Below are positions 1-64,000 of a stretch of DNA of 64,000 nucleotides, in pieces. The notes below the pieces were generated by a model that worked only from the letters and a program-made list of their open reading frames with translations, was not told where the DNA came from and made no database searches. The first letter of the stretch is position 1. Each line of letters opens with the position of its first letter. Source of the stretch: Acidobacteriota bacterium (GTDB lineage: Bacteria > Acidobacteriota > Terriglobia > Bryobacterales > Bryobacteraceae); NCBI GenBank assembly GCA_017304135.1, contig JAFLBB010000014.1, positions 1 to 64,000 of the forward strand, given 5' to 3'. The position numbers and the translations under genes were made by a program.

Positions 1-81
1 CTCAACCATTTCGAATCGTCCATGCTGATGTTCAATCCCCAGCATCCCGACTCCGTCCCCCTTCAGGCTCATCTCGTGTGA
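1..81 (+). CDS. 3' end of an upstream gene (partial, unidentified)
   Basis: Frame 1 is open from the window edge to a TGA at 79-81, giving 26 residues that end in PLQAHLV. The stretch is too short to identify, and an open frame of this length can arise by chance in GC-rich DNA. Its last codons lie inside the first copy of a tandem repeat (57-84), so the stop codon is part of repeated sequence. Confidence 0.3.
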   Translation, partial: LNHFESSMLMFNPQHPDSVPLQAHLV

Positions 82-119
82 GAATCTGTGCCCCCCTTCA
101 GGCTCATCTTGCATGAGAA
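57..119. repeat. Two tandem copies of a 28-bp hairpin-forming repeat
   Basis: CCCCCTTCAGGCTCATCT begins at 57 and again at 92, a period of 35 bases, and each copy ends in TGAGAA. Within each copy CTCAT can pair with the TGAG end: copy 2 has a perfect CTCAT/ATGAG stem with a 5-base loop, and copy 1 has CTCAT/GTGAG with one G-U pair. The pairing is kept although the bases differ. Function is unknown; it could be a transcript end or a small repeat family. Confidence 0.5.
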
Positions 120-168
120 AAGACTGCGGGGAAGGACGCGGCATGCTGCCGTGGCACACTGAGAGGAT

Positions 169-969
169 ATGGATTTTTCGCAAGAGCTCGCTGTGTGTCT
201 GCGCCTTCTGGGTGAGGCCGGGCAGGTGGCGCTCGACTATCAACGGCGCGGCGTGACAGCCGACGCCAAGGCTGACGATTCGCCGGTAACCGAGGCTGAC
301 CGGGCGTGCGAGGTGCTGTTCGCCGATGGGCTGGCGGCCGTGTTTCCTCGGGATGGCCAGATGGGGGAGGAGGGGGCGTCGCGACCGGCCGAGAGCGGAC
401 GGCGGTGGATCATCGACCCGATCGACGGGACGCGCGATTATGTGCGGCGCAACCGGTTGTGGTCGATGCTGCTGGCGCTGGAGGTGGAGGGCGAGGTGAA
501 GCTGGGCGCGGCGCACTTCCCTGCCCTGGGTGAAACCTATTACGCCGTGCGCGGGCAGGGGGCGTGGCGGGTTAATCCCGACGGCACGAAGAACCGCATT
601 TTTGTTTCGGGGAAGGATGTGATCGGGGAGGGCGTGATCTGCGTGAACTCGATGCAGAACATCACGCGCTGGCCGTTTGCCGACGACCTCATCCACTGGC
701 TGGACCGTTTCTGGGCGGTGCGCAGCCTGGGCGGGGCGCTGGACTCGATGTTTGTGGCCGCCGGGCACGCCGATGCGTGGATTGAACAGGGCGCCAAGCC
801 GTGGGACCTGGCTGCGATTCAGGTGATCACAGAGGAAGCGGGCGGCGTCTTCTTCAACTTTGACGGCGGGCGGAGCATTTATGCGGGCAACTGCGCGACG
901 TGCACGCCGGGGTTCGAGGCTGAGTTGCGGGCATTCGTGGCCGCCGAGCACGCCTTGGGCAAGATGTAA
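169..969 (+). CDS. Inositol monophosphatase family protein, probably HisN-type histidinol-phosphatase
   Basis: This is a 266-residue Mg-dependent sugar or histidinol phosphate phosphatase of the IMPase family, presumably cytoplasmic. The metal-binding signature is present: GEEG at residues 66-69, DPIDGT at 83-88, and a C-terminal PWDLAA motif near residue 218 followed by EEAGG. Length is normal for the family. The start ATG has a purine-rich GAGAGG just two bases upstream, which is too close for an ordinary ribosome site; a CACACT hexamer sits eight bases before the ATG. The substrate cannot be fixed from sequence. HisN-like histidinol-phosphatase is favoured by the short length and DPIDGTRDYV context, but inositol-1-phosphatase or CysQ-like activity remains possible. 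Confidence 0.85.
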   Translation: MDFSQELAVCLRLLGEAGQVALDYQRRGVTADAKADDSPVTEADRACEVLFADGLAAVFPRDGQMGEEGASRPAESGRRWIIDPIDGTRDYVRRNRLWSMLLALEVEGEVKLGAAHFPALGETYYAVRGQGAWRVNPDGTKNRIFVSGKDVIGEGVICVNSMQNITRWPFADDLIHWLDRFWAVRSLGGALDSMFVAAGHADAWIEQGAKPWDLAAIQVITEEAGGVFFNFDGGRSIYAGNCATCTPGFEAELRAFVAAEHALGKM

Positions 970-1023
970 GGGCGGCGACCCGTCATAATGGCGGGTGAGG
1001 CCCCCTGGGAGGTGAGGCCGGCG

Positions 1024-1380
1024 GTGGAAATTTTCAAGGAGTTTCACATTGAGGCGGCGCACCGTTTGCCGCATGTGCCTGAGGGCCATAAATGTGCGCG
1101 GCTGCACGGGCACAGCTTTCTGGTGCGGATCTGCTGCGAGGGGGAACTCGATGCGAAGCTCGGCTGGGTGGTCGACTTTGCCGATGTGAAGGCGGCGTTT
1201 GCGGCGGTGCATGATGCGCTGGACCACCGCTACCTGAACGAGGTGGAGGGGCTGGAGAATCCGACGAGTGAGAACCTGGCGCGTTGGATCTGGGGGCGGT
1301 TGAAGCCGGCGCTGCCGCAGTTGAGCCGGGTGGTGGTGCGGGAGACGTGTACGGCGGGGTGTGAGTACCGCGGGGACTAG
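1024..1380 (+). CDS. queD: 6-carboxy-5,6,7,8-tetrahydropterin synthase (QueD)
   Basis: QueD converts 7,8-dihydroneopterin triphosphate to 6-carboxytetrahydropterin in queuosine and 7-deazaguanine synthesis. The protein aligns end to end with E. coli QueD from memory, including [26 protein letters not shown] and a KETCTAGC-like tail. The zinc histidines and catalytic cysteine keep the E. coli spacing (His, +11 Cys, +15 His, +17 His). I chose the GTG at 1024 because GGGAGGTGAGG at 1007-1017 is a good ribosome site and the product then begins like QueD. An in-frame ATG at 988 would add 12 residues but lies inside a CATAAT hexamer that may be the -10 box. No other queuosine genes are visible. Its stop codon overlaps that of the convergent gene in a shared CTAG. 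Confidence 0.92.
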
Positions 1381-1931
1381 GCGATGTGCACGGTGAGTTC
1401 GGCGGGCGTGAGTTCCACCTGGCGGACGTTGCTTTCCAGTTCGAACCACTCGTTGATTCTTGCCTTGGGGTAGCGCGAGAGGACGTAGTTGTTGATCATC
1501 CATTCGAGGGCGCGGCCTTCGATGTTCCAGCCGTCGACCTCGACCGAGAGCAGGTCAATGCGGGCCCAACCGCGCTGGGAGGAGAGGCGGACCTCCACTT
1601 CGACGCGGCGCGAACCGCTCAGCAAGAGGCGGGAGAGGATGCCGGGCGGGCGGCCCTGAACGCTTTCCTGGAGCTGGTGGAAATCGACGGTGGCCGAGCC
1701 CGAGGCGAGGTTTGCGCCGAGGGTGAAGGTGGGGTTCCAGATCCCGTTGACGCGTTTGGCGCGCAGTTCCTCGTGGGTGAAGTCGAGCAGTTCCTGGCGT
1801 GTGAAGCGGACGGACTGCCCGCTGGGCACCTTCTTGTGCTCGATGTCTTCGAGCTTGCGGCGCACTGATGAGGGGGCGGCGGGCAGGACGGCCGCCGAGG
1901 CCAGCAACGTGAGAAGGCTTGATCGCCTCAT
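1377..1931 (-). CDS. Hypothetical secreted protein, 184 aa
   Basis: I do not recognise the family. Starting at the ATG whose first base is 1931, the product has a basic N-terminus (MRRSS) and a hydrophobic run [14 protein letters not shown], which look like a signal peptide ending near residue 19. The rest is soluble and mixed alpha/beta, with a region resembling lipid- or ligand-binding barrels ([35 protein letters not shown]). The reading frame extends 49 codons further upstream but that part is low-complexity and lacks a signal peptide, so I left it out. The gene converges on queD and shares a 4-base CTAG containing both stops. Confidence 0.65.
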
Positions 1932-2092
1932 TGCGGGAACACCTGGGGGAGAACCTTCATTATCCAACGCGCGGCAATATCCAACGCGCGGCAGCGGCCC
2001 GGTTGCCAGCCGCACAGGGTTCGACGCGGCGGAGAGCGCGACGGTTCCATTTCCGCCACTGGGCGCGGCGCGCCACAATGGTCAGATACGGC

Positions 2093-2992
2093 ATGATTCA
2101 CTACGATCCTCACAAGTGGCTGGACCATCTCTTTGACATCCGCGGCACGCTGGTGCGCGAGATTTCGTTGCGGGTGCTGGCTTGCGTGCTGTGGGCGGCG
2201 CTGGTGGTGGGTGTGCACCTGCATGTGCGGCCGGTGGCGATCAGCGTGACGGTGCATTCGCTGGTGGGGGTGGCGCTGGGGTTGCTGCTGGTGTTCCGGA
2301 CTAACGCCTCATACGACCGGTTTTGGGAAGGACGCAAATTGTGGGGCGGCATTGTGAACGAGACGCGCAATGCGGTGCGGATGGCGAGCGTGCACCTTGT
2401 TGAGGCGCCGGACCTGCTGCACCGGTTCACGCGTTGGACGGCGATTTTCCCGTGGGCGGCGATGAGCACGCTGCGGGGCGAGAGCGAGCTGGGGCCGGTG
2501 GTGGCCGAGTTAAACGAAGCCGGGCAGAGGGCGCTACTGGGCTCGCAGCATTTCGGGTTGCATACGGCGCGGCAGATGAGCTTGTGTCTGGATGAGGCGC
2601 GCCGCCGCGGGCTGATCAGCGATTTCGTGCAACTGGGGATCGACCAGAACGTCCAACAGCTTGTGGACTACCTGGGCGGATGTGAGCGCATCCGCAAGAC
2701 GCCGCTGCCGTTTGCGTATGTGGTCCACCTGCGGCGGGCGCTGATTGTCTACTGTTTCACGCTGCCGTTTGCGCTGGTGGAGTCGTTTGGCTGGTGGACG
2801 GTGTTGGATGTGCTGTTGGTGGCCTACACGTTTTTGGGCATTGAAGAGATCGGAGTGGAGATCGAGGGGCCGTTTGGCGACGATGAGAACGATCTGCCGC
2901 TGGAGGCCATCTGCGAGACAATTCACCAGAACGTCTATGCGCTGGCTGGGCTTTCCTCGGCCGGACAGGAAGTGATGCCGGAGGGCCTCTGA
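2093..2992 (+). CDS. Bestrophin-like anion channel family membrane protein
   Basis: The product (299 aa) belongs to the bestrophin/RFP-TM family, whose bacterial members form pentameric ion channels in the inner membrane. Evidence is the family signature FRTNASYDRFWEGRKLWGGIVNETRN after the first two membrane spans, two further hydrophobic segments near residues 215-250, and the C-terminal motif IEEIGVEIEGPFG, all typical. I chose ATG 2093 because the N-terminus MIHYDPHKWLDHLFDIRG matches family members; ATG 2078 would add five residues. Transported ion is unknown. The gene stands alone, with a SYLF gene 48 bases downstream. Confidence 0.85.
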   Translation: MIHYDPHKWLDHLFDIRGTLVREISLRVLACVLWAALVVGVHLHVRPVAISVTVHSLVGVALGLLLVFRTNASYDRFWEGRKLWGGIVNETRNAVRMASVHLVEAPDLLHRFTRWTAIFPWAAMSTLRGESELGPVVAELNEAGQRALLGSQHFGLHTARQMSLCLDEARRRGLISDFVQLGIDQNVQQLVDYLGGCERIRKTPLPFAYVVHLRRALIVYCFTLPFALVESFGWWTVLDVLLVAYTFLGIEEIGVEIEGPFGDDENDLPLEAICETIHQNVYALAGLSSAGQEVMPEGL

Positions 2993-3040
2993 GGCGGCGG
3001 GGGCGCAAGTGCGATCATGAAGGGCAAGGAGTTCATTCGG

Positions 3041-3718
3041 ATGAGAGCAACAATCTGGGTTTTGATGCTGGGCTGCGTAAGCCTGTTTGCGGCGAACAAG
3101 GACAACACGGAGCGGCTGGAGAAGGCGGCGGCGGTGTTCGATGAGGTGATGGGGATTTCCGACAAGGCGATTCCGCAGACCTTTCTCGACAAGAGCGAGT
3201 GCGTGGTGCTGGTGCCGGGGTTGAAGAAGGGCGCCTTCATTGTAGGGGCGAAGTTCGGGCGCGGCTTCATTTCGTGCCGCAACGCGGGCGGGGCCGGTTG
3301 GAGCGCGCCGGGCGCGATACGGGTGGAAGGCGGCAGCGTCGGGTTTCAGATCGGCGGTTCGGAAACCGATGTGATCATGCTGGTGATGAACGAGCGCGGC
3401 GTGGAGCGGCTGTTGCGCAGCAAGTTCACGCTGGGCGGAGATGCAAGCGTGGCGGCGGGTCCGGTGGGGCGGGATGCCTCGGCGCAGACCGACGCGATGA
3501 TGACGGCGGAGATTCTCACCTGGTCGCGGTCGCGGGGCGTGTTTGCCGGCGTTTCGCTGCAAGGGGCGACGCTGCGCCAAGACATCGACGCGAACACGGA
3601 CCTGTACGGCAAGGCCTATGAGAACGCGCAGATCGTGAAGAGCGGCCTCGGTGTGCCGGAAGCGGGCAAGAAGATGATTTCGCTGCTCGGCAAGTATTCG
3701 GCGCACAAGTCGAAGTAA
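3041..3718 (+). CDS. SYLF/Ysc84 domain lipid-binding-like exported protein
   Basis: The 225-residue product starts with a signal peptide (MRATIWVLMLGCVSLFAA) and then carries a SYLF domain, which binds phosphoinositides in eukaryotes; bacterial roles are not settled. Family features seen are the helix LEKAAAVFDEVMG, KSECVVLVPGLKKGAFIVGAKFGRG, the GSVGFQIGGSETDVIMLVMN block and the DASVAAGPVGRDA loop. AAGGAG at 3026-3031 is nine bases before ATG 3041, which decides this start over the in-frame ATG at 3017. Probably periplasmic or outer-membrane associated. It may be cotranscribed with the bestrophin gene. Confidence 0.85.
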   Translation: MRATIWVLMLGCVSLFAANKDNTERLEKAAAVFDEVMGISDKAIPQTFLDKSECVVLVPGLKKGAFIVGAKFGRGFISCRNAGGAGWSAPGAIRVEGGSVGFQIGGSETDVIMLVMNERGVERLLRSKFTLGGDASVAAGPVGRDASAQTDAMMTAEILTWSRSRGVFAGVSLQGATLRQDIDANTDLYGKAYENAQIVKSGLGVPEAGKKMISLLGKYSAHKSK

Positions 3719-3742
3719 CCGGCGCGCCGCACTGTCGCGTTC

Positions 3743-4960
3743 CTACCAATCCACGACCGAGCCGTCGACTTCGTCGAAGCGGGCTCGGTAGGGGCGCGGC
3801 TCGCCGACCTGGGCCATGAGCTTGTTTTCGTCGATGGTGATGCCGAGGCCGGGTTCGGTGAGCAGGGCGCGATAGCCCTTGGTGACGGGGGGAAGGGGTT
3901 TGGCGAGCAGGTCGCTGTATTCGTTGTCGCCGCGTTCCTGGATCAGGAAGTTGGGGATGGAAGCGGCGATCTGGAGGCTCGAGGCGAGCGAGCAGGGCCC
4001 TTGCGGATTGTGTGGGGCGAGCGGGGAATAGTAAGCCTCGGCCATGCCGGCGATCACCTTCAATTCCGTGATGCCGCCGGCGTAGCAGATGTCCGGCTGG
4101 AGGATGACGGCGGCGCGCTTTTCGAGGATCTCCTTGAAGCCCCACTTGGTGAAGATGCGCTCTCCTGTGGCGATAGGGATGTGGGTCTTTTTCGCCAGTT
4201 CGGCCATCACGTCGATGTTGAGCGCCTGCACGATCTCTTCATAGAAAAAGGGCTGATGGGGCTCGAGGGCTTTGATGAGGAGGCTCGCGGTGGGCGGCTG
4301 CACGGCGCCGTGGAAGTCGATGCCGATGTCGACTCCCTTGCCGTGCTTCTGGCGCAGCGCGCCGAAACGCTCGGCCACTTCGTCCACCATCTTCGGGCCT
4401 TCCACATATTTAAACGGCGTACGGGAACCGCGCGGTCCGACCTTCATGGCGTTGACGCCGGTCTTCTCGCTCACCGTGCCGTAGACGCGGACGCGGTCGC
4501 GGGTGGGGCCGCCCATGAGCTTGTAGACAGGCACACCATAGCATTTGCCGGTGATGTCCCAGAGGGCCTGGTCGATGCCGCTGGAGATGGCGGTCTTAAT
4601 CGGGCCGCCGCGGTAGAAGGCGCCGCGGTGGATGGCCTGCCAGTGGAAGCCGACGCGGCGGGGGTCCTTGCCGACGAGATAGTCGGCCACTTCGAGCGCT
4701 CCGGCGGCGCAGGCTTTGGCGTCGTCCTTGAGCATTTCGCCCCAGCCGGTGACGCCGGCGTCGGTGGAGATCTTGACGAACACCCAGGTGTTTTTCAAGA
4801 CGAAGGTCTCGAGCTTGGTGACCTTGATGTTGTCGTCGGGGCCGATGGCGGCGGCGGCGTCGCAGCGCTTGGCCTTGAACGCTTCAAGAGTGAAGAGGGC
4901 CGCGGGCCCGTAGAGCAGCGATTGGAGCCATGCGCGCCGGTTGGATTGAGTGGGAAACAT
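3743..4960 (-). CDS. Mandelate racemase/enolase-superfamily sugar-acid dehydratase, galactonate dehydratase-like
   Basis: Enolase-superfamily enzyme of 405 residues, expected to dehydrate an aldonic acid such as D-galactonate. Candidate metal ligands are D215, E241 and E267, with catalytic-type H217 and H317. The distances from D215 (26, 52 and 102 residues) equal those between D183, E209, E235 and H285 of E. coli DgoD as I remember them, so the active site is that of the galactonate-dehydratase group. An N-terminal RRAWLQ motif followed by a hydrophobic run suggests Tat export, unusual for the family but common in this lineage. It starts nine bases after the TonB receptor stop, so the two form an operon for uptake and use of a sugar-derived substrate. 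Exact substrate is inferred only. Confidence 0.85.
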   Translation of the reverse strand: MFPTQSNRRAWLQSLLYGPAALFTLEAFKAKRCDAAAAIGPDDNIKVTKLETFVLKNTWVFVKISTDAGVTGWGEMLKDDAKACAAGALEVADYLVGKDPRRVGFHWQAIHRGAFYRGGPIKTAISSGIDQALWDITGKCYGVPVYKLMGGPTRDRVRVYGTVSEKTGVNAMKVGPRGSRTPFKYVEGPKMVDEVAERFGALRQKHGKGVDIGIDFHGAVQPPTASLLIKALEPHQPFFYEEIVQALNIDVMAELAKKTHIPIATGERIFTKWGFKEILEKRAAVILQPDICYAGGITELKVIAGMAEAYYSPLAPHNPQGPCSLASSLQIAASIPNFLIQERGDNEYSDLLAKPLPPVTKGYRALLTEPGLGITIDENKLMAQVGEPRPYRARFDEVDGSVVDW

Positions 4961-4969
4961 AGGATTACC

Positions 4970-7900
4970 TCAGAACTGGATTCTGGCCTGTAGCTGGTAG
5001 AAGCGGTTGAGTGAAGAGGTCTGGCTCAGCACCCGCCCGAAGTTGGTGGACACCGGGTTGATGTCCGGCGCGCTCATCTGCGAACGGTTCTGCAGATTGA
5101 TGGCGTCGACGCGGAACTGGAAGCGGACGGCTTCGGTGAGCTTGATTTCGCGCAGCAGGTTGCCATTCCACTGGCTGAGGCCGTCGGCGCGGAGGCCGTT
5201 GAAGAAGCGGGGGAAGACGCGCGTGTGGAAGGCGGCAAACTGGTTACCGGCGACCTTATCGAAGGCGACGTTGGTATTGAACCACTGATCGAGTGTCTTG
5301 GTGCTCGAAGTGGCGTCGGCTTCAAAGGAGTTGATGTCGCCCTTGTAGATGAGGTTGCCCCAGGAGAGCAGCGGGCCGTTCTGAAATTCATAGGTGACCG
5401 CCCCTTGCCAGCCGCCGAGGATGTGGTTCAAGATGCCGGTCTGGAAGAACTGACGGCCGCGGCCGAAAGGCAGTTCGACGATGGCCGTGGCGGTGAAGCG
5501 GTGCGGGCGTGCCGAGTCGCTGGGCCACCAGATGCGCGGAGCGGATTCGAACTCGTTCTCCATGATCGTTTTATTGTCCTGGAACATGCGCGTGTAGGAG
5601 GCGTTGAGGTTGAAGCCGCGCGAGAAGCGCTTGGTGAAGTTGAACTCAAAGGCGTGGGTGCGCGCCTTGCCCAGGGGGTCGCTGTTGTCGTTGAGGCCGT
5701 TCATGTGCGGGAAGGGGCGCAGCAGGCGGTTCTTGGCCACCGTGGCGCTGGTGAAGGCGCCGAGCGTGGAGAGGTGCTGGTAGAGCACGGGGTTGGTCGA
5801 TTGCAGCGAGGCGAAGTTGGAGAGGAGGAACGGATTGGGCACCTGGCGGTTCATTTCCGTGGCCACCGCGTTGTTACGAACGTTGCCCGAGGCCCAGTAT
5901 TGCTCCGGCAGCGCATCGAGGCGGCGCGTGAGGCCGATGCGGTCAGCGAACTGGCCCCAATAGGAGCCCTCCACCAGGATGTTGCTGGTTAACTCGCGCT
6001 GCACGCCGACGCGCCAGCGCTGCACGCGCGGGTGCTGGCGGTCATAGCGCGTGTAGGTGAAGCCCTGCCCGGCGCGGGCCATGGAGCCGAGAGCGTTCTG
6101 CAGGGGCGCGTCAAAGCGAGTGCCGTTGGCGCGGACGGGGAAGGGATTGGTGAGGGGCGAGATGTTGTTTTGCGGATCGCCGACGAGCCAGTTTTCACCG
6201 AAGTCGGTGGTGAGCACGGTGTTGGTGGCGCGGGAGTAGCCATACTGGTCGGCGGCCTGGTTCATGACGTTGAGCGTGTCGAAGTAGATGCCGTAGCCGC
6301 CGCGCACGACGGTCTTGCTGCTTACCTGATAGGCGGCGGAGAGACGCGGCAGCCACATGAGCTCGCTTTGCCACAGTTCACGCGGCGTGCCGTTCACGCC
6401 TGTGTAGACGGTGCCGCCTTTGACGATGAACTGGCTGGCGGGAAGTTCCGGCAGCGGGTTGCGGGCATAGGCTGCCTGGGCGGCGGCGGCGATGGGCAGT
6501 TCGAGATTGGGATCGAAGTAACCGATGGCGCGGTTGAAGCGCTCGGTGGGTCCCTTTTCGTATTCCATGCGCAGGCCGAAGGTGAGCGTCAGCTTGCGGG
6601 TGGCGCGCCAGGTGTCCTGCACATAGCCGGCGTAGTAAGGGTTCATCAAGGCATAGCTGTCGTTGGTGTCGATGGACATGCCGGTGGGCATGCCGAGGGC
6701 GAAGGTGGCCCAGGTGAGGCCGAGCGTGCCGGCGGGGGTGAAGCCGTCTTCGTCCTTGCGGACGAAGTTATTGGCAAAGGTGAAGTTGCCCGAGGTGAAG
6801 CCGCCGTTGACGACCGCGGTGCGGTAGTGCTGGCGGAGGTCGACGCCGGCGCGCAGGGAATGGGAGCCGCGCACCTGGGAGAAGTTGAATTTGGCCGACT
6901 GCTGCCAGCCGTGGTGGCCCTGGTCGAGGGGGACGGAGACGATCATGTCGCCGTTCCAATAGGTCATACCGGGCCAGATAACGCGCGGCAGCAGGCAGTC
7001 GTCGCCGCACTTCTGGTCGAGATAGGCGGGCAGGCCGACGTCGGTGGGTTTATATTTGCGGGTCCCGAGGCGCTGGTTGTGGTTTTTGAAGAGCGTGCCG
7101 TCGACAGAGGCGTTGAGCACGGTGCTGGCATTGGCGGCGTATGTCCAGTCGAAGGCGCCGCTGAGGGTGGGGCGGATCTCGTCCCAATCCATGAGGCCCG
7201 GTTCGGATTCATAGGTGAAGCCCTGGGCGTCCTCTTCAAAGCTGGCTTTCAACCAGCGGAAGAAGAAGCGGTGTTTTTCGCTGGCCTGGTAATCGATGCG
7301 GTTGTTCCACGACTGGTAGTTGACGTTATTCGGCATGCCCGTGGCGAGATAGTTGTTGACGGGCTCGCGGCGCGGGTCGGTGGGGTCGTTGTTGGCCACC
7401 GGCATCATGCGCGTGTAGGTGCTGTAGATGGGGTTGGTCATGCGAGCGCGGGGGAGGACGTTACCGGCGAACGGAGTGCGCACCCAGTGGCCGGCGCGGC
7501 TAGGATCGCGGCGGGTGCTGGCCGGGTCGTAGACCTGGTAGCGGACGGCGTCGATGGGCAGCAGGGCGGAGAAATCGCCGTTGCGCATGGCGTTGGTGGG
7601 GACGGTGTAATTGATCTCGCTGGGGCGCGCCGACTGGAGGTTTTTCAACCCGGAATAGCCGAGGAAGAAAAAGAGCTTGTTGCGGCCATCGAGGAGCTTG
7701 GGGATGTAGACGGGGCCACTGATGGTTCCGTGGTAGTTGTTGGTGTGGCCGGGCGGGACGAAGGGCGTATTGGCAAGCTGGTCAGCAAGCGCGGTATTGC
7801 CGGCCTGGTTAGCCGCGGAGATTTGGGAATATCGATTCTTTTTTACGAAGAAGGGTACGGCGTTCCATCGCTGATTGAAGTATTGATAGGTGGCCGAGCC

Positions 7901-8641
7901 GTGCAGGGCGTTGGCGCCTGACTTGGTGGACATGGAGACGTTGATGCCGGTGGAGTGGCCGAAGGAGGCGTCGAAGTTGGAGGTTTCGATGCGGAACTCG
8001 TCGATGACGTCGGGGCTGGGCATGAACGACGTGCGCCGGTTGGTGCCGTTAGCCGAGGCGCCGTCCATGGACCATTCGTTGCCGCCGACGTTGCCCGGCA
8101 TATTGTAGGCCGAGCCGCCGCCCAACTGGCCCTGGACGAGGAACTGCGTGGTTCCGGGCACCTGGACGCCGGGTGAGAAGCGGGTGAGCATGCTGACGTT
8201 GTTGCCGAGCACGGGCAGGTCCATCACCTCGCGATGCGTGATGGCGCGGCCGGTGGAGACCGAGGAGGTTTCCAGCAGCGGGGCCTCGGCGTTGACGGTG
8301 ACCGATTCGGCGGTGCCGCCGACCTCGAGGGGCGCGTCAATTTGGAGCCGCTCACCGATGGCCAGCGTGATGCCGGAGCGCACGTAGCGCTTGAAGCCGC
8401 TCATCTCCACCGTCACCGAGTATTCGCCGGGCAACAGGAGGGGTGCTTCGTAATAGCCGCTGGAATTGGTGGTGAGGCGCGTCACCGTGTTGGTGCCGGT
8501 GTTGGTGACGACGACGCCGGCGCCGGCGACAACGGCTTGCTGGGCGTCGGTGACGGTGCCGGCAATGGTGCCGCGCGTGTCCTGGGCTGTCAGTAGAGTG
8601 GCGCTGAGCAGCAGCGCGAAGACCTCACGTTTAAAGATCAT
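4970..8641 (-). CDS. TonB-dependent receptor, Oar-like, with N-terminal carboxypeptidase-regulatory-like domain
   Basis: A 1223-residue outer-membrane receptor. A signal peptide (residues 1-19) is followed by a carboxypeptidase regulatory-like beta-sandwich (about 20-110: GTIAGTVTDAQQAVVAGA, YYEAPLLLPGEYSVTV), a plug domain with the NVGGNEWSMDGASANG block, and a long beta-barrel ending in phenylalanine (ARIQF), as required for barrel insertion. Such Oar-like proteins are abundant in Acidobacteriota and are thought to import carbohydrates or peptides. The start at 8641 leaves a G-rich ribosome site (GGGGGG) nine bases upstream and restores the signal peptide; the frame extends 11 codons further. 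The galactonate-dehydratase-like gene follows directly, pointing to a sugar-acid or oligosaccharide ligand. Confidence 0.93.
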   Translation of the reverse strand: MIFKREVFALLLSATLLTAQDTRGTIAGTVTDAQQAVVAGAGVVVTNTGTNTVTRLTTNSSGYYEAPLLLPGEYSVTVEMSGFKRYVRSGITLAIGERLQIDAPLEVGGTAESVTVNAEAPLLETSSVSTGRAITHREVMDLPVLGNNVSMLTRFSPGVQVPGTTQFLVQGQLGGGSAYNMPGNVGGNEWSMDGASANGTNRRTSFMPSPDVIDEFRIETSNFDASFGHSTGINVSMSTKSGANALHGSATYQYFNQRWNAVPFFVKKNRYSQISAANQAGNTALADQLANTPFVPPGHTNNYHGTISGPVYIPKLLDGRNKLFFFLGYSGLKNLQSARPSEINYTVPTNAMRNGDFSALLPIDAVRYQVYDPASTRRDPSRAGHWVRTPFAGNVLPRARMTNPIYSTYTRMMPVANNDPTDPRREPVNNYLATGMPNNVNYQSWNNRIDYQASEKHRFFFRWLKASFEEDAQGFTYESEPGLMDWDEIRPTLSGAFDWTYAANASTVLNASVDGTLFKNHNQRLGTRKYKPTDVGLPAYLDQKCGDDCLLPRVIWPGMTYWNGDMIVSVPLDQGHHGWQQSAKFNFSQVRGSHSLRAGVDLRQHYRTAVVNGGFTSGNFTFANNFVRKDEDGFTPAGTLGLTWATFALGMPTGMSIDTNDSYALMNPYYAGYVQDTWRATRKLTLTFGLRMEYEKGPTERFNRAIGYFDPNLELPIAAAAQAAYARNPLPELPASQFIVKGGTVYTGVNGTPRELWQSELMWLPRLSAAYQVSSKTVVRGGYGIYFDTLNVMNQAADQYGYSRATNTVLTTDFGENWLVGDPQNNISPLTNPFPVRANGTRFDAPLQNALGSMARAGQGFTYTRYDRQHPRVQRWRVGVQRELTSNILVEGSYWGQFADRIGLTRRLDALPEQYWASGNVRNNAVATEMNRQVPNPFLLSNFASLQSTNPVLYQHLSTLGAFTSATVAKNRLLRPFPHMNGLNDNSDPLGKARTHAFEFNFTKRFSRGFNLNASYTRMFQDNKTIMENEFESAPRIWWPSDSARPHRFTATAIVELPFGRGRQFFQTGILNHILGGWQGAVTYEFQNGPLLSWGNLIYKGDINSFEADATSSTKTLDQWFNTNVAFDKVAGNQFAAFHTRVFPRFFNGLRADGLSQWNGNLLREIKLTEAVRFQFRVDAINLQNRSQMSAPDINPVSTNFGRVLSQTSSLNRFYQLQARIQF

Positions 8642-8704
8642 GGCAAGCCCCCCTAGGGCTGAGATGGCCGACAAGGTATATCGAACGTGGCCCGCTCGCG
8701 CAAG

Positions 8705-8739
8705 GGGGGCGGGTGGTTTTGTGGGGGCGGGTGGTTTTG
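8705..8739 (+). repeat. Direct repeat of a G-rich 17-mer, possible G-quadruplex
   Basis: GGGGGCGGGTGGTTTTG occurs at 8705-8721 and again at 8723-8739, separated by one T. It lies in the intergenic space between two divergent genes (TonB receptor and PQQ protein). Four or more G-runs lie within 35 bases, so the plus strand could fold into a quadruplex. Regulatory meaning is unproven. Confidence 0.5.
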
Positions 8740-8803
8740 GCGGATAGTCCCGCCGGATGAGATCTTGCTCACCTTGGAGCGTTTCTCGCGTCCAACACTT
8801 CCG

Positions 8804-10255
8804 ATGCGCACACTGTCCGCCCTCCTCGCGATCTCGATTCCCCTGGCCGCGGCCCCGCCTTCGACCGGCGAATGGCGGCAGTTCCGGGGGCCCAATGGAA
8901 CGGGAGTGGGGACCTCAACAGGGCTTCCGGTGGAGATGGACGGCTCGCACAACCTGGCCTGGAAAGCGGCCACGCCCGCGTCCTACTCGTCGCCGGTGAT
9001 GACGGCCGAGCGGGTGTACCTGACCGGGCACGAGGACACGAAGCTGCTGACGATTGCGCTGGACCGGGCGAGCGGGCGCGAGTTGTGGCGCGCGGAGGCT
9101 CCCAAGCCGTGGCCGGTGAAGCCGAAGGGTCCGGCGAGCCCCTCCATGTCGTCGCCGGCCACTGACGGTGAAAACGTCTACGTCATCTGGGAGCATTCCG
9201 GCCTGCTGAGTTATGACAAAGCGGGCAAGCTGCGCTGGAGCCTGGCGCTGGGCGAGATCAATACGCCCTATGGCTTCGGCAGTTCGCCGGCGGTGTTCGG
9301 CTCCACCGTCGTGCTCATCTGCGATCAGGATGGCGAGTCGTTCGTGCTGGCCGTTCACAAAGACACGGGCAAGCAGTTGTGGAAGACGGCGCGCCCGCAT
9401 GCGCAGCACAGCTTCCCCTCGCCGGTATTGTTTGAGCCGCGGGACAAGGATGGCAAGGCGGGTCCAAAGCAGGTGGTGGTTTCCGGCTCGCACCAGGTGG
9501 CCGGCTATTCGCTGGCGACAGGGGAGCGGCTGTGGTGGGTGGACGGCATGGCGTGGCAGGCCAAGCAGACGCCGCTGGTGGATGGAGGCACGATCTACGT
9601 GCTGTCGTCGATGCCGCCGATGGAGGAGTTGGGGCCGGTGCCAGCCGAGAAGACGCTGGCTGAGTTCCTGGAGAAGTTCGACACCAACAAAGACGGCAAG
9701 ATGACCAAGGACGAGTCGCCGTCGGCGAAGCCCTATGGCATGCGCGAGCTGTGGTTCTTGTGGGACACGAATAAGAACGGCCAGTTGGACGCGATCGAGG
9801 TGGAGATCTTCCTCAAGCGCAACAGCGCGCGCAGCGGCCTCTATGCCTTACGGCCGGAGGGCGCGGGCGACCTCACCGGAACGGCGATCGCCTGGTCGTA
9901 CCAGAAAGGGCTGCCGAACATCCCTTCGCCGCTGCTGTATCAGGGGCTGCTCTATGTGATCCGCGAGGGTGGCATTCTCACGGTCTTGGAACCGGCTACG
10001 GGCAACGTGGTGAAGCAGGGCCGCGTGACGGGGGCGCTGGGCGACTACTTCGCTTCGCCTGTTGCCGCCGATGGAAAGATCTTCCTGCTCACGCACGACG
10101 GCAAGCTGGCCGTGATGAAGGCGGGGGCGGAGTTCGAGGTGCTCAAGGTGAATGAGTTGGATGAAACCTCGTGGGCGACGCCGGCCATCGACGGCAACCA
10201 GGTGTTCGTGAAGACGCAGTCGGCGCTCTATTGTTTCGCGTTGAAGAAGCCTTGA
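8804..10255 (+). CDS. PQQ-type beta-propeller protein with inserted EF-hand pair, exported
   Basis: The 483-residue product has a signal peptide (MRTLSALLAISIPLAAAPP) and then propeller blades of the outer-membrane-assembly/PQQ type (WRQFRGPNGTG, GRELWRAE, GKLRWSLALG, GKQLWKTARP, GERLWWVDG). Two calcium-binding EF-hand loops are inserted: DTNKDGKMTKDE near residue 292 and DTNKNGQLDAIE near residue 319. This arrangement is common in Planctomycetes and Solibacter-like genomes. No catalytic dehydrogenase residues are evident, so it is probably a structural or binding propeller rather than a quinoprotein enzyme. The start at 8804 is set by the signal peptide; longer in-frame versions begin in low-complexity G-rich DNA. 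Confidence 0.85.
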   Translation: MRTLSALLAISIPLAAAPPSTGEWRQFRGPNGTGVGTSTGLPVEMDGSHNLAWKAATPASYSSPVMTAERVYLTGHEDTKLLTIALDRASGRELWRAEAPKPWPVKPKGPASPSMSSPATDGENVYVIWEHSGLLSYDKAGKLRWSLALGEINTPYGFGSSPAVFGSTVVLICDQDGESFVLAVHKDTGKQLWKTARPHAQHSFPSPVLFEPRDKDGKAGPKQVVVSGSHQVAGYSLATGERLWWVDGMAWQAKQTPLVDGGTIYVLSSMPPMEELGPVPAEKTLAEFLEKFDTNKDGKMTKDESPSAKPYGMRELWFLWDTNKNGQLDAIEVEIFLKRNSARSGLYALRPEGAGDLTGTAIAWSYQKGLPNIPSPLLYQGLLYVIREGGILTVLEPATGNVVKQGRVTGALGDYFASPVAADGKIFLLTHDGKLAVMKAGAEFEVLKVNELDETSWATPAIDGNQVFVKTQSALYCFALKKP

Positions 10256-10295
10256 GATGAAGAAACCGGGCTGAGGGCAAGCCGCGGACACCCGC

Positions 10296-11522
10296 TCAGC
10301 GCTTGAGGCCGGAGATGCAACAGTCTTCCTGGGTGGCTTCCGGGACGGAGTCCTTGAGCCAGCAGGCGCCCATGCCGCCGGGCTCCTCGGGCTTGACGAA
10401 GGTCCAGGCAAGGCAGCGCGACTCCTTGTCGCATGCCGATTTGCAGCGGGTGGGATTGGATGTGGCCATGTCGAGGGAGCGGTAGTCGCCGCCGGGCAGG
10501 TTGATGTTGACGCGCCAGCCGGTGGAGCCGGAGCCTCCGGTGTCGCGAGGGCGGCCGCGCGGGGTGGTTCGGCCATCATCGCCCGCGCCGAGGGTGGCGC
10601 CTTTGAGTCCGGAGATGCAGCAGTCCTCGCGGGTCGCTTCGGGAATGCTGTTTTTGAGCCAGCAGTAGCCCATGCCGCCAGGGGATTCCGGCTTGACCAG
10701 GGTCCAGGCCAGACACGCCGCCTCTTTGTCGCAGGCGGCTTTGCAGCGCTCGGGGTTGGAAGTGGCCATGTCGATAGCGCGGTAGTCGCCGCCTGGAAGA
10801 TTGGTATTCACCTTCCAGTTGGCCGGCTCAATTCTCGACTCGCGGCGCGTGCCGGCCAGAGCCGCCTCGGCAACTCCGCCGCGCAGGGCGGCAAGTCCAA
10901 CCTCTCCGGCCGTGCGTCCCGGCGGCGTGTGTCCGCCCTGTGTCCGTCCGTCGCTGAGCATACCCGGCGAGGAGGTCTTCCTATAGCCGGCGGGGATCTC
11001 AAACAGGCTGGGCGGCTGCGGACCGGCGCGCAGGTTGCGGTTCTCTTGGATGAACCCCATCACATCCAACCGCACAGGGAGATCGAGGGCATCGGCCACC
11101 CACACGATGGCGTGCAGGGGCTGGCCGTTGGGTTGGTTGCCCAGGTTGGCACGCATCTTCGTGCAGGCGTAGCCGAGCACGGTTTCCCTGCCCAGGGTCT
11201 GTTTGCGCATGTTCATCAGATCGAGGTTGGACAGGTCGGTTTTACCCGGCGGCTGGCTGGATGAGAGAGAGGTTTCGGAAAACTGCCGTTTGTCGACATA
11301 CAACGTCCAACTGACGCCCATGTCGCGGCGGGCAATGGTGACGATGCGTCCCAGGGGCCCGGCGAGAAACCCTTCGACACGGGATTTCTGTCCCGAGACA
11401 TAGAGTTTCAGGGTTTGGGTAACTCGTCCCTCATCGAGGATCACCATGTCGGTGGAGTAATCGGTAATCTTGGCTGCCAGGAAGGCAGGAGATAAGAACA
11501 GGAGCAAGCAGGCGCGGTTCAT
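10296..11522 (-). CDS. Exported protein with DUF4412-like N-domain and two PAN/Apple domains
   Basis: This 408-residue protein has a signal peptide (MNRACLLLFLSPAFLAAK), an N-terminal LolA/DUF4412-like region (about 20-185: KLYVSGQKSRVEG, LGYACTKMRANL, VWVADALDLPVRL), a low-complexity linker, and two near-identical PAN_4-type repeats (about 238-305 and 340-408). Each repeat has VNxNLPGGDYR, DMATSNPxRCKxACDKE, CLAWT, CWLK and EDCCISGLK with six conserved cysteines likely forming disulfides. PAN domains bind proteins or carbohydrates, so it is probably a periplasmic or surface adhesion/binding protein. GGAGGAGA lies just before ATG 11522, and a good sigma-70-type promoter is upstream at 11575-11603. 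The high identity of the repeats suggests recent duplication. Confidence 0.8.
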   Translation of the reverse strand: MNRACLLLFLSPAFLAAKITDYSTDMVILDEGRVTQTLKLYVSGQKSRVEGFLAGPLGRIVTIARRDMGVSWTLYVDKRQFSETSLSSSQPPGKTDLSNLDLMNMRKQTLGRETVLGYACTKMRANLGNQPNGQPLHAIVWVADALDLPVRLDVMGFIQENRNLRAGPQPPSLFEIPAGYRKTSSPGMLSDGRTQGGHTPPGRTAGEVGLAALRGGVAEAALAGTRRESRIEPANWKVNTNLPGGDYRAIDMATSNPERCKAACDKEAACLAWTLVKPESPGGMGYCWLKNSIPEATREDCCISGLKGATLGAGDDGRTTPRGRPRDTGGSGSTGWRVNINLPGGDYRSLDMATSNPTRCKSACDKESRCLAWTFVKPEEPGGMGACWLKDSVPEATQEDCCISGLKR

Positions 11523-11574
11523 CGCGGTCTCCTCCGGATCGGACGCGTTGCACGTCCGTTGTAAGTCCGCGAGT

Positions 11575-11603
11575 AGTGTACGCCTGCGCTGGATGGGTGT
11601 CGA
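11575..11603 (-). promoter_or_regulatory. Sigma-70-type promoter for the PAN-domain gene
   Basis: Read on the minus strand, TCGACA (11603-11598), a 17-base spacer and TACACT (11580-11575) fit the housekeeping consensus. The predicted transcript begins near 11568, leaving a leader of about 45 bases that contains GGAGGAGA before ATG 11522. Confidence 0.6.
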
Positions 11604-11608
11604 GCGAA

Positions 11609-11638
11609 TTCAAACTCGCTTGAAACAAGCAGTTTGAA
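11609..11638. promoter_or_regulatory. Stem-loop/inverted repeat upstream of the PAN gene promoter
   Basis: TTCAAACT (11609-11616) pairs with AGTTTGAA (11631-11638), and inside it CTTG (11619-11622) pairs with CAAG (11626-11629) around an AAA loop. It sits directly upstream of the -35 box and downstream of the SDR stop codon. No T-run follows on either strand, so an operator is as likely as a terminator. Confidence 0.45.
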
Positions 11639-11686
11639 ACAGTCAAAGTTGCTGCTGGAGGGGCGGTTCCAGGGCCTGCGCTGGAG

Positions 11687-12475
11687 TTACACCATATCCA
11701 GCGTGAGCGGCTTCGGCTGTTTGCCGTCGACATCGAGGACGCCATATTCCAGCGCCAGGGCGGCGGCCACGAGCACGCGGCCGGTCTTATCGGTGAGGCG
11801 GGGGTCGCGGGCCAGGGCGTCGATGACGAGGCCGATGAACTCCGGGCTCTCACTGTTACTGGCGTCGATCCAGCCGGCGTTGACGGCTTCCATGACGGCC
11901 TCGGTGCGCACGAGTCCTGGATAGAGGGAGACGACGCTCACGCCGTGGGGTTGAAGGTCATGCGCCATGGCGGCGGCCATCTTGTCGGTGGCCGATTTGG
12001 AGACGCCGTAAAGGACGTTGCCGATGTGTTTTTGAGCAGCCCAGAAGCTGAGGTGGACGATGAGGCCGCGGCCGCGGGCGATCATGAGCGGCGCGGCGTG
12101 GCGCGAGCAATCGTAGCCGGCGCGGACGCCGGCCTCCATCATGGCCCTCCATGCCTCGGTCGGCTGCTGCCAGAAGGGCAGGCTCCAGGTGAAGACGCCA
12201 TCGCGGACCATGCAGTCATAGCCGCCCCAGGCGCCGTTGACGAGCAGGTCGGGCGCGCCGCACTCGGCCGCCACGCGGGCAAAGAGGGCCCCCGTCTGGG
12301 CGGTGTCGGTGTGGTCGCAGGCGATGCGCTCGATGCCCTCGGGGAGTGGGGCCGTCAGGATGGTGCGGCCGGTGGCAAAGACGCGATAACCCGCTCCGTG
12401 CAGGGCCAGGGCGACGCCGCGACCAATGCCACGGCTGGCTCCGGTGACGACGGCCACGCGCTGCGGGGCACTCAC
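11687..12475 (-). CDS. Short-chain dehydrogenase/reductase, DHRS1-like
   Basis: A 262-residue classical SDR using NAD(P)H. It has the Rossmann motif TGASRGIG near residue 11, the NGAWGG segment in place of the usual NNAG, and the catalytic YGVSK (Tyr-x3-Lys) in the middle of the protein. The region from LIVHLSFWAAQ to YPGLVRTE resembles human DHRS1 as I recall it; substrates of that group are poorly known. The GTG at 12475 overlaps the TGA of the upstream phosphodiesterase gene (GTGA), so translation is coupled. A longer in-frame extension upstream lies wholly inside that gene and is a shadow. Confidence 0.85.
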   Translation of the reverse strand: MSAPQRVAVVTGASRGIGRGVALALHGAGYRVFATGRTILTAPLPEGIERIACDHTDTAQTGALFARVAAECGAPDLLVNGAWGGYDCMVRDGVFTWSLPFWQQPTEAWRAMMEAGVRAGYDCSRHAAPLMIARGRGLIVHLSFWAAQKHIGNVLYGVSKSATDKMAAAMAHDLQPHGVSVVSLYPGLVRTEAVMEAVNAGWIDASNSESPEFIGLVIDALARDPRLTDKTGRVLVAAALALEYGVLDVDGKQPKPLTLDMV

Positions 12476-13578
12476 TTGCCGACCACCTCGGCCACGGGTT
12501 TGCCGGCGCGTGGTTGGGCGGCGTTGTAGTCCTCGCCGAGGAGCGCGGCGATAGTGGCCGCCACCTGGTTTTGGGTGATGGCGGAGATGTTCTTGCGTTC
12601 GCCCAGCGGCCTGGTGTCGGGGCCAAGGAACGCCATCCAGACGTCCTTGGACTGCGGCAGCTTCTGGCCGTGGCTGCGCCAGCCCAGGGGAGCCTCGCCG
12701 CGCCCGTGGTCGACGGCCAGGACGAGGGTGGTGACGCCGCGCGAAGAGGGATCGCTTTGGGCGGCTTCCCACAGCCGCTTGACGTACTCATCCACGCGGC
12801 GTGCGGCACGAAGATACTCGGTGTAGTTGCCGGCGTGCGCCCAGTGGTCGGTTTCGCCGAGGGAGAGGTAAAGCACGGCGGGCTTTTTCACGCGCCAGTA
12901 CTCAAGCGCGGTGTGGAAGGGGTAGATGTCGTCGCATTCGCCCGCCACGTCGCGCGGGGCTTCGGCTTTCAACTGGTTCAGCATTTCGATCTTTGGCGTC
13001 ATGGGAGACATAGGGAAGGCATCGAAGCCGGCGTTCACGGGGAAACCCGCCCGCGGCTCGTTGAGGATCCAGGGGAAGGTATCCCAGGCCCCAAACGCGG
13101 CCACCTTGCCCTTGTAGGCGGGCTTGGTGTGGAGCCACTCCAGGACGCTCACGTTGGCGTTGTACTTTTTGTCGTTGCTGTCGACCTTGGGGTCGGGGAA
13201 GCCGGCGAAGATTTCGTTGTAGCCGGGGTAGGAGAAGTTCATGCCGTTGGTGACGTAGGCCTCCGAACCGGCCTCGCGATTGCCGTAGATCTGCCCCTGC
13301 TCGGCGATGACGCTCCACAGAAACGGCATGAGCGTTTTGCGCCGCTCGGCGGGCGTGTCGCGCCAGTATTCCTTCTTAAGGCCCTCGACGTCGTTCACGG
13401 CGCCGTTTTCCTTATTCATCAACGCCGCGTCCGCGCCCTGGAAGACCTCCTGCCAGCGCAAGCCGTCGGTCATGACGAAGATGACTTTTTTTGTTTTGGT
13501 GCGGGTCTGGGCTTGGGCGGCGGCGAATCCGGCAAGCGAGAGCGCGAGGACAAGGGCGGCAAAACGAGTGGTTCGCAT
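12472..13578 (-). CDS. Alkaline phosphatase superfamily phosphodiesterase/sulfatase-like exported protein
   Basis: The 368-residue product carries a signal peptide (MRTTRFAALVLALSLAGFAAAQA) and an alkaline-phosphatase-superfamily fold. Metal-site motifs seen are VIFVMTDGLRWQEVF (first aspartate and nucleophile threonine), SLGETDHWAHAG and VLAVDHGRG, the latter two giving the usual Asp/His ligands. It most resembles type I phosphodiesterase/nucleotide-pyrophosphatase-like proteins; the substrate is unknown. AGGAGA about ten bases before ATG 13578 fixes the start. It is the first gene of a two-gene operon with the SDR and diverges from the membrane protein at 13659. Confidence 0.85.
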   Translation of the reverse strand: MRTTRFAALVLALSLAGFAAAQAQTRTKTKKVIFVMTDGLRWQEVFQGADAALMNKENGAVNDVEGLKKEYWRDTPAERRKTLMPFLWSVIAEQGQIYGNREAGSEAYVTNGMNFSYPGYNEIFAGFPDPKVDSNDKKYNANVSVLEWLHTKPAYKGKVAAFGAWDTFPWILNEPRAGFPVNAGFDAFPMSPMTPKIEMLNQLKAEAPRDVAGECDDIYPFHTALEYWRVKKPAVLYLSLGETDHWAHAGNYTEYLRAARRVDEYVKRLWEAAQSDPSSRGVTTLVLAVDHGRGEAPLGWRSHGQKLPQSKDVWMAFLGPDTRPLGERKNISAITQNQVAATIAALLGEDYNAAQPRAGKPVAEVVGK

Positions 13579-13645
13579 AATGGGAAAATCTCCTGGGGAA
13601 TCCACTTCAGCTTAGCCTCATTCCTGTTTCGGCCTGCTGACGCGC

Positions 13646-13651
13646 TACACT
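13646..13651 (+). promoter_or_regulatory. -10 box placed for a leaderless transcript
   Basis: TACACT lies seven bases before the TTG start at 13659, so the transcript would begin at or within a base or two of the start codon. No clear -35 box is seen. Confidence 0.5.
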
Positions 13652-13658
13652 TTGCAGG

Positions 13659-14150
13659 TTGGCCTCGATACACCGCGTAGAAGTCTTGAAGTACACACCG
13701 GAGGAACTGCTCATCCGCCAGCGCCCCGGCTATGGCGAGTTTGTGATTTCCCTGCTGGTAGCGCTGGCGCTGGCCACGGTTGCCGGCTACGAGGCGATTC
13801 TGCCGGAACCGAACTACTCCCTGTGCGCGTTGCTGGGCGTGGTGGCCATGTTTTGGGGCACGGTGGCGGCCTTCTCGCTGCTGGAGACGCACATTCACGC
13901 CGTGCGCGCGCGGGAGACGCTGACATTGAAGCGGTACTTTCTCAACATCGCCTCGTCGCGGCGGATTCCGCTGGCGCATATCCGCGATGTGCGCATGGAG
14001 CCGGCGCTGTTCCATCGCGCCGGGCTGCGGATTACCTTTCGCTCCGGGCGCGCGCTTTCGCTGACGTTTCCGCCGGTGCCGGGCGACCGTTTCTGGCTGG
14101 ACAAGCTGGCGCTGGACCTGACGACGTTTCTCCCCCGGCACACGGGCTAG
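13659..14150 (+). CDS. Small two-span membrane protein with PH-like C-terminal domain, function unknown
   Basis: A 163-residue protein. After a short soluble start, two hydrophobic segments (about residues 28-48 and 53-72) are followed by a basic beta-rich domain: LTLKRYFLNIASSRRIPLAHIRDVRME, LRITFRSGRALSLTFPP. This resembles bacterial PH-like membrane proteins of the YdbS/DUF304 kind, though I cannot assign it firmly. The proposed start is TTG at 13659, supported by a TACACT seven bases upstream; no ribosome site is visible, in line with leaderless translation. It diverges from the phosphodiesterase gene. Confidence 0.6.
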   Translation: MASIHRVEVLKYTPEELLIRQRPGYGEFVISLLVALALATVAGYEAILPEPNYSLCALLGVVAMFWGTVAAFSLLETHIHAVRARETLTLKRYFLNIASSRRIPLAHIRDVRMEPALFHRAGLRITFRSGRALSLTFPPVPGDRFWLDKLALDLTTFLPRHTG

Positions 14151-14190
14151 ACGCCACGCCACCCAGGCGCCACCCAGCCGCGTGGCGCGC

Positions 14191-14196
14191 TACACT
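14191..14196 (+). promoter_or_regulatory. -10 box placed for a leaderless transcript
   Basis: TACACT lies eight bases before ATG 14205, with no ribosome-binding sequence between them. This is one of the clearest leaderless arrangements in the window. Confidence 0.55.
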
Positions 14197-14204
14197 GGCG
14201 GACG

Positions 14205-15056
14205 ATGGAACATACACTTTCCCGCCGCAGTTTTCTCGGCGCCTCGGCCGCCCTGGCCGGCGCCGTCTCGCCTCTGCTTGCCGCCGGCAAAAAGCCCGTG
14301 CTCGGGCTGGAACTCTACTCGGTTCGCAACGAACTGGCCAAGGACCTCCCCGGCACACTCAAGGCCGTGGCCAAGATGGGCTATGAGGGGGTGGAGTTTT
14401 TCGGCCCCTACGCGGATTGGAAGCTGGATTACGCCAAGGAAGTCCGCAAGATGCTGGATGACCTCAACCTGAAGGCCCTTTCGGCGCACACAGGCGCCAA
14501 ATATTTCACGCCGGAGGAACTGGCCCGCGTGGCCGAGCTCAACCTGGCCATCGGTTCGAAGTACATCGTCATGTCCAGCGCGGGCAGTGTGAAGTCGCTG
14601 GATGGCTGGAAGGAAGTGGGGGCGAAGCTGACGGCCGCCGATGCGCAGTTAAAGAAGCTGAAGCTGCGCACGGGATTTCACAATCACGCCACCGAGTTCA
14701 CCCCGCTGGAAGGGAAGCGGCCGATTGAGGTGCTGGCGGCGACGACGCCGAAGAGCGTGGTGCTGCAGTTGGATGTCGGCACATGCCTGCAGGCCGGCTC
14801 CGATCCGATCGAGTGGACCAAGGCCAATCCGGGCCGCATCGTCTCCATCCACTTAAAGGACTGGAAGAACGCGCCTGGACATGAGGGCTACCGCATTCTG
14901 CTGGGCGAGGGCTACGGGAAGTTTAAGGAACTGATCCAGACAGCGGGCAAGTCCGGCGGGTTGGAGTATGTTCTGGTGGAGCAGGAAGGGCACCAGTTGC
15001 CGGCGCTGGAAGCTTCGGAGAAGTGCCTGCAGAATCTGAAGAAGATTCTCAGCTAA
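14205..15056 (+). CDS. Tat-exported sugar phosphate isomerase/epimerase (xylose isomerase-like TIM barrel)
   Basis: A 283-residue protein with a Tat signal (SRRSFLGAS at residues 6-14 then a hydrophobic run to about residue 30) and a TIM barrel of the AP-endonuclease-2/xylose-isomerase family. Likely metal and substrate residues lie in SAHTG, GFHNHATEF, LQLDVGTC, HLKDW and VEQEG. Such enzymes isomerise or epimerise free sugars in the periplasm in this lineage; the substrate is unknown. Its start is supported by the TACACT eight bases upstream. It is monocistronic and converges on the small gene at 15114. Confidence 0.85.
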   Translation: MEHTLSRRSFLGASAALAGAVSPLLAAGKKPVLGLELYSVRNELAKDLPGTLKAVAKMGYEGVEFFGPYADWKLDYAKEVRKMLDDLNLKALSAHTGAKYFTPEELARVAELNLAIGSKYIVMSSAGSVKSLDGWKEVGAKLTAADAQLKKLKLRTGFHNHATEFTPLEGKRPIEVLAATTPKSVVLQLDVGTCLQAGSDPIEWTKANPGRIVSIHLKDWKNAPGHEGYRILLGEGYGKFKELIQTAGKSGGLEYVLVEQEGHQLPALEASEKCLQNLKKILS

Positions 15057-15113
15057 GCCAACGGGTGGCCGCGGCGCGGATGGCCGTCCCGCGGCAGACC
15101 GGTTGGGCGGCGG

Positions 15114-15428
15114 CTAGCGCCGGGTCATGAGCCTGAGACGCTCTTCCTGTGTGAGCGCCACGTCGGAGCTGGCTTCCAGGCGCGGCATCCTGGGAGCGAA
15201 GGGAGTTTCCCCGGCGACGGGGCGCGCTCGCTCGCGGAATGCGAAGTAACTTGTCTCGACGGCGAGCTGCCGGTCGTACCGGGGGGCCGCGCTCTCCATC
15301 CACGCATGTTTAGCTATGACGCCGAACATGCCGCTGCTATCGGTGTCGGGTGAGATCGTGGCGGCGGAAAGCGGGATTGTCAGCACCAGCGCCGAAAGAA
15401 GAAACACGCCCAGTCTATTCAGGTTCAC
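15114..15428 (-). CDS. Small exported hypothetical protein, 104 aa
   Basis: I do not recognise the family. From the GTG at 15428 the product begins VNLNRLGVFLLSALVLTIPLSAATIS, a good signal peptide, followed by a short polar region rich in Arg and Pro and ending QEERLRLMTRR. CGGAGG lies six bases upstream of the GTG, and a strong promoter (15529-15557) further upstream supports this start over longer in-frame starts up to 15740, one of which would lie inside the promoter. Confidence 0.55.
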   Translation of the reverse strand: MNLNRLGVFLLSALVLTIPLSAATISPDTDSSGMFGVIAKHAWMESAAPRYDRQLAVETSYFAFRERARPVAGETPFAPRMPRLEASSDVALTQEERLRLMTRR

Positions 15429-15795
15429 AGTTGGCCTCCGAAAAGTCGATGCCCTATCGACGCGGAAACAAGGCAAGGTTGCGAGTGGAATGGGCAGGCC
15501 CCTGCAGAGCCTGCGATGAGTTACTTTCATGATAGAGGGGTGGGCTACCGATTTCAAATGAATATTCGGCTGTGAATTTCTTTTCCGGCAGGCTCCCCCG
15601 CACGTTTTCTCATGGTCCCCCTCATGTGGGAATATCGGCCTGGTAATAATTTCCAGCATGGCCGCTCCCACGCCTCTCGAGAGCGGTGATTGTCTTTTCT
15701 TCGCCCCCGTAACGTTTACCTGCCGCGGCCGTCTCTTCAAGGTCAGCTCACGCGGGAGTTAAGATGAGGAAACTGGGCTTTTCCCAAGTGAATCC
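15429..15795. other. Divergent intergenic region of 367 bp
   Basis: The region separates the small exported gene from the second TonB receptor. It holds the leftward promoter at 15529-15557. For the rightward gene I see only weak candidates, such as TAATAAT in GGTAATAATTTCC and a short CTGGGCTTTTCCCAAG hairpin just before the ATG at 15796. No RNA gene or coding frame was found. Confidence 0.5.
15529..15557 (-). promoter_or_regulatory. Sigma-70-type promoter for the small exported gene
   Basis: On the minus strand TTGAAA (15557-15552), a 17-base spacer and TATCAT (15534-15529) match the consensus at ten of twelve positions by my count. A transcript start near 15522 leaves a leader of about 95 bases before the GTG at 15428. 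Confidence 0.6.
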
Positions 15796-18700
15796 ATGCG
15801 AGGTCTTGTGCACCGTATTTGTCTTTGCCTGATCGTCTTCTGCCTGGTTGCGCCTGCCTATGGGCAGACGGTGCTTGCCACCCTGAGCGGAGATGTGTTT
15901 GACCCGTCCGGCAAGGCGGTGGCGGGAGCCTCCGTCACGGCCACGGGGCGTGAGACCGGCCGCGCCGTTACAGGCTTGAGCAACCCAGACGGCTCGTTTA
16001 CGATCACCGCGCTGCCTGCCGGCACGTACCAATTGAGCTTCAGCGCGCGTGGCTTCAGGATCTTCGAGCGGCCAATCGTACTAGCCGTGGGCCAGCAAGC
16101 CCGCATTGCGGTGGAGTTGGTTGTCGGCGGTGAGGGCGACACCATTCATGTCACCGATGAACGCCCGCTGCTGCGCACCGAGCAGGCCGCGCTGGGCGCG
16201 GTGATTGAGAACGCGCAGGTGACGGGACTGCCGCTGGATGGCCGCAACTGGACCGAACTTGCGTTGCTTGTTCCCGGCGCCGCGCCTTCGGCGCAGGGTT
16301 CGGCCGGATCGACGCGCGGCAACATCTCGCTCAGCCTCAACGGCGGCCGCGAGGATGCGAACAGCTTTCTGCTCGACGGTGTGTATAACGGGAACCCGAA
16401 CCTGAATGGCTCGGGCGTGGTGCCCGCGGTGGACGCCATTCGCGAGTTCGAGGTGGTGACATCGAACTACGACGCCAGCTTCGGGCGCAACGGCGCGGGC
16501 CAGGTGAACGTGGTTCTCAAGAGTGGGGGCAACTCGCTGCACGGAGCCGTGTATGAGTTTTTCCGCAACGCGGCGCTGGATGGGACGAACTACTTTGCGC
16601 CGGCTAGCGAGCCGAAGCCAAAGTACCAGCGCAACCAGTTTGGGGCGGCCATTGGAGGACCGATCCGCAAGGACCGCACCTTCTTCTTTGCCGACTTCGA
16701 GAGCCGACGCACGCGCGAGGGGATCACACGCGTGACCAACGTTCCCACCGCCATCGAGCGCACAGGCGACTTTTCGCGCAGCGGCCTCCCGTTCCTGCTT
16801 GATCCGTTCACCTTCCAGCCCTTTCCCAACAGCCGCATTCCGACGAGCCGGCTGCATCCGATCGGGGTGGGCGTGGCCAGCCTCTATCCGCTGGACAACC
16901 GCAACGCGGCTGGACAGAACTATGTGAGTTCGCCCACCGGGCGCGAGCGCAACGACCAGTTCGATGTGCGCGTCGACCACAAGCTGGGGGCGCGCTCGGA
17001 CCTCGCCTTCCGCTACAGCTTTGCCGACCGCATGCTATATGAGCCGTTCACCGGAGCCAACTTCGCCGCCGTGCCGGGCTACGGCAACGACGTGCCGCGG
17101 CGGACACAGAACGCCATGGCCACACACACCCACGCCTTCACACCGGCGCTTCTGAACGAGTTACGAGCCGGGTTCAATCGCAATGCCAGCTCCGTGCTGC
17201 AGGAAAATCGCGACCGCAACATCAGCGCTTCGCTGGGCCTGCCTGTGTTCGCCGGGGCGCGCGCCAATGGCCTCACCTACTTCAGCGTGCCCGGCTATTC
17301 CGCCCTTGGCGACGAGTACAACAACCCGCAGCAGACCAACATCAACTCACTGCAGTTGATCGACCAGATCTCCTGGATCCGCGGCCGGCATCATCTGAAG
17401 CTCGGCTTCGACTACCGGCGCCTGCAACAGAACGCATTCCGCGACATCCAGGCGCGCGGCCTGATCAACTTTGTCGGCTACACAGGCAACGCCTTGGCCG
17501 AGCTGTTGCAGGGACTGCCGGCCGTGACCGGCATCGCCCGCGTCGACAATCCGCAGTACCTGCGCGGCTCGAGCGCAAGCGGCTTTGTGAACGACAACTG
17601 GCGCGCCACCTCGCGGCTCACGCTGACGCTCGGCCTGCGCTACGAGTACAACAGGCCGCCCTACGACCGCTACAACCGGGCCAACCTCTACGATGTGGGC
17701 ACGCGTGGTCTGGTAGCGGCGGGAAGTGGCAGCATGCCGCGCTCGGGCTACACGAGTGACCGCAACAACTTTGCCCCGCGCCTCGGACTGGCCTGGACGC
17801 TCGGCTCGCGCGGGGCCACCGTGGTGCGCGCCGGCTACGGCTTCTACTACGACCAGAATCCGCTTGCCCCGGGCGAGGGCCTCTACTTCAACGCGCCGTA
17901 TTACGACTTCCGGCTCTACGTTACTTCGGCGCAGTTTCCGCTGCTGCTGCACAATCCTTATCCGGCGAACTACCCGTTTCCCTCGCCGCCGTCGTCGCTG
18001 TCGTTCCAGCGCGACCTGCGCACTGGCTACCTGCAGCACTGGAACCTTGGCATCCAGCATCAGCTTGGCTCAAACCGGGTGATGGAAATCGCCTATGCCG
18101 GATCGAAAGGAACAAAGCTGCTCTCGGCGCGTGACATCAACCAGCCAGACCCGAGCCCGGCCGACGTGCCGCTGCGCCCCAACTTCCGTTTCGCCGACAT
18201 CAACCAATTGGAATCGCGCGCCAACTCGAACTTCCACAGCCTGCAGGCGCGCTTCCAGCAGCGCTTGTCGAACGGCGTTTCGGCGATTGCCAGCTACACG
18301 TGGGCGAAGTCGATTGACGACGCATCGAGTTTTTTCCCCAGCGCCGGCGACGCCAACTTTCCGCAGGACAGCCGCTATGTGGGCCCGGAGCGGGCGCGCT
18401 CAAACTTCGACGTCCGCCATCGCTTCACCGCCGGTTATACCTGGGAGCTTCCCTTCGGCCGGGCCCGCTGGTATGGCGGCTGGCAGACCTCCGGCATCTG
18501 GACCTTCCAGACGGGGCGCCCCTTCACGGTGGCGCTGTTGAGCGAACTGGATAACTCCGGCACGGGGCGCTCGTCGCTCGGCTTCGGTGCCAACGACCGG
18601 CCGCATGCGCTGCGCAACCCCACGCTGGACAACCCCACGCCCGAGCGCTGGTTCGACACGACCGCGTTTGCCATGCCTGCCAAGGGCACCTTCGGCAACG

Positions 18701-18933
18701 CCGGCCGCAATATTCTCGACGGCCCCGGCCTGCAGAACATCAACGCATCGCTGTTGAAGAACTTCAACTTGACCGAAGCGGCGCGCCTGCAGTTCCGCTT
18801 CGAGGCGTTCAACCTGCTCGACCACACGAATTTCGATCTGCCGAACCTGTTCGTCGGTTCGCCGACGTTTGGGCGCGTCAGTTCGGCGCAGTCGCCGCGG
18901 CACATCCAGCTTGGGCTCAAGTTGCTGTTTTGA
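15796..18933 (+). CDS. TonB-dependent receptor, Oar-like
   Basis: A 1045-residue outer-membrane receptor: signal peptide (residues 1-23), carboxypeptidase-regulatory-like domain (about 25-105, with SGDVFDPSGKAVAGASV and FTITALPAGTYQLSF), plug region (about 115-230, with LSLNGGREDANSFLLDG) and a long barrel closing with LKLLF. Ligand is unknown. It is shorter than the receptor at 4970-8641 and stands alone, without an adjacent enzyme on its strand. No TonB box can be assigned by eye. Its last 17 bases overlap the end of the convergent helicase/nuclease gene. Confidence 0.92.
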   Translation: MRGLVHRICLCLIVFCLVAPAYGQTVLATLSGDVFDPSGKAVAGASVTATGRETGRAVTGLSNPDGSFTITALPAGTYQLSFSARGFRIFERPIVLAVGQQARIAVELVVGGEGDTIHVTDERPLLRTEQAALGAVIENAQVTGLPLDGRNWTELALLVPGAAPSAQGSAGSTRGNISLSLNGGREDANSFLLDGVYNGNPNLNGSGVVPAVDAIREFEVVTSNYDASFGRNGAGQVNVVLKSGGNSLHGAVYEFFRNAALDGTNYFAPASEPKPKYQRNQFGAAIGGPIRKDRTFFFADFESRRTREGITRVTNVPTAIERTGDFSRSGLPFLLDPFTFQPFPNSRIPTSRLHPIGVGVASLYPLDNRNAAGQNYVSSPTGRERNDQFDVRVDHKLGARSDLAFRYSFADRMLYEPFTGANFAAVPGYGNDVPRRTQNAMATHTHAFTPALLNELRAGFNRNASSVLQENRDRNISASLGLPVFAGARANGLTYFSVPGYSALGDEYNNPQQTNINSLQLIDQISWIRGRHHLKLGFDYRRLQQNAFRDIQARGLINFVGYTGNALAELLQGLPAVTGIARVDNPQYLRGSSASGFVNDNWRATSRLTLTLGLRYEYNRPPYDRYNRANLYDVGTRGLVAAGSGSMPRSGYTSDRNNFAPRLGLAWTLGSRGATVVRAGYGFYYDQNPLAPGEGLYFNAPYYDFRLYVTSAQFPLLLHNPYPANYPFPSPPSSLSFQRDLRTGYLQHWNLGIQHQLGSNRVMEIAYAGSKGTKLLSARDINQPDPSPADVPLRPNFRFADINQLESRANSNFHSLQARFQQRLSNGVSAIASYTWAKSIDDASSFFPSAGDANFPQDSRYVGPERARSNFDVRHRFTAGYTWELPFGRARWYGGWQTSGIWTFQTGRPFTVALLSELDNSGTGRSSLGFGANDRPHALRNPTLDNPTPERWFDTTAFAMPAKGTFGNAGRNILDGPGLQNINASLLKNFNLTEAARLQFRFEAFNLLDHTNFDLPNLFVGSPTFGRVSSAQSPRHIQLGLKLLF

Positions 18934-21900
18934 CCTGTGGCGCGGTCCATTCGCGCCAGGCTCCCAGCAGCGGGAAGTAGAGTCCCAGGCGGACCTCCTC
19001 GCCGGGCGCGACGACGCGGGCGTAGCGTTCCAACTGCTCGCGGTAGCGGCGCTGTTCCTCGTCAAGGAACGCATCGAGGCCGCCGCCTTCGTGGGTGCTC
19101 GTCTTGAAATCGATGACCCAACGCCGGCCGTGTTCGTCGACGAAGGTGCAGTCGACGCGGTGGTTCGTCACTTCGCCGCCCGAGGCGACCGTAAGCGCGA
19201 ACTCGCGACGGTCGTCGGCATGGCGCGTCAACACCCAGCGCCCGCGCGTATCGGCGAGGGTTTCCACCAGCGCCCGGTCCACACGTTGCAACGCATCGTC
19301 CAACTCCACCGGTGGCACACCGAGCGTGGCCAGTTGAGCCCGCATGGCCGGGTTGCGTTCGCGCACGCGCGAGGCGCTCCACTGCTCCAGCCCCTCCTCG
19401 GCGATGCGCGTCAACCACGCATGCACGACGACGCCGACATGCCGCAGCGAGTCACCGACCCACTCGTAGCTGTGGCGCTCGGGGGTCTCTTCCACTGTCT
19501 CCTCGCCGCGCCAGCGAATCGCTTCTTCCTCGGGTGGTGTCTGCCAGCCGGAGGCGACGCGCCGCAGCAGCGGATACTCCGCCACGGCGTCTTCATCGGC
19601 CTGTTCCACGGGCGGAGGCATCGCGACGAACTGATCCCTCACGGCGCCCCACAAGGCATGGAGCATGGAGCCCGAGCGCGGCGTCTTCCACTCGTGTTTG
19701 GCGGCGTTCCACTCGATCTGGCCGAGCAGGTGCAGGCGTCGCCTGGCCCGCGTCGCGGCCACATACAACAAGCGCCGCAGTTCGTTCTTTTCGCGCTCGG
19801 AACGGTACCCGGCGAGGTAAGAGCCTGCCTCCTCCTGCTCCCCCGTCGGAGCGACGGCCGCCATCAAGGTGTGTTCCACGCGGTCCAGCGGCAGCCGCAC
19901 CATGCGGATGAGCTCCGTCTCCGGCGGGCGCCTGCCTTTGTCCAAACCGGGAATGATCACGGTGTCGAACTCAAGCCCCTTGGACTTGTGAATCGTCATC
20001 AACTGGACGCGCTCAGTGGCCGCCGGGTCGGGCGCCGCGAAGAGCCGCTCCGTCTCGGCCTGCAGGGCCGCGAACTCCGCCTCGCCGCCTTCGTCCACCG
20101 CGTCGAGCAAGCCGAGAAAGGCCTCCGCGTCGCGGGCATCACGCGCCGACTCCAGGCAAAGGGGGCCGCCCAGGGCGCGCCAGGTCACTTCGACCAGCTC
20201 GCGCAGCCGCACGCGCCGCGCCCGCTCCAGGCCGGCATCCATAACCGGCGCGATGCGTGCCCAACGGCGCCGGCCTTCCTCACTCAATGCGTGCGCGCGG
20301 AGATCGAGAAGCCGCCGCGGCGCTTCCTTCGGCGCGCCTTCGGCCAGCGCGTTCAAGTCGCACAGCGTGAGGCCGCACCAGGGGGCGCGCAGCAGGGCCA
20401 GCCAGCTGACGCGATCCATGGGATCGAGCAGCGCGCGCGTGAGTGAGAGCAGATCGAGCACCGCCTGCCGTTCGCTGAGGGGGTCGATGTCGATGGCGCG
20501 GAAGGCGATTCCTCGCCGCTTCAGTTCCGCGATAATGTGCACGAGATCGGCCCTACGCCGCGCCAGCACCGCCACCGTACCCTCGTGCTCGCGTAGCGCC
20601 TCTTCGATCAGGTCAGCGGCGCGCGCGGCTTCACCGGCATCGTCGCCTTTAAGGAACGGATGGACCCGCACGGCGTCACCCTCGTCCCCGGCCTTCGTTG
20701 CCTGCGCCGCCGTGTACGAGATTGCCCCCGTGGCCGCGTCTTCAATTGCCGCCAGCACGTCGGGGAACGTAGCGTTGACCCACTCCACGATGCGCGCCTG
20801 CGAACGGAAATTCGCCTCGAGCGTGAGCCGCGCCAGATCCAGTTCGCCCAGCCCGTACCTGCACAGGTCGAGGAAGTTAGCCACCTCCGCCTCGCGGAAA
20901 AGATAGATGGACTGCATCGGATCACCGACGAGAAGCGCAGTACGCGGCGGCTCTTCGTTCAAGCCCGCCCAGCCAGAGGTGAGGCGCTGGATCAAATCGA
21001 GGTGAGTCACCGAGGTATCCTGCATCTCGTCGATGAGCAGGTGTTCGACACGTTCGCCGAGGGCAAGGGCGAGGTCGGTGGGGTGGTCTTCCGTACCCAG
21101 CGCCTGGAGCGCGGCCAGCGACAGTTCGATGAAGTCCACTTCGCCGCGCAATTGGAACCGCACGCGCAACTCGGCCACTGCGTGGCGAAGGAGGCGCAGC
21201 GCGGCAGCCAGCACGCGCCACGCATGCTCCTCATAGCGCGGTTCGGGCAGCTTGGGAATGCGCGCCAGGGCCGCGACCAGCGCCGGCGCGAGCGTCATCC
21301 CCGTCCACGGCGCGGGCAGCTTCTTGCGCGGCTCGCCCTTCTGCGTCAGCAGCCGCGCGGTGAGTTCCTTCCACTCGGCGAGGGATTGCGGCAATTCTTC
21401 TACCATCGGCAGGCAGCGCGCCGCCAGCGACAACTCATACTTCACCGCCGCGGCCAGCGACTCTTCCAACACCGGCCGCAGATCGTCCACATCGCCGCTC
21501 AAGCCGACGCGAGGCAACCACTGATCGCGGCGCTGCAGCATCGACGAAATCAGCGCCGCCAGCCGCCCGGCGTCGTTTTCCAGGTGCAGCAACAGCTCGC
21601 GCACATCGGCCGACAGCGGGTTGTCAGAGCCGAGCATGCGGATGGTCGCCGCGGCTGCCGCCTGATAGGACTCGCTCGCATCCTCGGCCGGCTCCATCGC
21701 TCCACCCAAGCCCCCCAGTACAGGCAGCCTCCCGGCGAGCCAGGCGCAAAGCGAGTCGATGGTTTGAATCCGCATCCGCTGCGGACTTGCCAGCAGTTGC
21801 CAGCCACGCTCCTGATCGCGCTCCCAGACGGCCCGCGCCAGCCGCCATGTTTGCAGCTTGTGCGGTTCTTCGGGCGCATTCCCACGCGCCGCGTGCAGTG

Positions 21901-22126
21901 ACTCCACCACGCGCGCGCGCATCTCACCCGCCGCTTTGCGCGTGAACGTGATGGCCATCACGCGTTCGGGCTCATCGACGCGCGCCAGCAGCACAAGGTA
22001 ACGCTGGATGAGAAGCTCCGTTTTGCCCGACCCCGCCGGCGCCTGCACGAGGAACGACTGGCGTGGATCAAGCGCCCGCGCGCGCTGCGCGGCATCGGGC
22101 GGCAGGGCGGCGCTAGGAGCCGGCAT
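18917..22126 (-). CDS. UvrD-type helicase with C-terminal RecB-like nuclease (AddA-like)
   Basis: This 1069-residue protein looks like the AddA half of a DNA double-strand-break repair complex. It has Walker A APAGSGKTELL near residue 30, motif Ia-like ITFTRKAAGEMR, Walker B LLIDEMQDTS, GDPMQSIYLFR, EANFRSQ, MTIHKSKGLEFD, LLYVAATRARRRL, and a C-terminal PD-(D/E)xK nuclease with D1006 and K1008 in VIDFKTS. It should unwind and trim DNA ends. The ATG at 22126 lies 14 bases inside the end of the upstream nuclease gene, so both are cotranscribed and coupled. A longer N-terminal extension in frame is Arg-rich shadow sequence. Confidence 0.9.
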   Translation of the reverse strand: MPAPSAALPPDAAQRARALDPRQSFLVQAPAGSGKTELLIQRYLVLLARVDEPERVMAITFTRKAAGEMRARVVESLHAARGNAPEEPHKLQTWRLARAVWERDQERGWQLLASPQRMRIQTIDSLCAWLAGRLPVLGGLGGAMEPAEDASESYQAAAAATIRMLGSDNPLSADVRELLLHLENDAGRLAALISSMLQRRDQWLPRVGLSGDVDDLRPVLEESLAAAVKYELSLAARCLPMVEELPQSLAEWKELTARLLTQKGEPRKKLPAPWTGMTLAPALVAALARIPKLPEPRYEEHAWRVLAAALRLLRHAVAELRVRFQLRGEVDFIELSLAALQALGTEDHPTDLALALGERVEHLLIDEMQDTSVTHLDLIQRLTSGWAGLNEEPPRTALLVGDPMQSIYLFREAEVANFLDLCRYGLGELDLARLTLEANFRSQARIVEWVNATFPDVLAAIEDAATGAISYTAAQATKAGDEGDAVRVHPFLKGDDAGEAARAADLIEEALREHEGTVAVLARRRADLVHIIAELKRRGIAFRAIDIDPLSERQAVLDLLSLTRALLDPMDRVSWLALLRAPWCGLTLCDLNALAEGAPKEAPRRLLDLRAHALSEEGRRRWARIAPVMDAGLERARRVRLRELVEVTWRALGGPLCLESARDARDAEAFLGLLDAVDEGGEAEFAALQAETERLFAAPDPAATERVQLMTIHKSKGLEFDTVIIPGLDKGRRPPETELIRMVRLPLDRVEHTLMAAVAPTGEQEEAGSYLAGYRSEREKNELRRLLYVAATRARRRLHLLGQIEWNAAKHEWKTPRSGSMLHALWGAVRDQFVAMPPPVEQADEDAVAEYPLLRRVASGWQTPPEEEAIRWRGEETVEETPERHSYEWVGDSLRHVGVVVHAWLTRIAEEGLEQWSASRVRERNPAMRAQLATLGVPPVELDDALQRVDRALVETLADTRGRWVLTRHADDRREFALTVASGGEVTNHRVDCTFVDEHGRRWVIDFKTSTHEGGGLDAFLDEEQRRYREQLERYARVVAPGEEVRLGLYFPLLGAWREWTAPQVKTAT

Positions 22127-24704
22127 CGTCCTCACCCTCCTGGCGCGGCGGCGCTTCATGTACGCGGCACAACGCCGGCAGATGGCAATTGCCGCAGGAC
22201 TGCGCCGACTTGGGCGCCACCGCGGCCCAACCGCCGCGATGCTCAACGGCCAGTTTCTCCAGCACGCGCCGCCATTCGGTCACACGCCCGGCCATCGTTC
22301 CTTCACCTGGCTTCACCTTGGGGAGGATTCCCGTTTCCTCGGCCACACCCTTGAACTTCACCTCGGCCCGCTTCAGTTGCGCGAAGGCTAGTGCCGCCAC
22401 GGGCTGCTTCGCCGCCACGGCATAGAGCGGCACCTGCGGCTCATCGGGCCGCTCGCCATCCCAGGCCGAGGGCGAGGGCGCGTTGCTCTTGTAGTCGATC
22501 AGCACCAGCCGCCCATCGTCCAACTCATCCCGCCGGTCATATTGCGTGCGCAGCTTGAGGCCGCCCAACTCGACGTTGACGACGCGCTCGCTGCCGGTGA
22601 CGCGGAAGTTCGCCTCGCGTTGTTTCTCGACATCCATCCAGAGCGCAAGCAGCCGCTCCAGGCGCTGCTGCTCGACGTCGCGCACGTGCGCATCGAAGCT
22701 CTCCGTCAGCCCGTCGCTGCACTCGGTAAGGGCCCGGCGGACGGCGGTGCGGATGATGAGCGCCAACCGCCCTTCAGCGGTTTCTTTCAATGTGACGAGA
22801 TCCTTGAGCACCTCCCAGCAGAAACGGATGGCGGCATGGAGGATAACACCGCGTTCCTGCGCCGATAGTCCGATTTCAGACTCGGGGAACTCGCCGGCCC
22901 GCAACCGATGGAGGGCGAAGGCACGGAACGGGCAGTGCGCCTGGTCGCGCAGCAGCGACGCCCCGCCGCGGCCTTCCTCCTGGGCAAACTCGGGAGCCTG
23001 CGCGTCGTCCAACTGTTCTGACGGCGCGCCCTGCCAAGCCGGCGCTTCGGTCTCGGCCACCTGGCGGAACTCGCCGGGGAACAATGGACTCGCCAGCAGC
23101 GGCTCCTCACCGTCGGCCCGCGCATGGCTCACCGTGACCTCGGGCGCGCAGCGCAGCAGTTCCCCGGTGGTTTCGCGGTGATGACGCAGCCACAGTGCGG
23201 GCGTCACCTCGGGCATGCGCGCCGTGCGCTGCAGGGAGAGCGGTAGAAGCGGCACCGGCTGCGCCGGCGGCGGCCAGGCGCGGTCATGAAATCCGGCCAG
23301 CCAGACGGCATCGAAGGGCAGACCGGTGGCCTCACTGACGCTCATCAGTTGCAGCGGCTGGCTGATCTCTTCGGTTTGGAACACCGTCTCGCGGGCGATG
23401 AGTTGGAGCAGCTCGGCGGCCTGATGGGCGTTGACTTCAGCGGCGATGGCATCGAGCGAGGCGAGTTCAGCGAGCGCATCGCGGAGGCTCTCCATGGCCT
23501 GGTACTCCTCGCTTTCAGGCGTGCGGCCGGGCCAGCCCATAATGCGAAACAGGCGCGAGAACTCCCGCGCCCATTCAGCCGGCCTTTGTTGCGGCGGCAG
23601 GCCGCGCCGCCGCGCCTCCCACTCCATCACCAGGCGCGCCATGGTGGGAGTGGAGGGTGCGCCGAGTTCCAACCCGCGCACCGCGCCACCGCGTTCACGG
23701 AGCTCCAGTGCCCGGCCCGCCCGCGCGATGCGCTCTTCTCCCGCGCCGCCGACATAGGGTGACAGCAGCAACGCCGCCGCCGTCTCCGCTTCGACGCGCT
23801 CGGCGGTGAGCGCCGTCAGATGGAGCGCCGCGCGCACCACGCCGACCGAAGCCAGCGGGCGGCCGAGCGAAAGGTGATACGGAGGCGGCTCGCCGCCTCC
23901 GCGAGGAAACACGCGCGCGAGCACGGCTTCCCATTCGTCGCGCGCCGCCTGCAAATCGGGCACGATGATCGCCAGACGCTGCCTTGCCTCGCCGCGCAAA
24001 CGTCCCAGCGCCCACTCCGCGGCGGCACGCATTTCGGCTTGCGGCGTGGCAAATGAGAAGAGGCTGGCCTCCACCCCCATCCACGATTCAAGCTCATGCT
24101 CGACGACCCGCGTGCCGGCCTTGCGCAGCGCCTCCAGCAGCAGGGCGAGGCGGGGCGGCTGCTGAGCAAACCCGGCCAGCACAACCACGGCCGGGGCCTC
24201 CACGCCGCCCTGCTCCAAAGCCGCCGCAACGGTGGCAGCCAACTGGGCGCGCGATTGCCATCCGGCCCGTTTGCAGCGCCGGAAGAACTCCCGCGCCCAC
24301 TCCCGGAACGCAATCGGATCCTCGGCCAGATCCCAGGCCGCATCGCGCATCGGCAACTGCCACTCGGCCACGGTGCTCCAGGCATGGGCGGCCTGTTCTG
24401 CGGCGCGCTGGGGATTGAGGATGCCGGCGGCCTGCGGCGATGACTCAATCACCTGCCGCCAGAGCAGCGTCTCCTGGCGCGGGTTCAGCCACACAGTTGC
24501 GTCGCCGGCGGCAACGGCCAACCGCGCGGCCATGGTGTCAAGCCACGCCTCGAAAGCCAGCGCCTGCGGAGTGGCCCACTGGCGGCGGCCCGCCTCCTGT
24601 TGGAGGCGCGCGTACTCGGCGTGCACGCGCCGCGCCAGCCGCGTGGTGGCGGTGAGGCAGAGCGCGCCCTGCTCAAGCAGGGCGGCCAGTTCGTTGGGCG
24701 TCAC
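22113..24704 (-). CDS. AddB-like PD-(D/E)xK nuclease with Fe-S cluster motif
   Basis: An 863-residue partner of the helicase downstream, matching the family often called probable DNA repair protein. The N-terminal helicase-like part lacks a Walker A motif, so it is probably a scaffold as RecC is. The C-terminal nuclease has LLRDQAHCPFRAF (C591), VLIDYKS and a tail with C837, C840 and C846, the one-plus-three cysteine pattern of the 4Fe-4S nucleases (AddB, Cas4). Start is GTG at 24704, directly preceded by GGAG. It follows the TIM-barrel gene by 33 bases on the same strand. Confidence 0.88.
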   Translation of the reverse strand: MTPNELAALLEQGALCLTATTRLARRVHAEYARLQQEAGRRQWATPQALAFEAWLDTMAARLAVAAGDATVWLNPRQETLLWRQVIESSPQAAGILNPQRAAEQAAHAWSTVAEWQLPMRDAAWDLAEDPIAFREWAREFFRRCKRAGWQSRAQLAATVAAALEQGGVEAPAVVVLAGFAQQPPRLALLLEALRKAGTRVVEHELESWMGVEASLFSFATPQAEMRAAAEWALGRLRGEARQRLAIIVPDLQAARDEWEAVLARVFPRGGGEPPPYHLSLGRPLASVGVVRAALHLTALTAERVEAETAAALLLSPYVGGAGEERIARAGRALELRERGGAVRGLELGAPSTPTMARLVMEWEARRRGLPPQQRPAEWAREFSRLFRIMGWPGRTPESEEYQAMESLRDALAELASLDAIAAEVNAHQAAELLQLIARETVFQTEEISQPLQLMSVSEATGLPFDAVWLAGFHDRAWPPPAQPVPLLPLSLQRTARMPEVTPALWLRHHRETTGELLRCAPEVTVSHARADGEEPLLASPLFPGEFRQVAETEAPAWQGAPSEQLDDAQAPEFAQEEGRGGASLLRDQAHCPFRAFALHRLRAGEFPESEIGLSAQERGVILHAAIRFCWEVLKDLVTLKETAEGRLALIIRTAVRRALTECSDGLTESFDAHVRDVEQQRLERLLALWMDVEKQREANFRVTGSERVVNVELGGLKLRTQYDRRDELDDGRLVLIDYKSNAPSPSAWDGERPDEPQVPLYAVAAKQPVAALAFAQLKRAEVKFKGVAEETGILPKVKPGEGTMAGRVTEWRRVLEKLAVEHRGGWAAVAPKSAQSCGNCHLPALCRVHEAPPRQEGEDDAGS

Positions 24705-24737
24705 TCCGTCATCATCGCGCAGACGGCGGCTGTGCGT

Positions 24738-25559
24738 TTACCCCGCGCTCACCATCGATCGCAGAAAGCGCGCCCCGCGCGGGATAGCCGCCGTTTCCTC
24801 TTCCGTGCCTTCGTACACCAGGCTGCAGAAGCCGTTGTAGTGGACGCCGCGTAGGATGTTGAACACGCGGTTGTAGTCGATGTACTTCTCGCGTCCCTGC
24901 GCGTCCACGTCGTAGAGTTTGACGCGCACGAAGGGGGCCAGCGGGGCCACCTGTTCCAGGCTTCGGTAGTAATGGTCGTACGTGTGGCCGGCCTGCTTGG
25001 GGCCGCGCGGACCATCGCGCCCGGTGAAGTGACCGGTGTCGAGCACCAGCGCGAAGTTGGGGTGATTCACTTCCTTATGGAAGCGCAGCATGTCGTCGCC
25101 GGTGGAGGTGAGGCCGCTGTGATTCTGCAGGGCGACCACCATGCCGATCTCGGCGCCGACCTCGGCGCAGCGCCGCAGGGCTTCCGAACTGTACTTGAAC
25201 GCTTCCTCGGTGCGCTCGGGCGTGGGCGCCGAACCGACGAACACGCGGATGAGCGGGGCGCCGAGGTAGAGCCCCACCTCCATGGCCACGCGGGCCTTTT
25301 CCAGCTCGGCGGGAATCTTCGAGGCGTCGCGGGCAAACTCGGTGGACACAGGAAAGCTGGGGATCGACATGCCGTGGTCAAGACAGGCGCGGCGCAGCTG
25401 TTTCAGGTAGGCGCGGTCGAAGCGCGGCAGGTGGTTCATGTGCAGATCCACCCCGTCCAAATTCAGGGCGCGGGCCGTGCGGATGAAGCCGAAGAGGTCC
25501 ATCTTTCCGGCTCGAAACTGATTCTGGTAGCTGAGAGACAGGCAACTCAGTCGCATCAT
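24738..25559 (-). CDS. Sugar phosphate isomerase/epimerase family TIM-barrel protein
   Basis: A 273-residue cytoplasmic protein of the xylose-isomerase-like TIM-barrel family, with no signal peptide. Conserved blocks: NLDGVDLHMNHL, MVVALQNHSG, NFALVLDTGHFTG, FVRVKLYDVD and FCSLVYEGTEEE, whose Glu, Asp and His residues likely bind a divalent metal. Substrate unknown. I start at ATG 25559 where the product begins MMRLSCLSLSYQ; the frame continues 24 codons upstream but those overlap the divergent promoter region. It may be cotranscribed with the AddAB-like pair 33 bases downstream, with no obvious functional link. Confidence 0.8.
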   Translation of the reverse strand: MMRLSCLSLSYQNQFRAGKMDLFGFIRTARALNLDGVDLHMNHLPRFDRAYLKQLRRACLDHGMSIPSFPVSTEFARDASKIPAELEKARVAMEVGLYLGAPLIRVFVGSAPTPERTEEAFKYSSEALRRCAEVGAEIGMVVALQNHSGLTSTGDDMLRFHKEVNHPNFALVLDTGHFTGRDGPRGPKQAGHTYDHYYRSLEQVAPLAPFVRVKLYDVDAQGREKYIDYNRVFNILRGVHYNGFCSLVYEGTEEETAAIPRGARFLRSMVSAG

Positions 25560-25643
25560 GGCGGCGTCAAGCTCTCCTTTCGAGTCTCCACACTCTATCA
25601 GAGCGCGATTGGTGTGGTGCGCCAGTTGCAACGGATTCTCGCG

Positions 25644-25673
25644 TTGACTGCTATTTCGACAGTTCCCTACGCT
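25644..25673 (+). promoter_or_regulatory. Sigma-70-type promoter of the RND efflux operon
   Basis: TTGACT (25644-25649), an 18-base spacer and TACGCT (25668-25673) form a strong promoter. The transcript would start near 25680, only about seven bases before ATG 25688, so the leader is very short. Confidence 0.65.
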
Positions 25674-25687
25674 GAAGATTGAGTTCG

Positions 25688-26911
25688 ATGGATCTTTCTA
25701 TCCGTACAGTCGTGCTGGCGATCCTTGCGTGTGGTGGCGCGGTGGGGCAGATGCCCCTGACCGTGGATGAGGCCGTATCGCGCGCGCTCACCTCGCATGG
25801 GCTGCTGGCGGCGGGTCAGAACCGCATCGCCGCGGCCCAGGGCTTGCGCCGCCAGGCGGCCCTGATGCCGAATCCCAAGCTCGTGCTGCAGTTGGAGAAT
25901 ACGCGGCCGTATGGCAACCCCGCTTTTCAGTTCAACCGCGACACCGATCAGTTCGCCTATCTGCAGTACATGTTCGAGACGGCCAATAAGCGCGGCCTGC
26001 GCATGGAAGCGGCGGCGGCCAACGTGCAGCGGGCGGAGTTGGAGCGTGAGGCGCTGGCGGCGCAGATCAGGGCGCGGGTAAAGGCCGCTTACTGGCTTGC
26101 GGCGGGGGCGGCACAGATTCAGCACTGGCTGGATGATGACGTGACGCGGTTTGAAGAGATCGTCAACTACCACCAGATCCGGGTACGCGAAGGGGCCGCC
26201 GCCGAATCGGACCTGCTGCGCGTGCAACTGGAGGCCTCGCGTCTGCGGCTGTCGGCCAGCAACGCCCGGCTGGTGGCAGGCCGGACACGCATCGACCTGC
26301 TGCGCGAGATGGGGCAGAGGGAGTTCCCGGAGGTCACCTTCAGCGACTCGATTGAGTCGATCGGCGGCGAGATCGCCGATCCGCCGGAAGCGGCGCTGGA
26401 GCGCCGCGCGGAGGTGAAACTGGCGCGCCAGATCCACACCGCCGCTCTCAGCCAGGCGAGGCTGCAACAGGCGCTGGCCAAGCCGAACATCGACATCCTG
26501 GCTGGCTACAAGCGCACCGGCGGGCTGGACACGATGCTGGCCGGCGTGCAGGTGGACCTGCCGCTGGCCAACCGCAACCAGGGCAACCTGGCGGCTGCGC
26601 TCTCCGAGGCCAAGGTGGCTGAGTCGACGATGGCGGCGGTGGAAGCCGTGGTGCGTGCCGAGGTGGAGGGCGCCCGCCGGGCGGTGACGATTCGCAAGAC
26701 GCAGTTGGACTCCATTCTGGGCGCGATGCGGACGCAGGCGAGTGAATCGCAGCGCATCGCCTCGGCGGCCTACCGCGTGGGCGGGGTGGAACTGCTGCGC
26801 CTGCTGGACGCCGAGCGGGCGCGCATTGAGACACAGGTTCTGTACTACCAAACCTTGAGTGAATATCAGCAAGCGGTCTCCGCACTGGAAGCCGCGTTGG
26901 GATTGCCGTGA
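25688..26911 (+). CDS. TolC-family outer-membrane efflux protein (CusC/CzcC type)
   Basis: A 407-residue outer-membrane channel of a tripartite metal efflux pump. It has a signal peptide (MDLSIRTVVLAILACGGAVGQ) and two OEP repeats of long coiled-coil helices (about residues 25-200 and 220-400), with LTVDEAVSRALTSHG, LMPNPKLVLQLENTRP, QARLQQALAKPNIDILAGYKR and VQVDLPLANRNQGN. A TTG at 25679 could also start the frame, adding three residues; the ATG is preferred. Its TGA overlaps the GTG of the adaptor gene (GTGA), so the operon is tightly coupled. Confidence 0.88.
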   Translation: MDLSIRTVVLAILACGGAVGQMPLTVDEAVSRALTSHGLLAAGQNRIAAAQGLRRQAALMPNPKLVLQLENTRPYGNPAFQFNRDTDQFAYLQYMFETANKRGLRMEAAAANVQRAELEREALAAQIRARVKAAYWLAAGAAQIQHWLDDDVTRFEEIVNYHQIRVREGAAAESDLLRVQLEASRLRLSASNARLVAGRTRIDLLREMGQREFPEVTFSDSIESIGGEIADPPEAALERRAEVKLARQIHTAALSQARLQQALAKPNIDILAGYKRTGGLDTMLAGVQVDLPLANRNQGNLAAALSEAKVAESTMAAVEAVVRAEVEGARRAVTIRKTQLDSILGAMRTQASESQRIASAAYRVGGVELLRLLDAERARIETQVLYYQTLSEYQQAVSALEAALGLP

Positions 26912-28128
26912 AACGAACGATTTATCTGATCCCCTCGATGCTCGCCCTCGCCGCTTGCGGCAGTGGACCAACGCCCGCACCGCCGGCGGCGGCGCAGGCC
27001 GAATCGAAACCCGCGCCGGCCAGCGAGCCCGGCGTCGTCACCCTGGATGAGAAGATGACCGGCCGGGAGTGGATCGTTGTGGAACAGGTGAAGCAGGGTG
27101 CGGCCGTGGAGTCGGTGCGAGCCACGGGACGGCTGACCACGCACGAAGACTCTACGTGGAAGGTTGGCTCCATCACCGATGGCCGTGTTGTGCGCGTGAT
27201 GGCGAGGCTGGGCGACCGCGTCACGAGCGGCCAGATCCTGGTGAAGCTCCACAGTCACGATGTGCATGAAGCCAGGGCCGAGCATGCCCGCGCGAAGGGA
27301 GAGCGGAGCCGTTCCCAGGCCGCGCTCGCCCTGGCCCTTCGCATGCGTGACCGGGCGCGCAAGCTATTTGACCTGAAAGCCGGCTCGCTCGAACAGGTGG
27401 AGCGTGCGGAGACCGAATTGCTGGCGGCGCAAGCCGCCGTTCAGAGCGCCGAAGTCGAAGTGCGCCGCACGGAGATTCATCTCATCGAAGGCCTGCAGGT
27501 CGACCCCGATGAGCCACAGGACCACAAGCCGGATGATGTGCTGCACGAAGAAGACCTGGTGCCGATCAAATCGCCCGGCGCGGGCACGGTGTTGCGCCGT
27601 CTGGTCTCCGAAGGCAGTGTCGTCGCCGCGGGCCAGGAGTTGCTGGTGGTGAGCGACCTCAGCCGGCTCAGGCTGATCGCCAGCCTGGGCGAGCAGCATC
27701 TTCCGGCGATTCGCTCAGGGGCCCCGGCGCGCATCGAACTGGCCGCCCTGCCCGGGCGCCTCTTCAGCGGAAAGGTGGATCGCATCGGCGAAGAGATGGA
27801 CCCGCAGACGCGCACGGCCGAAGTGTGGATCACGATCGCCGCCGCGGGGCAGGCCCTGAAGCCGGAAGGTTATGCCAACGTGGAGATCCTCACCGGCGCC
27901 ACGAGGCCCGGCATTCTCATCCCGGGCGAGGCGGTGCAGGATATCGAGGGCGCATCGTCGGTCTTTGTCCAAACCGGCCCGCGCACCTTCGTCGTCCGCC
28001 CCATCTCCCTGGGCGAGCGCTTTCTGGACCGCGTCGAAATACGCCAGGGGCTTTCGGCCGGCGACCGCATCGTGGTCAAGGGCAGCTTTCTCCTCAAGTC
28101 GCAACTCCTCAGATCCACTCTCGAATAG
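26908..28128 (+). CDS. RND efflux periplasmic adaptor, lipoprotein (CusB/CzcB type)
   Basis: This 406-residue membrane-fusion protein links the outer-membrane channel to the RND pump. A lipoprotein signal is visible (LALAAC, acylated Cys at residue 17), followed by a Pro/Ala linker, a barrel-sandwich half ending in GDRVTSGQILVKLHSHDVHE, an alpha-hairpin (about 120-180), the second half-lipoyl segment VPIKSPGAGTVLRRLVSEG, and a beta-barrel with PGRLFSGKVDRIGEEMDPQTRT. These match the HlyD/CzcB family. Translation starts at a GTG overlapping the upstream stop. Fifteen bases separate it from the pump gene. Confidence 0.88.
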   Translation: MKRTIYLIPSMLALAACGSGPTPAPPAAAQAESKPAPASEPGVVTLDEKMTGREWIVVEQVKQGAAVESVRATGRLTTHEDSTWKVGSITDGRVVRVMARLGDRVTSGQILVKLHSHDVHEARAEHARAKGERSRSQAALALALRMRDRARKLFDLKAGSLEQVERAETELLAAQAAVQSAEVEVRRTEIHLIEGLQVDPDEPQDHKPDDVLHEEDLVPIKSPGAGTVLRRLVSEGSVVAAGQELLVVSDLSRLRLIASLGEQHLPAIRSGAPARIELAALPGRLFSGKVDRIGEEMDPQTRTAEVWITIAAAGQALKPEGYANVEILTGATRPGILIPGEAVQDIEGASSVFVQTGPRTFVVRPISLGERFLDRVEIRQGLSAGDRIVVKGSFLLKSQLLRSTLE

Positions 28129-28143
28129 GGAACACACGCGCGC

Positions 28144-31100
28144 ATGCTTCAGGCCCTCATTGATTTCCACCTGCGCCACCGCGCCCTGGTCCTGTTTGGC
28201 CTGGCGGGGGTGATCGGCTGGGGCGTGTACACCATGCTGCGCCTGCCCATCGAGGCGTTTCCGGATATGACGAACAACCAGGTGGTGGTCATCACCGAAT
28301 GCGGCGGCATGGCGCCGCAGGAGGTGGAACAGCTCGTTTCGTATCCGCTGGAGACCGCCCTGATGGGCATCCCCAAGACGCAGTCGATCCGCTCCATCTC
28401 GAAGCTCGGCCTGTCGATGGTGACACTCGTGCTGGACGACGACGTGCCCACCTACTTTGCGAGGCAGTTGGTGAATGAGCGCCTGCAGGAGGCCCGCTCG
28501 CGCATCCCGGCGGGGTTGGAGCCCTCGCTGGGCCCGGTGGCAACGGCCTTTGGTGAGGTGCTGCAATACACCATTGAAGGCGGCGGGCTCACGGCGCGTG
28601 AGTTGAAGACGCTGCACGACTGGCAGATCAAGAACCAGCTCCGAACCGTGCGCGGGGTGAGCGAGGTAAACACCTGGGGCGGCGAGACGGCGCAGGTGGA
28701 GATCCGCGTGGACCCCGCCAGGCTAAAGGCCTACGATCTGACCCTGCGCGAGGTGTACGACCGCATTCGCGAGAACAACGCCAACTTCAGCGCGGGCTTC
28801 ATCGAGCACGCCTCCGAGCAGTACACCGTGCTCGGACTGGGCCGCGCGCGGGTGCCGGCCGATCTGGCCAACATCGTGCTGCGCTCCAACCGCGGCATTC
28901 CGCTCATGCTGCGCGACGTGGCTGAGATCGGTGAGGGCGCGATGCTGCGCCAGGGGGCGACGCTGAAGGGCGGCAAGGGGGAAACCGTCTCCGGCATGAT
29001 CATCATGCTGAAGGGCGAAAACGGGCGCGACGTCATCGCCCGGGCCAAGGAACGGATCGCCTCGCTCAGCCTGCCCACGGGCGTGCGCCTGCTGCCGTTC
29101 TACGATCAGTCAGACGTCATCGAAGGCACCATCGCCACCGTGCGCAAGAACCTGCTCGAAGCCGGCGCGCTGGTGATCGTGGTGCTGCTGCTGTTTCTGG
29201 GCAACGCGCGGGCCGCCCTCATCGTCGCCTTCGCGATTCCCGTCTCGATGCTGGTGGGGTTCCTCGGCATGGCCGCTTTCGGCGTGACGGCCAACCTGAT
29301 GAGCCTCGGCGCGATCGACTTCGGCATGATCGTCGACGGCGCCGTGGTGATGGTGGAGAACTCTGTCCGCCGCCTGCACCGGCGGTCCGATGACGAACAC
29401 TTCCACCCCGGCCAGCGCATCCGCGAGGCGGCATTGGAAGTGGGCCGGCCGATCACGTTCGCGGTGGGCATCATTATCGCCGTCTACCTGCCGATCCTCT
29501 TCCTGGAAGGCCTCGAGGGCAAGATGTTCCGGCCGATGGCGATCACCGTCTGCTCGGCCCTGGTGGGCTCGCTCGGCTACGCCCTGTTCGTCGCCCCCGC
29601 GGCCGCCAGCTATCTCATGAAGAAAGGCGTCGCCGAACACTCCGGCGCCTGGTTTGAGCGGGTTCTCGATCTCTACCGTTCCGCGCTGCGCCTCGCCATC
29701 CGCCTCCGGGTGCCCGTGCTGGCATGCAGCCTGGCCGTTGTTTCCGTTGCGCTCTACTCGCTCACGCTCATCGGCTCGGAGTTCATGCCACGCCTGGATG
29801 AGGGTTCCATTCTCATCACGACGCGCAAGCTGCCGGGCATCGCGCTGTCGGACTCGGTCCGGTTGAGCCGCGAGGTGGAGCGGGCCATCCTCACCTTCCC
29901 TGAGGTGGCCGGCGTGGTCTCCAAGCTGGGCCGCCCGGACCTGGCCACCGAAGCCATGGGGATCTACGAGGCCGACGTGTACATTCAACTCAAGTCCGAA
30001 GCCCACCTCCGCGGCCAGGCCAAAGAGGACCTCATCATGCGCATGTCCGAGCGCCTGGAGCAGATCCCCGGCGTGAGCTACAACTTCACGCAGCCGATGG
30101 CGATGCGCCTCGACGAGGTCATCTCCGGCATCAAGGCTGACCTGGCGCTGAAGCTCTTCGGCGAGGATCCGATCGTGCTCACGCGCATTGGCGAGCGCGC
30201 CCTGCGCATCCTCTCCTCCATCCGCGGCTCGGCCGACGCGCAATTGGAGATCACCACCGGCGTCCCCGAGTTACGCGTGAACATCGACCGCGCCGCCGTG
30301 GCCCGCTACGGTCTCAACGTGAGCGATGTGGAAGAGGTGGTTCGTTCGGCCGTGCAAGGCGAACCGCTGAGCGAACTGGTTCTGGGCCAGCGGCGCGTGC
30401 CGATCGCGGGCAAGATCAGCGGCGGCGCGGTGAACGATCCGGTCGCCCTGGCTCTGCTCCCTCTCCAGGCGCCGGCCGGCGAGCGCATTCCGCTGAGCAG
30501 CGTGGCGCAGGTGATGATCGGCCGCGGGGCCGAGGTGATTACACGCGAAGGCGGCCAGCGCCGTGTCGTCGTCCAATCGAATGTGCGCGGCCGCGACCTT
30601 GGCAGCTTTGCCGCCGAGGCCCAGCGCCGCGTAGCGCAAGAGATCCAGCTTCCCCCTGGCTACTCGCTCGACTGGGGGGGCCAGTTTGAGAATCAGGAAC
30701 GCGCCATGAAGCGGCTCGGTCTGGTGATCCCGCTCTCGCTCGCCATTATCTTCGGGCTGCTCTACGCTACGTTTCACTCGCTGCGCCAGGCAATGCTGCT
30801 CATCCTGATCGTGCCCTTCTCGCTGGCCGGCGGCATCGCCGCCCTGTGGCTGCGCGACATGAACCTGAACCTCTCGGCGCTGATCGGCTTCATTGCGCTC
30901 TCCGGCGTTGCCGTGCTCAACGGCATTGTCATGGTGAGCGCCATCAACCGCCTGCGCCAGTTGGGCCACACCATGGAGCATTCCGTGCTCGAAGGGGCCG
31001 CCTCGCGCCTGCGCCCGGTGCTCATGACGGCCATGGTGGCGAGCTTCGGGTTCATCCCCATGGCGCTCTCGGAATCCACCGGCGCCGAGGTGCAACGCCC

Positions 31101-31206
31101 GCTGGCCAGCGTCGTCATTGGCGGACTGGTGAGCGCCACAGGGCTCACGCTGATTCTGCTGCCCGTGCTCTACCCCTGGTTCAGCCGCCGCGTGCCGCGC
31201 GACTAA
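28144..31206 (+). CDS. Heavy-metal efflux RND pump (CusA/CzcA family)
   Basis: The inner-membrane proton-driven pump of 1020 residues with about twelve membrane spans and two large periplasmic loops. TM4 carries D392-FGMIV-D398-GAVVMV-E405; the D-6-D-7-E spacing equals D402, D408 and E415 of CzcA, which marks the heavy-metal HME-RND class rather than the drug-exporting HAE class. The metal (Cu/Ag versus Co/Zn/Cd) cannot be decided safely by eye. It is last in the three-gene operon and its stop overlaps the end of the convergent gene at 31203. Confidence 0.92.
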   Translation: MLQALIDFHLRHRALVLFGLAGVIGWGVYTMLRLPIEAFPDMTNNQVVVITECGGMAPQEVEQLVSYPLETALMGIPKTQSIRSISKLGLSMVTLVLDDDVPTYFARQLVNERLQEARSRIPAGLEPSLGPVATAFGEVLQYTIEGGGLTARELKTLHDWQIKNQLRTVRGVSEVNTWGGETAQVEIRVDPARLKAYDLTLREVYDRIRENNANFSAGFIEHASEQYTVLGLGRARVPADLANIVLRSNRGIPLMLRDVAEIGEGAMLRQGATLKGGKGETVSGMIIMLKGENGRDVIARAKERIASLSLPTGVRLLPFYDQSDVIEGTIATVRKNLLEAGALVIVVLLLFLGNARAALIVAFAIPVSMLVGFLGMAAFGVTANLMSLGAIDFGMIVDGAVVMVENSVRRLHRRSDDEHFHPGQRIREAALEVGRPITFAVGIIIAVYLPILFLEGLEGKMFRPMAITVCSALVGSLGYALFVAPAAASYLMKKGVAEHSGAWFERVLDLYRSALRLAIRLRVPVLACSLAVVSVALYSLTLIGSEFMPRLDEGSILITTRKLPGIALSDSVRLSREVERAILTFPEVAGVVSKLGRPDLATEAMGIYEADVYIQLKSEAHLRGQAKEDLIMRMSERLEQIPGVSYNFTQPMAMRLDEVISGIKADLALKLFGEDPIVLTRIGERALRILSSIRGSADAQLEITTGVPELRVNIDRAAVARYGLNVSDVEEVVRSAVQGEPLSELVLGQRRVPIAGKISGGAVNDPVALALLPLQAPAGERIPLSSVAQVMIGRGAEVITREGGQRRVVVQSNVRGRDLGSFAAEAQRRVAQEIQLPPGYSLDWGGQFENQERAMKRLGLVIPLSLAIIFGLLYATFHSLRQAMLLILIVPFSLAGGIAALWLRDMNLNLSALIGFIALSGVAVLNGIVMVSAINRLRQLGHTMEHSVLEGAASRLRPVLMTAMVASFGFIPMALSESTGAEVQRPLASVVIGGLVSATGLTLILLPVLYPWFSRRVPRD

Positions 31207-32240
31207 TCCGGAAACAGCGGCCCGGTCTCCACCACAATCGTGCGCCGCGAATCGCGTTCGGCGATCGTCAGCCTGGATCCGTCGTAGCGCAGCCTGGCCA
31301 CGCCCTGGAATCCGGCGGGGATCTTAACGAGAAACGCCGCGTAGGAACGCGTCGCCGTGCCGCCTGCATCCAGGTAGTCATACAGCCGCCGCCCAAAGAT
31401 CTTCTCCTTGGCCAGCAGCGTTTCAAACGGCTGATGCAGTCCAGTCGTGCCGAACTCGAGGCCGCGCGCCGAGGGCTTGCCCTTGTCCACGTTGCGCCAG
31501 ATGTTCAGCCATGGATACTCGCGCACGCGCCAGATATAGCCGATGAGCAGCCCTTTTGATGGCGAGGCCGCCGTGACCCACCCCAACTCTTCATCAATCA
31601 CGTAGGACACCACATTCGGATTTGGATCGTCCTTCAGATGGCGCAGGTTCACCGCGTTGTCTTCGCGCATTGCCAGGGGCCACCACACGGGCGGCTCCTC
31701 CGGACTCGGCAGCGGGCTCGATTGCATGAAGCCCTTGCGGGCGTTGGCATCCACCAGCGTGGTTTCATCCAGAAACGGCGGCGCGATCGTGGCATGTTGC
31801 ACGAGGTTGTACATCCGTCCGAGCTTGTTGCGGTTGGTCACAATCTCGGTCACGCGCAGCGCCGCCTGGCCGGCCAGCTTCGCCGTGCGCTCCATCGACA
31901 GGCCGGCCAGCGGCAGATGGGCGCTCATGCGCGCCTCGCCCGCGGCGGTGTGCTCCAGCTTCCACGCCACGCGGGTCGCCTCGCCGTGAAACGGCATGCC
32001 ATTCTTCAGCTCCGACGCCGAGGGCTGCCCCCAACGATCAAAGCAAAGAAAGTGGCCGCGCGGCCTTGGCGCAGGGCCGTTGGAATCCCAGGTTAACGGG
32101 TTGAGCCTCATGTCGCGCAGTTCGAACTCGATGAGCGAACCGCCGGCGAGGTCGAACACGGCACGCACGCCGGGGTTCTCCAGAACGGCCGTTTGCGCGG
32201 CCAGTGCGAAGGGGGCAAGGAACAAGAGTAAGGGACGCAT
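31203..32240 (-). CDS. Galactose-mutarotase-like exported protein
   Basis: A 345-residue exported protein (signal peptide MRPLLLFLAPFALAAQ). The body looks like the aldose-1-epimerase/galactose-mutarotase beta-sandwich fold: VLENPGVRAVFDLAGGSLIEFEL, LRVTEIVTNRNKLGRMYNLVQHATIAPPFLD, GLEFGTTGLHQPF. Catalytic residues cannot be assigned with confidence, so sugar binding is inferred from fold resemblance. I chose ATG 32240 for the signal peptide and because a TATAAT lies ten bases upstream on the minus strand; ATG 32252 is an alternative. It diverges from the PSD1 gene with only 22 bases between start codons. Confidence 0.7.
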   Translation of the reverse strand: MRPLLLFLAPFALAAQTAVLENPGVRAVFDLAGGSLIEFELRDMRLNPLTWDSNGPAPRPRGHFLCFDRWGQPSASELKNGMPFHGEATRVAWKLEHTAAGEARMSAHLPLAGLSMERTAKLAGQAALRVTEIVTNRNKLGRMYNLVQHATIAPPFLDETTLVDANARKGFMQSSPLPSPEEPPVWWPLAMREDNAVNLRHLKDDPNPNVVSYVIDEELGWVTAASPSKGLLIGYIWRVREYPWLNIWRNVDKGKPSARGLEFGTTGLHQPFETLLAKEKIFGRRLYDYLDAGGTATRSYAAFLVKIPAGFQGVARLRYDGSRLTIAERDSRRTIVVETGPLFPD

Positions 32241-32250
32241 CCGGTGTGCC

Positions 32251-32258
32251 ATTATATT
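32251..32258. promoter_or_regulatory. Overlapping back-to-back -10 boxes between divergent genes
   Basis: ATTATATT reads as TATAAT on the minus strand (32256-32251) and as TATATT on the plus strand (32253-32258). The 22-base gap between start codons (32240 leftward, 32263 rightward) holds nothing else, so both genes probably use this element and both would be leaderless or nearly so. Confidence 0.5.
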
Positions 32259-32262
32259 CGGC

Positions 32263-34971
32263 ATGCGTCGCGCGCACTGGGCTCTGCTCGTTTTCCCTCT
32301 CTTCACGCTGCCGCTGCACGCCCAAGACTTGTTCGCTGAACGCATCCGTCCCCTGCTCGAAAAGCGCTGCGCCAGTTGTCACAACCCGGAAGCGAAAATG
32401 AGCGGCCTCGACGTCACCTCGCGCGGAGGCCTGTTGCGCGGCGGCAAGCAGGGCGCGGATCTGGTGCCGGGCAAATCCGCCGAAAGCCGCGTCTATCAGT
32501 TTGTCGCCGCGCGCAAGATGCCGCCCACCGAAGCGCTCCCCACCGCCGAAACCGAAGCCCTTCGCCAGTGGATCGACGCCGGAGCGGAGTGGTCCGGGCC
32601 TGCCTCGATCCACAAACAGCGCGCCCGCGCCGGCGCAGACTGGTGGGCCTTGCAGCCGCCCCAGCCCCAGACTGTGCCCGCCATCGACGGCTTCACGAAT
32701 CCCATTGATGCGTTTCTCGCCCACAAGCTGCGCGAGAAAGGTCTGGCTTTCGCCCCACGCGCCGGTGAGCGCACCCTGCTGCGCCGCCTCGCCTTTTCGA
32801 TGAAGGGCCTGCCGCCGAGTGCGGCCGAGTTGTCGCAGCCGTTCCCGGCCGCACTGGAGGCAGCACTCGCTTCGCCCCAATACGGCGAACGTTGGGGCCG
32901 CCACTGGCTCGACGTCGCCCGCTTCGGCGAGACCGACGGCGGCGAGCACAACAACGAGCGCTTCACCGCCTGGAAATATCGCGACTGGGTCATCGACGCC
33001 CTCAACCGCGATATGCCCTACGACGAGTTCGTGCGTCAACAGGTGGCCGGGGATGTCCTTTATCCGGGCGACCCCAAGGCCACCGCCGCCACCGGTTTTC
33101 TCGTCACCGGCCCGTGGGACTCGGTCACCAAGCAGATCAATAAAGACAAGCTCATGGCCATGAGCATCCGCCAGGATGAGCTCGACGACATGGTCACCGC
33201 CACTATGGCCTCGTTCATGGGCCTCACCGTGAACTGCGCCCGCTGCCATGATCACAAGTTCGACCCCATCCCGACGCGCGATTACTACCGCCTGGCAGCC
33301 GTCTTCCACGGCGTCACCTATGGCGAACGCGCCGTCGCCACTGAGGATCAGAAAACCCAGCGCAAACAGCTCGTCGAGCCCATCGAGCGGGAGTTGAAGA
33401 CGGTGCGCTCCGATCTTGCCGCCATCGAGGATGCCCCCCGCGCGCGTTTGTTGCGCGAGAAGTATCTACTCTTTGACCGTTCGCGCGGCGAGGCTGCCCG
33501 CCGCCTGCCCGTCAACCCTATTTGGAATCGCGAGCGCCTCGCCCCATCGACCACCAAGCGCCTGCGCATGATCATCACCGCGCACCAGGGCAAGCTCGCC
33601 AGGATCGATCGTCTCGAGGTGATGCCCGCCAGCCACGTCATCTCGAATTGGACCGCCAACGCCGCCGCAAGCGCGGAGTCGCCCGCGATTCTTGAGATCG
33701 AGTTGCCCGCGCCGTGGACCGTCTACGAATTCATCTGGTCCACCGACGCCGCGCGCGGCTCCCGCGACGGCATGCCCAAGGTGTACCGCATCGAAGCCTC
33801 CACCGATGGCCAGACGTGGAAAGAGATCGGCTCCTCGATGGACCACGACTCCGATGTCGAGGTCCTGCTGCCCGAAGTGACGCCCGAGGAACTCCGCGCC
33901 TCCATCCCGGCCGGCGAGCGTGCGCGCTGGCAGACGCTCCTCGCGCAGAGGGACAAACTCGACGCTCAACTGCGCGCCATCCCCGCGCTGCCCAGCGTCC
34001 ACGCCGCTTACCCCGAACCCATGCGGCCCGCTTTCGTGCTTCACCGCGGCTCCATCTCCAAGCCCGGCGAACCGGCGGCGCCCGGCGCCCTGAGCGCCAT
34101 CTCAGCGATCGACGCCAACCTCGCTGGGCCCGATGCCGACGACGCCACTCGCCGCACGGCGCTTGCTCGCTGGCTTACCGATCGCCGCAATCCGCTGCTG
34201 GCGCGCGTCATCGTGAACCGCGTCTGGTTCTGGCACTTCGGCAATGGCATCGTGAACACGCCGAGCGATTTCGGCTTTAACGGCGATCGTCCGTCGCATC
34301 CGGAATTGCTCGACTGGCTCGCTGCCGAGTTCATGAGCCACGGCTGGAGCCTGAAGTGGCTGCACCGCCAGATCCTCACCTCGCAGGCCTGGCAGCAATC
34401 GTCGCAGCACAACGAGAAGGCCTTCGCGCTGGACGCCTCCAACCGCTGGCTCTGGCACATGCCACTCAAGCGCATGGACGCCGAGATGCTGCGCGACTCC
34501 ATCCTCGCCTCGGCCGGCAACCTCAACCCCGAGCGCGGCGGCCCCAGCTACCTGCTGCAGAAGAAGGCCGCCGGCGGCAGCTACATGCACAAGGCGCTGG
34601 ACAACGACAGCCCCGAAGTGTGGCGGCGCGCTGTCTACCGCTTCGTGGTGCGAGGCGGTGAACGCATCTTCCTCGACAGCTTCGATTGCCCCGACCCCGC
34701 CGTGGCCACACCGCAGCGCAGCGTCTCCAACACCCCCGTGCAGGCGCTCACGCTGCTCAACAACAAGTTTGTTCTGAACCAGGCAAAGCTGCTCGCGACC
34801 CAGCTCGAAAAGTCCGCCGCCGACCCCGTCGCCGCTGCCTACGACCGCCTCTTCCAGCGCCAGCCCTCGACCAGGGAGCGTGAGATCGCCACGCGGTTCG
34901 TCACACAACACGGCCTCGCGCTCTATCTGCGCGCCCTGTGGAACACGAATGAGTTCGTCTATGTCCCGTAG
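32263..34971 (+). CDS. PSD1 and planctomycete cytochrome C domain protein (PSCyt1-DUF1549-DUF1553)
   Basis: A 902-residue exported protein. After a signal peptide ([21 protein letters not shown]) comes a cytochrome-like motif [13 protein letters not shown] (CxxCH heme site near residue 36), then a DUF1549 region ([51 protein letters not shown]), a middle carbohydrate-binding-like beta domain (about residues 440-530), and DUF1553 ([43 protein letters not shown]). Such genes are hallmarks of Planctomycetes and Solibacter-like Acidobacteriota and are thought to act in polysaccharide breakdown, though the biochemistry is unproved. It overlaps the DUF1501 gene by 11 bases. Confidence 0.92.
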
Positions 34972-36364
34972 CCCGCACACACCGCTCCGCACGCCGCTCA
35001 CCCGCCGCCAGTGGCTCTGGGAAGTCGGGGGCGGTGCGCTCGGCATCGGTCTGGCGCAACTGGCCAACGCAAAACCGCACTTCGCGCCTAAGGCCAAGCG
35101 CGCCATCTTCATCTTTCTGCCGGGCGGCATCAGCCACATCGACACATTCGACTACAAGCCCGCCCTCGCTTCCAACCACGGCAAGGAGACAAAAGGCGCC
35201 AACACCATCACGCCGTTCTTCGGCAAGCGCGGCACGGTGATGCGCAGCCCGTGGGAGTTCAGCCGCCACGGCAAGTCCGGCGCGTGGGTTTCGACGATGC
35301 TCCCGCACCTCGCCGGTTGCGTCGACGACCTCACCTTCATCCACTCGATGGTCTCGCGCTCCAACAGCCACGGGCCGGCGATGTTTCAGATGTCCACCGG
35401 TTTCGTCTTCCAGGGCTTCCCCTCGGTGGGCGCGTGGATCAGCTACGGCCTCGGCTCGGAGAACGAGAACTTGCCCGCGTTTGTGGTTCTGCCTGACCCG
35501 CGCGGGCTGCCTCCAGGAGGCGTCGCCCATTGGGGCAACGGCTTCCTGCCCGCGGCTCATCAGGGCGTCATCTTCGGCAAACAGGAAGAGCCCATCGCCG
35601 ACATTCACCCGCAAGCCGGCGTAAGTGAGGCCGCCCAGGCCGCCACCTACGACCTGGTGACGCAGCTCAATGAAGAACACCTCCGCGCCAACCCCGGCGA
35701 AGACGCGCTCGTGGCCCGCATCCGCGCCTATGAACTCGCCGCGCGCATGCAGTTGAGCGCACCCGAGGTCACCGACGTTTCGGGCGAAAGCGAGAAAACC
35801 CGCGCCAGTTACGGATTAAACGACCCTGAACTACGAAATTACGGATACAACTGCCTGCTCGCCCGCCGCCTGCTGGAGAAAGGTGTGCGCGTCATCCAGA
35901 TGTACAATGGCGGCCACTTCGGCAAGCCGCGCATCAATTGGGACGCTCACGAAGACCTGGTGACCAACCACGGCAAACTCGCCCGCGTGATGGATCAGCC
36001 CACCGCCGCCCTCATTCGCGATCTGAAACAGCGCGGCATGCTGGATGACACGCTCATCGTGTGGACCACCGAGTTCGGCCGCCTGCCCATCTCCGAGGGC
36101 CTCGGCGAAGGCGGACGCGACCACAACCCCGAAGGCTACACGAGCTTTCTCTGCGGGGCCGGACTGAAGCGCGGCTTCCACTACGGCGCCACTGACGAAC
36201 TGGGCTACAAGGCCGAGGTCAACCCCACAACCGTCTACGACCTCCACGCCACCGCGCTCCACCTGCTAGGGCTTGACCACACGCGGCTCACCTACTATCA
36301 CAACGGCCTGCAGCGGCGGCTCACCGACGTGCACGGCCACGTGCTGACGGAACTGCTGGCCTGA
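34961..36364 (+). CDS. DUF1501 sulfatase-like protein, Tat-exported
   Basis: A 467-residue partner of the PSD1 gene. A Tat-type motif TRRQWLWEVGG lies at the N-terminus. The body is the alkaline-phosphatase-like DUF1501 fold: AKRAIFIFLPGGISHIDTFDYKP, DDLTFIHSMVSRSNSHGPAMFQM, VIQMYNGGHF, NWDAHEDLVTNHG, TLIVWTTEFGRLP and GRDHNP. The metal ligands expected of sulfatases are plausible but not certain. ATG 34961 overlaps the upstream stop by 11 bases; ATG 34949 would add four residues. DUF1549/1553 and DUF1501 genes almost always occur as such pairs. Confidence 0.9.
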   Translation: MSRSPHTPLRTPLTRRQWLWEVGGGALGIGLAQLANAKPHFAPKAKRAIFIFLPGGISHIDTFDYKPALASNHGKETKGANTITPFFGKRGTVMRSPWEFSRHGKSGAWVSTMLPHLAGCVDDLTFIHSMVSRSNSHGPAMFQMSTGFVFQGFPSVGAWISYGLGSENENLPAFVVLPDPRGLPPGGVAHWGNGFLPAAHQGVIFGKQEEPIADIHPQAGVSEAAQAATYDLVTQLNEEHLRANPGEDALVARIRAYELAARMQLSAPEVTDVSGESEKTRASYGLNDPELRNYGYNCLLARRLLEKGVRVIQMYNGGHFGKPRINWDAHEDLVTNHGKLARVMDQPTAALIRDLKQRGMLDDTLIVWTTEFGRLPISEGLGEGGRDHNPEGYTSFLCGAGLKRGFHYGATDELGYKAEVNPTTVYDLHATALHLLGLDHTRLTYYHNGLQRRLTDVHGHVLTELLA

Positions 36365-36367
36365 GGC

Positions 36368-36817
36368 TCAGTCCAGCGGCACTTCGTGATACTGCACCGC
36401 CCACTCCTTCATGTATCGCACGCGCGACGGCCGCACGACGTAGAGCAGGAACTCGGGATTGTCGATGCTCTTCAGATAGGCGCGCAGCAACGGGCTCTCG
36501 TCCCAAATCGACTGCCGAGTCTCCTCATCGGTCACCAGCCCCATGCGCCCCGTGATGCGCACATGGTCATGCCCCGGACTCATGTAACACAGCTCCACGT
36601 TCTGGTTCCGCTCCAGTTCGCCGGTCTTTTGCGAACTGCGCATCGAAGCGATGTAGACCGTGAACCCCTCGGTGCGCAGCGGCGAGACGGGACGCACGCG
36701 CGGCCATTCGCCATCCACGGTGGCGAGGTCAGGGAACTTGGTCGCCGCCATCACCTCATGCGCCAGCCGGCGCAACTCACCGGCATCGATCGTGACATTC
36801 GAGGGAGGGACTTCCAT
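36368..36817 (-). CDS. Pyridoxamine 5'-phosphate oxidase family protein
   Basis: A 149-residue flavin-binding split-barrel protein of the PNPOx-like/general-stress-protein-26 group. Visible features are KFPDLATVDGEWPRVRPVSPLRTEGFTVYIAS, a KTGELERNQNVELCYMSPGHDHVRITG core and VVRPSRVRYM. It is too short for true PdxH and lacks its C-terminal dimerisation segment, so vitamin B6 synthesis is unlikely; FMN- or F420-dependent reduction is possible. It converges on the DUF1501 gene (three bases apart) and diverges from the VTT-domain gene. Confidence 0.8.
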   Translation of the reverse strand: MEVPPSNVTIDAGELRRLAHEVMAATKFPDLATVDGEWPRVRPVSPLRTEGFTVYIASMRSSQKTGELERNQNVELCYMSPGHDHVRITGRMGLVTDEETRQSIWDESPLLRAYLKSIDNPEFLLYVVRPSRVRYMKEWAVQYHEVPLD

Positions 36818-36853
36818 ATCGTGGCCCTGTCAGGATACAACGTATAGAGAGCA

Positions 36854-37405
36854 ATGCTCACCCGCTGGCTGGTTCTCGCTGCCATCATCCTCGCTTGCAT
36901 CCTCGTGCCCTTTGCGATCTTCGAAGACCCTGTCACGCGTTGGGTCACGGCCTTTCTTGATCAACCCCATGCCCCGTGGCTCCTCGGGTTCGCCATTGCC
37001 GCGCTGCTCGCGGCCGACGTTCTCTTACCCGTCCCTTCCAGCATTCTCAGCATCGGCGCTGGGGCGCTGCTTGGCTTTAGCGGCGGACTCATCGCCTCCA
37101 CCGCCGGCATGACGCTGGGCTGCATCGTTGGCTACTGGCTTGGCCTGCGGGCCGCGCGCCGTCCCGTTGAACGCCTGCTGGGCAGCGGAGAGATGGCGAA
37201 GCTTGAGCGCGCCCATACGTTGTTCGGCGAGTGGATCGTACTCATCTTGCGCCCCATCCCAGTGCTGGCCGAAGCCAGCGTCGTTTTTGCAGGCATGGGC
37301 AACATGCGCTTTCCGCGCTTCCTGGCCATGACGACGCTCGCCAACCTGCTCATTTCGGCAGGATATGCATGGATGGGCGCTTTTGTTGAATCCTCGCGCC
37401 ACTGA
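36854..37405 (+). CDS. VTT/SNARE-associated (TVP38/DedA-like) membrane protein
   Basis: A 183-residue inner-membrane protein with an N-terminal span and a VTT domain: LLPVPSSILSIGAGALLGFSGG, the re-entrant loop, and LRPIPVLAEASVVFAGMG with the conserved Arg-Pro. VTT proteins act as lipid scramblases or flippases in several organisms, but the substrate here is unknown. A short AT-rich stretch (GATACAACGTATAG) lies just upstream and is the probable divergent promoter shared with the PNPOx-family gene. The glutathione peroxidase gene follows 17 bases downstream. Confidence 0.8.
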   Translation: MLTRWLVLAAIILACILVPFAIFEDPVTRWVTAFLDQPHAPWLLGFAIAALLAADVLLPVPSSILSIGAGALLGFSGGLIASTAGMTLGCIVGYWLGLRAARRPVERLLGSGEMAKLERAHTLFGEWIVLILRPIPVLAEASVVFAGMGNMRFPRFLAMTTLANLLISAGYAWMGAFVESSRH

Positions 37406-37422
37406 ACGGAGTCCACCATACT

Positions 37423-37974
37423 GTGAAGACAGCTCTGCTTCTGCTCGCCGCCGCAACCCTTATGTCAGCAGCCAACCCCGCGTCCACCAGCGTCCACGAA
37501 TTCAAGATGAAGTCGATTGATGGCAAGGAGGTGAACCTCGCCGACTACAAAGGCAAGGTGCTCCTCATGGTGAACGTCGCCAGCAAGTGCGGCTACACCG
37601 GCCAGTACAAGTCGCTCGAAGCGGTCTACCGCAAGTACAAGGACAAGGGGCTGGTCGTGATGGGCTTTCCGGCGAACAACTTCCTCTGGCAGGAGCCGGG
37701 CTCAAACGAAGAGATCGCCACGTTCTGCAAGCGCACCTACGACGTGAGCTTCCCGATGTTCTCGAAGATCAGCGTCCTCGGCGGCGACAAAGCGCCGCTG
37801 TATGACTACCTCACCAGTGACGCCGCCAACAAGAAGACCTCGGGCATGATCAAGTGGAACTTCACAAAGTTTCTGATTGGCGCTGACGGCAAGCCCATCG
37901 CCCGCTTCGGACCTGGCACCGAACCGGATGCCGCCGAAGTCATAGCCGCCATCGAACAGGCGTTGGGTAAATAA
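37423..37974 (+). CDS. Glutathione peroxidase family protein, exported
   Basis: A 183-residue peroxidase with a signal peptide (KTALLLLAAATLMSAA), so likely periplasmic. The catalytic tetrad is C56 (in ASKCGYTG), Q90 (FLWQEPG), W145 and N146 (KWNFTKF). C102 in FCKRTYDVSFPMF is at the place of the resolving cysteine of thioredoxin-dependent members, so thioredoxin-like rather than glutathione-dependent reduction is likely. Translation starts at GTG 37423. It probably protects the envelope or lipids from peroxides and may be cotranscribed with the VTT gene. Confidence 0.9.
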   Translation: MKTALLLLAAATLMSAANPASTSVHEFKMKSIDGKEVNLADYKGKVLLMVNVASKCGYTGQYKSLEAVYRKYKDKGLVVMGFPANNFLWQEPGSNEEIATFCKRTYDVSFPMFSKISVLGGDKAPLYDYLTSDAANKKTSGMIKWNFTKFLIGADGKPIARFGPGTEPDAAEVIAAIEQALGK

Positions 37975-37998
37975 ACGGCCCGGGCGGAGCCGTCTGCG

Positions 37999-38453
37999 TC
38001 AGCATGCATTGAGGAATCCCTTCAACGTTGCAGGCAGGTTCTCCCACTCATCCCTGCTTAGATGCACCCGAGCATCTGCCTCATGCGCGATGGACTCCAG
38101 CAGCAGCCCCCCATCGCTTCGATAGAACGCAAGATCTTCCGGCTCCTCCGGCGCCAGCCAGCCGAAGAGCCCAGCCACGGCGTCGCACAAGATACCAATC
38201 GACTCCGGCTTCACGTCGAAAACGTACAGCCGCGCGGAGTGCCCCAGGAGCAACGTCCCCGGCCACTCGCTCACCTCACGCTCCTCGACAAACCACGCGC
38301 GCAATCGCCGCAGCGCGTTGACGGATGATCGGCGAGGGCGGTCTTCTCCCGGCACACGAAGCTGAAGCGCGCCCCATACCGCAGGCACACCTCACGCAAC
38401 AGCGCCCGGTAAGCCTCTCCATTGGGTTCCGCAACAAACTCGTAGCAAGCCAC
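37999..38453 (-). pseudogene. Frameshifted small gene at the end of the plsC-glpD operon
   Basis: Two frames join into one plausible protein. The first starts at GTG 38453 (nine bases after the glpD stop) and reads ACYEFVAEPNGEAYRALL to CREKTALADHP; the second continues VNALRRLRAWFVEEREVSEWPG to the stop at 37999. One missing base near 38325 (between the CATCC and GTCAAC codons) would explain the break; with it restored the product would be about 151 residues. I do not recognise the family. Either a real pseudogene or a sequencing/assembly error; the downstream frame alone could also be translated from an ATG at 38388. Confidence 0.6.
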
Positions 38454-38462
38454 GGCGCCCCG

Positions 38463-40067
38463 CTACCCCCGCGGCATTGCCACGATCTTCAACGTCAACG
38501 CCACCTCTTCACGCTGGCGTTTCGCGTCCCAACCGAGCCGTTTGCCCATATCCTCGGCCAAACCTGCCAGCAGCCGCTCATCCCAGCGCTCCTCGTGCCC
38601 CAGGTAGGTCGACACGAAGAGGAAGTCCGGCATGCGCTGGACCATCTCGTGTTCGAGCGTCCAATCGAGCACGGCCGTCAGCGCCCTTTCATCCGACGCG
38701 CCTTCTGTCGGCGCGCGATCAATGATGGCCGGCGCCTGCACACCGAACAGCTTCGTCACCATGGCCACGTCGCTGCGATAGATGGCCGTCCGCGCCGCCG
38801 TCACGTCCACCTGCTCTTCCACCGCCGAGTAGGCTTCGGGTGTGTTCCCGCCCAGCGCAACCTCGCCCGTGCGGCACGTGCCCGCCAGTTCCGGCCAGGC
38901 CAGGTCCGCCGCCTCCGCGCTCATCACGCGATAGGTCGTATACTTGCCGCCCGTGATGCGCACCACGCCAGGCGGCTCCTCAAAGATCCTATGCTCGCGG
39001 CTCGTCTTCGTGGCCGATTGCTCGCCCGACTTCACCAGCGGCCGCAGCGAACTGTAGGCCGCGATCGGCTCAATCGTGCGCGAATGCGGGAATATCGCCG
39101 CCGCCACTTCGCGGATGTAGCGGACTTCCTCGGCCGAAATCTTCACCTCGTCGGCATTGCCCGCATGGTCGGCATCGGTCGTGCCCACCAGCGACCGCGT
39201 GTTGTTCGGCCCCCAGGGAATGACGAAAAAGATCCGGCCGTCAGTGTGAAAATGCGCAATCGCGTGGTTCGTAGATGACAGTTTCGGATAGATGAGGTGC
39301 GAGCCGCGCACCAGCCGCAGCTTGCCATCGTCATCCCAAGGTCCGCGCGCATTCACCAGCCGCCGCGCATGCACCACGAACTCCTCGCCGGTGAACTGCT
39401 CGCGCAGCTTGACTCGGAACGTTTCGCCAGCCAGCCGCCACTCCAGGGCTTCGGTGTAGTTCAGCGTCAGCGCCCCCATACGCGCCGAGTCGAAAATGTT
39501 TTCGAGCACCAGCCGCGCCGAGTGGACCTTGCAGTCGTAGTAAACGCCCGCCGAACTCAGCCCCTCCGTATTCAACCCCGGCTCCAGATCCTGAGCGTCT
39601 TCCTTGCTCAGGAAGCTCCGTTTGCCCACATTGTCGGCGCCTGACAGAAAGTCGTAAATCACCAGCCCCGTGCCGTAGAACAGCTTTGCGAAGGTGCTCG
39701 GAAAGGGAATCAGGAACGGAAGCGGGTCCACCAGGTGGGGCGCAATCCGCTTCAGCGCGCTGCGTTCGCGCAGCGCCTCTTTCACCAGCTTGAACTCGAA
39801 GTTCTTCAGATACCGCAACCCGCCGTGGAGCAGTTGCGAATTGCGGCTGCTCGTCCCGCTGGCAAAGTGCCGCTTCTCGACGAGCCCCAACTTCAGAGGC
39901 TTCTTGGCATCGGAGGCCCTCAGCGCGAGGTCGCGCAAAATGCCCGCTCCGTTAATGCCGCCGCCGAGAATCAACACATCGAGCGGATTCTGTTTCGTTG
40001 CTTTCTTGAGCCGCTCGAGATGTTCGCCCCGGCTGGCCCGCGTAAACACCGGCTTCGGCGCCGTCAT
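38463..40067 (-). CDS. glpD: FAD-dependent glycerol-3-phosphate dehydrogenase
   Basis: A 534-residue membrane-associated flavoenzyme that oxidises sn-glycerol-3-phosphate to dihydroxyacetone phosphate and passes electrons to the quinone pool. It has the dinucleotide fold LILGGGINGAGILRDLALR (residues 31-49), the GlpD signature SGTSSRNSQLLHGGLRYL, GPWDDD, GSHLIYPKLS, FVIPWG, GTTDADH and RITGGKYTTYR. Length is normal. Its ATG overlaps the TGA of the upstream acyltransferase gene (ATGA), which places it in a glycerolipid operon rather than a glycerol-catabolic one; no GlpK or GlpF is present. It could supply or drain glycerol-3-phosphate and DHAP for lipid assembly. Confidence 0.92.
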   Translation of the reverse strand: MTAPKPVFTRASRGEHLERLKKATKQNPLDVLILGGGINGAGILRDLALRASDAKKPLKLGLVEKRHFASGTSSRNSQLLHGGLRYLKNFEFKLVKEALRERSALKRIAPHLVDPLPFLIPFPSTFAKLFYGTGLVIYDFLSGADNVGKRSFLSKEDAQDLEPGLNTEGLSSAGVYYDCKVHSARLVLENIFDSARMGALTLNYTEALEWRLAGETFRVKLREQFTGEEFVVHARRLVNARGPWDDDGKLRLVRGSHLIYPKLSSTNHAIAHFHTDGRIFFVIPWGPNNTRSLVGTTDADHAGNADEVKISAEEVRYIREVAAAIFPHSRTIEPIAAYSSLRPLVKSGEQSATKTSREHRIFEEPPGVVRITGGKYTTYRVMSAEAADLAWPELAGTCRTGEVALGGNTPEAYSAVEEQVDVTAARTAIYRSDVAMVTKLFGVQAPAIIDRAPTEGASDERALTAVLDWTLEHEMVQRMPDFLFVSTYLGHEERWDERLLAGLAEDMGKRLGWDAKRQREEVALTLKIVAMPRG

Positions 40068-40810
40068 GCCGCCTCCCGCCTGGCTGGCTCTTCTTCGTCC
40101 AACTGCCGCATCAGCGCCTCGATCCGTTCGCGCAGCAGCGTCGTGAACTCCTCGCGCTGCTTCAATGTGTAGTTCGACGGATCGATTGGTTCGCCCAACA
40201 GAAACTCCACCGGACCACCCTTCACATGCACGCTTCCGATGGGCAGCACCTCGCGCGTGCCCTTCAGCGCAAACGGCACCACCGGCGCGCCGGACTTGAT
40301 TGCGATGTAGGCCACGCCTTCCTTGAACTCCTGCAGCCCGCCGCTGGCGCGCCGTCCCTCGGGAAAGAGCAGCACGCTCAGTCCGCGCTCCTGAATCCGC
40401 CTGGCCGCATCGGTGAGCACTTTCAAGCTCGATCGCGTGTCGTCCGGGTCGACGGCGAAATGCCCGCTGCGCCGCAGGTGTGTCCCCAGAAACGGCAGCT
40501 TCACGTATTTGATGTTCACCAGAAACAGAAACTGCCGCGGAATCGTCGCCAGCACAACGGGCGTGTCATAGAGGCTCAAATGGTTGCCGGCGAATACGAA
40601 GTGCTGCCCCGGCTTCACATGTTCAAGGCCGCGCACGCGCAGCTTGATCCCGGCGAACCAAAGCAGTTGCTTCGCCCAGTTGCGCGAGATCGCATGCTGC
40701 CGCCGCCCGTCAGGATCGAAAAGCGAAGTCAGCAGGGAGATGGTCCCCATGAAAATCGTCGAGCCGATGATGAGCGGCGCTTTCACCAGCACCGCGAAGA
40801 GAAAGCTCAA
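40064..40810 (-). CDS. 1-acyl-sn-glycerol-3-phosphate acyltransferase (PlsC family)
   Basis: A 248-residue inner-membrane acyltransferase that transfers an acyl chain to lysophosphatidic acid or a related acceptor. An N-terminal hydrophobic segment (residues 1-30) precedes the catalytic HX4D motif H77-LSLY-D82 and the LFPEGRR motif (E151). The start is a TTG at 40810 that overlaps the TGA of the upstream gene in TTGA, and no later start precedes the membrane segment. A longer in-frame extension upstream is a shadow of the neighbour. It is the nearer of two PlsC paralogues in this operon and is coupled to glpD. Confidence 0.88.
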   Translation of the reverse strand: MSFLFAVLVKAPLIIGSTIFMGTISLLTSLFDPDGRRQHAISRNWAKQLLWFAGIKLRVRGLEHVKPGQHFVFAGNHLSLYDTPVVLATIPRQFLFLVNIKYVKLPFLGTHLRRSGHFAVDPDDTRSSLKVLTDAARRIQERGLSVLLFPEGRRASGGLQEFKEGVAYIAIKSGAPVVPFALKGTREVLPIGSVHVKGGPVEFLLGEPIDPSNYTLKQREEFTTLLRERIEALMRQLDEEEPARREAA

Positions 40811-41334
40811 TTCACAGCCCCCGCGCCGCTGGAAGCCGCCCGGTGTTCGGCGTCCAACGCCAGGATCGCCCGGAAATAGACGCTGGCCAGGGCCGTGGAG
40901 AGCACCTGCAGGGCCGGCAACCGCTCCGGTTGACCAGGCATCTGCATCTGGAGTAACAACGGACGCTCCGGCGATTCCAACAGCCGTTCGGCGTCTTCGC
41001 CCAGCATGGGGCCCGCGGCATGTTCGCGCAGCGCATCCAACATGAGCGAATCGGACTCCTCGTTCACTCCGGTGAGCAGCACGCCCATGGAGAGCGTTTC
41101 GCCGCCGCCGAAAAACGCCGCGAACGCCGCCCCGCCCGAGGCCGCCGCCCATTGCATCTCGATGTCGGAGTTGTTCAAAAACGGCAGCCGTTCGCGAAAC
41201 TCGGCAGGCCGCTCAGCAAGAAAGTCGCCGAACAGCGTGCACACCGCCTCGCCTTGCTCGACGGTGGGCTGCAAGTCGTAACCGGCCACCTCCACCCGCT
41301 TCTCAGCAGGGTGAATGGTTCGGACATAGAACAT
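40807..41334 (-). CDS. Unknown protein between two acyltransferase genes, 175 aa
   Basis: I do not recognise this protein. It has no signal peptide or membrane span and looks like a compact mixed alpha/beta cytoplasmic protein: MFYVRTIHPAEKRVEVAGYDL at the start, an Ala/Gly/Phe-rich centre (AASGGAAFAAFFGGGE), then LSMGVLLTGVNEESDSLMLDAL. Its stop overlaps the next plsC start (TTGA) and it begins 21 bases after the first plsC, so it is made in fixed ratio with the two acyltransferases and may be an accessory factor. Function unknown. Confidence 0.7.
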   Translation of the reverse strand: MFYVRTIHPAEKRVEVAGYDLQPTVEQGEAVCTLFGDFLAERPAEFRERLPFLNNSDIEMQWAAASGGAAFAAFFGGGETLSMGVLLTGVNEESDSLMLDALREHAAGPMLGEDAERLLESPERPLLLQMQMPGQPERLPALQVLSTALASVYFRAILALDAEHRAASSGAGAVN

Positions 41335-41355
41335 TTCTTTAGGGTACCAACTGCC

Positions 41356-42111
41356 TCAAACGCCAACGCTCTCCGTCGCCGGCGCGACCACTTTCTGCCC
41401 GATCAGTTCGCCCACACGTTCTTCCATCTGGTGCGTGAGCGGTTTCAAATCGGCCAGCGTCAGGTCGATCGTGTAGATGGGGTCGCCGATCCTCATGCGC
41501 ACGTGCCCCGGCCGGATCACCCGGCCGTGATTGCCGAGGATCTTCCCCGCCCCGATCAGGCCAATGGGAATCACCGGCACGCCGGCCTTGATGGCGATAT
41601 AGGCCGCGCCGTCCTTGAAGGGCTCCAGGTCGCCATAGGTGCGCCCGCCCTCGGGAAACAGCAGGATCGACACATCGCGCTCCAGAATCACCCGCGCCGC
41701 GTCACTCATCGTGCGCAGCGATTCGCGGGCGTTGCTGTGGTTCACCACGAGGTGACCGGCGCGCTTCAGGTGGGTCCCCAGGAAGGGCACGCTGAACAGG
41801 CTCTTCTTGGCGAGAAACCGCACCTGCACATGGATCCACGGCAGCACCAGCGGGATGTCGTAAAAGCTGCGGTGATTGGCGATGAACACGAAGCTTCCGC
41901 CGGGGGGGATCTTCTCCAAGCCCTCCACGGTCACCCTGACGCCGGAGACGAACAGCACAGCCCGCGCCCACACCCGCGCCACCTCGTGCTGCCAGCGGCC
42001 GGTGGAGCTGAAAATGCTGACCATGAGCGACGCCGTTCCCCCAATCGCGGTTAACACAGCGACAACGGGAATCGTGAACAGCCAGGTTCGGAGGATGTCA
42101 ATCAACAACAT
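41356..42111 (-). CDS. 1-acyl-sn-glycerol-3-phosphate acyltransferase (PlsC family), first gene of operon
   Basis: A 251-residue acyltransferase with an N-terminal membrane segment (residues 8-35), HX4D motif H80-RSFY-D85 and LFPEGGR (E154). It shares length and layout with the second PlsC at 40064-40810 (both have VPFLGTHLKR-type and AYIAIK..VPVIP-type blocks), so they are paralogues, perhaps with different acyl or acceptor specificity. It opens the leftward operon plsC - unknown - plsC - glpD - frameshifted gene and diverges from the fatty-acyl-reductase operon with 123 bases between the start codons. Confidence 0.88.
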   Translation of the reverse strand: MLLIDILRTWLFTIPVVAVLTAIGGTASLMVSIFSSTGRWQHEVARVWARAVLFVSGVRVTVEGLEKIPPGGSFVFIANHRSFYDIPLVLPWIHVQVRFLAKKSLFSVPFLGTHLKRAGHLVVNHSNARESLRTMSDAARVILERDVSILLFPEGGRTYGDLEPFKDGAAYIAIKAGVPVIPIGLIGAGKILGNHGRVIRPGHVRMRIGDPIYTIDLTLADLKPLTHQMEERVGELIGQKVVAPATESVGV

Positions 42112-42141
42112 AGTGGCGAGCGAATGAGTCAGCTACGAACA

Positions 42142-42191
42142 GGCGGCGAACATCGCTAAACGCCTTGCCTTGACAGCCTATGTTCGCAGCC
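42142..42191. promoter_or_regulatory. Inverted repeat, candidate operator between the two lipid operons
   Basis: GGCGGCGAACAT (42142-42153) and ATGTTCGCAGCC (42180-42191) are complementary at eleven of twelve positions, with 26 bases between. The left arm lies upstream of the rightward -35 box and the right arm lies between -35 and -10, a position suited to a repressor. CGAACA also occurs once more just upstream (near 42136). Confidence 0.5.
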
Positions 42192-42199
42192 GCTAGCCT
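42170..42199 (+). promoter_or_regulatory. Promoter of the rightward lipid operon
   Basis: A perfect TTGACA (42170-42175) is followed after 18 bases by TAGCCT (42194-42199). Predicted transcript start near 42206, about 29 bases before the GTG at 42235. The inverted repeat at 42142-42191 overlaps it. Confidence 0.55.
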
Positions 42200-42234
42200 A
42201 TTGTAGCGCACGTCTTTTTCTGCGTTTCGCGGGC

Positions 42235-43794
42235 GTGCGCGTGGATCTTTTGCCATCCCCGGTGCAGCCCTCCTTGATCGACGCCACACAAGCTTTTCGC
42301 GACACCGAGATCTTCCTGACCGGAGCCAACGGCTTCGTGGGCAAGGTCGTTCTCGGCCTGCTGGTCGACCGCTTTCCCGACTTCAAGCACCTTCACATCC
42401 TCATGCGCGGCAAGGCGGGCAACCCGCCCGAAGAGCGCTTCCAGAAGGATGTTCTCGGTTCGCCCTCGCTCAAGCCCATCGTCGAGCGCCGGGGCAAGGC
42501 GGCATTCCTCGACAAGATCACGCTGCATCTGGGCGACGTCTCGCAACCTCAGTTCGGCCTCACCGACGAAACGCTGGCCTCGCTCCGCGGCCGCGTCGGC
42601 ATCCTCATCAACTGCGCCGGGCTCGTCGAGTTCTTCCCGCCCGTCGATGAGAGCTTCCGCTCCAACGTGGACGGCGCGGAATGCTCGGTCGTCGTCGCCG
42701 AAAAGCTGGCCGCGAAGCTGGTCCACATCTCCACCTGCTTCGTGTGCGGGGAAAGCGACGGCCTGGTGGAGGAATCCGAACCCATCCTCGGCTACTACCC
42801 GCGCCGCAAGGGCCCGCAGGACCGCAGCTTCCGCTTCGACGAGGAGATCAAGTTCATCCGCGAACAGGTGGCCGCCATCCGCGACCGCGCCGCCCGCAGC
42901 CCCCGCCGCATCGCCCCGAAGGAGATTGCCCAGCAGTTGATCGACCTTGGCACGCAGCGCGCCGCGCAATGGGGCTGGGTGAACATCTACACCTATTCGA
43001 AGAGCCTCGGCGAACAGATCATCGCCTCGCAGCCCAATCTCGAATGGGCCATCGTCCGCCCGGCCATTGTCGAAGCCGCGCTCGAGTTTCCCTTCCCCGG
43101 CTGGGTGGAGGGCGGACGCACCGCCGCACCGCTCGTGATGATGGCCATGGCCGGGTTGCGCCACTGGCCGCTGCGGCCGGACGCCCCCATGGAGGTTGTG
43201 CCGGTGGACCAGGTCGGCACTTCGATTCTCACAGCCGCCGCCGCGCTGCACCAGGGCGTGAAGAACAAGGTCTACCAGATCGGCACGGCCGACTCCAATC
43301 CCATTCCCCTCGGCAGCATCGTCGACTGGATGCACGAGGAATACCGCCGCGAGAAGAAGAAGTGGCTCCCCACGGGCGGCGTGAAAATCGTTTCGGCCGC
43401 CACCGCCAAGCGCCGCGGCGAACGTCTCATCGCCCGCCTCGCCGGGCTCCAATACCTGGCCACGGGCATGCGCAAAGTGGCCCAGAAATCCGGGCTCCCC
43501 GGCCGCCGCGCCCTGGGCGGCCTCGCCACACAGCTCCGCATGTTGGGCCTCCAGGTGAACATCCGCGAACAGACGCTGGCCCTCTACCAGCCCTTCATGC
43601 TCGACAACCGCTTCATCTTCGAAGCCGAGAACATCCGCGCCGCCCACGCCTCGCTCACCGAAGCCGACCGCGCCAAGCTCCCCTGGTCGCCGGAGCAGAT
43701 CGACTGGCGCCGCTACTGGATCGACAATGAAGTGGCAGGCATCCAGAAATGGGTGGCCGCCGAGTTCATGAAGGGCAAGTCCTTTAAGATATAG
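42235..43794 (+). CDS. Fatty acyl-CoA/ACP reductase-like protein (NAD-binding_4 plus FAR C-terminal domain)
   Basis: A 519-residue extended-SDR protein of the fatty-acyl-reductase (male-sterility) family, expected to reduce an activated acyl chain to aldehyde or alcohol. Seen: TGANGFVG nucleotide motif (29-36), catalytic Y252-TYS-K256, the substrate-binding region to about residue 400, and a C-terminal sterile/FAR_C-like domain ending DWRRYWIDNEVAGIQKW. Start is GTG 42235 or the in-frame GTG 42241; no ribosome site is clear. It heads a six-gene operon and lies 12 bases before the ACP/ligase fusion, which could supply its acyl substrate. A polyketide-type thioester reductase is the alternative; the FAR_C-like tail argues against it. 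Confidence 0.82.
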   Translation: MRVDLLPSPVQPSLIDATQAFRDTEIFLTGANGFVGKVVLGLLVDRFPDFKHLHILMRGKAGNPPEERFQKDVLGSPSLKPIVERRGKAAFLDKITLHLGDVSQPQFGLTDETLASLRGRVGILINCAGLVEFFPPVDESFRSNVDGAECSVVVAEKLAAKLVHISTCFVCGESDGLVEESEPILGYYPRRKGPQDRSFRFDEEIKFIREQVAAIRDRAARSPRRIAPKEIAQQLIDLGTQRAAQWGWVNIYTYSKSLGEQIIASQPNLEWAIVRPAIVEAALEFPFPGWVEGGRTAAPLVMMAMAGLRHWPLRPDAPMEVVPVDQVGTSILTAAAALHQGVKNKVYQIGTADSNPIPLGSIVDWMHEEYRREKKKWLPTGGVKIVSAATAKRRGERLIARLAGLQYLATGMRKVAQKSGLPGRRALGGLATQLRMLGLQVNIREQTLALYQPFMLDNRFIFEAENIRAAHASLTEADRAKLPWSPEQIDWRRYWIDNEVAGIQKWVAAEFMKGKSFKI

Positions 43795-43806
43795 GTTCCA
43801 CTCCCG

Positions 43807-46368
43807 ATGTCCGCCACCGCGCCACAAGTCGAACAGCTGACCATCGAACAGCAGGTCATGGAGATCGTCCGCGAGCTGTTGCTCCAACAGGGCAAGGAGC
43901 GCGCGGCGGCCAATCTGAAGCCCAGCTCGTCGTTTGAGCGCGACCTCGGCCTGGCCTCGCTTGACCTGGTTGAGCTGATGGTCCGGTGCGAGCAGAAGCT
44001 CGAACTCGAACTGCCCGACGAGATTGCCGAGCAGGCCGACACGCCGGCAGGCTGGGCCAAGGCGATCCAACAGGGCACGCAGGAGAAGTCAGCCGAATCG
44101 GTGTACCGCATCGTGCCGCCCTCGGGCGTCATCGCCCCGGAGCCGGTAGCCGCCGAAACCCTCGTCGACATCCTGCGCTGGCACGTCGAACAGACGCCGG
44201 GTAAAACGCACATCCACCTGCTCGATGCCGGCGCCGGACGCGGCATCACCTGCTCGCAGATTCTCGACGGCGCGGAAGCCGTGGCCCGCGGCCTGCTCGC
44301 CCAGGGCATCGAACGCGGCGCGCCAGTGGCCATCCTGCTCCCCAATGGCGAGGAGTTCCTCCACGCCTTTTTCGGCATCGTCCTGGCCGGGGCCATCCCC
44401 CTGCCTCTTTTCCCGCCCGCCGACGTCACGCGCCTCACCGAATACATGGAGCGCCAGGCCAACCTGTTGCGCAAGACGGGCGCGCGCTTCCTGATCGCCT
44501 TTCAACAGGTGCGCTCGCTGGCCCGCATGCTCCGCGTGAGCGTGCCCGGCATCACCGGCGTGGCCCAGGTGGATACTCTGCGCGAACTCGGCAGCCGCAC
44601 CCAGCGCAAGCTCCCGGCGCCGCACGAAACCGCCATTCTCCAGCTCACCTCCGGCACCACGGGCGACGCCAAGGCCATCCCGCTCACGCATGCCAACGTG
44701 CTCGCCGACATCCGCGGCATCGGCCGCCGCGTCGGCGTCAACGGTCACGACGCGGTGGTCAGCTGGCTCCCGCTTTCGAGCGACCTCGGGCTGGTCGGCT
44801 GCTGGCTCTTTGCCATGTACTATGGCATCCCGCTCACGCTGCTCTCGCCCAAGGAATTCTTCGAGCGCCCCGAGACCTGGTTCTGGGCCATTCACGATTC
44901 GCGCGGCACCCTTTCGGCCGCCCCCAACTTCTCCTACGAGATGTGCGCCCGCCGCCTGCCGATGTCCGCCGTCGAGGGCGTCGACCTCTCTTGCTGGCGC
45001 ATGGCCGTCAACGCCGGCGAAAACGTGATGGGTGAGACCATCGAACACTTCACGCGCCGCTTCGCCGCCATCGGTTTCCGCCCTGAAGCGATGGCCCCTG
45101 GCTATGGACTGGCCGAAGCAGGCGTTGCCCTCGCCCTCAGCGACCCCGGCGCCGGGCCGTGGTGCGACGCAGAGGGTTTCTACTCCGTCGGCCGCCCGCT
45201 GGAAGGCGCCGAAGTGCGCATCTACAACGGCCACGTGCAATTTCGCGCCGCCTCGCAAAGCCCCTCGGTGCGCGGCGAAGACGGCTGGACCGACTCGGGC
45301 GACCTCGGCTACCTCACCGCGGAGGGCTGCCTCGTCGTCACCGGCCGCTCCAAGGACGTCATCGTCCGTAAGGGCCGCACCATCTCGCCGCAACAGGTGG
45401 AAGCCGCCGCGCTGCAAGCCACCGGCGTGCGCGCCAGCTCAGCCGCGGCCATCGGCGTGAAGGACACGTCGACGGGCAGCGAACGCCTGGTCGTCATCGT
45501 CGAATCGCTGGCCGAAAACTCATCTGACCAGCGCCGCGTCGGCGAAGGCGTGCGCCGCTCAGTGGAAGCCGCCCTCGGCGAGCCGCCCGACGAAGTATTC
45601 GTGATCCCTCCCGGCACGCTGCCTAAGACCGCCAACGGCAAGCTCCGCCGGGGCGAAGCCATTGAACATTACCGCCAGCGCTCACTCGGACGCGAAGGCC
45701 GCGCCCCCGCTGTCGAAATGGCCGCTCTCTGGCAGCGCAACTTCGGTGCGCTCGCCGCCGCCGGCATCAAGCGCTGGCTCCGCACCGCCACGCAGCGCAT
45801 CCGCTTTGGCGCCGCCCGCGCCACGGCCCGCTTCGGCGGCTGGCTCATCTCCACCCTCAACAAGCCCAACTGGACCGCCTCGTTCGCCCGCACCGCGCTC
45901 TCACTGGCCGGACGCCGCGCCATGCTCGAAGGCACGCTGCCCGCCGCCGGTTGTCTCGTCGTGGCCAACCGCTGCGGCCACCCCGATCCGGTCGCCCTGG
46001 CCGCCTGCCTGCCCCGCCGCGTCACGCTGGCCGGCGCCGAAGCGCTCCATGGCGTTCTCGGAGCATCGGAGTCGTTACTCCACAATTCGGTCGCCTCCAC
46101 TCACGCCGAAATGGTCGCCGCCCTGCGCCGCGGCGATGTCCTCGTGCTCTTCCCCGACGCACCCATCGGTGTGGCCGCTGAACGCTGCCGCTTCCGCCTG
46201 CCCGCCCTGCGCGCGGCCCAGGAAGCCGGCGTCCCCGTGGTTCCTCTTGCCATGGATGAGTTCCGCCTCCGCACCACCGCCCGTGTCGGAACTCCAATCG
46301 ACCCCGGCCCGAGCGTAGTCGAATTGCGCAACCGCATCCGCGAAGCCATCTCCGGCTTGTATGCTTAG
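43807..46368 (+). CDS. ACP - AMP-dependent acyl ligase - PlsC-like fusion protein
   Basis: An 853-residue three-part protein. Residues 1-90 are an acyl-carrier domain with the phosphopantetheine-type serine S51 in DLGLASLDLVEL. Residues about 110-640 are an AMP-forming ligase: LQLTSGTTGDAKAIPLTHAN, PGYGLAEAG, DSGDLGYL, KGRTISPQQVE and the catalytic lysine in PKTANGKLRR. Residues about 690-853 resemble PlsC, but the HX4D site reads N721-RCGHP-D727, with Arg where the catalytic His should be, and LFPD replaces LFPEG, so acyl transfer by this part is doubtful. The ligase could load its own ACP for the reductase upstream. The overall domain content recalls the multidomain ether-lipid enzyme ElbD of Myxococcus; that link is inference. 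Confidence 0.85.
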   Translation: MSATAPQVEQLTIEQQVMEIVRELLLQQGKERAAANLKPSSSFERDLGLASLDLVELMVRCEQKLELELPDEIAEQADTPAGWAKAIQQGTQEKSAESVYRIVPPSGVIAPEPVAAETLVDILRWHVEQTPGKTHIHLLDAGAGRGITCSQILDGAEAVARGLLAQGIERGAPVAILLPNGEEFLHAFFGIVLAGAIPLPLFPPADVTRLTEYMERQANLLRKTGARFLIAFQQVRSLARMLRVSVPGITGVAQVDTLRELGSRTQRKLPAPHETAILQLTSGTTGDAKAIPLTHANVLADIRGIGRRVGVNGHDAVVSWLPLSSDLGLVGCWLFAMYYGIPLTLLSPKEFFERPETWFWAIHDSRGTLSAAPNFSYEMCARRLPMSAVEGVDLSCWRMAVNAGENVMGETIEHFTRRFAAIGFRPEAMAPGYGLAEAGVALALSDPGAGPWCDAEGFYSVGRPLEGAEVRIYNGHVQFRAASQSPSVRGEDGWTDSGDLGYLTAEGCLVVTGRSKDVIVRKGRTISPQQVEAAALQATGVRASSAAAIGVKDTSTGSERLVVIVESLAENSSDQRRVGEGVRRSVEAALGEPPDEVFVIPPGTLPKTANGKLRRGEAIEHYRQRSLGREGRAPAVEMAALWQRNFGALAAAGIKRWLRTATQRIRFGAARATARFGGWLISTLNKPNWTASFARTALSLAGRRAMLEGTLPAAGCLVVANRCGHPDPVALAACLPRRVTLAGAEALHGVLGASESLLHNSVASTHAEMVAALRRGDVLVLFPDAPIGVAAERCRFRLPALRAAQEAGVPVVPLAMDEFRLRTTARVGTPIDPGPSVVELRNRIREAISGLYA

Positions 46369-46373
46369 CTGCT

Positions 46374-46985
46374 ATGCCTGAATTCGACGCCGCCCTGTTG
46401 CTGCGGCTCGCCGCCTGCTACTTCATCGGCTCCATCCCCTTCGCCGTCCTCGCCATGATGGGCACCGGCATCGACATCCTCAAGGAAGGCTCCGGCAACC
46501 CGGGCTTCAACAACGTCCTCCGCTTCTCCAAGTGGCGCTCCATCATTTGTCTGATCGGCGACCTCGGCAAAGGACTCTTCGCCATCATCCTCGTCACACG
46601 CCTCTGGCCCGCCACCTCCGCCCCGCCCACCAACACGCTGCTCTGGATCTACGGCCTCGCCGCCATCCTCGGCCACTGCTTCTCGCCCTGGCTCAAGTTC
46701 AACGGCGGCAAGGGCATCGCCACGTCAACGGGCGTAATGCTCTACGTCTACCCCTGGTATGTGCCGCCGATGGTGCTCGTCTACGTCTTCCTGCGCTGGC
46801 TGGGCAAAAAGCGCGGCTGGCTGGAAGCCGGTACACGCGCCTCGCTCACCGGCTACGCCCTCTTCGTGCTGATCCTGTTCATCCGCGAAGACCTCGTCAG
46901 CGCCCTATTCGGTCTCGGCTTCTTCCTCTTCGTCGCCTGGCGGCACAAGAAGAACTTCGAGAACATCCTGGCGGCGCGCCCCTGA
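46374..46985 (+). CDS. plsY: Glycerol-3-phosphate acyltransferase PlsY
   Basis: A 203-residue polytopic membrane enzyme that transfers acyl groups from acyl-phosphate to glycerol-3-phosphate, the first step of phospholipid synthesis. The three family motifs are present: YFIGSIPFA (motif 1), GSGNPGFNN with GDLGKGLFAI (motif 2) and GHCFSPWLKFNGGKGIATSTG (motif 3). Length is normal. It begins five bases after the fusion gene; a TATGCT eight bases before its ATG may give an internal leaderless promoter. The stop overlaps the next start in TGATG. PlsX, its usual acyl-phosphate supplier, is not in the window. Confidence 0.93.
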   Translation: MPEFDAALLLRLAACYFIGSIPFAVLAMMGTGIDILKEGSGNPGFNNVLRFSKWRSIICLIGDLGKGLFAIILVTRLWPATSAPPTNTLLWIYGLAAILGHCFSPWLKFNGGKGIATSTGVMLYVYPWYVPPMVLVYVFLRWLGKKRGWLEAGTRASLTGYALFVLILFIREDLVSALFGLGFFLFVAWRHKKNFENILAARP

Positions 46986-47647
46986 TGGCTGACAAGCTCG
47001 CCTTCTACGATCTCGACGGCACGCTCGTTTCGAGCAACGTCGTCTCGCAATACCTCTGGTTCGCCCGCAACCATCCCCACGCCAATAAGACGTGGCGGCT
47101 TGCCCGCGCCCTGCTCCGCGCCCCGCGCTGGCTCGCCCTTGAGCTGCGTTCCCGCCGCCGCTTCAACGAGGTCTTCTTCCTCGAATACGCCGGGCTCAGC
47201 CGCGACTGGATGGCCGCCAACGCCGCGCGCATGAACGAAGCCATCCTGCGCCCGGCCACCTTTCCCGGCGCCCGTGCGCTTGTGCAGCGCGACCGCGCCG
47301 AGGGCTTCCGCACCATCCTGCTGACAGGCTCGCTCGACTTCGCCATCCAACCCCTGCTCGACGACCTCGGCTTCGACGAGGCCGTCGCCAATCGCCTCGA
47401 ATTCCGCAACGGCATCGCCACCGGCGCGCTCATCGAACCCATCCTCGCCGGTCCGGAAAAGGTCGACGCGATTCGCGCGCTCTGCCTGCGCGACGACGCC
47501 GACCCGCGCGAGTGCCGCGCCTATTCCGATAGCATGTCCGATGTGCCCATGCTGGAAGCCGTCGGCCACCCCTATGCCACCAATCCGGTGAAGAAACTGC
47601 GCGCGCTGGCCGAGGCGCGCCACTGGCCCATTCTCGATCTGAAATGA
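46985..47647 (+). CDS. HAD-IB family phosphatase (SerB/CicA-like)
   Basis: A 220-residue haloacid-dehalogenase-fold phosphatase. It has motif I FYDLDGTLVSSN (nucleophile Asp near residue 8), motif II LLTGS, and motif III/IV YSDSMSDVPMLEAVG. The HAD-IB group includes phosphoserine phosphatase-like proteins and members fused to or next to PlsC acyltransferases, so dephosphorylation of a lipid intermediate (for example a phosphatidate or lyso form) is plausible from context. ATG 46985 shares one base with the plsY stop (TGATG) and its own stop overlaps the epimerase start (ATGA). Confidence 0.85.
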   Translation: MADKLAFYDLDGTLVSSNVVSQYLWFARNHPHANKTWRLARALLRAPRWLALELRSRRRFNEVFFLEYAGLSRDWMAANAARMNEAILRPATFPGARALVQRDRAEGFRTILLTGSLDFAIQPLLDDLGFDEAVANRLEFRNGIATGALIEPILAGPEKVDAIRALCLRDDADPRECRAYSDSMSDVPMLEAVGHPYATNPVKKLRALAEARHWPILDLK

Positions 47648-48630
47648 AGCCCATCCTCGTCACAGGCTCCACCGGCTTCCTCGGCAAACACCTCGTCGAA
47701 CAGCTCCGCGCCCGCCAAATCGGACCACTTCGTCTTTTATGCCGCGGCCAGTCGGGCTACGACAACCAGCCTGATCTCGAAATCACCCGCGGCGACGTCA
47801 CCGACCCCGACGCCGTTGAACAGGCCGTGCGCGGCACACGCGCCGTCTTCCACTTGGCCGGCCTCGTTTCACGCGACCCGCGCGACCGCGCCCGGCTCTT
47901 TGACGTCCACGTGAACGGCACGCGCTACGTCTGCGAAGCCGCGCTCCGACACGGCGTCGAGCGCCTCGTCGTCGTATCTTCCTCCGGCACCATCGCCGTC
48001 TCGAAGAAGCCCGTCATTCACACCGAGGCCTCCGGCTTCCAGCACGAAGTGACGCGCAACTGGGGCTACTACGCCTCCAAGATCGCCGCCGAGGAACTCG
48101 TCCTCGACCTCTGCCGCGGCCGCGCCCTCCCCGCCGTTCTGCTCAACCCCGCCTTGCTGCTCGGTCCGGGTGATGAACGCTGCTCTTCCACCGGCGACAT
48201 CGTCCATCTTTTTGAAGGCCAGATCCTCACCTACCCCACCGGCGGCATGAGCTTCGTGGACGCCCGCGACGCTGCCGCCGGCGCCATCGCCGCGCTTGAC
48301 CGCGGCCGCACCGGCGAATGCTACCTCCTCGGCGGCGCCAACTGGACCTTCCAACGCATCATCCAGGAAACCGCCCGCATCGGCGGCATCAAGCCGCCCC
48401 TCATGTCGAGCCCCACCGCGCTGGCCCGCCTGAGCGCGCCCCTCCTCCGCGCCGTCATGCCCCTCATCGGGCGCAAGTTCACCCTCGACGACGAGACCAT
48501 CCAGCTCAGCGGCCACTTCTGGTATTGCGACTCCTCCAAAGCCGAACGCGAACTCGGCTTTCATGCGCGCGATCCGCTGGAGACGTTGCGCGACACCGTC
48601 AACGACCTGCGCACGCGAGGCGCGATATGA
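47644..48630 (+). CDS. NAD-dependent epimerase/dehydratase (extended SDR, HpnA-like)
   Basis: A 328-residue extended SDR with VTGSTGFLG (residues 6-14), FHLAGLVSRDPRD, the catalytic WGYYASKIAAEE (Tyr-x3-Lys) and a C-terminal substrate region with VDARDAAAGAIAAL. It resembles hopanoid-associated HpnA-type sugar epimerases and 3-beta-hydroxysteroid-dehydrogenase-like proteins. In this operon it may modify a lipid head group or act on an acyl or alkyl intermediate; sequence alone cannot decide. Coupled at both ends by ATGA overlaps. Confidence 0.82.
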   Translation: MKPILVTGSTGFLGKHLVEQLRARQIGPLRLLCRGQSGYDNQPDLEITRGDVTDPDAVEQAVRGTRAVFHLAGLVSRDPRDRARLFDVHVNGTRYVCEAALRHGVERLVVVSSSGTIAVSKKPVIHTEASGFQHEVTRNWGYYASKIAAEELVLDLCRGRALPAVLLNPALLLGPGDERCSSTGDIVHLFEGQILTYPTGGMSFVDARDAAAGAIAALDRGRTGECYLLGGANWTFQRIIQETARIGGIKPPLMSSPTALARLSAPLLRAVMPLIGRKFTLDDETIQLSGHFWYCDSSKAERELGFHARDPLETLRDTVNDLRTRGAI

Positions 48631-49562
48631 GCACCAACGCCCCGCGCGGCCCCGCCCCCCGTACCGCCGCCGTCATCAATCCCCGCGCCGCCAACGGCCG
48701 CGCCGCCGCCCACTGGCCGCGCATTGTCGAACAGATCGGTCTGGTCGAAGCGTTATTTACGCAGCATCCCCACCACGCCGCGGAGCTCGCCACTCAATTG
48801 CTCGACGAGGGCTTCGAGCGCATCCTCGCCGTCGGCGGCGACGGGACCATCAGCGAAACGATGAACGGCTTCTTCCGCGATGGCCACCCCATCAACCCCA
48901 ATGCGGAGTTCGGCATCCTCCCCATGGGCACCGGCGGCGACTTCCAGCGCACCCTCGCCATTCCCTCCATCGACGCGGCCGTCGGCGTCATCCTTGCGGG
49001 CAAGTCGCGCACGATCGACGCCGCCCACATCACCTATGAGGCGCACACCGGCGGCCAACTGTCGCGCTATTTCCTCAACCTCACCAGTTTCGGCATGGGC
49101 GGCGAGGTGGCCATCCGTGCCAAGAACTCGCTCAGCGCCTACAGCGGCAAGCTGGCGTTCATGTACGCCACCGTCGAGGTCTTCTTCCGCTACCACGCCA
49201 AGACGGTGGAGTTGTCACTCGACGGCGGCGCGCCCACCACGCACAAAATCCTCAACATCGCCATCGGCAACGGCCGCTATCACGGCGGCGGCATGCACGT
49301 CTGCCCCAAGGCGCTGCTCGACGACGGCACGCTGGAGGTCACCATCATCGAAGACCTCGGCATGTTCACCCTGGCCAAGGATCTTCCGGTGCTCTACTCC
49401 GAAAACATCTACAAACACCCCAGGGTCCACCACCACCGCGCCGCCCACATCCGCGCCACATCTCGCGAGAAGGTCTCCATCGAGGTCGATGGGGAGGCGG
49501 TGGGGACGTTGCCCATTGAGGTCCGCCTGCTGCCACAGGCGATCAGGATCCTGACGCCATAA
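48627..49562 (+). CDS. Diacylglycerol kinase-family lipid kinase
   Basis: A 311-residue DAGK_cat/YegS-like kinase that would phosphorylate a diacylglycerol, alkylglycerol or similar lipid using ATP. Features are AAVINPRAANG (residues 14-24), the nucleotide loop ILAVGGDGTISETMNG, ILPMGTGGDFQRTL, SFGMGGEV and the C-terminal VEVDGE-type motif (IEVDGEAVGTLP). ATG 48627 overlaps the upstream TGA. It is the last gene of the rightward lipid operon and converges on the TRIC-like gene 39 bases away. Together with the HAD phosphatase it could set a lipid phosphorylation cycle. Confidence 0.88.
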   Translation: MSTNAPRGPAPRTAAVINPRAANGRAAAHWPRIVEQIGLVEALFTQHPHHAAELATQLLDEGFERILAVGGDGTISETMNGFFRDGHPINPNAEFGILPMGTGGDFQRTLAIPSIDAAVGVILAGKSRTIDAAHITYEAHTGGQLSRYFLNLTSFGMGGEVAIRAKNSLSAYSGKLAFMYATVEVFFRYHAKTVELSLDGGAPTTHKILNIAIGNGRYHGGGMHVCPKALLDDGTLEVTIIEDLGMFTLAKDLPVLYSENIYKHPRVHHHRAAHIRATSREKVSIEVDGEAVGTLPIEVRLLPQAIRILTP

Positions 49563-49601
49563 GGCCGGATGCCGCACCCACGGCGCTCCTGCCCGTGAAC
49601 C

Positions 49602-50261
49602 TCAATCAGTCCGCGCCCGATCCTCTTCCTGTGTTGCCACAGGCAGCCTCCAGCCCCGGCGGATCGCCAACAGGCGAAGAGCGAAACAAAGCAGTGCGCC
49701 GCCAATCGCCGGCCCGAGTGGAGGAAGGCCGTACACATCGCCGGCCACCACCACACCCGCGCCCGCCAGCGCCGCCACGGCATAGAACTCCGCACGCAAC
49801 ACCAGCGGGATTTCGTTCGCCAGTACATCTCGTACGATGCCGCCCCCAATCCCTGTCAACATGCCCAGCAGCATGGCCGGGACCGGCTCCATGCCGAGGG
49901 CGAGTGACTTTTGAGAGCCCGACACGGCAAACAGCGAGAGCCCCGCGGCATCGAAGACCAGAATCGGCGTGCGCAGCCGGTCCACCTTGGGGTGAAAGAG
50001 AAACGTGGTGAGCCCGGCCACAATCGAGATCGCCAGGTACGACCAATCGCGGATCGCCTGTGGCGGGACGGCCCCGATCAGAAGATCGCGAAGGATCCCC
50101 CCGGAAGTGGCCGCCGCGAAGGAGAGAACCAACACGCCAAATAGATCCAGCCTGGCGCGCACACCCGTCGCCGCGCCGCTCAGGGCAAAGACAAACGTCC
50201 CGATCGCATCGAGCGTTTGGACCAGCGACTTGAGTGTCTCTTCGATCGCAATCGGGTTCAT
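49602..50261 (-). CDS. Trimeric intracellular cation channel (TRIC)/UPF0126 family membrane protein
   Basis: A 219-residue inner-membrane protein with two UPF0126 repeats, each ending in a Gly-Gly-x-x-Arg-Asp motif: GGILRDLLIGAVPP near residue 54 and GGIVRDVLANEIP near residue 140. Seven membrane spans are likely. Prokaryotic TRIC homologues conduct potassium, and related YicG/YadS proteins have been proposed as glycine transporters, so the solute is uncertain. Its ATG overlaps the stop of the adenosyltransferase gene (ATGA), so it is cotranscribed with it. Confidence 0.88.
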   Translation of the reverse strand: MNPIAIEETLKSLVQTLDAIGTFVFALSGAATGVRARLDLFGVLVLSFAAATSGGILRDLLIGAVPPQAIRDWSYLAISIVAGLTTFLFHPKVDRLRTPILVFDAAGLSLFAVSGSQKSLALGMEPVPAMLLGMLTGIGGGIVRDVLANEIPLVLRAEFYAVAALAGAGVVVAGDVYGLPPLGPAIGGALLCFALRLLAIRRGWRLPVATQEEDRARTD

Positions 50262-50890
50262 GTGGAACTAGCGGTGCGTCCCCCCGCCGCGGCGTTGGGC
50301 TCCCACAGCACTTCCTTCTCCCCCAACGCCTGCGCCGCCCAGCGGCTTTGCACGAACAGCGCATCGCTCAACCGGTTCAGATAGCGGACGGCCTCGGTGG
50401 GGACCTCCTCCTGGCGCGCCAGCGCCACGGCCACGCGCTCAGCGCGACGGCAGACCGTGCGCGCCAGATGCAGTTCGGCGTTCAACCGGCAGCCGCCAGG
50501 CAGGACAAACGAGCGCAGCGCCGGCAGCGTCTCGTTCATCTCGTCCATCTCACGCTCCAGTTGTTCAATGTCGGCGTCGGTGACGCGCGGCTGCTTGGGG
50601 TGCACATCCTCGGGGAGTGTGGCCAGAATCGAGCCCAGATTGAACAGCTCATGCTGCACGCGCTTCAGGATGGCCGCCAGCCGGGCCGTCTCCGTGCGCT
50701 CGCCCGCCGAAACACAGGCCATCCCCACCGCCGCGTTCAATTCATCCACGGTGCCGTAGCTTTCAATGCGCAGGGCGTCTTTGGGCACGGTCTGCCCGCC
50801 GACCAGAGTCGTCTCGCCGCCATCGCCGCGCTTGGTGTAGATCCGGTTCAGCGCGATGCGCGGTTCGTTGAACGTGCTTTCGTTGCTCAC
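50258..50890 (-). CDS. Cob(I)alamin adenosyltransferase, PduO type
   Basis: A 210-residue enzyme that adenosylates cob(I)alamin to coenzyme B12. PduO/MMAB motifs: RIYTKRGDGGETTLVGG (ATP site), YGTVDELNAAVG, FVLPGG, ARTVCRRAER and RYLNRLSDALFV. It starts at GTG 50890 and diverges from the B12-dependent acyl-CoA mutase with 49 bases between, so it most likely loads that mutase with its cofactor, as in propionate-metabolising bacteria. A CAGAAT box six bases before the GTG would give a leaderless transcript. Confidence 0.92.
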   Translation of the reverse strand: MSNESTFNEPRIALNRIYTKRGDGGETTLVGGQTVPKDALRIESYGTVDELNAAVGMACVSAGERTETARLAAILKRVQHELFNLGSILATLPEDVHPKQPRVTDADIEQLEREMDEMNETLPALRSFVLPGGCRLNAELHLARTVCRRAERVAVALARQEEVPTEAVRYLNRLSDALFVQSRWAAQALGEKEVLWEPNAAAGGRTASST

Positions 50891-50924
50891 AATTTCATTC
50901 TGATGCCGCCCGTCCGCGCGGCGC

Positions 50925-50930
50925 TACACT
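50925..50930 (+). promoter_or_regulatory. -10 box for the mutase gene, leaderless placement
   Basis: TACACT ends nine bases before ATG 50940, and no ribosome-binding sequence lies between. Confidence 0.5.
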
Positions 50931-50939
50931 ATTTCTGCC

Positions 50940-52505
50940 ATGCTCCACCGCACCCTAAGCGGCGTTCCGCTGGAGAACCACTACTCACACGACGCCAGCC
51001 GCGCCGCCGAACCACCTCCCGGAGAGTTCCCCTACACGCGCGGCATCCACCCCACGATGTACCGCGGCAAGCTCTGGACGATGCGCCAGTTCTCCGGCTT
51101 CGCCACCCCCGAGGAAACCAACCAGCGCTACCGCTACCTCCTCGCGCAAGGCCAAACCGGGCTCAGCGTCGCCTTCGACCTTCCCACGCTCATGGGCTAC
51201 GACGCCGGCCACCCCCTCGCGCTTGGCGAAGTGGGCAAATGCGGCGTCAGCATCTCATCGCTCGCCGACATGGAAACGCTCTTTGACGGCATTCCCCTCG
51301 GCCAGGTGAGCGTTTCGATGACCATCAACTCGCCCGCCGCCATGATCTGGGCCATGTACCTGGTGGTCGCCGAAAAGCAGGGCGTTGCGTGGACCGAACT
51401 CAACGGCACGCTGCAGAACGACATCCTGAAGGAGTACATCGCCGAGAAAGAGTTCATCTACCCGCCGCGGCCGTCGATGCGGCTGGTCACCGACACCATC
51501 GAGTTCGCCACCCGCCACACGCCGCGCTACAATCCCATCTCCATCTCCGGCTACCACATCCGCGAAGCCGGCTCCACCGCCGCCCAGGAACTCGCCTTCA
51601 CCCTGCGCGACGGCATCGAGTACGCCGATTGGGCCATCGAGCGCGGGCTCGGGATCGACGAGTTCGCCCCCCGCCTCAGCTTCTTTTTCAACTCGCATTC
51701 GGACTTCTTCGAGGAGATCGCCAAGTTCCGCGCCGCCCGCCGCATTTGGGCCAGGCTCATGCGTGAACGCTACGGCGCGCGGGACGAGCGCAGCCTTCGC
51801 CTCCGTTTCCACGCCCAAACCGCCGGCTGCTCGCTCACCTGGCAGCAGCCTTACAACAACCTGATCCGCACCACGACGCAGGCGCTGGCCGCCGTGCTGG
51901 GCGGCTGCCAGTCGCTGCACACCAACTCGCTCGATGAAGCCTACGCCCTGCCCAGCGAACAGGCCGTTACGCTGGCGCTGCGCACGCAGCAGATCATGGC
52001 CCACGAGACCGGCGTGGCCGAGGTGGCCGACCCTCTGGGCGGCAGCTATCTTGTCGAGTCGCTCACCGACCAGTTGGAAGCCCAAGCCCTTGATTACATT
52101 CGCCGAATTGATTCCATGGGCGGCGTGATCCCGGCCATTGAGCGGGGCTTTCCACAATCGGAGATCGCCCAGGCCAGTTACCGCTACCAGCAGGAGGTGG
52201 AGCGCGGCGAGCGCCTCGTGGTCGGTGTCAACGCCTTCACCCAGAGCGGCGACGCTCCGATCGACCTGCTCCACATCGACCAGGCCGCCGAAGCCGCCCA
52301 GGTGGCCAAGCTACGACAATTAATTACAAAACGAAGCCAAACCGCCGTCGACCGCGCGCTGGCCGCCCTGGACCACGCCGCCGCCCACAACCTGAACATG
52401 ATGCCCGCCCTGCTCGATTGCGTTCGCGCCTACACCACCCTGGGAGAGATGTGCGACACCCTGCGCCAGCGCTTCGGCACCTGGGTGGAGCAGCCCGTCC
52501 TCTAA
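50940..52505 (+). CDS. B12-dependent acyl-CoA mutase, large (catalytic) subunit
   Basis: A 521-residue TIM-barrel subunit of the methylmalonyl-CoA mutase family without the B12-binding domain, which must come from a separate small subunit not in the window. Family blocks: [45 protein letters not shown] with the catalytic histidine, [11 protein letters not shown] and [11 protein letters not shown]. At the positions that in my alignment match Tyr89 and Arg207 of Propionibacterium methylmalonyl-CoA mutase it has F51 and E169. Phe is as in isobutyryl-CoA mutase, and a Glu would not pair with a carboxylate substrate, so the substrate is probably not methylmalonyl-CoA. Divergent from the adenosyltransferase gene. 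Confidence 0.88.
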
Positions 52506-52510
52506 ATAGT

Positions 52511-52534
52511 GACAGTCACCGCTGTCCCCTTTTT
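52511..52534 (+). terminator. Possible weak intrinsic terminator after the mutase gene
   Basis: GACAG (52511-52515) pairs with CTGTC (52522-52526) around a six-base loop, followed by CCC and five T residues (52530-52534). The stem is short, so efficiency is doubtful. Confidence 0.35.
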
Positions 52535-52581
52535 CCTCCCTGTGGCGGAAGCGCGGCCCCTGTGATAGGCTTAAGGAAGTG

Positions 52582-52601
52582 CGTTTTGCGACAGCAAAAC
52601 G
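52582..52601. repeat. Perfect inverted repeat upstream of tRNA-Asp
   Basis: CGTTTTGC (52582-52589) and GCAAAACG (52594-52601) form an eight-base stem with a GACA loop, 16 bases before the tRNA. No T-run follows. It may be an operator or a processing/regulatory hairpin in the tRNA leader. Confidence 0.4.
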
Positions 52602-52617
52602 TGCCTCCACCCATTGC

Positions 52618-52694
<77 letters not shown>

Positions 52695-52818
52695 TCTCAC
52701 GCCTTCCTTCTTCGATTTCCTTACAACCGGGCTGAAACCCTGAGCAATTTCTTCGCCATTCCTTGCCCCTTTGACTGCGAGTGGTGCATTTTGGGCGTGA
52801 TTTTTCCGGCACCGGGAC

Positions 52819-52824
52819 TATAAT
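52819..52824 (+). promoter_or_regulatory. -10 box TATAAT of rpoN, leaderless placement
   Basis: A perfect TATAAT ends eight bases before ATG 52833. The sequence between (GGGGGCAG) is purine-rich but too close to the start to sit on a usual leader. Confidence 0.6.
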
Positions 52825-52832
52825 GGGGGCAG

Positions 52833-54395
52833 ATGAGCTTCCTGTCGCCCCGGCTTCAACTCAAAGTCGCGCAGAAGCAGATCCTGACGCCTGGGCTCGT
52901 CCAGATGGTGTCCCTCCTCCAGATGAACCGCCTGGAGTTGAAAGACCTGATCGCCTCCGAAGTCGCCCAAAACCCTGTTCTGGAAGAAGGCGCCGAAGGC
53001 GAAGATCTGACCCCCCAGGAAGTGCAGTCGCTGCTGGAACGCGAGCGCACCTCCGACCCTGCCGACCAGAACATTCTCGATGTCTCCGAGTCAGCGTCTT
53101 TGATGCAAGGCGCTGAGGCCACTGCGTCGGAGGCTTTCGCCGAACCCTTCCCGGTGGTGGAGGAGGCCGACACGGCTGCCCCCGCCGACGCCGCCCCCGC
53201 TTCGGACCCCTTCGACGAGATCGATTTTGGCAGTTTTTTCGACGACTACCTCGACCCTGGGTTCAAGTCGCCAGCCGCCGAGGCTTCCGACAAGCCGTCG
53301 TTTGAGACCTTCCTCAGCTCGCCGGTCACCCTCTCTGACTATCTGGAGTCGCAGCTCAGCCTGGTGGTCCTGAACGACGACCTCCGGCGCGCCGCCGACG
53401 TGATCATCGGCAACCTCAACGAGACGGGCTACCTGACCGACCCGCTGGAGGACCTGGCGCTGAACGAAGGCCTCACCACCGAGCAGCTTGCCGAGGCCCT
53501 CACCGTCGTGCACTCGCTGGATCCGGCGGGCGTTGGCGCACGCACCGTGCAGGAGTGTCTGCTGCTGCAGCTGGCCAGCCGGAACGGCAAGGGCGGCGTG
53601 GCCTGGCAGATCGTTTCCAACCACCTCCATCTTGTGGAAACGCGCCAGCTGAAGGAACTGGCCAAGGTGCTTGGCCGTCCTACCCAGCACGTGGAAACGG
53701 CGCTGGAAGTGATTCGCCACCTCGACCCCCGCCCCGGGTTGCGCTACTCCGGCCCGGGCGCGCGGCAGATTGAGCCTGACGTCTACATCACCAAGGACAG
53801 CGACGGCTGGATCATCCAGTTGAATGATGACGACCTTCCCGTGTTGCGGTTGAATTCGCAATACCGCCGTTTGCTCGACCGGGAGCAGGAGCCGAGCAAA
53901 GAGGTCCGCAACTACGTCAAGGAACGTTTTACCAGCGCCCTGCTGCTGATGAAGAACATCGAGCAGCGCAAGCAGACCATCATGAAGGTGTGCGAATCGC
54001 TGGTGCGGCGGCAGAATGAGTTTCTTGACTACGGTTTAGACCGTTTGAAGCCGATGATGATTAAAGAGATCGCCGAAGAGATCGGCGTTCACCCCTCGAC
54101 CGTGAGCCGCGCCGTCGCCAATAAATATGCGCACACGCCGCAGGGGGTCTTTGAGCTGCGCTACTTCTTCTCCGAGGCCGTTCAGGGCCCGGCGGGAAGC
54201 GAAACGCCGCTGCTGTTGTTGAAGCGCATGGTCAAAAAAATGATCGAAGAGGAGGACTCACATCATCCGTTGACCGACGATCAGATTACCGCGTTGTTGC
54301 GCAAGGGCGGCATTCAAGTGACTCGCCGTACGGTTGCTAAATACCGCGAGGATATGAAGATCCCGTCCACACACCAGCGCAGAGTTCGCAGTTGA
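52833..54395 (+). CDS. rpoN: RNA polymerase sigma-54 factor
   Basis: A 520-residue sigma-54. Region I (residues 1-50) is the Gln/Leu-rich activator-response segment (RLQLKVAQKQILTPGLVQMVSLLQMNRLELKDLI), followed by an acidic region II (about 55-165), the core-binding domain (about 170-350), a helix-turn-helix (KEIAEEIGVHPSTVSRAVANKY) and the RpoN box RRTVAKYRE near the C-terminus that reads the -24 element. It transcribes genes needing enhancer-binding ATPases. The hpf and rapZ genes follow on the same strand, the usual rpoN neighbourhood. Confidence 0.95.
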   Translation: MSFLSPRLQLKVAQKQILTPGLVQMVSLLQMNRLELKDLIASEVAQNPVLEEGAEGEDLTPQEVQSLLERERTSDPADQNILDVSESASLMQGAEATASEAFAEPFPVVEEADTAAPADAAPASDPFDEIDFGSFFDDYLDPGFKSPAAEASDKPSFETFLSSPVTLSDYLESQLSLVVLNDDLRRAADVIIGNLNETGYLTDPLEDLALNEGLTTEQLAEALTVVHSLDPAGVGARTVQECLLLQLASRNGKGGVAWQIVSNHLHLVETRQLKELAKVLGRPTQHVETALEVIRHLDPRPGLRYSGPGARQIEPDVYITKDSDGWIIQLNDDDLPVLRLNSQYRRLLDREQEPSKEVRNYVKERFTSALLLMKNIEQRKQTIMKVCESLVRRQNEFLDYGLDRLKPMMIKEIAEEIGVHPSTVSRAVANKYAHTPQGVFELRYFFSEAVQGPAGSETPLLLLKRMVKKMIEEEDSHHPLTDDQITALLRKGGIQVTRRTVAKYREDMKIPSTHQRRVRS

Positions 54396-54456
54396 TTCCA
54401 GCCCGGCCGCGTCGCCTGAAGTGGGTTTGGCCTCACCGCCGGGAAGAGGAGGATCG

Positions 54457-54990
54457 ATGAAAATCGCCTACACCGGAAAACTCGAGAAGCTCGACCCGGT
54501 CTCCCAGAAGAAGTTGGATGCCCGCATCGCCAAGCTCAGCAAGATGCTGGATGGCCGCGGAGAAAAGGAAGCCCACGTCATCTTCACCCGGCAGCGGCAC
54601 CTGCACCAGGCCGAGATCACGGTGAACTATTATGACCACCCGCTGGTGGGAGCCGGCGATGCGACCGAGAAGCTGACCGCTTTGCTTGCAGCCTTTGACA
54701 AGCTGGAAAAGCAGGTGGTAAAGCACCGCACCAAGTGGCGCGACGCCAAGCGCAATGGCGGCGGAGCACTGAAGCAGACCGCACCCGCCGCCGAAACCGC
54801 CCCGGCCGAGGAGGCTCAGGAGACGCGTATCAACCGTGTGCGATTGAGCAAGCGCCCGATGAGCGCGGAAGAGGCGCTGATGGAAATCAGCGTAAAGAAG
54901 AACTACATTGCCTTCCAGGATGCCGAGTCGGGCGGTGTCTCCATCCTGATTCGCCGCCCCGACGGGCACTTCGACCTCGTCGAGGCTTGA
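54457..54990 (+). CDS. hpf: Ribosome hibernation-promoting factor, long form
   Basis: A 177-residue HPF/RaiA protein that binds the 30S subunit in stationary phase and, in the long form, drives 100S ribosome dimers. The N-terminal S30AE domain (residues 1-95, starting MKIAYTGKLEKLDPVSQ) is joined by an Ala/Glu/Pro linker to a C-terminal dimerisation domain (about 120-177) with KRPMSAEEALMEISVKKNYIAFQDAESGGVSILIRRPDG. GAGGAGG lies before ATG 54457, which I prefer to the in-frame GTG at 54421. The stop shares one base with the next start (TGATG). Confidence 0.92.
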   Translation: MKIAYTGKLEKLDPVSQKKLDARIAKLSKMLDGRGEKEAHVIFTRQRHLHQAEITVNYYDHPLVGAGDATEKLTALLAAFDKLEKQVVKHRTKWRDAKRNGGGALKQTAPAAETAPAEEAQETRINRVRLSKRPMSAEEALMEISVKKNYIAFQDAESGGVSILIRRPDGHFDLVEA

Positions 54991-55940
54991 TGGGCCGCCT
55001 GATGCCGCCGCGCGCACCGAAACAGAAACCCAAGAAGAAGATGATGAAGGACGAGGGGGCGGTTCTACCCGCCCCCTCGCTTTCCTCCGACCCCGAGCTG
55101 ATTCTTGTAACCGGGCTCAGCGGCTCCGGTAAGGGCACGGTGATTCGCGCGCTGGAGGACCTCGGCTACTACTCGGTGGACAATCTGCCGCTGGACCTGA
55201 TGGAGAAGTTTGCCGAGCTGACCAAGGACTCGCCCAACATTCGCCGCGCCGCCCTGGTTGTGGATGTCCGCGAGGGACGCAACCTGGAGCGCTTCCCGGT
55301 GCTCTACGCCGCCCTCAAGAAGAAGCTGCGCTGCACGCTGGTCTATCTCGAGGCTGAACGCGACATTATTGTGCGCCGGTTCTCGGAAACGCGCCGCCCG
55401 CACCCGCTGGGCACCGAGCGCTCCGTGACGCGCAGTGTGCTGATTGAGCGTGAACGGCTGGCCCCGATCCGCGCCCTGGCGGACTTGATCGTCGATACGT
55501 CCAAGTTCAACGTTCACGAACTGAAGGACTTCATCCGTGACAAGTTCTCCAGCGGGGAAGCCGCGCACACGATTCGCCTCTATGTAACTAGTTTCGGCTA
55601 CCGCAATGGGGTGCCCACCGACGGCGACCTGGTGTTCGACGTTCGCTTCCTTCCCAACCCCAACTACATTCCCGAGTTCAAACCGCTCACCGGGCGCAAT
55701 GCGCGCGTGGCGCGATACATCCGCAGTTTCCCCCAAACGCAGGAGTTCGTCTCGCGCATCTCGGAGATGTTGGTGTACCTGCTGCCGCACTATATTCGCG
55801 AAGGCAAGACCTACCTCACGATCGCCTTCGGCTGCACCGGCGGGCAGCATCGCTCAGTCTTCATGGCCGATGAGATCGGGCGCCGCCTGAAAAAAGCCGG
55901 CTTCCACGCCCGGATCACCCACCGCGACGCTCCCAAATAG
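54990..55940 (+). CDS. rapZ: RNase adapter/nucleotide-binding protein RapZ
   Basis: A 316-residue RapZ-family protein. In E. coli RapZ delivers the small RNA GlmZ to RNase E to control glucosamine-6-phosphate synthase; roles in other phyla are less certain. The P-loop GLSGSGKG, LGYYSVDNLP, DVREGRNLERF, FSETRRPHPL, FGYRNGVP, VFDVRFLPNP and the C-terminal IAFGCTGGQHRSVFMAD are all family motifs. It has an N-terminal extension of about 35 residues, rich in Lys and Pro, not usual for RapZ. In-frame ATGs at 55041 and 55044 are possible later starts. The extension contains a strong hairpin (55052-55079). It is coupled to hpf by TGATG. Confidence 0.92.
   Translation: MGRLMPPRAPKQKPKKKMMKDEGAVLPAPSLSSDPELILVTGLSGSGKGTVIRALEDLGYYSVDNLPLDLMEKFAELTKDSPNIRRAALVVDVREGRNLERFPVLYAALKKKLRCTLVYLEAERDIIVRRFSETRRPHPLGTERSVTRSVLIERERLAPIRALADLIVDTSKFNVHELKDFIRDKFSSGEAAHTIRLYVTSFGYRNGVPTDGDLVFDVRFLPNPNYIPEFKPLTGRNARVARYIRSFPQTQEFVSRISEMLVYLLPHYIREGKTYLTIAFGCTGGQHRSVFMADEIGRRLKKAGFHARITHRDAPK
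55052..55079 (+). promoter_or_regulatory. Terminator-like hairpin inside the 5' part of rapZ
   Basis: CGAGGGGGCGG (55052-55062) and CCGCCCCCTCG (55069-55079) form a perfect 11-base GC-rich stem with a six-base loop, followed by CTTTCC. It is far more stable than expected by chance inside a coding region and has the look of an attenuator or pause site between hpf and the RapZ core. Confidence 0.5.
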
Positions 55941-56304
55941 CGAAAACCGCGCCCACCCCGTACCAAACCAAGCACCACGTTAACGTGTACCATTGCGCCA
56001 CTTGGGCGATCATCAGGCGAATAAGACCTTAGAAGACTCCCCTCAGTTCCCTCAGATCGATCCCCCCACACGGGCACTGTTTGAGGCCTCGGACTAGTAC
56101 TTTTTCAATCTCTAAATGATTGAGAAATTGTGCCTCCGCCCGCCACTAGTAGTACTTGCTAGACGTTTGTAAGCTATTGATCTCATAGTACTTTTCCGTT
56201 TGTTTGGATGCATTTTGGACCTGCCCTCCGACGTGGTCTGCTCGCTATACTCCTTGCGAGAGTTGTCCACAAACACTCAAAAAGTCTGGAGGAGACGAAT
56301 AAAC
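55941..56304 (+). promoter_or_regulatory. Long regulatory region before the PEP-CTERM gene
   Basis: This 364-base stretch is visibly more AT-rich than its surroundings. It contains a 12-base palindrome CACGTTAACGTG (55976-55987), three copies of TAGTACTT (56095, 56150, 56186), a TCAATC/GATTGA inverted repeat (56105-56123), and a TATACT -10 candidate (56246-56251) about 55 bases before the start codon. GGAGGAGA precedes ATG 56305. No coding frame or tRNA is seen. I searched for a -24/-12 sigma-54 promoter and found none convincing. Confidence 0.5.
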
Positions 56305-57003
56305 ATGAAGAAATTCCTACTTATGTCCGCAGCTGCACTGCTGCTGACCGCGAATTTGGGTGCCACGACCCTTGGTGCCTGCCCCGGCACCACGAACGCT
56401 CAAGCTTCCGTCAGTGATTACGAAGCTCTCGCTCAATCCGGTTGCATGATCGGCGACAAGAAGTTCGGCGATTTCCTTTTCGCCGACCAGGGTCTGATCA
56501 GCGGCATCGCGGTGATCAACGACGGCGGCCAGTACGGCCTCGCCTTCTTTGGTTCCTTCGGTGCACCGCCGACCATCGCCCCCAAGCTGGCCTACAGCGT
56601 CCAGGTGATGGATCCGAACATGGTCATTTCCCAGGCCAATTTCACGGTTCCCTTCCTCAACAACCAGGGTGGCAACATCTTCCTGACCGAGAACTTCTAC
56701 AGCCAGGTCTATGCCAATCCCTTCACCTCGCCTGCCCCTGGCGGCACGTTCCTGGGCTCGATGCCGCAACCCACCTGCGCCAACGGCAGCTGCCTCGCTT
56801 CGCTGGCTTTCGATCCGGGTGTGACGTTCCTCTACGCCGTAAAGGACCTGAGCCTCCGCGCGAGCGACGGGAACAGCATCTCGTTCTCCGTGTTCACGCA
56901 GAGCTACGAGCAGGTCGGCAACCAGGTTCCCGAGCCCGGCACCTACGCCCTGATGGGCGCTGGCCTGATCGGTCTCGCCTTCCTGCGCCGTCGCAAGGCC
57001 TAA
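56305..57003 (+). CDS. PEP-CTERM sorting-domain exported protein
   Basis: A 232-residue secreted protein with a signal peptide (MKKFLLMSAAALLLTANLGA) and a C-terminal PEP-CTERM tripartite tail: VPEPGTYALMGAGL, a hydrophobic span, and the basic RRRKA end. This tail is recognised by an exosortase (XrtA-type) that anchors or releases surface and matrix proteins. The central part (about 30-200) is beta-rich without known catalytic motifs. It has a strong ribosome site GGAGGAGA, a long upstream regulatory region and its own terminator, so it is a single-gene, separately controlled unit. No exosortase is in the window. Confidence 0.92.
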   Translation: MKKFLLMSAAALLLTANLGATTLGACPGTTNAQASVSDYEALAQSGCMIGDKKFGDFLFADQGLISGIAVINDGGQYGLAFFGSFGAPPTIAPKLAYSVQVMDPNMVISQANFTVPFLNNQGGNIFLTENFYSQVYANPFTSPAPGGTFLGSMPQPTCANGSCLASLAFDPGVTFLYAVKDLSLRASDGNSISFSVFTQSYEQVGNQVPEPGTYALMGAGLIGLAFLRRRKA

Positions 57004-57030
57004 CGATATCCAGGACAACTCCTCGGAGAG

Positions 57031-57063
57031 AAAGACCTCCGGCTTCGGCCGGAGGTCTTTTTT
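57031..57063 (+). terminator. Strong intrinsic terminator of the PEP-CTERM gene
   Basis: AAAGACCTCCGGC (57031-57043) pairs perfectly with GCCGGAGGTCTTT (57048-57060) around a TTCG tetraloop, with a run of six T at 57058-57063. Confidence 0.9.
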
Positions 57064-57069
57064 CGTTGG

Positions 57070-57075
57070 TATCCT
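57070..57075 (+). promoter_or_regulatory. -10 box for the zinc-ribbon gene, leaderless placement
   Basis: TATCCT ends seven bases before ATG 57083, just after the terminator; there is no room for a ribosome-bound leader. Confidence 0.5.
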
Positions 57076-57082
57076 TGTTTTC

Positions 57083-57517
57083 ATGGCCTACTGTGCCTCC
57101 TGCGGCGCCGAAGCGCGCGGCAAATTCTGTGAACAGTGCGGCGCTGCCCTGGACTCCCCCGAGGCTGTGATCCGGCTCTCCGACGAGGAGTCAGCCTCCC
57201 AACTCCCCGAGAATGTCGCCTCCGCGCTCTGTTACTTCCTTGGTTTCCTGAGCGGCATCTTCTTTCTCCTGTGGCCGGCCTACCACAACAACCGCAAGGT
57301 CCGCTTCCACGCTTTGCAGTCCATTCTCTTTTCCGCCTTCTACCTGGTGGTGGTGTTCACGGTGGGCGTCGTTCTGCCGCCAGCGCTTTCCCAAATTCTT
57401 GCTCCGGTCATCCAACTCGGCAGCCTTGGCATCTGGCTCCACATCATGTGGCGTGTGTATCACGGCCACGAGGTGGAACTCCCCGTTCTTGGTCCGGCGG
57501 CAAGGAAACAGGCGTAG
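57083..57517 (+). CDS. Zinc-ribbon plus DUF4870/Tic20-like membrane protein
   Basis: A 144-residue protein. The N-terminus is a zinc ribbon with CASC (residues 4-7) and CEQC (16-19). After an acidic linker come three hydrophobic segments (about 46-63, 76-97 and 103-125) in the pattern of DUF4870/Tic20-like small membrane proteins (NVASALCYFLGFLSGIFFLLWPAY, VRFHALQSILFSAFY). Function is unknown. The start ATG follows a leaderless-type -10 box directly after the PEP-CTERM terminator. The HEAT-like gene follows 26 bases downstream. Confidence 0.8.
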   Translation: MAYCASCGAEARGKFCEQCGAALDSPEAVIRLSDEESASQLPENVASALCYFLGFLSGIFFLLWPAYHNNRKVRFHALQSILFSAFYLVVVFTVGVVLPPALSQILAPVIQLGSLGIWLHIMWRVYHGHEVELPVLGPAARKQA

Positions 57518-57543
57518 CCGGAAGGCCTCGCGGTGCGTCCCAT

Positions 57544-58578
57544 ATGGTGGTGATTCGCTTCTGTCTGCTTGCCGCCCTGCTTACGGGCCTGCTCCCCGCC
57601 CAAGCCCCTCGCATTGGCGTGATTGATTTTTATGGCCGCCAGCACGTGCCGGAGGCCAAGCTGCTCAAGGCCCTGGGCAAACAGCCGGGTGATGAGCTGC
57701 CGCGCTCCAAGGGCGACGCCGAGGAGCAACTGGAGCAGGTGGAAGGCGTGGTGCGGGCCAACCTGGAGGCCGCCTGCTGTGAAGACGGCAAAGCGATTCT
57801 CTACATTGGCATTGAGGAGAAGGGCGCTGTCCACTTCGACTTCAACGCGCCAGGGGCGGAGGCCGTCCTGCTGCCGCGCGAGGTCCACGACGAATATGTC
57901 GCCTTTCTGGCCGCGGTGGGCCTGGCGGTGCGCGGCGGCGACACAGCCGAGGATCTTTCCCGCGGCCATTCTCTGATGGCCAACCCGACGTGCCGCGCCC
58001 ACCAGGAGAAGTTCCTCGCCCTGGCCGAAGCCGAACTCCCCAAGCTGCGCCAGGTGTTGCGCTCTTCCTTTGACGAGGAGCACCGCGCCATCGCCGCCTA
58101 CGTGATCGGCTATGCCCCGAAGAAGGAAGCCATCATCGACGACCTGCAATACGCCTTGCGCGACCCCGATGACACGGTGCGCAACAACGCCATGCGGTCA
58201 CTGGCGGCCATCGCCATCCTGGCCCAGAAGCAGCCGGATCTGGAATTGAAGATCTCCCCGACGTGGTTTATCGAGAGCCTCAACTCGATCATCTGGCAAG
58301 ACCGCATCACGGCCGCCAACACGCTCGTCACGCTCACCGAAACGCGCGAGGAACGCATCATGACCCACCTCCGCGAGCGGGCCCTGCCGGCGATCCGCGA
58401 AATGGCCGCTTGGAGACATCTGCCGCACGCCCTGCCCGGCTTCATCCTGGCCGGACGCATCGCCGGTTTCGGCGAAAGCGAGATTCAGGACCTATGGAAA
58501 CGCGGCGACCGGAAGACCCTGCTCGCTAAGCTCAACGCTTCAGATAAGCCAGCAAAGCAGCCGGGTCGTCGGAAATAA
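57544..58578 (+). CDS. Exported HEAT-repeat-like protein, function unknown
   Basis: A 344-residue protein with a signal peptide (MVVIRFCLLAALLTGLLPAQA). The first part (about 22-130) resembles a POTRA-like or small alpha/beta unit (IGVIDFYGRQHVPEAKLLKAL, GKAILYIGIEEKG). The second part (about 165-330) has helical repeats like HEAT repeats (EEHRAIAAYVIGYAPKKEAIIDDLQYALRDPDDTVRNNAMRSLAAIA). No catalytic motif. The start at 57544 is set by the signal peptide; upstream in-frame sequence is a shadow of the zinc-ribbon gene. Its last 47 bases overlap the end of the convergent phosphodiesterase gene. Confidence 0.75.
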   Translation: MVVIRFCLLAALLTGLLPAQAPRIGVIDFYGRQHVPEAKLLKALGKQPGDELPRSKGDAEEQLEQVEGVVRANLEAACCEDGKAILYIGIEEKGAVHFDFNAPGAEAVLLPREVHDEYVAFLAAVGLAVRGGDTAEDLSRGHSLMANPTCRAHQEKFLALAEAELPKLRQVLRSSFDEEHRAIAAYVIGYAPKKEAIIDDLQYALRDPDDTVRNNAMRSLAAIAILAQKQPDLELKISPTWFIESLNSIIWQDRITAANTLVTLTETREERIMTHLRERALPAIREMAAWRHLPHALPGFILAGRIAGFGESEIQDLWKRGDRKTLLAKLNASDKPAKQPGRRK

Positions 58579-59377
58579 TCGCGTCGACCTTTGCCTCCAC
58601 CAGCTTTTCCCACTGTTCGGGCTCGTTGGCCGTCCACGGCACCACCTGCAAGCCCGCCGCGTGCGCCCGCTCCACCAGCGAGGCGTTCACCAGCGTGTAG
58701 TGCGGCGAACAGATGGTCGCGCCTGCTTCCACGGTCGCCTTTACGACATCGCGCATGCCCCTCGCTTCAAACAGCGCCGACAGCCGGATTTCCGGCGCCA
58801 GAGCCTTCACGGCCTTGAGCGTCCGGAAATCGAAACTCTGTACGATGACACGCTTCTCCAGCTTGTGCCGCCGGATCGCTTCCACCATCAGCCGGGCGAA
58901 CTCGCCCGGCGCGGGGGTTAGTTCAGGATGCTTCGCGAAGATCTTCGTCTCCACGTTGAACTCGAACTTGCCGCGAGGGGAGAGCGCATAGACTTCGTCG
59001 AGGGTGGGAACGCGTGTGCCCGGCATCGCCACCTGGCGGGGAAACTGCGGATTCACCTTCGCCCCGCAATCCCAGCGCCGCAGCTCAGCCAGGGTCATTT
59101 CGCGAATGACGTTTGTCCCCAGCCAGCCCGCCGGGGCGGTGCAATAGTGCGAGTTCATGCGCGGGTCGTGTGACACCACGAGCACGTTGTCTTTGGTGAC
59201 AGCCACGTCGAGTTCGAGCACATCCACACCCGCCTGGATCGCATACTCAAAGGCCGGCAGCGTATTCTCCGGCCGAACGGCGCGTGCGCCGCGGTGGCCG
59301 TGGACCGAAATTGAAGAAGCCGCCTGGATACTCATGACGCCCACCACAAGAAGAATGAATAGAGATCGAAAAATCAT
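58532..59377 (-). CDS. Glycerophosphodiester phosphodiesterase, exported
   Basis: A 281-residue periplasmic GDPD that hydrolyses glycerophosphodiesters to glycerol-3-phosphate and an alcohol. Signal peptide MIFRSLFILLVVGVMSIQA is followed by VHGHRGARAVRPENT (catalytic His and Arg, metal Glu), VLELDVAVTKDNVLVVSHD (metal Glu and Asp, catalytic His), a GDPD insertion and the C-terminal VPWTANEPEQWEKLV with DAIISDDP. It could salvage lipid head groups. Divergent from the Gfo/Idh/MocA gene with 34 bases between starts; overlaps the HEAT-like gene at its 3' end. Confidence 0.9.
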   Translation of the reverse strand: MIFRSLFILLVVGVMSIQAASSISVHGHRGARAVRPENTLPAFEYAIQAGVDVLELDVAVTKDNVLVVSHDPRMNSHYCTAPAGWLGTNVIREMTLAELRRWDCGAKVNPQFPRQVAMPGTRVPTLDEVYALSPRGKFEFNVETKIFAKHPELTPAPGEFARLMVEAIRRHKLEKRVIVQSFDFRTLKAVKALAPEIRLSALFEARGMRDVVKATVEAGATICSPHYTLVNASLVERAHAAGLQVVPWTANEPEQWEKLVEAKVDAIISDDPAALLAYLKR

Positions 59378-59388
59378 CGTATCGAGCC

Positions 59389-59394
59389 TATATT
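59389..59394 (+). promoter_or_regulatory. -10 candidate between the GDPD and oxidoreductase genes
   Basis: TATATT lies 17 bases before ATG 59412. On the other strand TAGGCT ends seven bases before the GDPD start at 59377, so the 34-base gap seems to serve both directions. Confidence 0.4.
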
Positions 59395-59411
59395 AAGAAT
59401 GTCACGCTCTT

Positions 59412-60755
59412 ATGAAACTCTCATCCCCCTCTTCCCTCTCACGGCGAAGCTTTGCCCGCACGGCGGCTTCGGCCACCGCACTTTCCTACTCACGTATTTG
59501 GGGCGCTAACGAACGGCTCCACATGGGCTACATCGGAGTCGGCAACCGTGGCGACCAGGTCCACGACGGGTTCCTGGAACATGGTGACCAGGAGACGGTG
59601 GCCGTGTGCGACCTCCGCGAAGACTATATGGACTTTGCGGTGAAGAAGTCGCGGGCCACACCCAAGAAGTACAAGGACTGGCGCCAGGTGTTGGACGACA
59701 AGAACGTCGACGCCGTGGCCATCGCCACGCCTGACCACTGGCACGCCCTGATGTTCAACGCGGCCTGCAAGGCGGGCAAGGATGTTTACGTCGAGAAGCC
59801 CCTTTCGCTGACCGTTGTGGAGGGACGCCGCATGGTGGATGTGGCGCGGGAAACCAAGCGCGTGACGCAGGTGGGCATCCACCGCCGCTCGGGAAAGTTC
59901 CTTCAGGAGGCGGCGCGCCTGGTGCGCGAAGGCGCCATCGGCCACGTCACGGTGGCGCGGGGCTACCATCTGCAGAACGAGTGGCCCAAAGGCATCGGCA
60001 ATCCCGCCGACGAGCAGCCCTGGGACGCCGAGGCCTGGGACAAGTGGCTTGGTCCCGCGCCCAAGATGCCCTACAACAAGAACCGCGCGTTCTACAATTT
60101 CCGCTGGTTCTACAACTACTCCGGCGGCCAGTTGACCAACTTTGGCGTGCACTATATGGACATGCTCCGCTGGTGCATTGGTAAGGATGCGCCGAAGGCC
60201 GTGGTTGCGATGGGCGGCAAGTATGCCATCGACGACAACCGCGAGATCCCCGACACGCTTGAGGTGATGTGGGATTTCGGCGGCACGATGATCAACTTCG
60301 TCCAATACAACGCCAACCGCGCTCCCGGCAACGCGAAGAACTCAGAGATGGAGTTGCGCGGCACCAAGGGCACGATGTATCTGTGGGGCAACCGCTGGGA
60401 GATCGTGCCGGAGAAGGTGAGCGACTCACCGCGCCCTGGGCGATCGCCCGTTGACCGCCAGATGGAGCGCAACATCGGCACGCTGTCGGAGATGATTAAG
60501 CCCGCCACCATGCAGGGCTCGGCCGACACTGCCTTCCACGCGCGTAATTTCATCGACTGCGTGAAGAGCCGCGCCAAGTGCAATTGCGATATCCTCGACG
60601 GCCACCTCTCGACTTCGGCTACCATCATTGGCAACATCGCCCTCAAGACGAAGAGCTACCTCGAATGGGACGCGAAGACCGAGAAGTTCACCAACAACCC
60701 GGCGGCGAACAAGTGGCTGCACTACGAATACCGCGCGCCCTACAAGTTGGGCTGA
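59412..60755 (+). CDS. Gfo/Idh/MocA family oxidoreductase, Tat-exported
   Basis: A 447-residue NAD(P)-dependent sugar oxidoreductase. A Tat signal (SRRSFARTA, residues 10-18) precedes the Rossmann domain (MGYIGVGNRGDQV at about 38), DAVAIATPDHWHA and the EKPLSLTV motif with the catalytic-type Lys, then the C-terminal alpha/beta domain (GGQLTNFGVHYMDMLRW). Tat-exported members that keep their NAD(H) cofactor during export are common in Planctomycetes and Acidobacteriota. Some of these act by redox cycling on glycosides. The substrate is unknown. The small secreted protein gene starts at its stop codon. Confidence 0.9.
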   Translation: MKLSSPSSLSRRSFARTAASATALSYSRIWGANERLHMGYIGVGNRGDQVHDGFLEHGDQETVAVCDLREDYMDFAVKKSRATPKKYKDWRQVLDDKNVDAVAIATPDHWHALMFNAACKAGKDVYVEKPLSLTVVEGRRMVDVARETKRVTQVGIHRRSGKFLQEAARLVREGAIGHVTVARGYHLQNEWPKGIGNPADEQPWDAEAWDKWLGPAPKMPYNKNRAFYNFRWFYNYSGGQLTNFGVHYMDMLRWCIGKDAPKAVVAMGGKYAIDDNREIPDTLEVMWDFGGTMINFVQYNANRAPGNAKNSEMELRGTKGTMYLWGNRWEIVPEKVSDSPRPGRSPVDRQMERNIGTLSEMIKPATMQGSADTAFHARNFIDCVKSRAKCNCDILDGHLSTSATIIGNIALKTKSYLEWDAKTEKFTNNPAANKWLHYEYRAPYKLG

Positions 60756-61207
60756 TTCTCTGCGTGCTGGCGGCCCTGGCGGCGGCGTCTGCGGCTGGTC
60801 CACAGGCCACGCCGCAAGGGCCCGCGCGCATCTTCGTTTACTCGCTGCGCGAGACGGCGGCGCATCTGTGGATGCCGGTGACATTCGACGGCGAGATTGC
60901 GGCCGAGGTGCGGCGAGGGACGTTCTTCACGATCGCCTGCGACCCTGGGCCGCACGTTCTCATCATTGAGCAGGGCGTGCCCGTCGCCGTCGAGGCGCGC
61001 CCGGACCGCCCGGCGTACGTGCGGCTCGACTGGAACTACCAGTTGGGACGGCGGCCGATCCCGGTGCTGGGCGTCGTCCCCGCACGCATCGCGGAGGCTG
61101 AGCTGCGGCACTTGAGCTATATCGAGGCGAAGAAGGTGCGGTCAGCGGTGGTGCTCAGAAGCGACCCGCGGCCGGCGGAGGAGATGCGGCTGAAGACGCG
61201 GGAGTAG
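60752..61207 (+). CDS. Small exported protein, DUF2846-like
   Basis: A protein of about 151 residues with a signal peptide (ILCVLAALAAASAAG) and a compact beta domain: ARIFVYSLRETAAHLWMPVTFDG, EVRRGTFFTIACDPGPHVLIIEQG, RPAYVRLDW. The pattern of a short Arg-containing strand, a vDG turn and a PGxH strand resembles DUF2846. No ATG is available in frame. CTG at 60752 would overlap the upstream TGA in CTGA, and GTG at 60764 is the more orthodox alternative, so the start is uncertain. Its stop lies six bases from that of the convergent RND gene. Confidence 0.55.
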   Translation: MILCVLAALAAASAAGPQATPQGPARIFVYSLRETAAHLWMPVTFDGEIAAEVRRGTFFTIACDPGPHVLIIEQGVPVAVEARPDRPAYVRLDWNYQLGRRPIPVLGVVPARIAEAELRHLSYIEAKKVRSAVVLRSDPRPAEEMRLKTRE

Positions 61208-61213
61208 CGGCGC

Positions 61214-64000
<2,787 letters not shown>

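Follow-up and report, generated by a model that had tools for sequence, protein, structure and literature searches.

The window, a 64,000-nucleotide stretch of DNA from an Acidobacteriota bacterium of the family Bryobacteraceae, contained ten proteins in two divergent operons between positions 38463 and 49562 (Table 1). All ORFs were open, and domain and family matches agreed with the ten protein families listed in the original prediction. The genes within each operon overlapped or abutted, with 123 bp between the operons, which bore out the tight coupling also claimed there. The predicted region began at 40064, however, and omitted glpD (38463 to 40067), although GlpD had been listed as a member.

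Table 1. Features of the gene cluster, with positions in the window
Feature	Position	Strand	Evidence
GlpD-like glycerol-3-phosphate dehydrogenase	38463..40067	-	DAO domain, E 3e-41
plsC2, lysophosphatidate acyltransferase-like	40064..40810	-	PF01553, E 3.5e-22; NHLSLYD motif intact
175-aa protein of unknown function	40807..41334	-	No family match
plsC1, lysophosphatidate acyltransferase-like	41356..42111	-	PF01553, E 9e-28; NHRSFYD motif intact
Intergenic region between the divergent operons, presumed promoter region	42112..42234		123 bp
FAR, alcohol-type fatty acyl reductase	42235..43794	+	PF07993 (NAD_binding_4, E 7e-44) and PF03015 (Sterile)
ACP - fatty acyl-AMP ligase - degenerate PlsC-like domain	43807..46368	+	Domain matches
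PlsY-like acyl-phosphate:glycerol-3-phosphate acyltransferase	46374..46985	+	PF02660, E 3e-36
HAD-IB phosphatase, ElbB position equivalent	46982..47647	+	TIGR01490 above cut-off
NAD-dependent epimerase/reductase (HpnA-like), ElbE position equivalent	47644..48630	+	PF01370, E 2e-32
YegS/DGK-type lipid kinase	48621..49562	+	TIGR00147 above cut-off; GGDGT motif

Two of the proteins scored below the cut-off of the more specific model, these being the GlpD-like protein with 289 bits in the GlpD model and the epimerase with 216 bits in TIGR03466. The start of plsC2 was placed at the TTG codon at 40810, where the gene overlaps the stop of the next gene, and a longer ORF reaching 41152 was discarded as spurious. 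The 175-aa protein had no match in Pfam or NCBIfam, and a homologue with 49% identity occupies the equivalent slot in the related locus L120. A scan of the 123-bp intergenic region for sigma-70 promoters yielded no sigma-70-like site.

The order FAR-ACP/ligase-PlsY-HAD-epimerase-kinase was found again in other genera of the Bryobacterales, indicating that this arrangement is not due to chance. The divergent part was conserved more narrowly: glpD-plsC2-plsC1 was complete in two genera and plsC1 alone was present in three more, with plsC1 running divergently from FAR in several genera and glpD at the identical position in L039, L040, L109, and L120.

The best PDB match of FAR was the fatty acyl-CoA reductase 7eoz, which aligned over residues 26 to 507 with an E value of 7e-32, whereas the thioester-reductase domains of polyketide and nonribosomal peptide synthases in PDB gave partial matches with E values of 1e-6 to 1e-7. 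The thioester-reductase model TIGR01746 reached 87 of 213 bits, the Sterile domain was detected under its own cut-off, and the protein carries YTYSK. An assignment as a thioester reductase of polyketide or nonribosomal peptide synthesis was rejected because of the Sterile domain, the full-length match to 7eoz, and the weak TIGR01746 score. In a tree, FAR clustered (SH-aLRT 95) with the FAR domains found in 30 fused proteins of the ElbD type from other Acidobacteriota, and all matches of the FAR protein among genome contigs came from Acidobacteriota. These comparisons identify FAR as an alcohol-type fatty acyl reductase of full length that corresponds to the N-terminal portion of ElbD.

The protein encoded at 43807 to 46368 had fatty acyl-AMP ligases or loading ligases of polyketide synthases as its closest PDB chains, and the serine residue of its ACP is present. 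Its PlsC-like domain reads NRCGHPD where NHxxxxD is expected, so that the catalytic histidine residue is missing, and NR was likewise present in 24 of the 28 aligned relatives. The fused acyltransferase domain is probably dead, and acylation would then have to come from PlsC1, PlsC2, or PlsY.

According to a review (PMC9131029) of the work of Lorenzen et al. 2014, the elb operon of Myxococcus xanthus encodes a HAD protein (elbB), a protein of unknown function (elbC), a FAR-ACS-ACP-AT fusion (elbD), and an epimerase (elbE), and most of the alkyl-ether lipid in this bacterium needs elbD, while the gene for alkyl-DHAP synthase (AGPS), MXAN_1676, plays a minor role. The main route of the elb operon is AGPS independent, and the window cluster likewise has no AGPS. 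Both contain a HAD phosphatase, FAR, an acyl ligase, an ACP, an acyltransferase-like domain, and an NAD-dependent epimerase. In the elb operon, FAR, ligase, ACP, and acyltransferase are fused in ElbD, the ACP follows the ligase, and the ligase is of the acyl-CoA type; in the window, FAR is a separate protein, the ACP precedes the ligase, the ligase resembles fatty acyl-AMP ligases, and the fused acyltransferase is degenerate, unlike its elb counterpart. The window adds PlsY, the lipid kinase, two PlsC proteins, and GlpD, and the gene corresponding to the elbC position is not linked to the cluster. In a family of Acidobacteriota, f24, and its neighbors, the genes are arranged as HAD - LarAH - fused FAR-ligase-ACP-AT - epimerase, in agreement with elbB-C-D-E, and a LarA-type protein dependent on the nickel-pincer-nucleotide (NPN) cofactor (LarAH) takes the ElbC position. 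These fused clusters (f24, f25, and f80), which probably correspond to the elb clusters described in the literature for subdivision 4, share the grouping of their FAR domains with the window FAR but, unlike the split window cluster, encode a single protein of about 1,460 to 1,510 aa with an intact NHxxHLD acyltransferase and a GFDSL ACP. The window HAD was 40 to 47% identical to HAD proteins adjoining the fused ElbD-type genes, and its epimerase 39 to 45% identical to homologues downstream of them. By gene content, the window cluster is a split and rearranged elb set and not an entirely new pathway; the suggested kinship with ElbD was borne out, with these changes.

The LarAH14/15/16-like gene of the window genome is located at G000:C297:8556-10112, unlinked to the cluster and outside the window; in relatives, the gene has HAD on one side and FAR, ElbD, or the epimerase gene on the other. 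The linked copy in L120 scored 789 bits in NF052592 (LarAH14/15/16, cut-off 740), and the protein of the window genome scored 494 bits, below the cut-off, yet with this family as its best one, indicating a divergent subtype. LarAH shares with the LarA superfamily the Lar_N domain, Asp-Asp, the first histidine, GG-x-K, and the nickel-ligand histidine, and alignment to LarA (2yjg) located the NPN-binding lysine, the nickel-ligand histidine, and the first catalytic histidine. Residues H130, K205, and H221 (L133 numbering) were nearly invariant in 44 LarAH homologues, including that of the window genome. LarAH differs from the two-base racemase LarA in that no conserved histidine was found in the stretch of the second catalytic histidine (H174 of LarA), which is likewise missing in groups 14 and 15 of the LarA superfamily (PMC12611868). 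Several matches contained an in-frame TGA, but selenocysteine was rejected as an explanation since these codons were located at the natural ends, beyond the core covered by the alignment. A tie of LarA groups 14/15/16 to lipids was not found in the literature searched, and to our knowledge, LarA enzymes are known for 2-hydroxy acids only. Plasmids and viral contigs that were searched contained no LarAH. ElbD-like matches on plasmids were without the FAR part.

Among 237 Bryobacteraceae genomes, FAR and LarAH were each present in 18 and both in 17 (Fisher, 9e-24), so that LarAH occurred in 17 of the 18 FAR genomes compared to 1 of the remaining 219. This co-occurrence was found although LarAH is unlinked in the window genome and several others, and FAR and LarAH were dispersed across the genome in all eight tested genomes of the family f3 that have the ACP-ligase protein. 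LarC (PF01969) was present in 221 of the 237 genomes, indicating that the NPN cofactor can be made, but its presence does not discriminate. These distributions suggest that the unlinked LarAH is the missing, essential-looking partner of the window cluster. The equivalence of ElbC and LarAH may hold for the elb operon as well, based on the gene order in Acidobacteriota.

As stated in the original prediction, an alkyl-DHAP synthase was missing: a search for AGPS in the window genome gave no match at an E value of 1e-40. The AGPS pathway, which is peroxisomal or, in M. xanthus, encoded by MXAN_1676-1674, likewise needs the fatty alcohol from FAR and ends at the alkyl-glycerolipid; it uses the alkyl-DHAP synthase that the window genome does not possess. 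In L046, plsY is followed by an 18-aa remnant of HAD, genes for AGPS (PDB 4bby, E 4e-166) and an SDR, and a remnant of the epimerase gene; as read from this arrangement, the AGPS-SDR pair took the place of HAD-LarAH-epimerase. In G630, HAD abuts FAR, the LarAH slot is empty, and AGPS plus SDR are located elsewhere in the genome. Of 80 elb-type genomes, 60 contained LarAH only, 10 AGPS only, 7 both (five genomes of f24 carry both), and 3 neither (Fisher, 2.5e-6), with FAR present and LarAH and AGPS both missing in G116. Corrected for relatedness, this exclusivity was not significant (6 independent pairs, median P of 0.25), with AGPS opposite to LarAH in 3.6 and in the same direction in 0.3 of the six pairs on average.

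Conserved synteny and co-occurrence support the predicted direction toward ether lipids. The preferred reading, with a probability of slightly below 60%, is that this split form of elb makes alkyl-ether glycerolipids without AGPS and that LarAH supplies or enables the ether-forming step, with product and chemistry inferred from the gene set. Arguments against this reading are the genomes that carry both LarAH and AGPS (five of f24) or neither of them (G116), the loss of significance after correction for relatedness, the divergent subtype of the LarAH in the window genome, the 2-hydroxy acids to which known LarA enzymes are confined, and the ElbD-bearing genus Pontiella, whose cultures showed no ether lipids (PMC11868695). 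The step that the original prediction expected to be new or encoded elsewhere would then likely be due to an unlinked LarA-type protein. The AMP ligase would load a fatty acid onto the fused ACP, and FAR would reduce the acyl thioester to the fatty alcohol (or aldehyde). GlpD, as the DHAP supply, and PlsY would provide the glycerol backbone. HAD, the epimerase-type reductase, and LarAH would do what AGPS and its reductase do elsewhere, resulting in an alkyl chain on C1 with the C2 hydroxyl group left, followed by sn-2 acylation by PlsC1 or PlsC2 and (re)phosphorylation by the lipid kinase. LarAH may move the C2 hydride to the NPN cofactor, allowing an AGPS-like exchange of the C1 acyl for an alkyl group on the ketone before the hydride is returned. 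Alternatively, the C2 hydride may drive reductive etherification of a fatty-aldehyde hemiacetal, with the ketone subsequently reduced by the ElbE-type enzyme. Both variants appear to be chemically sensible.

The ether bond may instead be made elsewhere by ester reduction of the Ger/PlsA type, with the cluster supplying precursors and LarAH responsible for a side step such as hydroxyacid processing. Ger/PlsA is the route proposed for Solibacter usitatus, which was reported to have no ElbD (PMC10087280) and is said to fall into the same subdivision 3 (PMC13274423). Because this enzyme reduces an ester that is already in place, it has no use for a fatty alcohol, and a dedicated FAR would be pointless; moreover, the pair inserted into the cluster of L046 is one that requires fatty alcohol, which makes this possibility unlikely. 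A slightly poorer candidate is another reduced lipid, such as a wax ester, a fatty alcohol, or an alkyl- or hydroxyacid-modified lipid, with the alcohol from FAR used for esters. FAR by itself yields alcohols, and an ElbD homologue is not always accompanied by detectable ether lipids, as cultures of Pontiella show (PMC11868695). The set of HAD, epimerase, LarAH, and FAR/ligase/ACP nevertheless matches elb, where deletion of elbD leads to loss of the ether lipid, and part of this set was replaced by the ether-specific AGPS in L046. Moreover, the other FAR-bearing genomes of the phylum, 14 with other FAR types, lacked AGPS and gave no strong match to LarAH; in one of them (G631), a weak, split match was present.

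Quite improbable is an operon for salvage or remodeling, in which FAR removes surplus acyl chains and the recycling of fatty acids and glycerolipids falls to the ligase, PlsY, PlsC, HAD, and the kinase. PlsY, PlsC, HAD, kinase, and GlpD are indeed general glycerolipid enzymes, but the set has a patchy distribution (18 of 237 genomes) and travels together with LarAH as one block, unlike housekeeping recycling.

Acidobacteriota are the prime suspects for the production of brGDGT tetraethers, soil lipids that serve as palaeothermometers, and the carrier of the split cluster is a soil bacterium. Searches with full-length ElbD would score split clusters as absent or partial; the separate FAR, ACP-ligase protein, and LarAH can be used as profile queries for locating ether-lipid producers. 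The comparison points to a specific candidate enzyme for the AGPS-independent ether-forming step, and an uncharacterized LarA subgroup gains a candidate pathway. That the one-histidine NPN enzyme is itself the AGPS-independent ether synthase, borrowing the C2 hydride of glycerol, is a tentative and rather doubtful proposal; if true, the NPN cofactor would act outside hydroxyacid isomerization for the first time, and ElbC would be explained.

Adjacent genes of the cluster in the window abutted or shared a few bases; the TTG start of plsC2 at position 40810, for instance, overlapped the stop codon of the gene for a 175-aa protein, which had a homologue with 49% identity in the same slot of a relative's locus (L120). 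The surrounding 6.49-Mb genome, G000, had two Bryobacterales metagenome genomes (L039 and L040) as closest named relatives, with 91 to 92% identity of the fatty acyl reductase (FAR).

Coordinates and content of the features discussed
Feature	Location	Strand	Content
Cluster	window:38463-49562		Two divergent operons, ten genes in total
Minus-strand operon		-	plsC1, 175-aa unknown protein, plsC2, glpD
Plus-strand operon		+	FAR; ACP-AMP-ligase-PlsC-like fusion; plsY; HAD-IB phosphatase (HAD); HpnA-like epimerase; YegS/DGK-type lipid kinase
175-aa protein	window:40807-41334		Between plsC1 and plsC2; no Pfam or NCBIfam match
Genes just past the cluster	window:50258-52505		Cobalamin adenosyltransferase and methylmalonyl-CoA mutase, adjacent, divergent
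HAD remnant	L046:5493-5546		18 residues, MSAGIAVFDFEGTLVSSN, left of AGPS-SDR
Epimerase remnant	L046:8469-8675		C-terminal, internal stop, right of AGPS-SDR
Divergent LarAH	G000:C297:8556-10112		Encoded alone
Membrane protein	G000:C297:10116-11372 (L170)		418 aa, adjoins the LarAH gene
HAD-FAR fusion	L139:8477-10942		HAD (PF12710) ahead of FAR; followed by a 555-aa protein that has no Pfam match, and by an epimerase
FAR-AMP-ligase-ACP	L142:9019-12504		1,161 aa; C-terminal end is the ACP, no acyltransferase
FAR-AMP-ligase-ACP	L143:7431-10916		As in L142

The FAR possessed an NAD_binding_4 and a C-terminal Sterile domain with the active-site motif YTYSK, and matched the fatty acyl-CoA reductase 7eoz over its full length (E 7e-32), while reductase domains of nonribosomal peptide and polyketide synthases matched weakly and only in part. 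In a quick, long-branched tree built from 93 FAR domains of the phylum, FARs of the split type, a separate protein as in the window, clustered with those of fused proteins from families f24, f25 and f80 resembling ElbD of Myxococcus xanthus (SH-aLRT 95), and three other FAR types fell outside this group. Match and tree agree with the original prediction in that the enzyme does not resemble a thioester reductase of the polyketide or nonribosomal peptide type. A distinct FAR type of about 780 to 830 aa occurred in several Acidobacteriota families (L139, L140, L141, L257 to L260, L263 and L264) that had neither alkyl-DHAP synthase (AGPS) nor a strong match to the LarA-type protein described below. 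The 1,161-aa proteins of L142 and L143 look like stand-alone carboxylate-to-alcohol enzymes.

The fused ElbD-like proteins of the phylum are ordered FAR-ligase-ACP-acyltransferase, with an intact acyltransferase motif (NHxxHLD) and a ligase resembling acyl-CoA ligases, whereas in the window the FAR is separate, followed by the ACP-AMP-ligase-PlsC-like protein, the ligase of which has fatty acyl-AMP ligases and polyketide synthase loading ligases as closest solved structures. Since NHxxxxD reads NRCGHPD in this protein, with the His-to-Arg change common to 24 of 28 aligned relatives, its PlsC-like domain is probably not catalytic; the ACP serine and the motifs of PlsC1 and PlsC2 are intact. Judged from these sequence differences in order, motif and ligase type, the cluster is a split and rearranged form of the elb set, made in part from other building blocks, rather than an ordinary elb operon. 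AMP-ligase proteins in plasmid records of Ilyobacter polytropus (H1, NC_014633) and Fusobacterium (H3/H4) matched, at 26 to 30% identity, the stretch of the fused ElbD-like protein that runs from its ligase into its acyltransferase, and had no FAR part.

Many relatives carry an extra gene between HAD and epimerase, or between HAD and FAR/ElbD, a slot that is closed in the window by the overlap of the HAD and epimerase genes. Its product of about 530 to 580 aa, LarAH, is a nickel-pincer-nucleotide protein (PF09861; NF052592 for LarAH14/15/16, 789 bits, cut-off 740), and the slot corresponds to that of elbC in M. xanthus elbA-E, listed as of "unknown function" (PMC9131029). The LarAH of G000 is divergent (494 bits on NF052592, cut-off 740), and linkage of this subtype to an ElbD-like cluster in G404 (59% identity) ties it, on sequence grounds, to the same role. 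Both subtypes keep the equivalents of the NPN-binding Lys, the nickel-ligand His and the first catalytic His, and the sequence comparison gave no counterpart to the second catalytic His in either; such enzymes cannot racemise by a two-base route but may perform another hydride-mediated reaction (PMC7583248, PMC12611868).

Among 237 genomes of the family, which includes Bryobacteraceae and Candidatus Sulfopaludibacter, FAR and LarAH occurred in 18 each and together in 17 (Fisher 9e-24, uncorrected for relatedness); the only LarAH genome without FAR was 73% complete. LarC, required for the cofactor, was present in 221 of the 237, including G000. Of family f3, eight genomes encoding the ACP-ligase protein were tested; all had FAR and LarAH, mostly not adjacent to the ACP-ligase gene.

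Within an otherwise conserved FAR/ligase/PlsY/kinase cluster, the HAD-LarAH-epimerase module was exchangeable for AGPS-SDR. The original prediction noted no AGPS, and none was found in G000. In locus L046 of genome G650, the space between plsY and the kinase is taken by an AGPS (PDB 4bby, E 4e-166) and an SDR; because HAD and epimerase remnants flank this pair and LarAH was not found in G650, the sequence shows a replacement of HAD-LarAH-epimerase by AGPS-SDR. By the same sequence reading, G630 is a second case: its HAD gene lies immediately beside FAR, with no LarAH in the position that this gene takes between the two in the relatives G351, G443 and G387, neither epimerase nor kinase was found on that contig, LarAH is absent from this genome, listed as 100% complete, and an SDR and an AGPS sharing 68% identity with the L046 enzyme are encoded elsewhere. 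With AGPS matches counted from at least 46% identity, and two f80 genomes with 29 to 31% matches entered as LarAH only, 80 elb-type genomes comprised 60 with LarAH only, 10 with AGPS only, 7 with both (five of f24, G497 and G568) and 3 with neither (G116, G420, 82% complete, and G521, 72% complete); Fisher's test on these counts gave 2.5e-6. On the FAR tree this represents only about six independent LarAH changes, and the opposite AGPS trend was not significant (median p 0.25). In the group of fused proteins of about 1,450 aa, HAD adjoined the fused gene in the three LarAH-only genomes; in the eight AGPS-only genomes, no HAD was found in the neighbourhoods read, and an SDR adjoined AGPS in the AGPS neighbourhoods read. 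Fourteen genomes with other FAR types had no AGPS and no strong LarAH match.

Earlier papers have described ElbD-like clusters of Acidobacteriota and a possible connection between them and brGDGTs (PMC9426513, PMC10087280, PMC11868695); no paper linking LarA enzymes to ether lipids was found in the open-access literature searched. Apparently new observations are the split architecture, the probably inactive acyltransferase domain of the fusion, the association with LarAH and the scar left by the AGPS replacement.

An ether lipid is the proposed product of the cluster. From the family functions, the ligase would load the ACP, which would serve FAR, and PlsC would act at sn-2; the presence of HAD and kinase suggests that some of the steps use dephosphorylated intermediates. 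AGPS puts a fatty alcohol in place of the acyl chain on acyl-DHAP, after which C2 is reduced by a reductase (PMC9131029). We propose that the LarA-type enzyme may hold the C2 hydride temporarily, yielding the ketone required by AGPS, with the hydroxyl restored afterwards. Alternatively, it may hand the C2 hydride to a hemiacetal formed with the fatty aldehyde. The LarAH module is inferred to do a job equivalent to that of AGPS-SDR, so that the pathway would still give 1-alkyl-glycerol(-phosphate).
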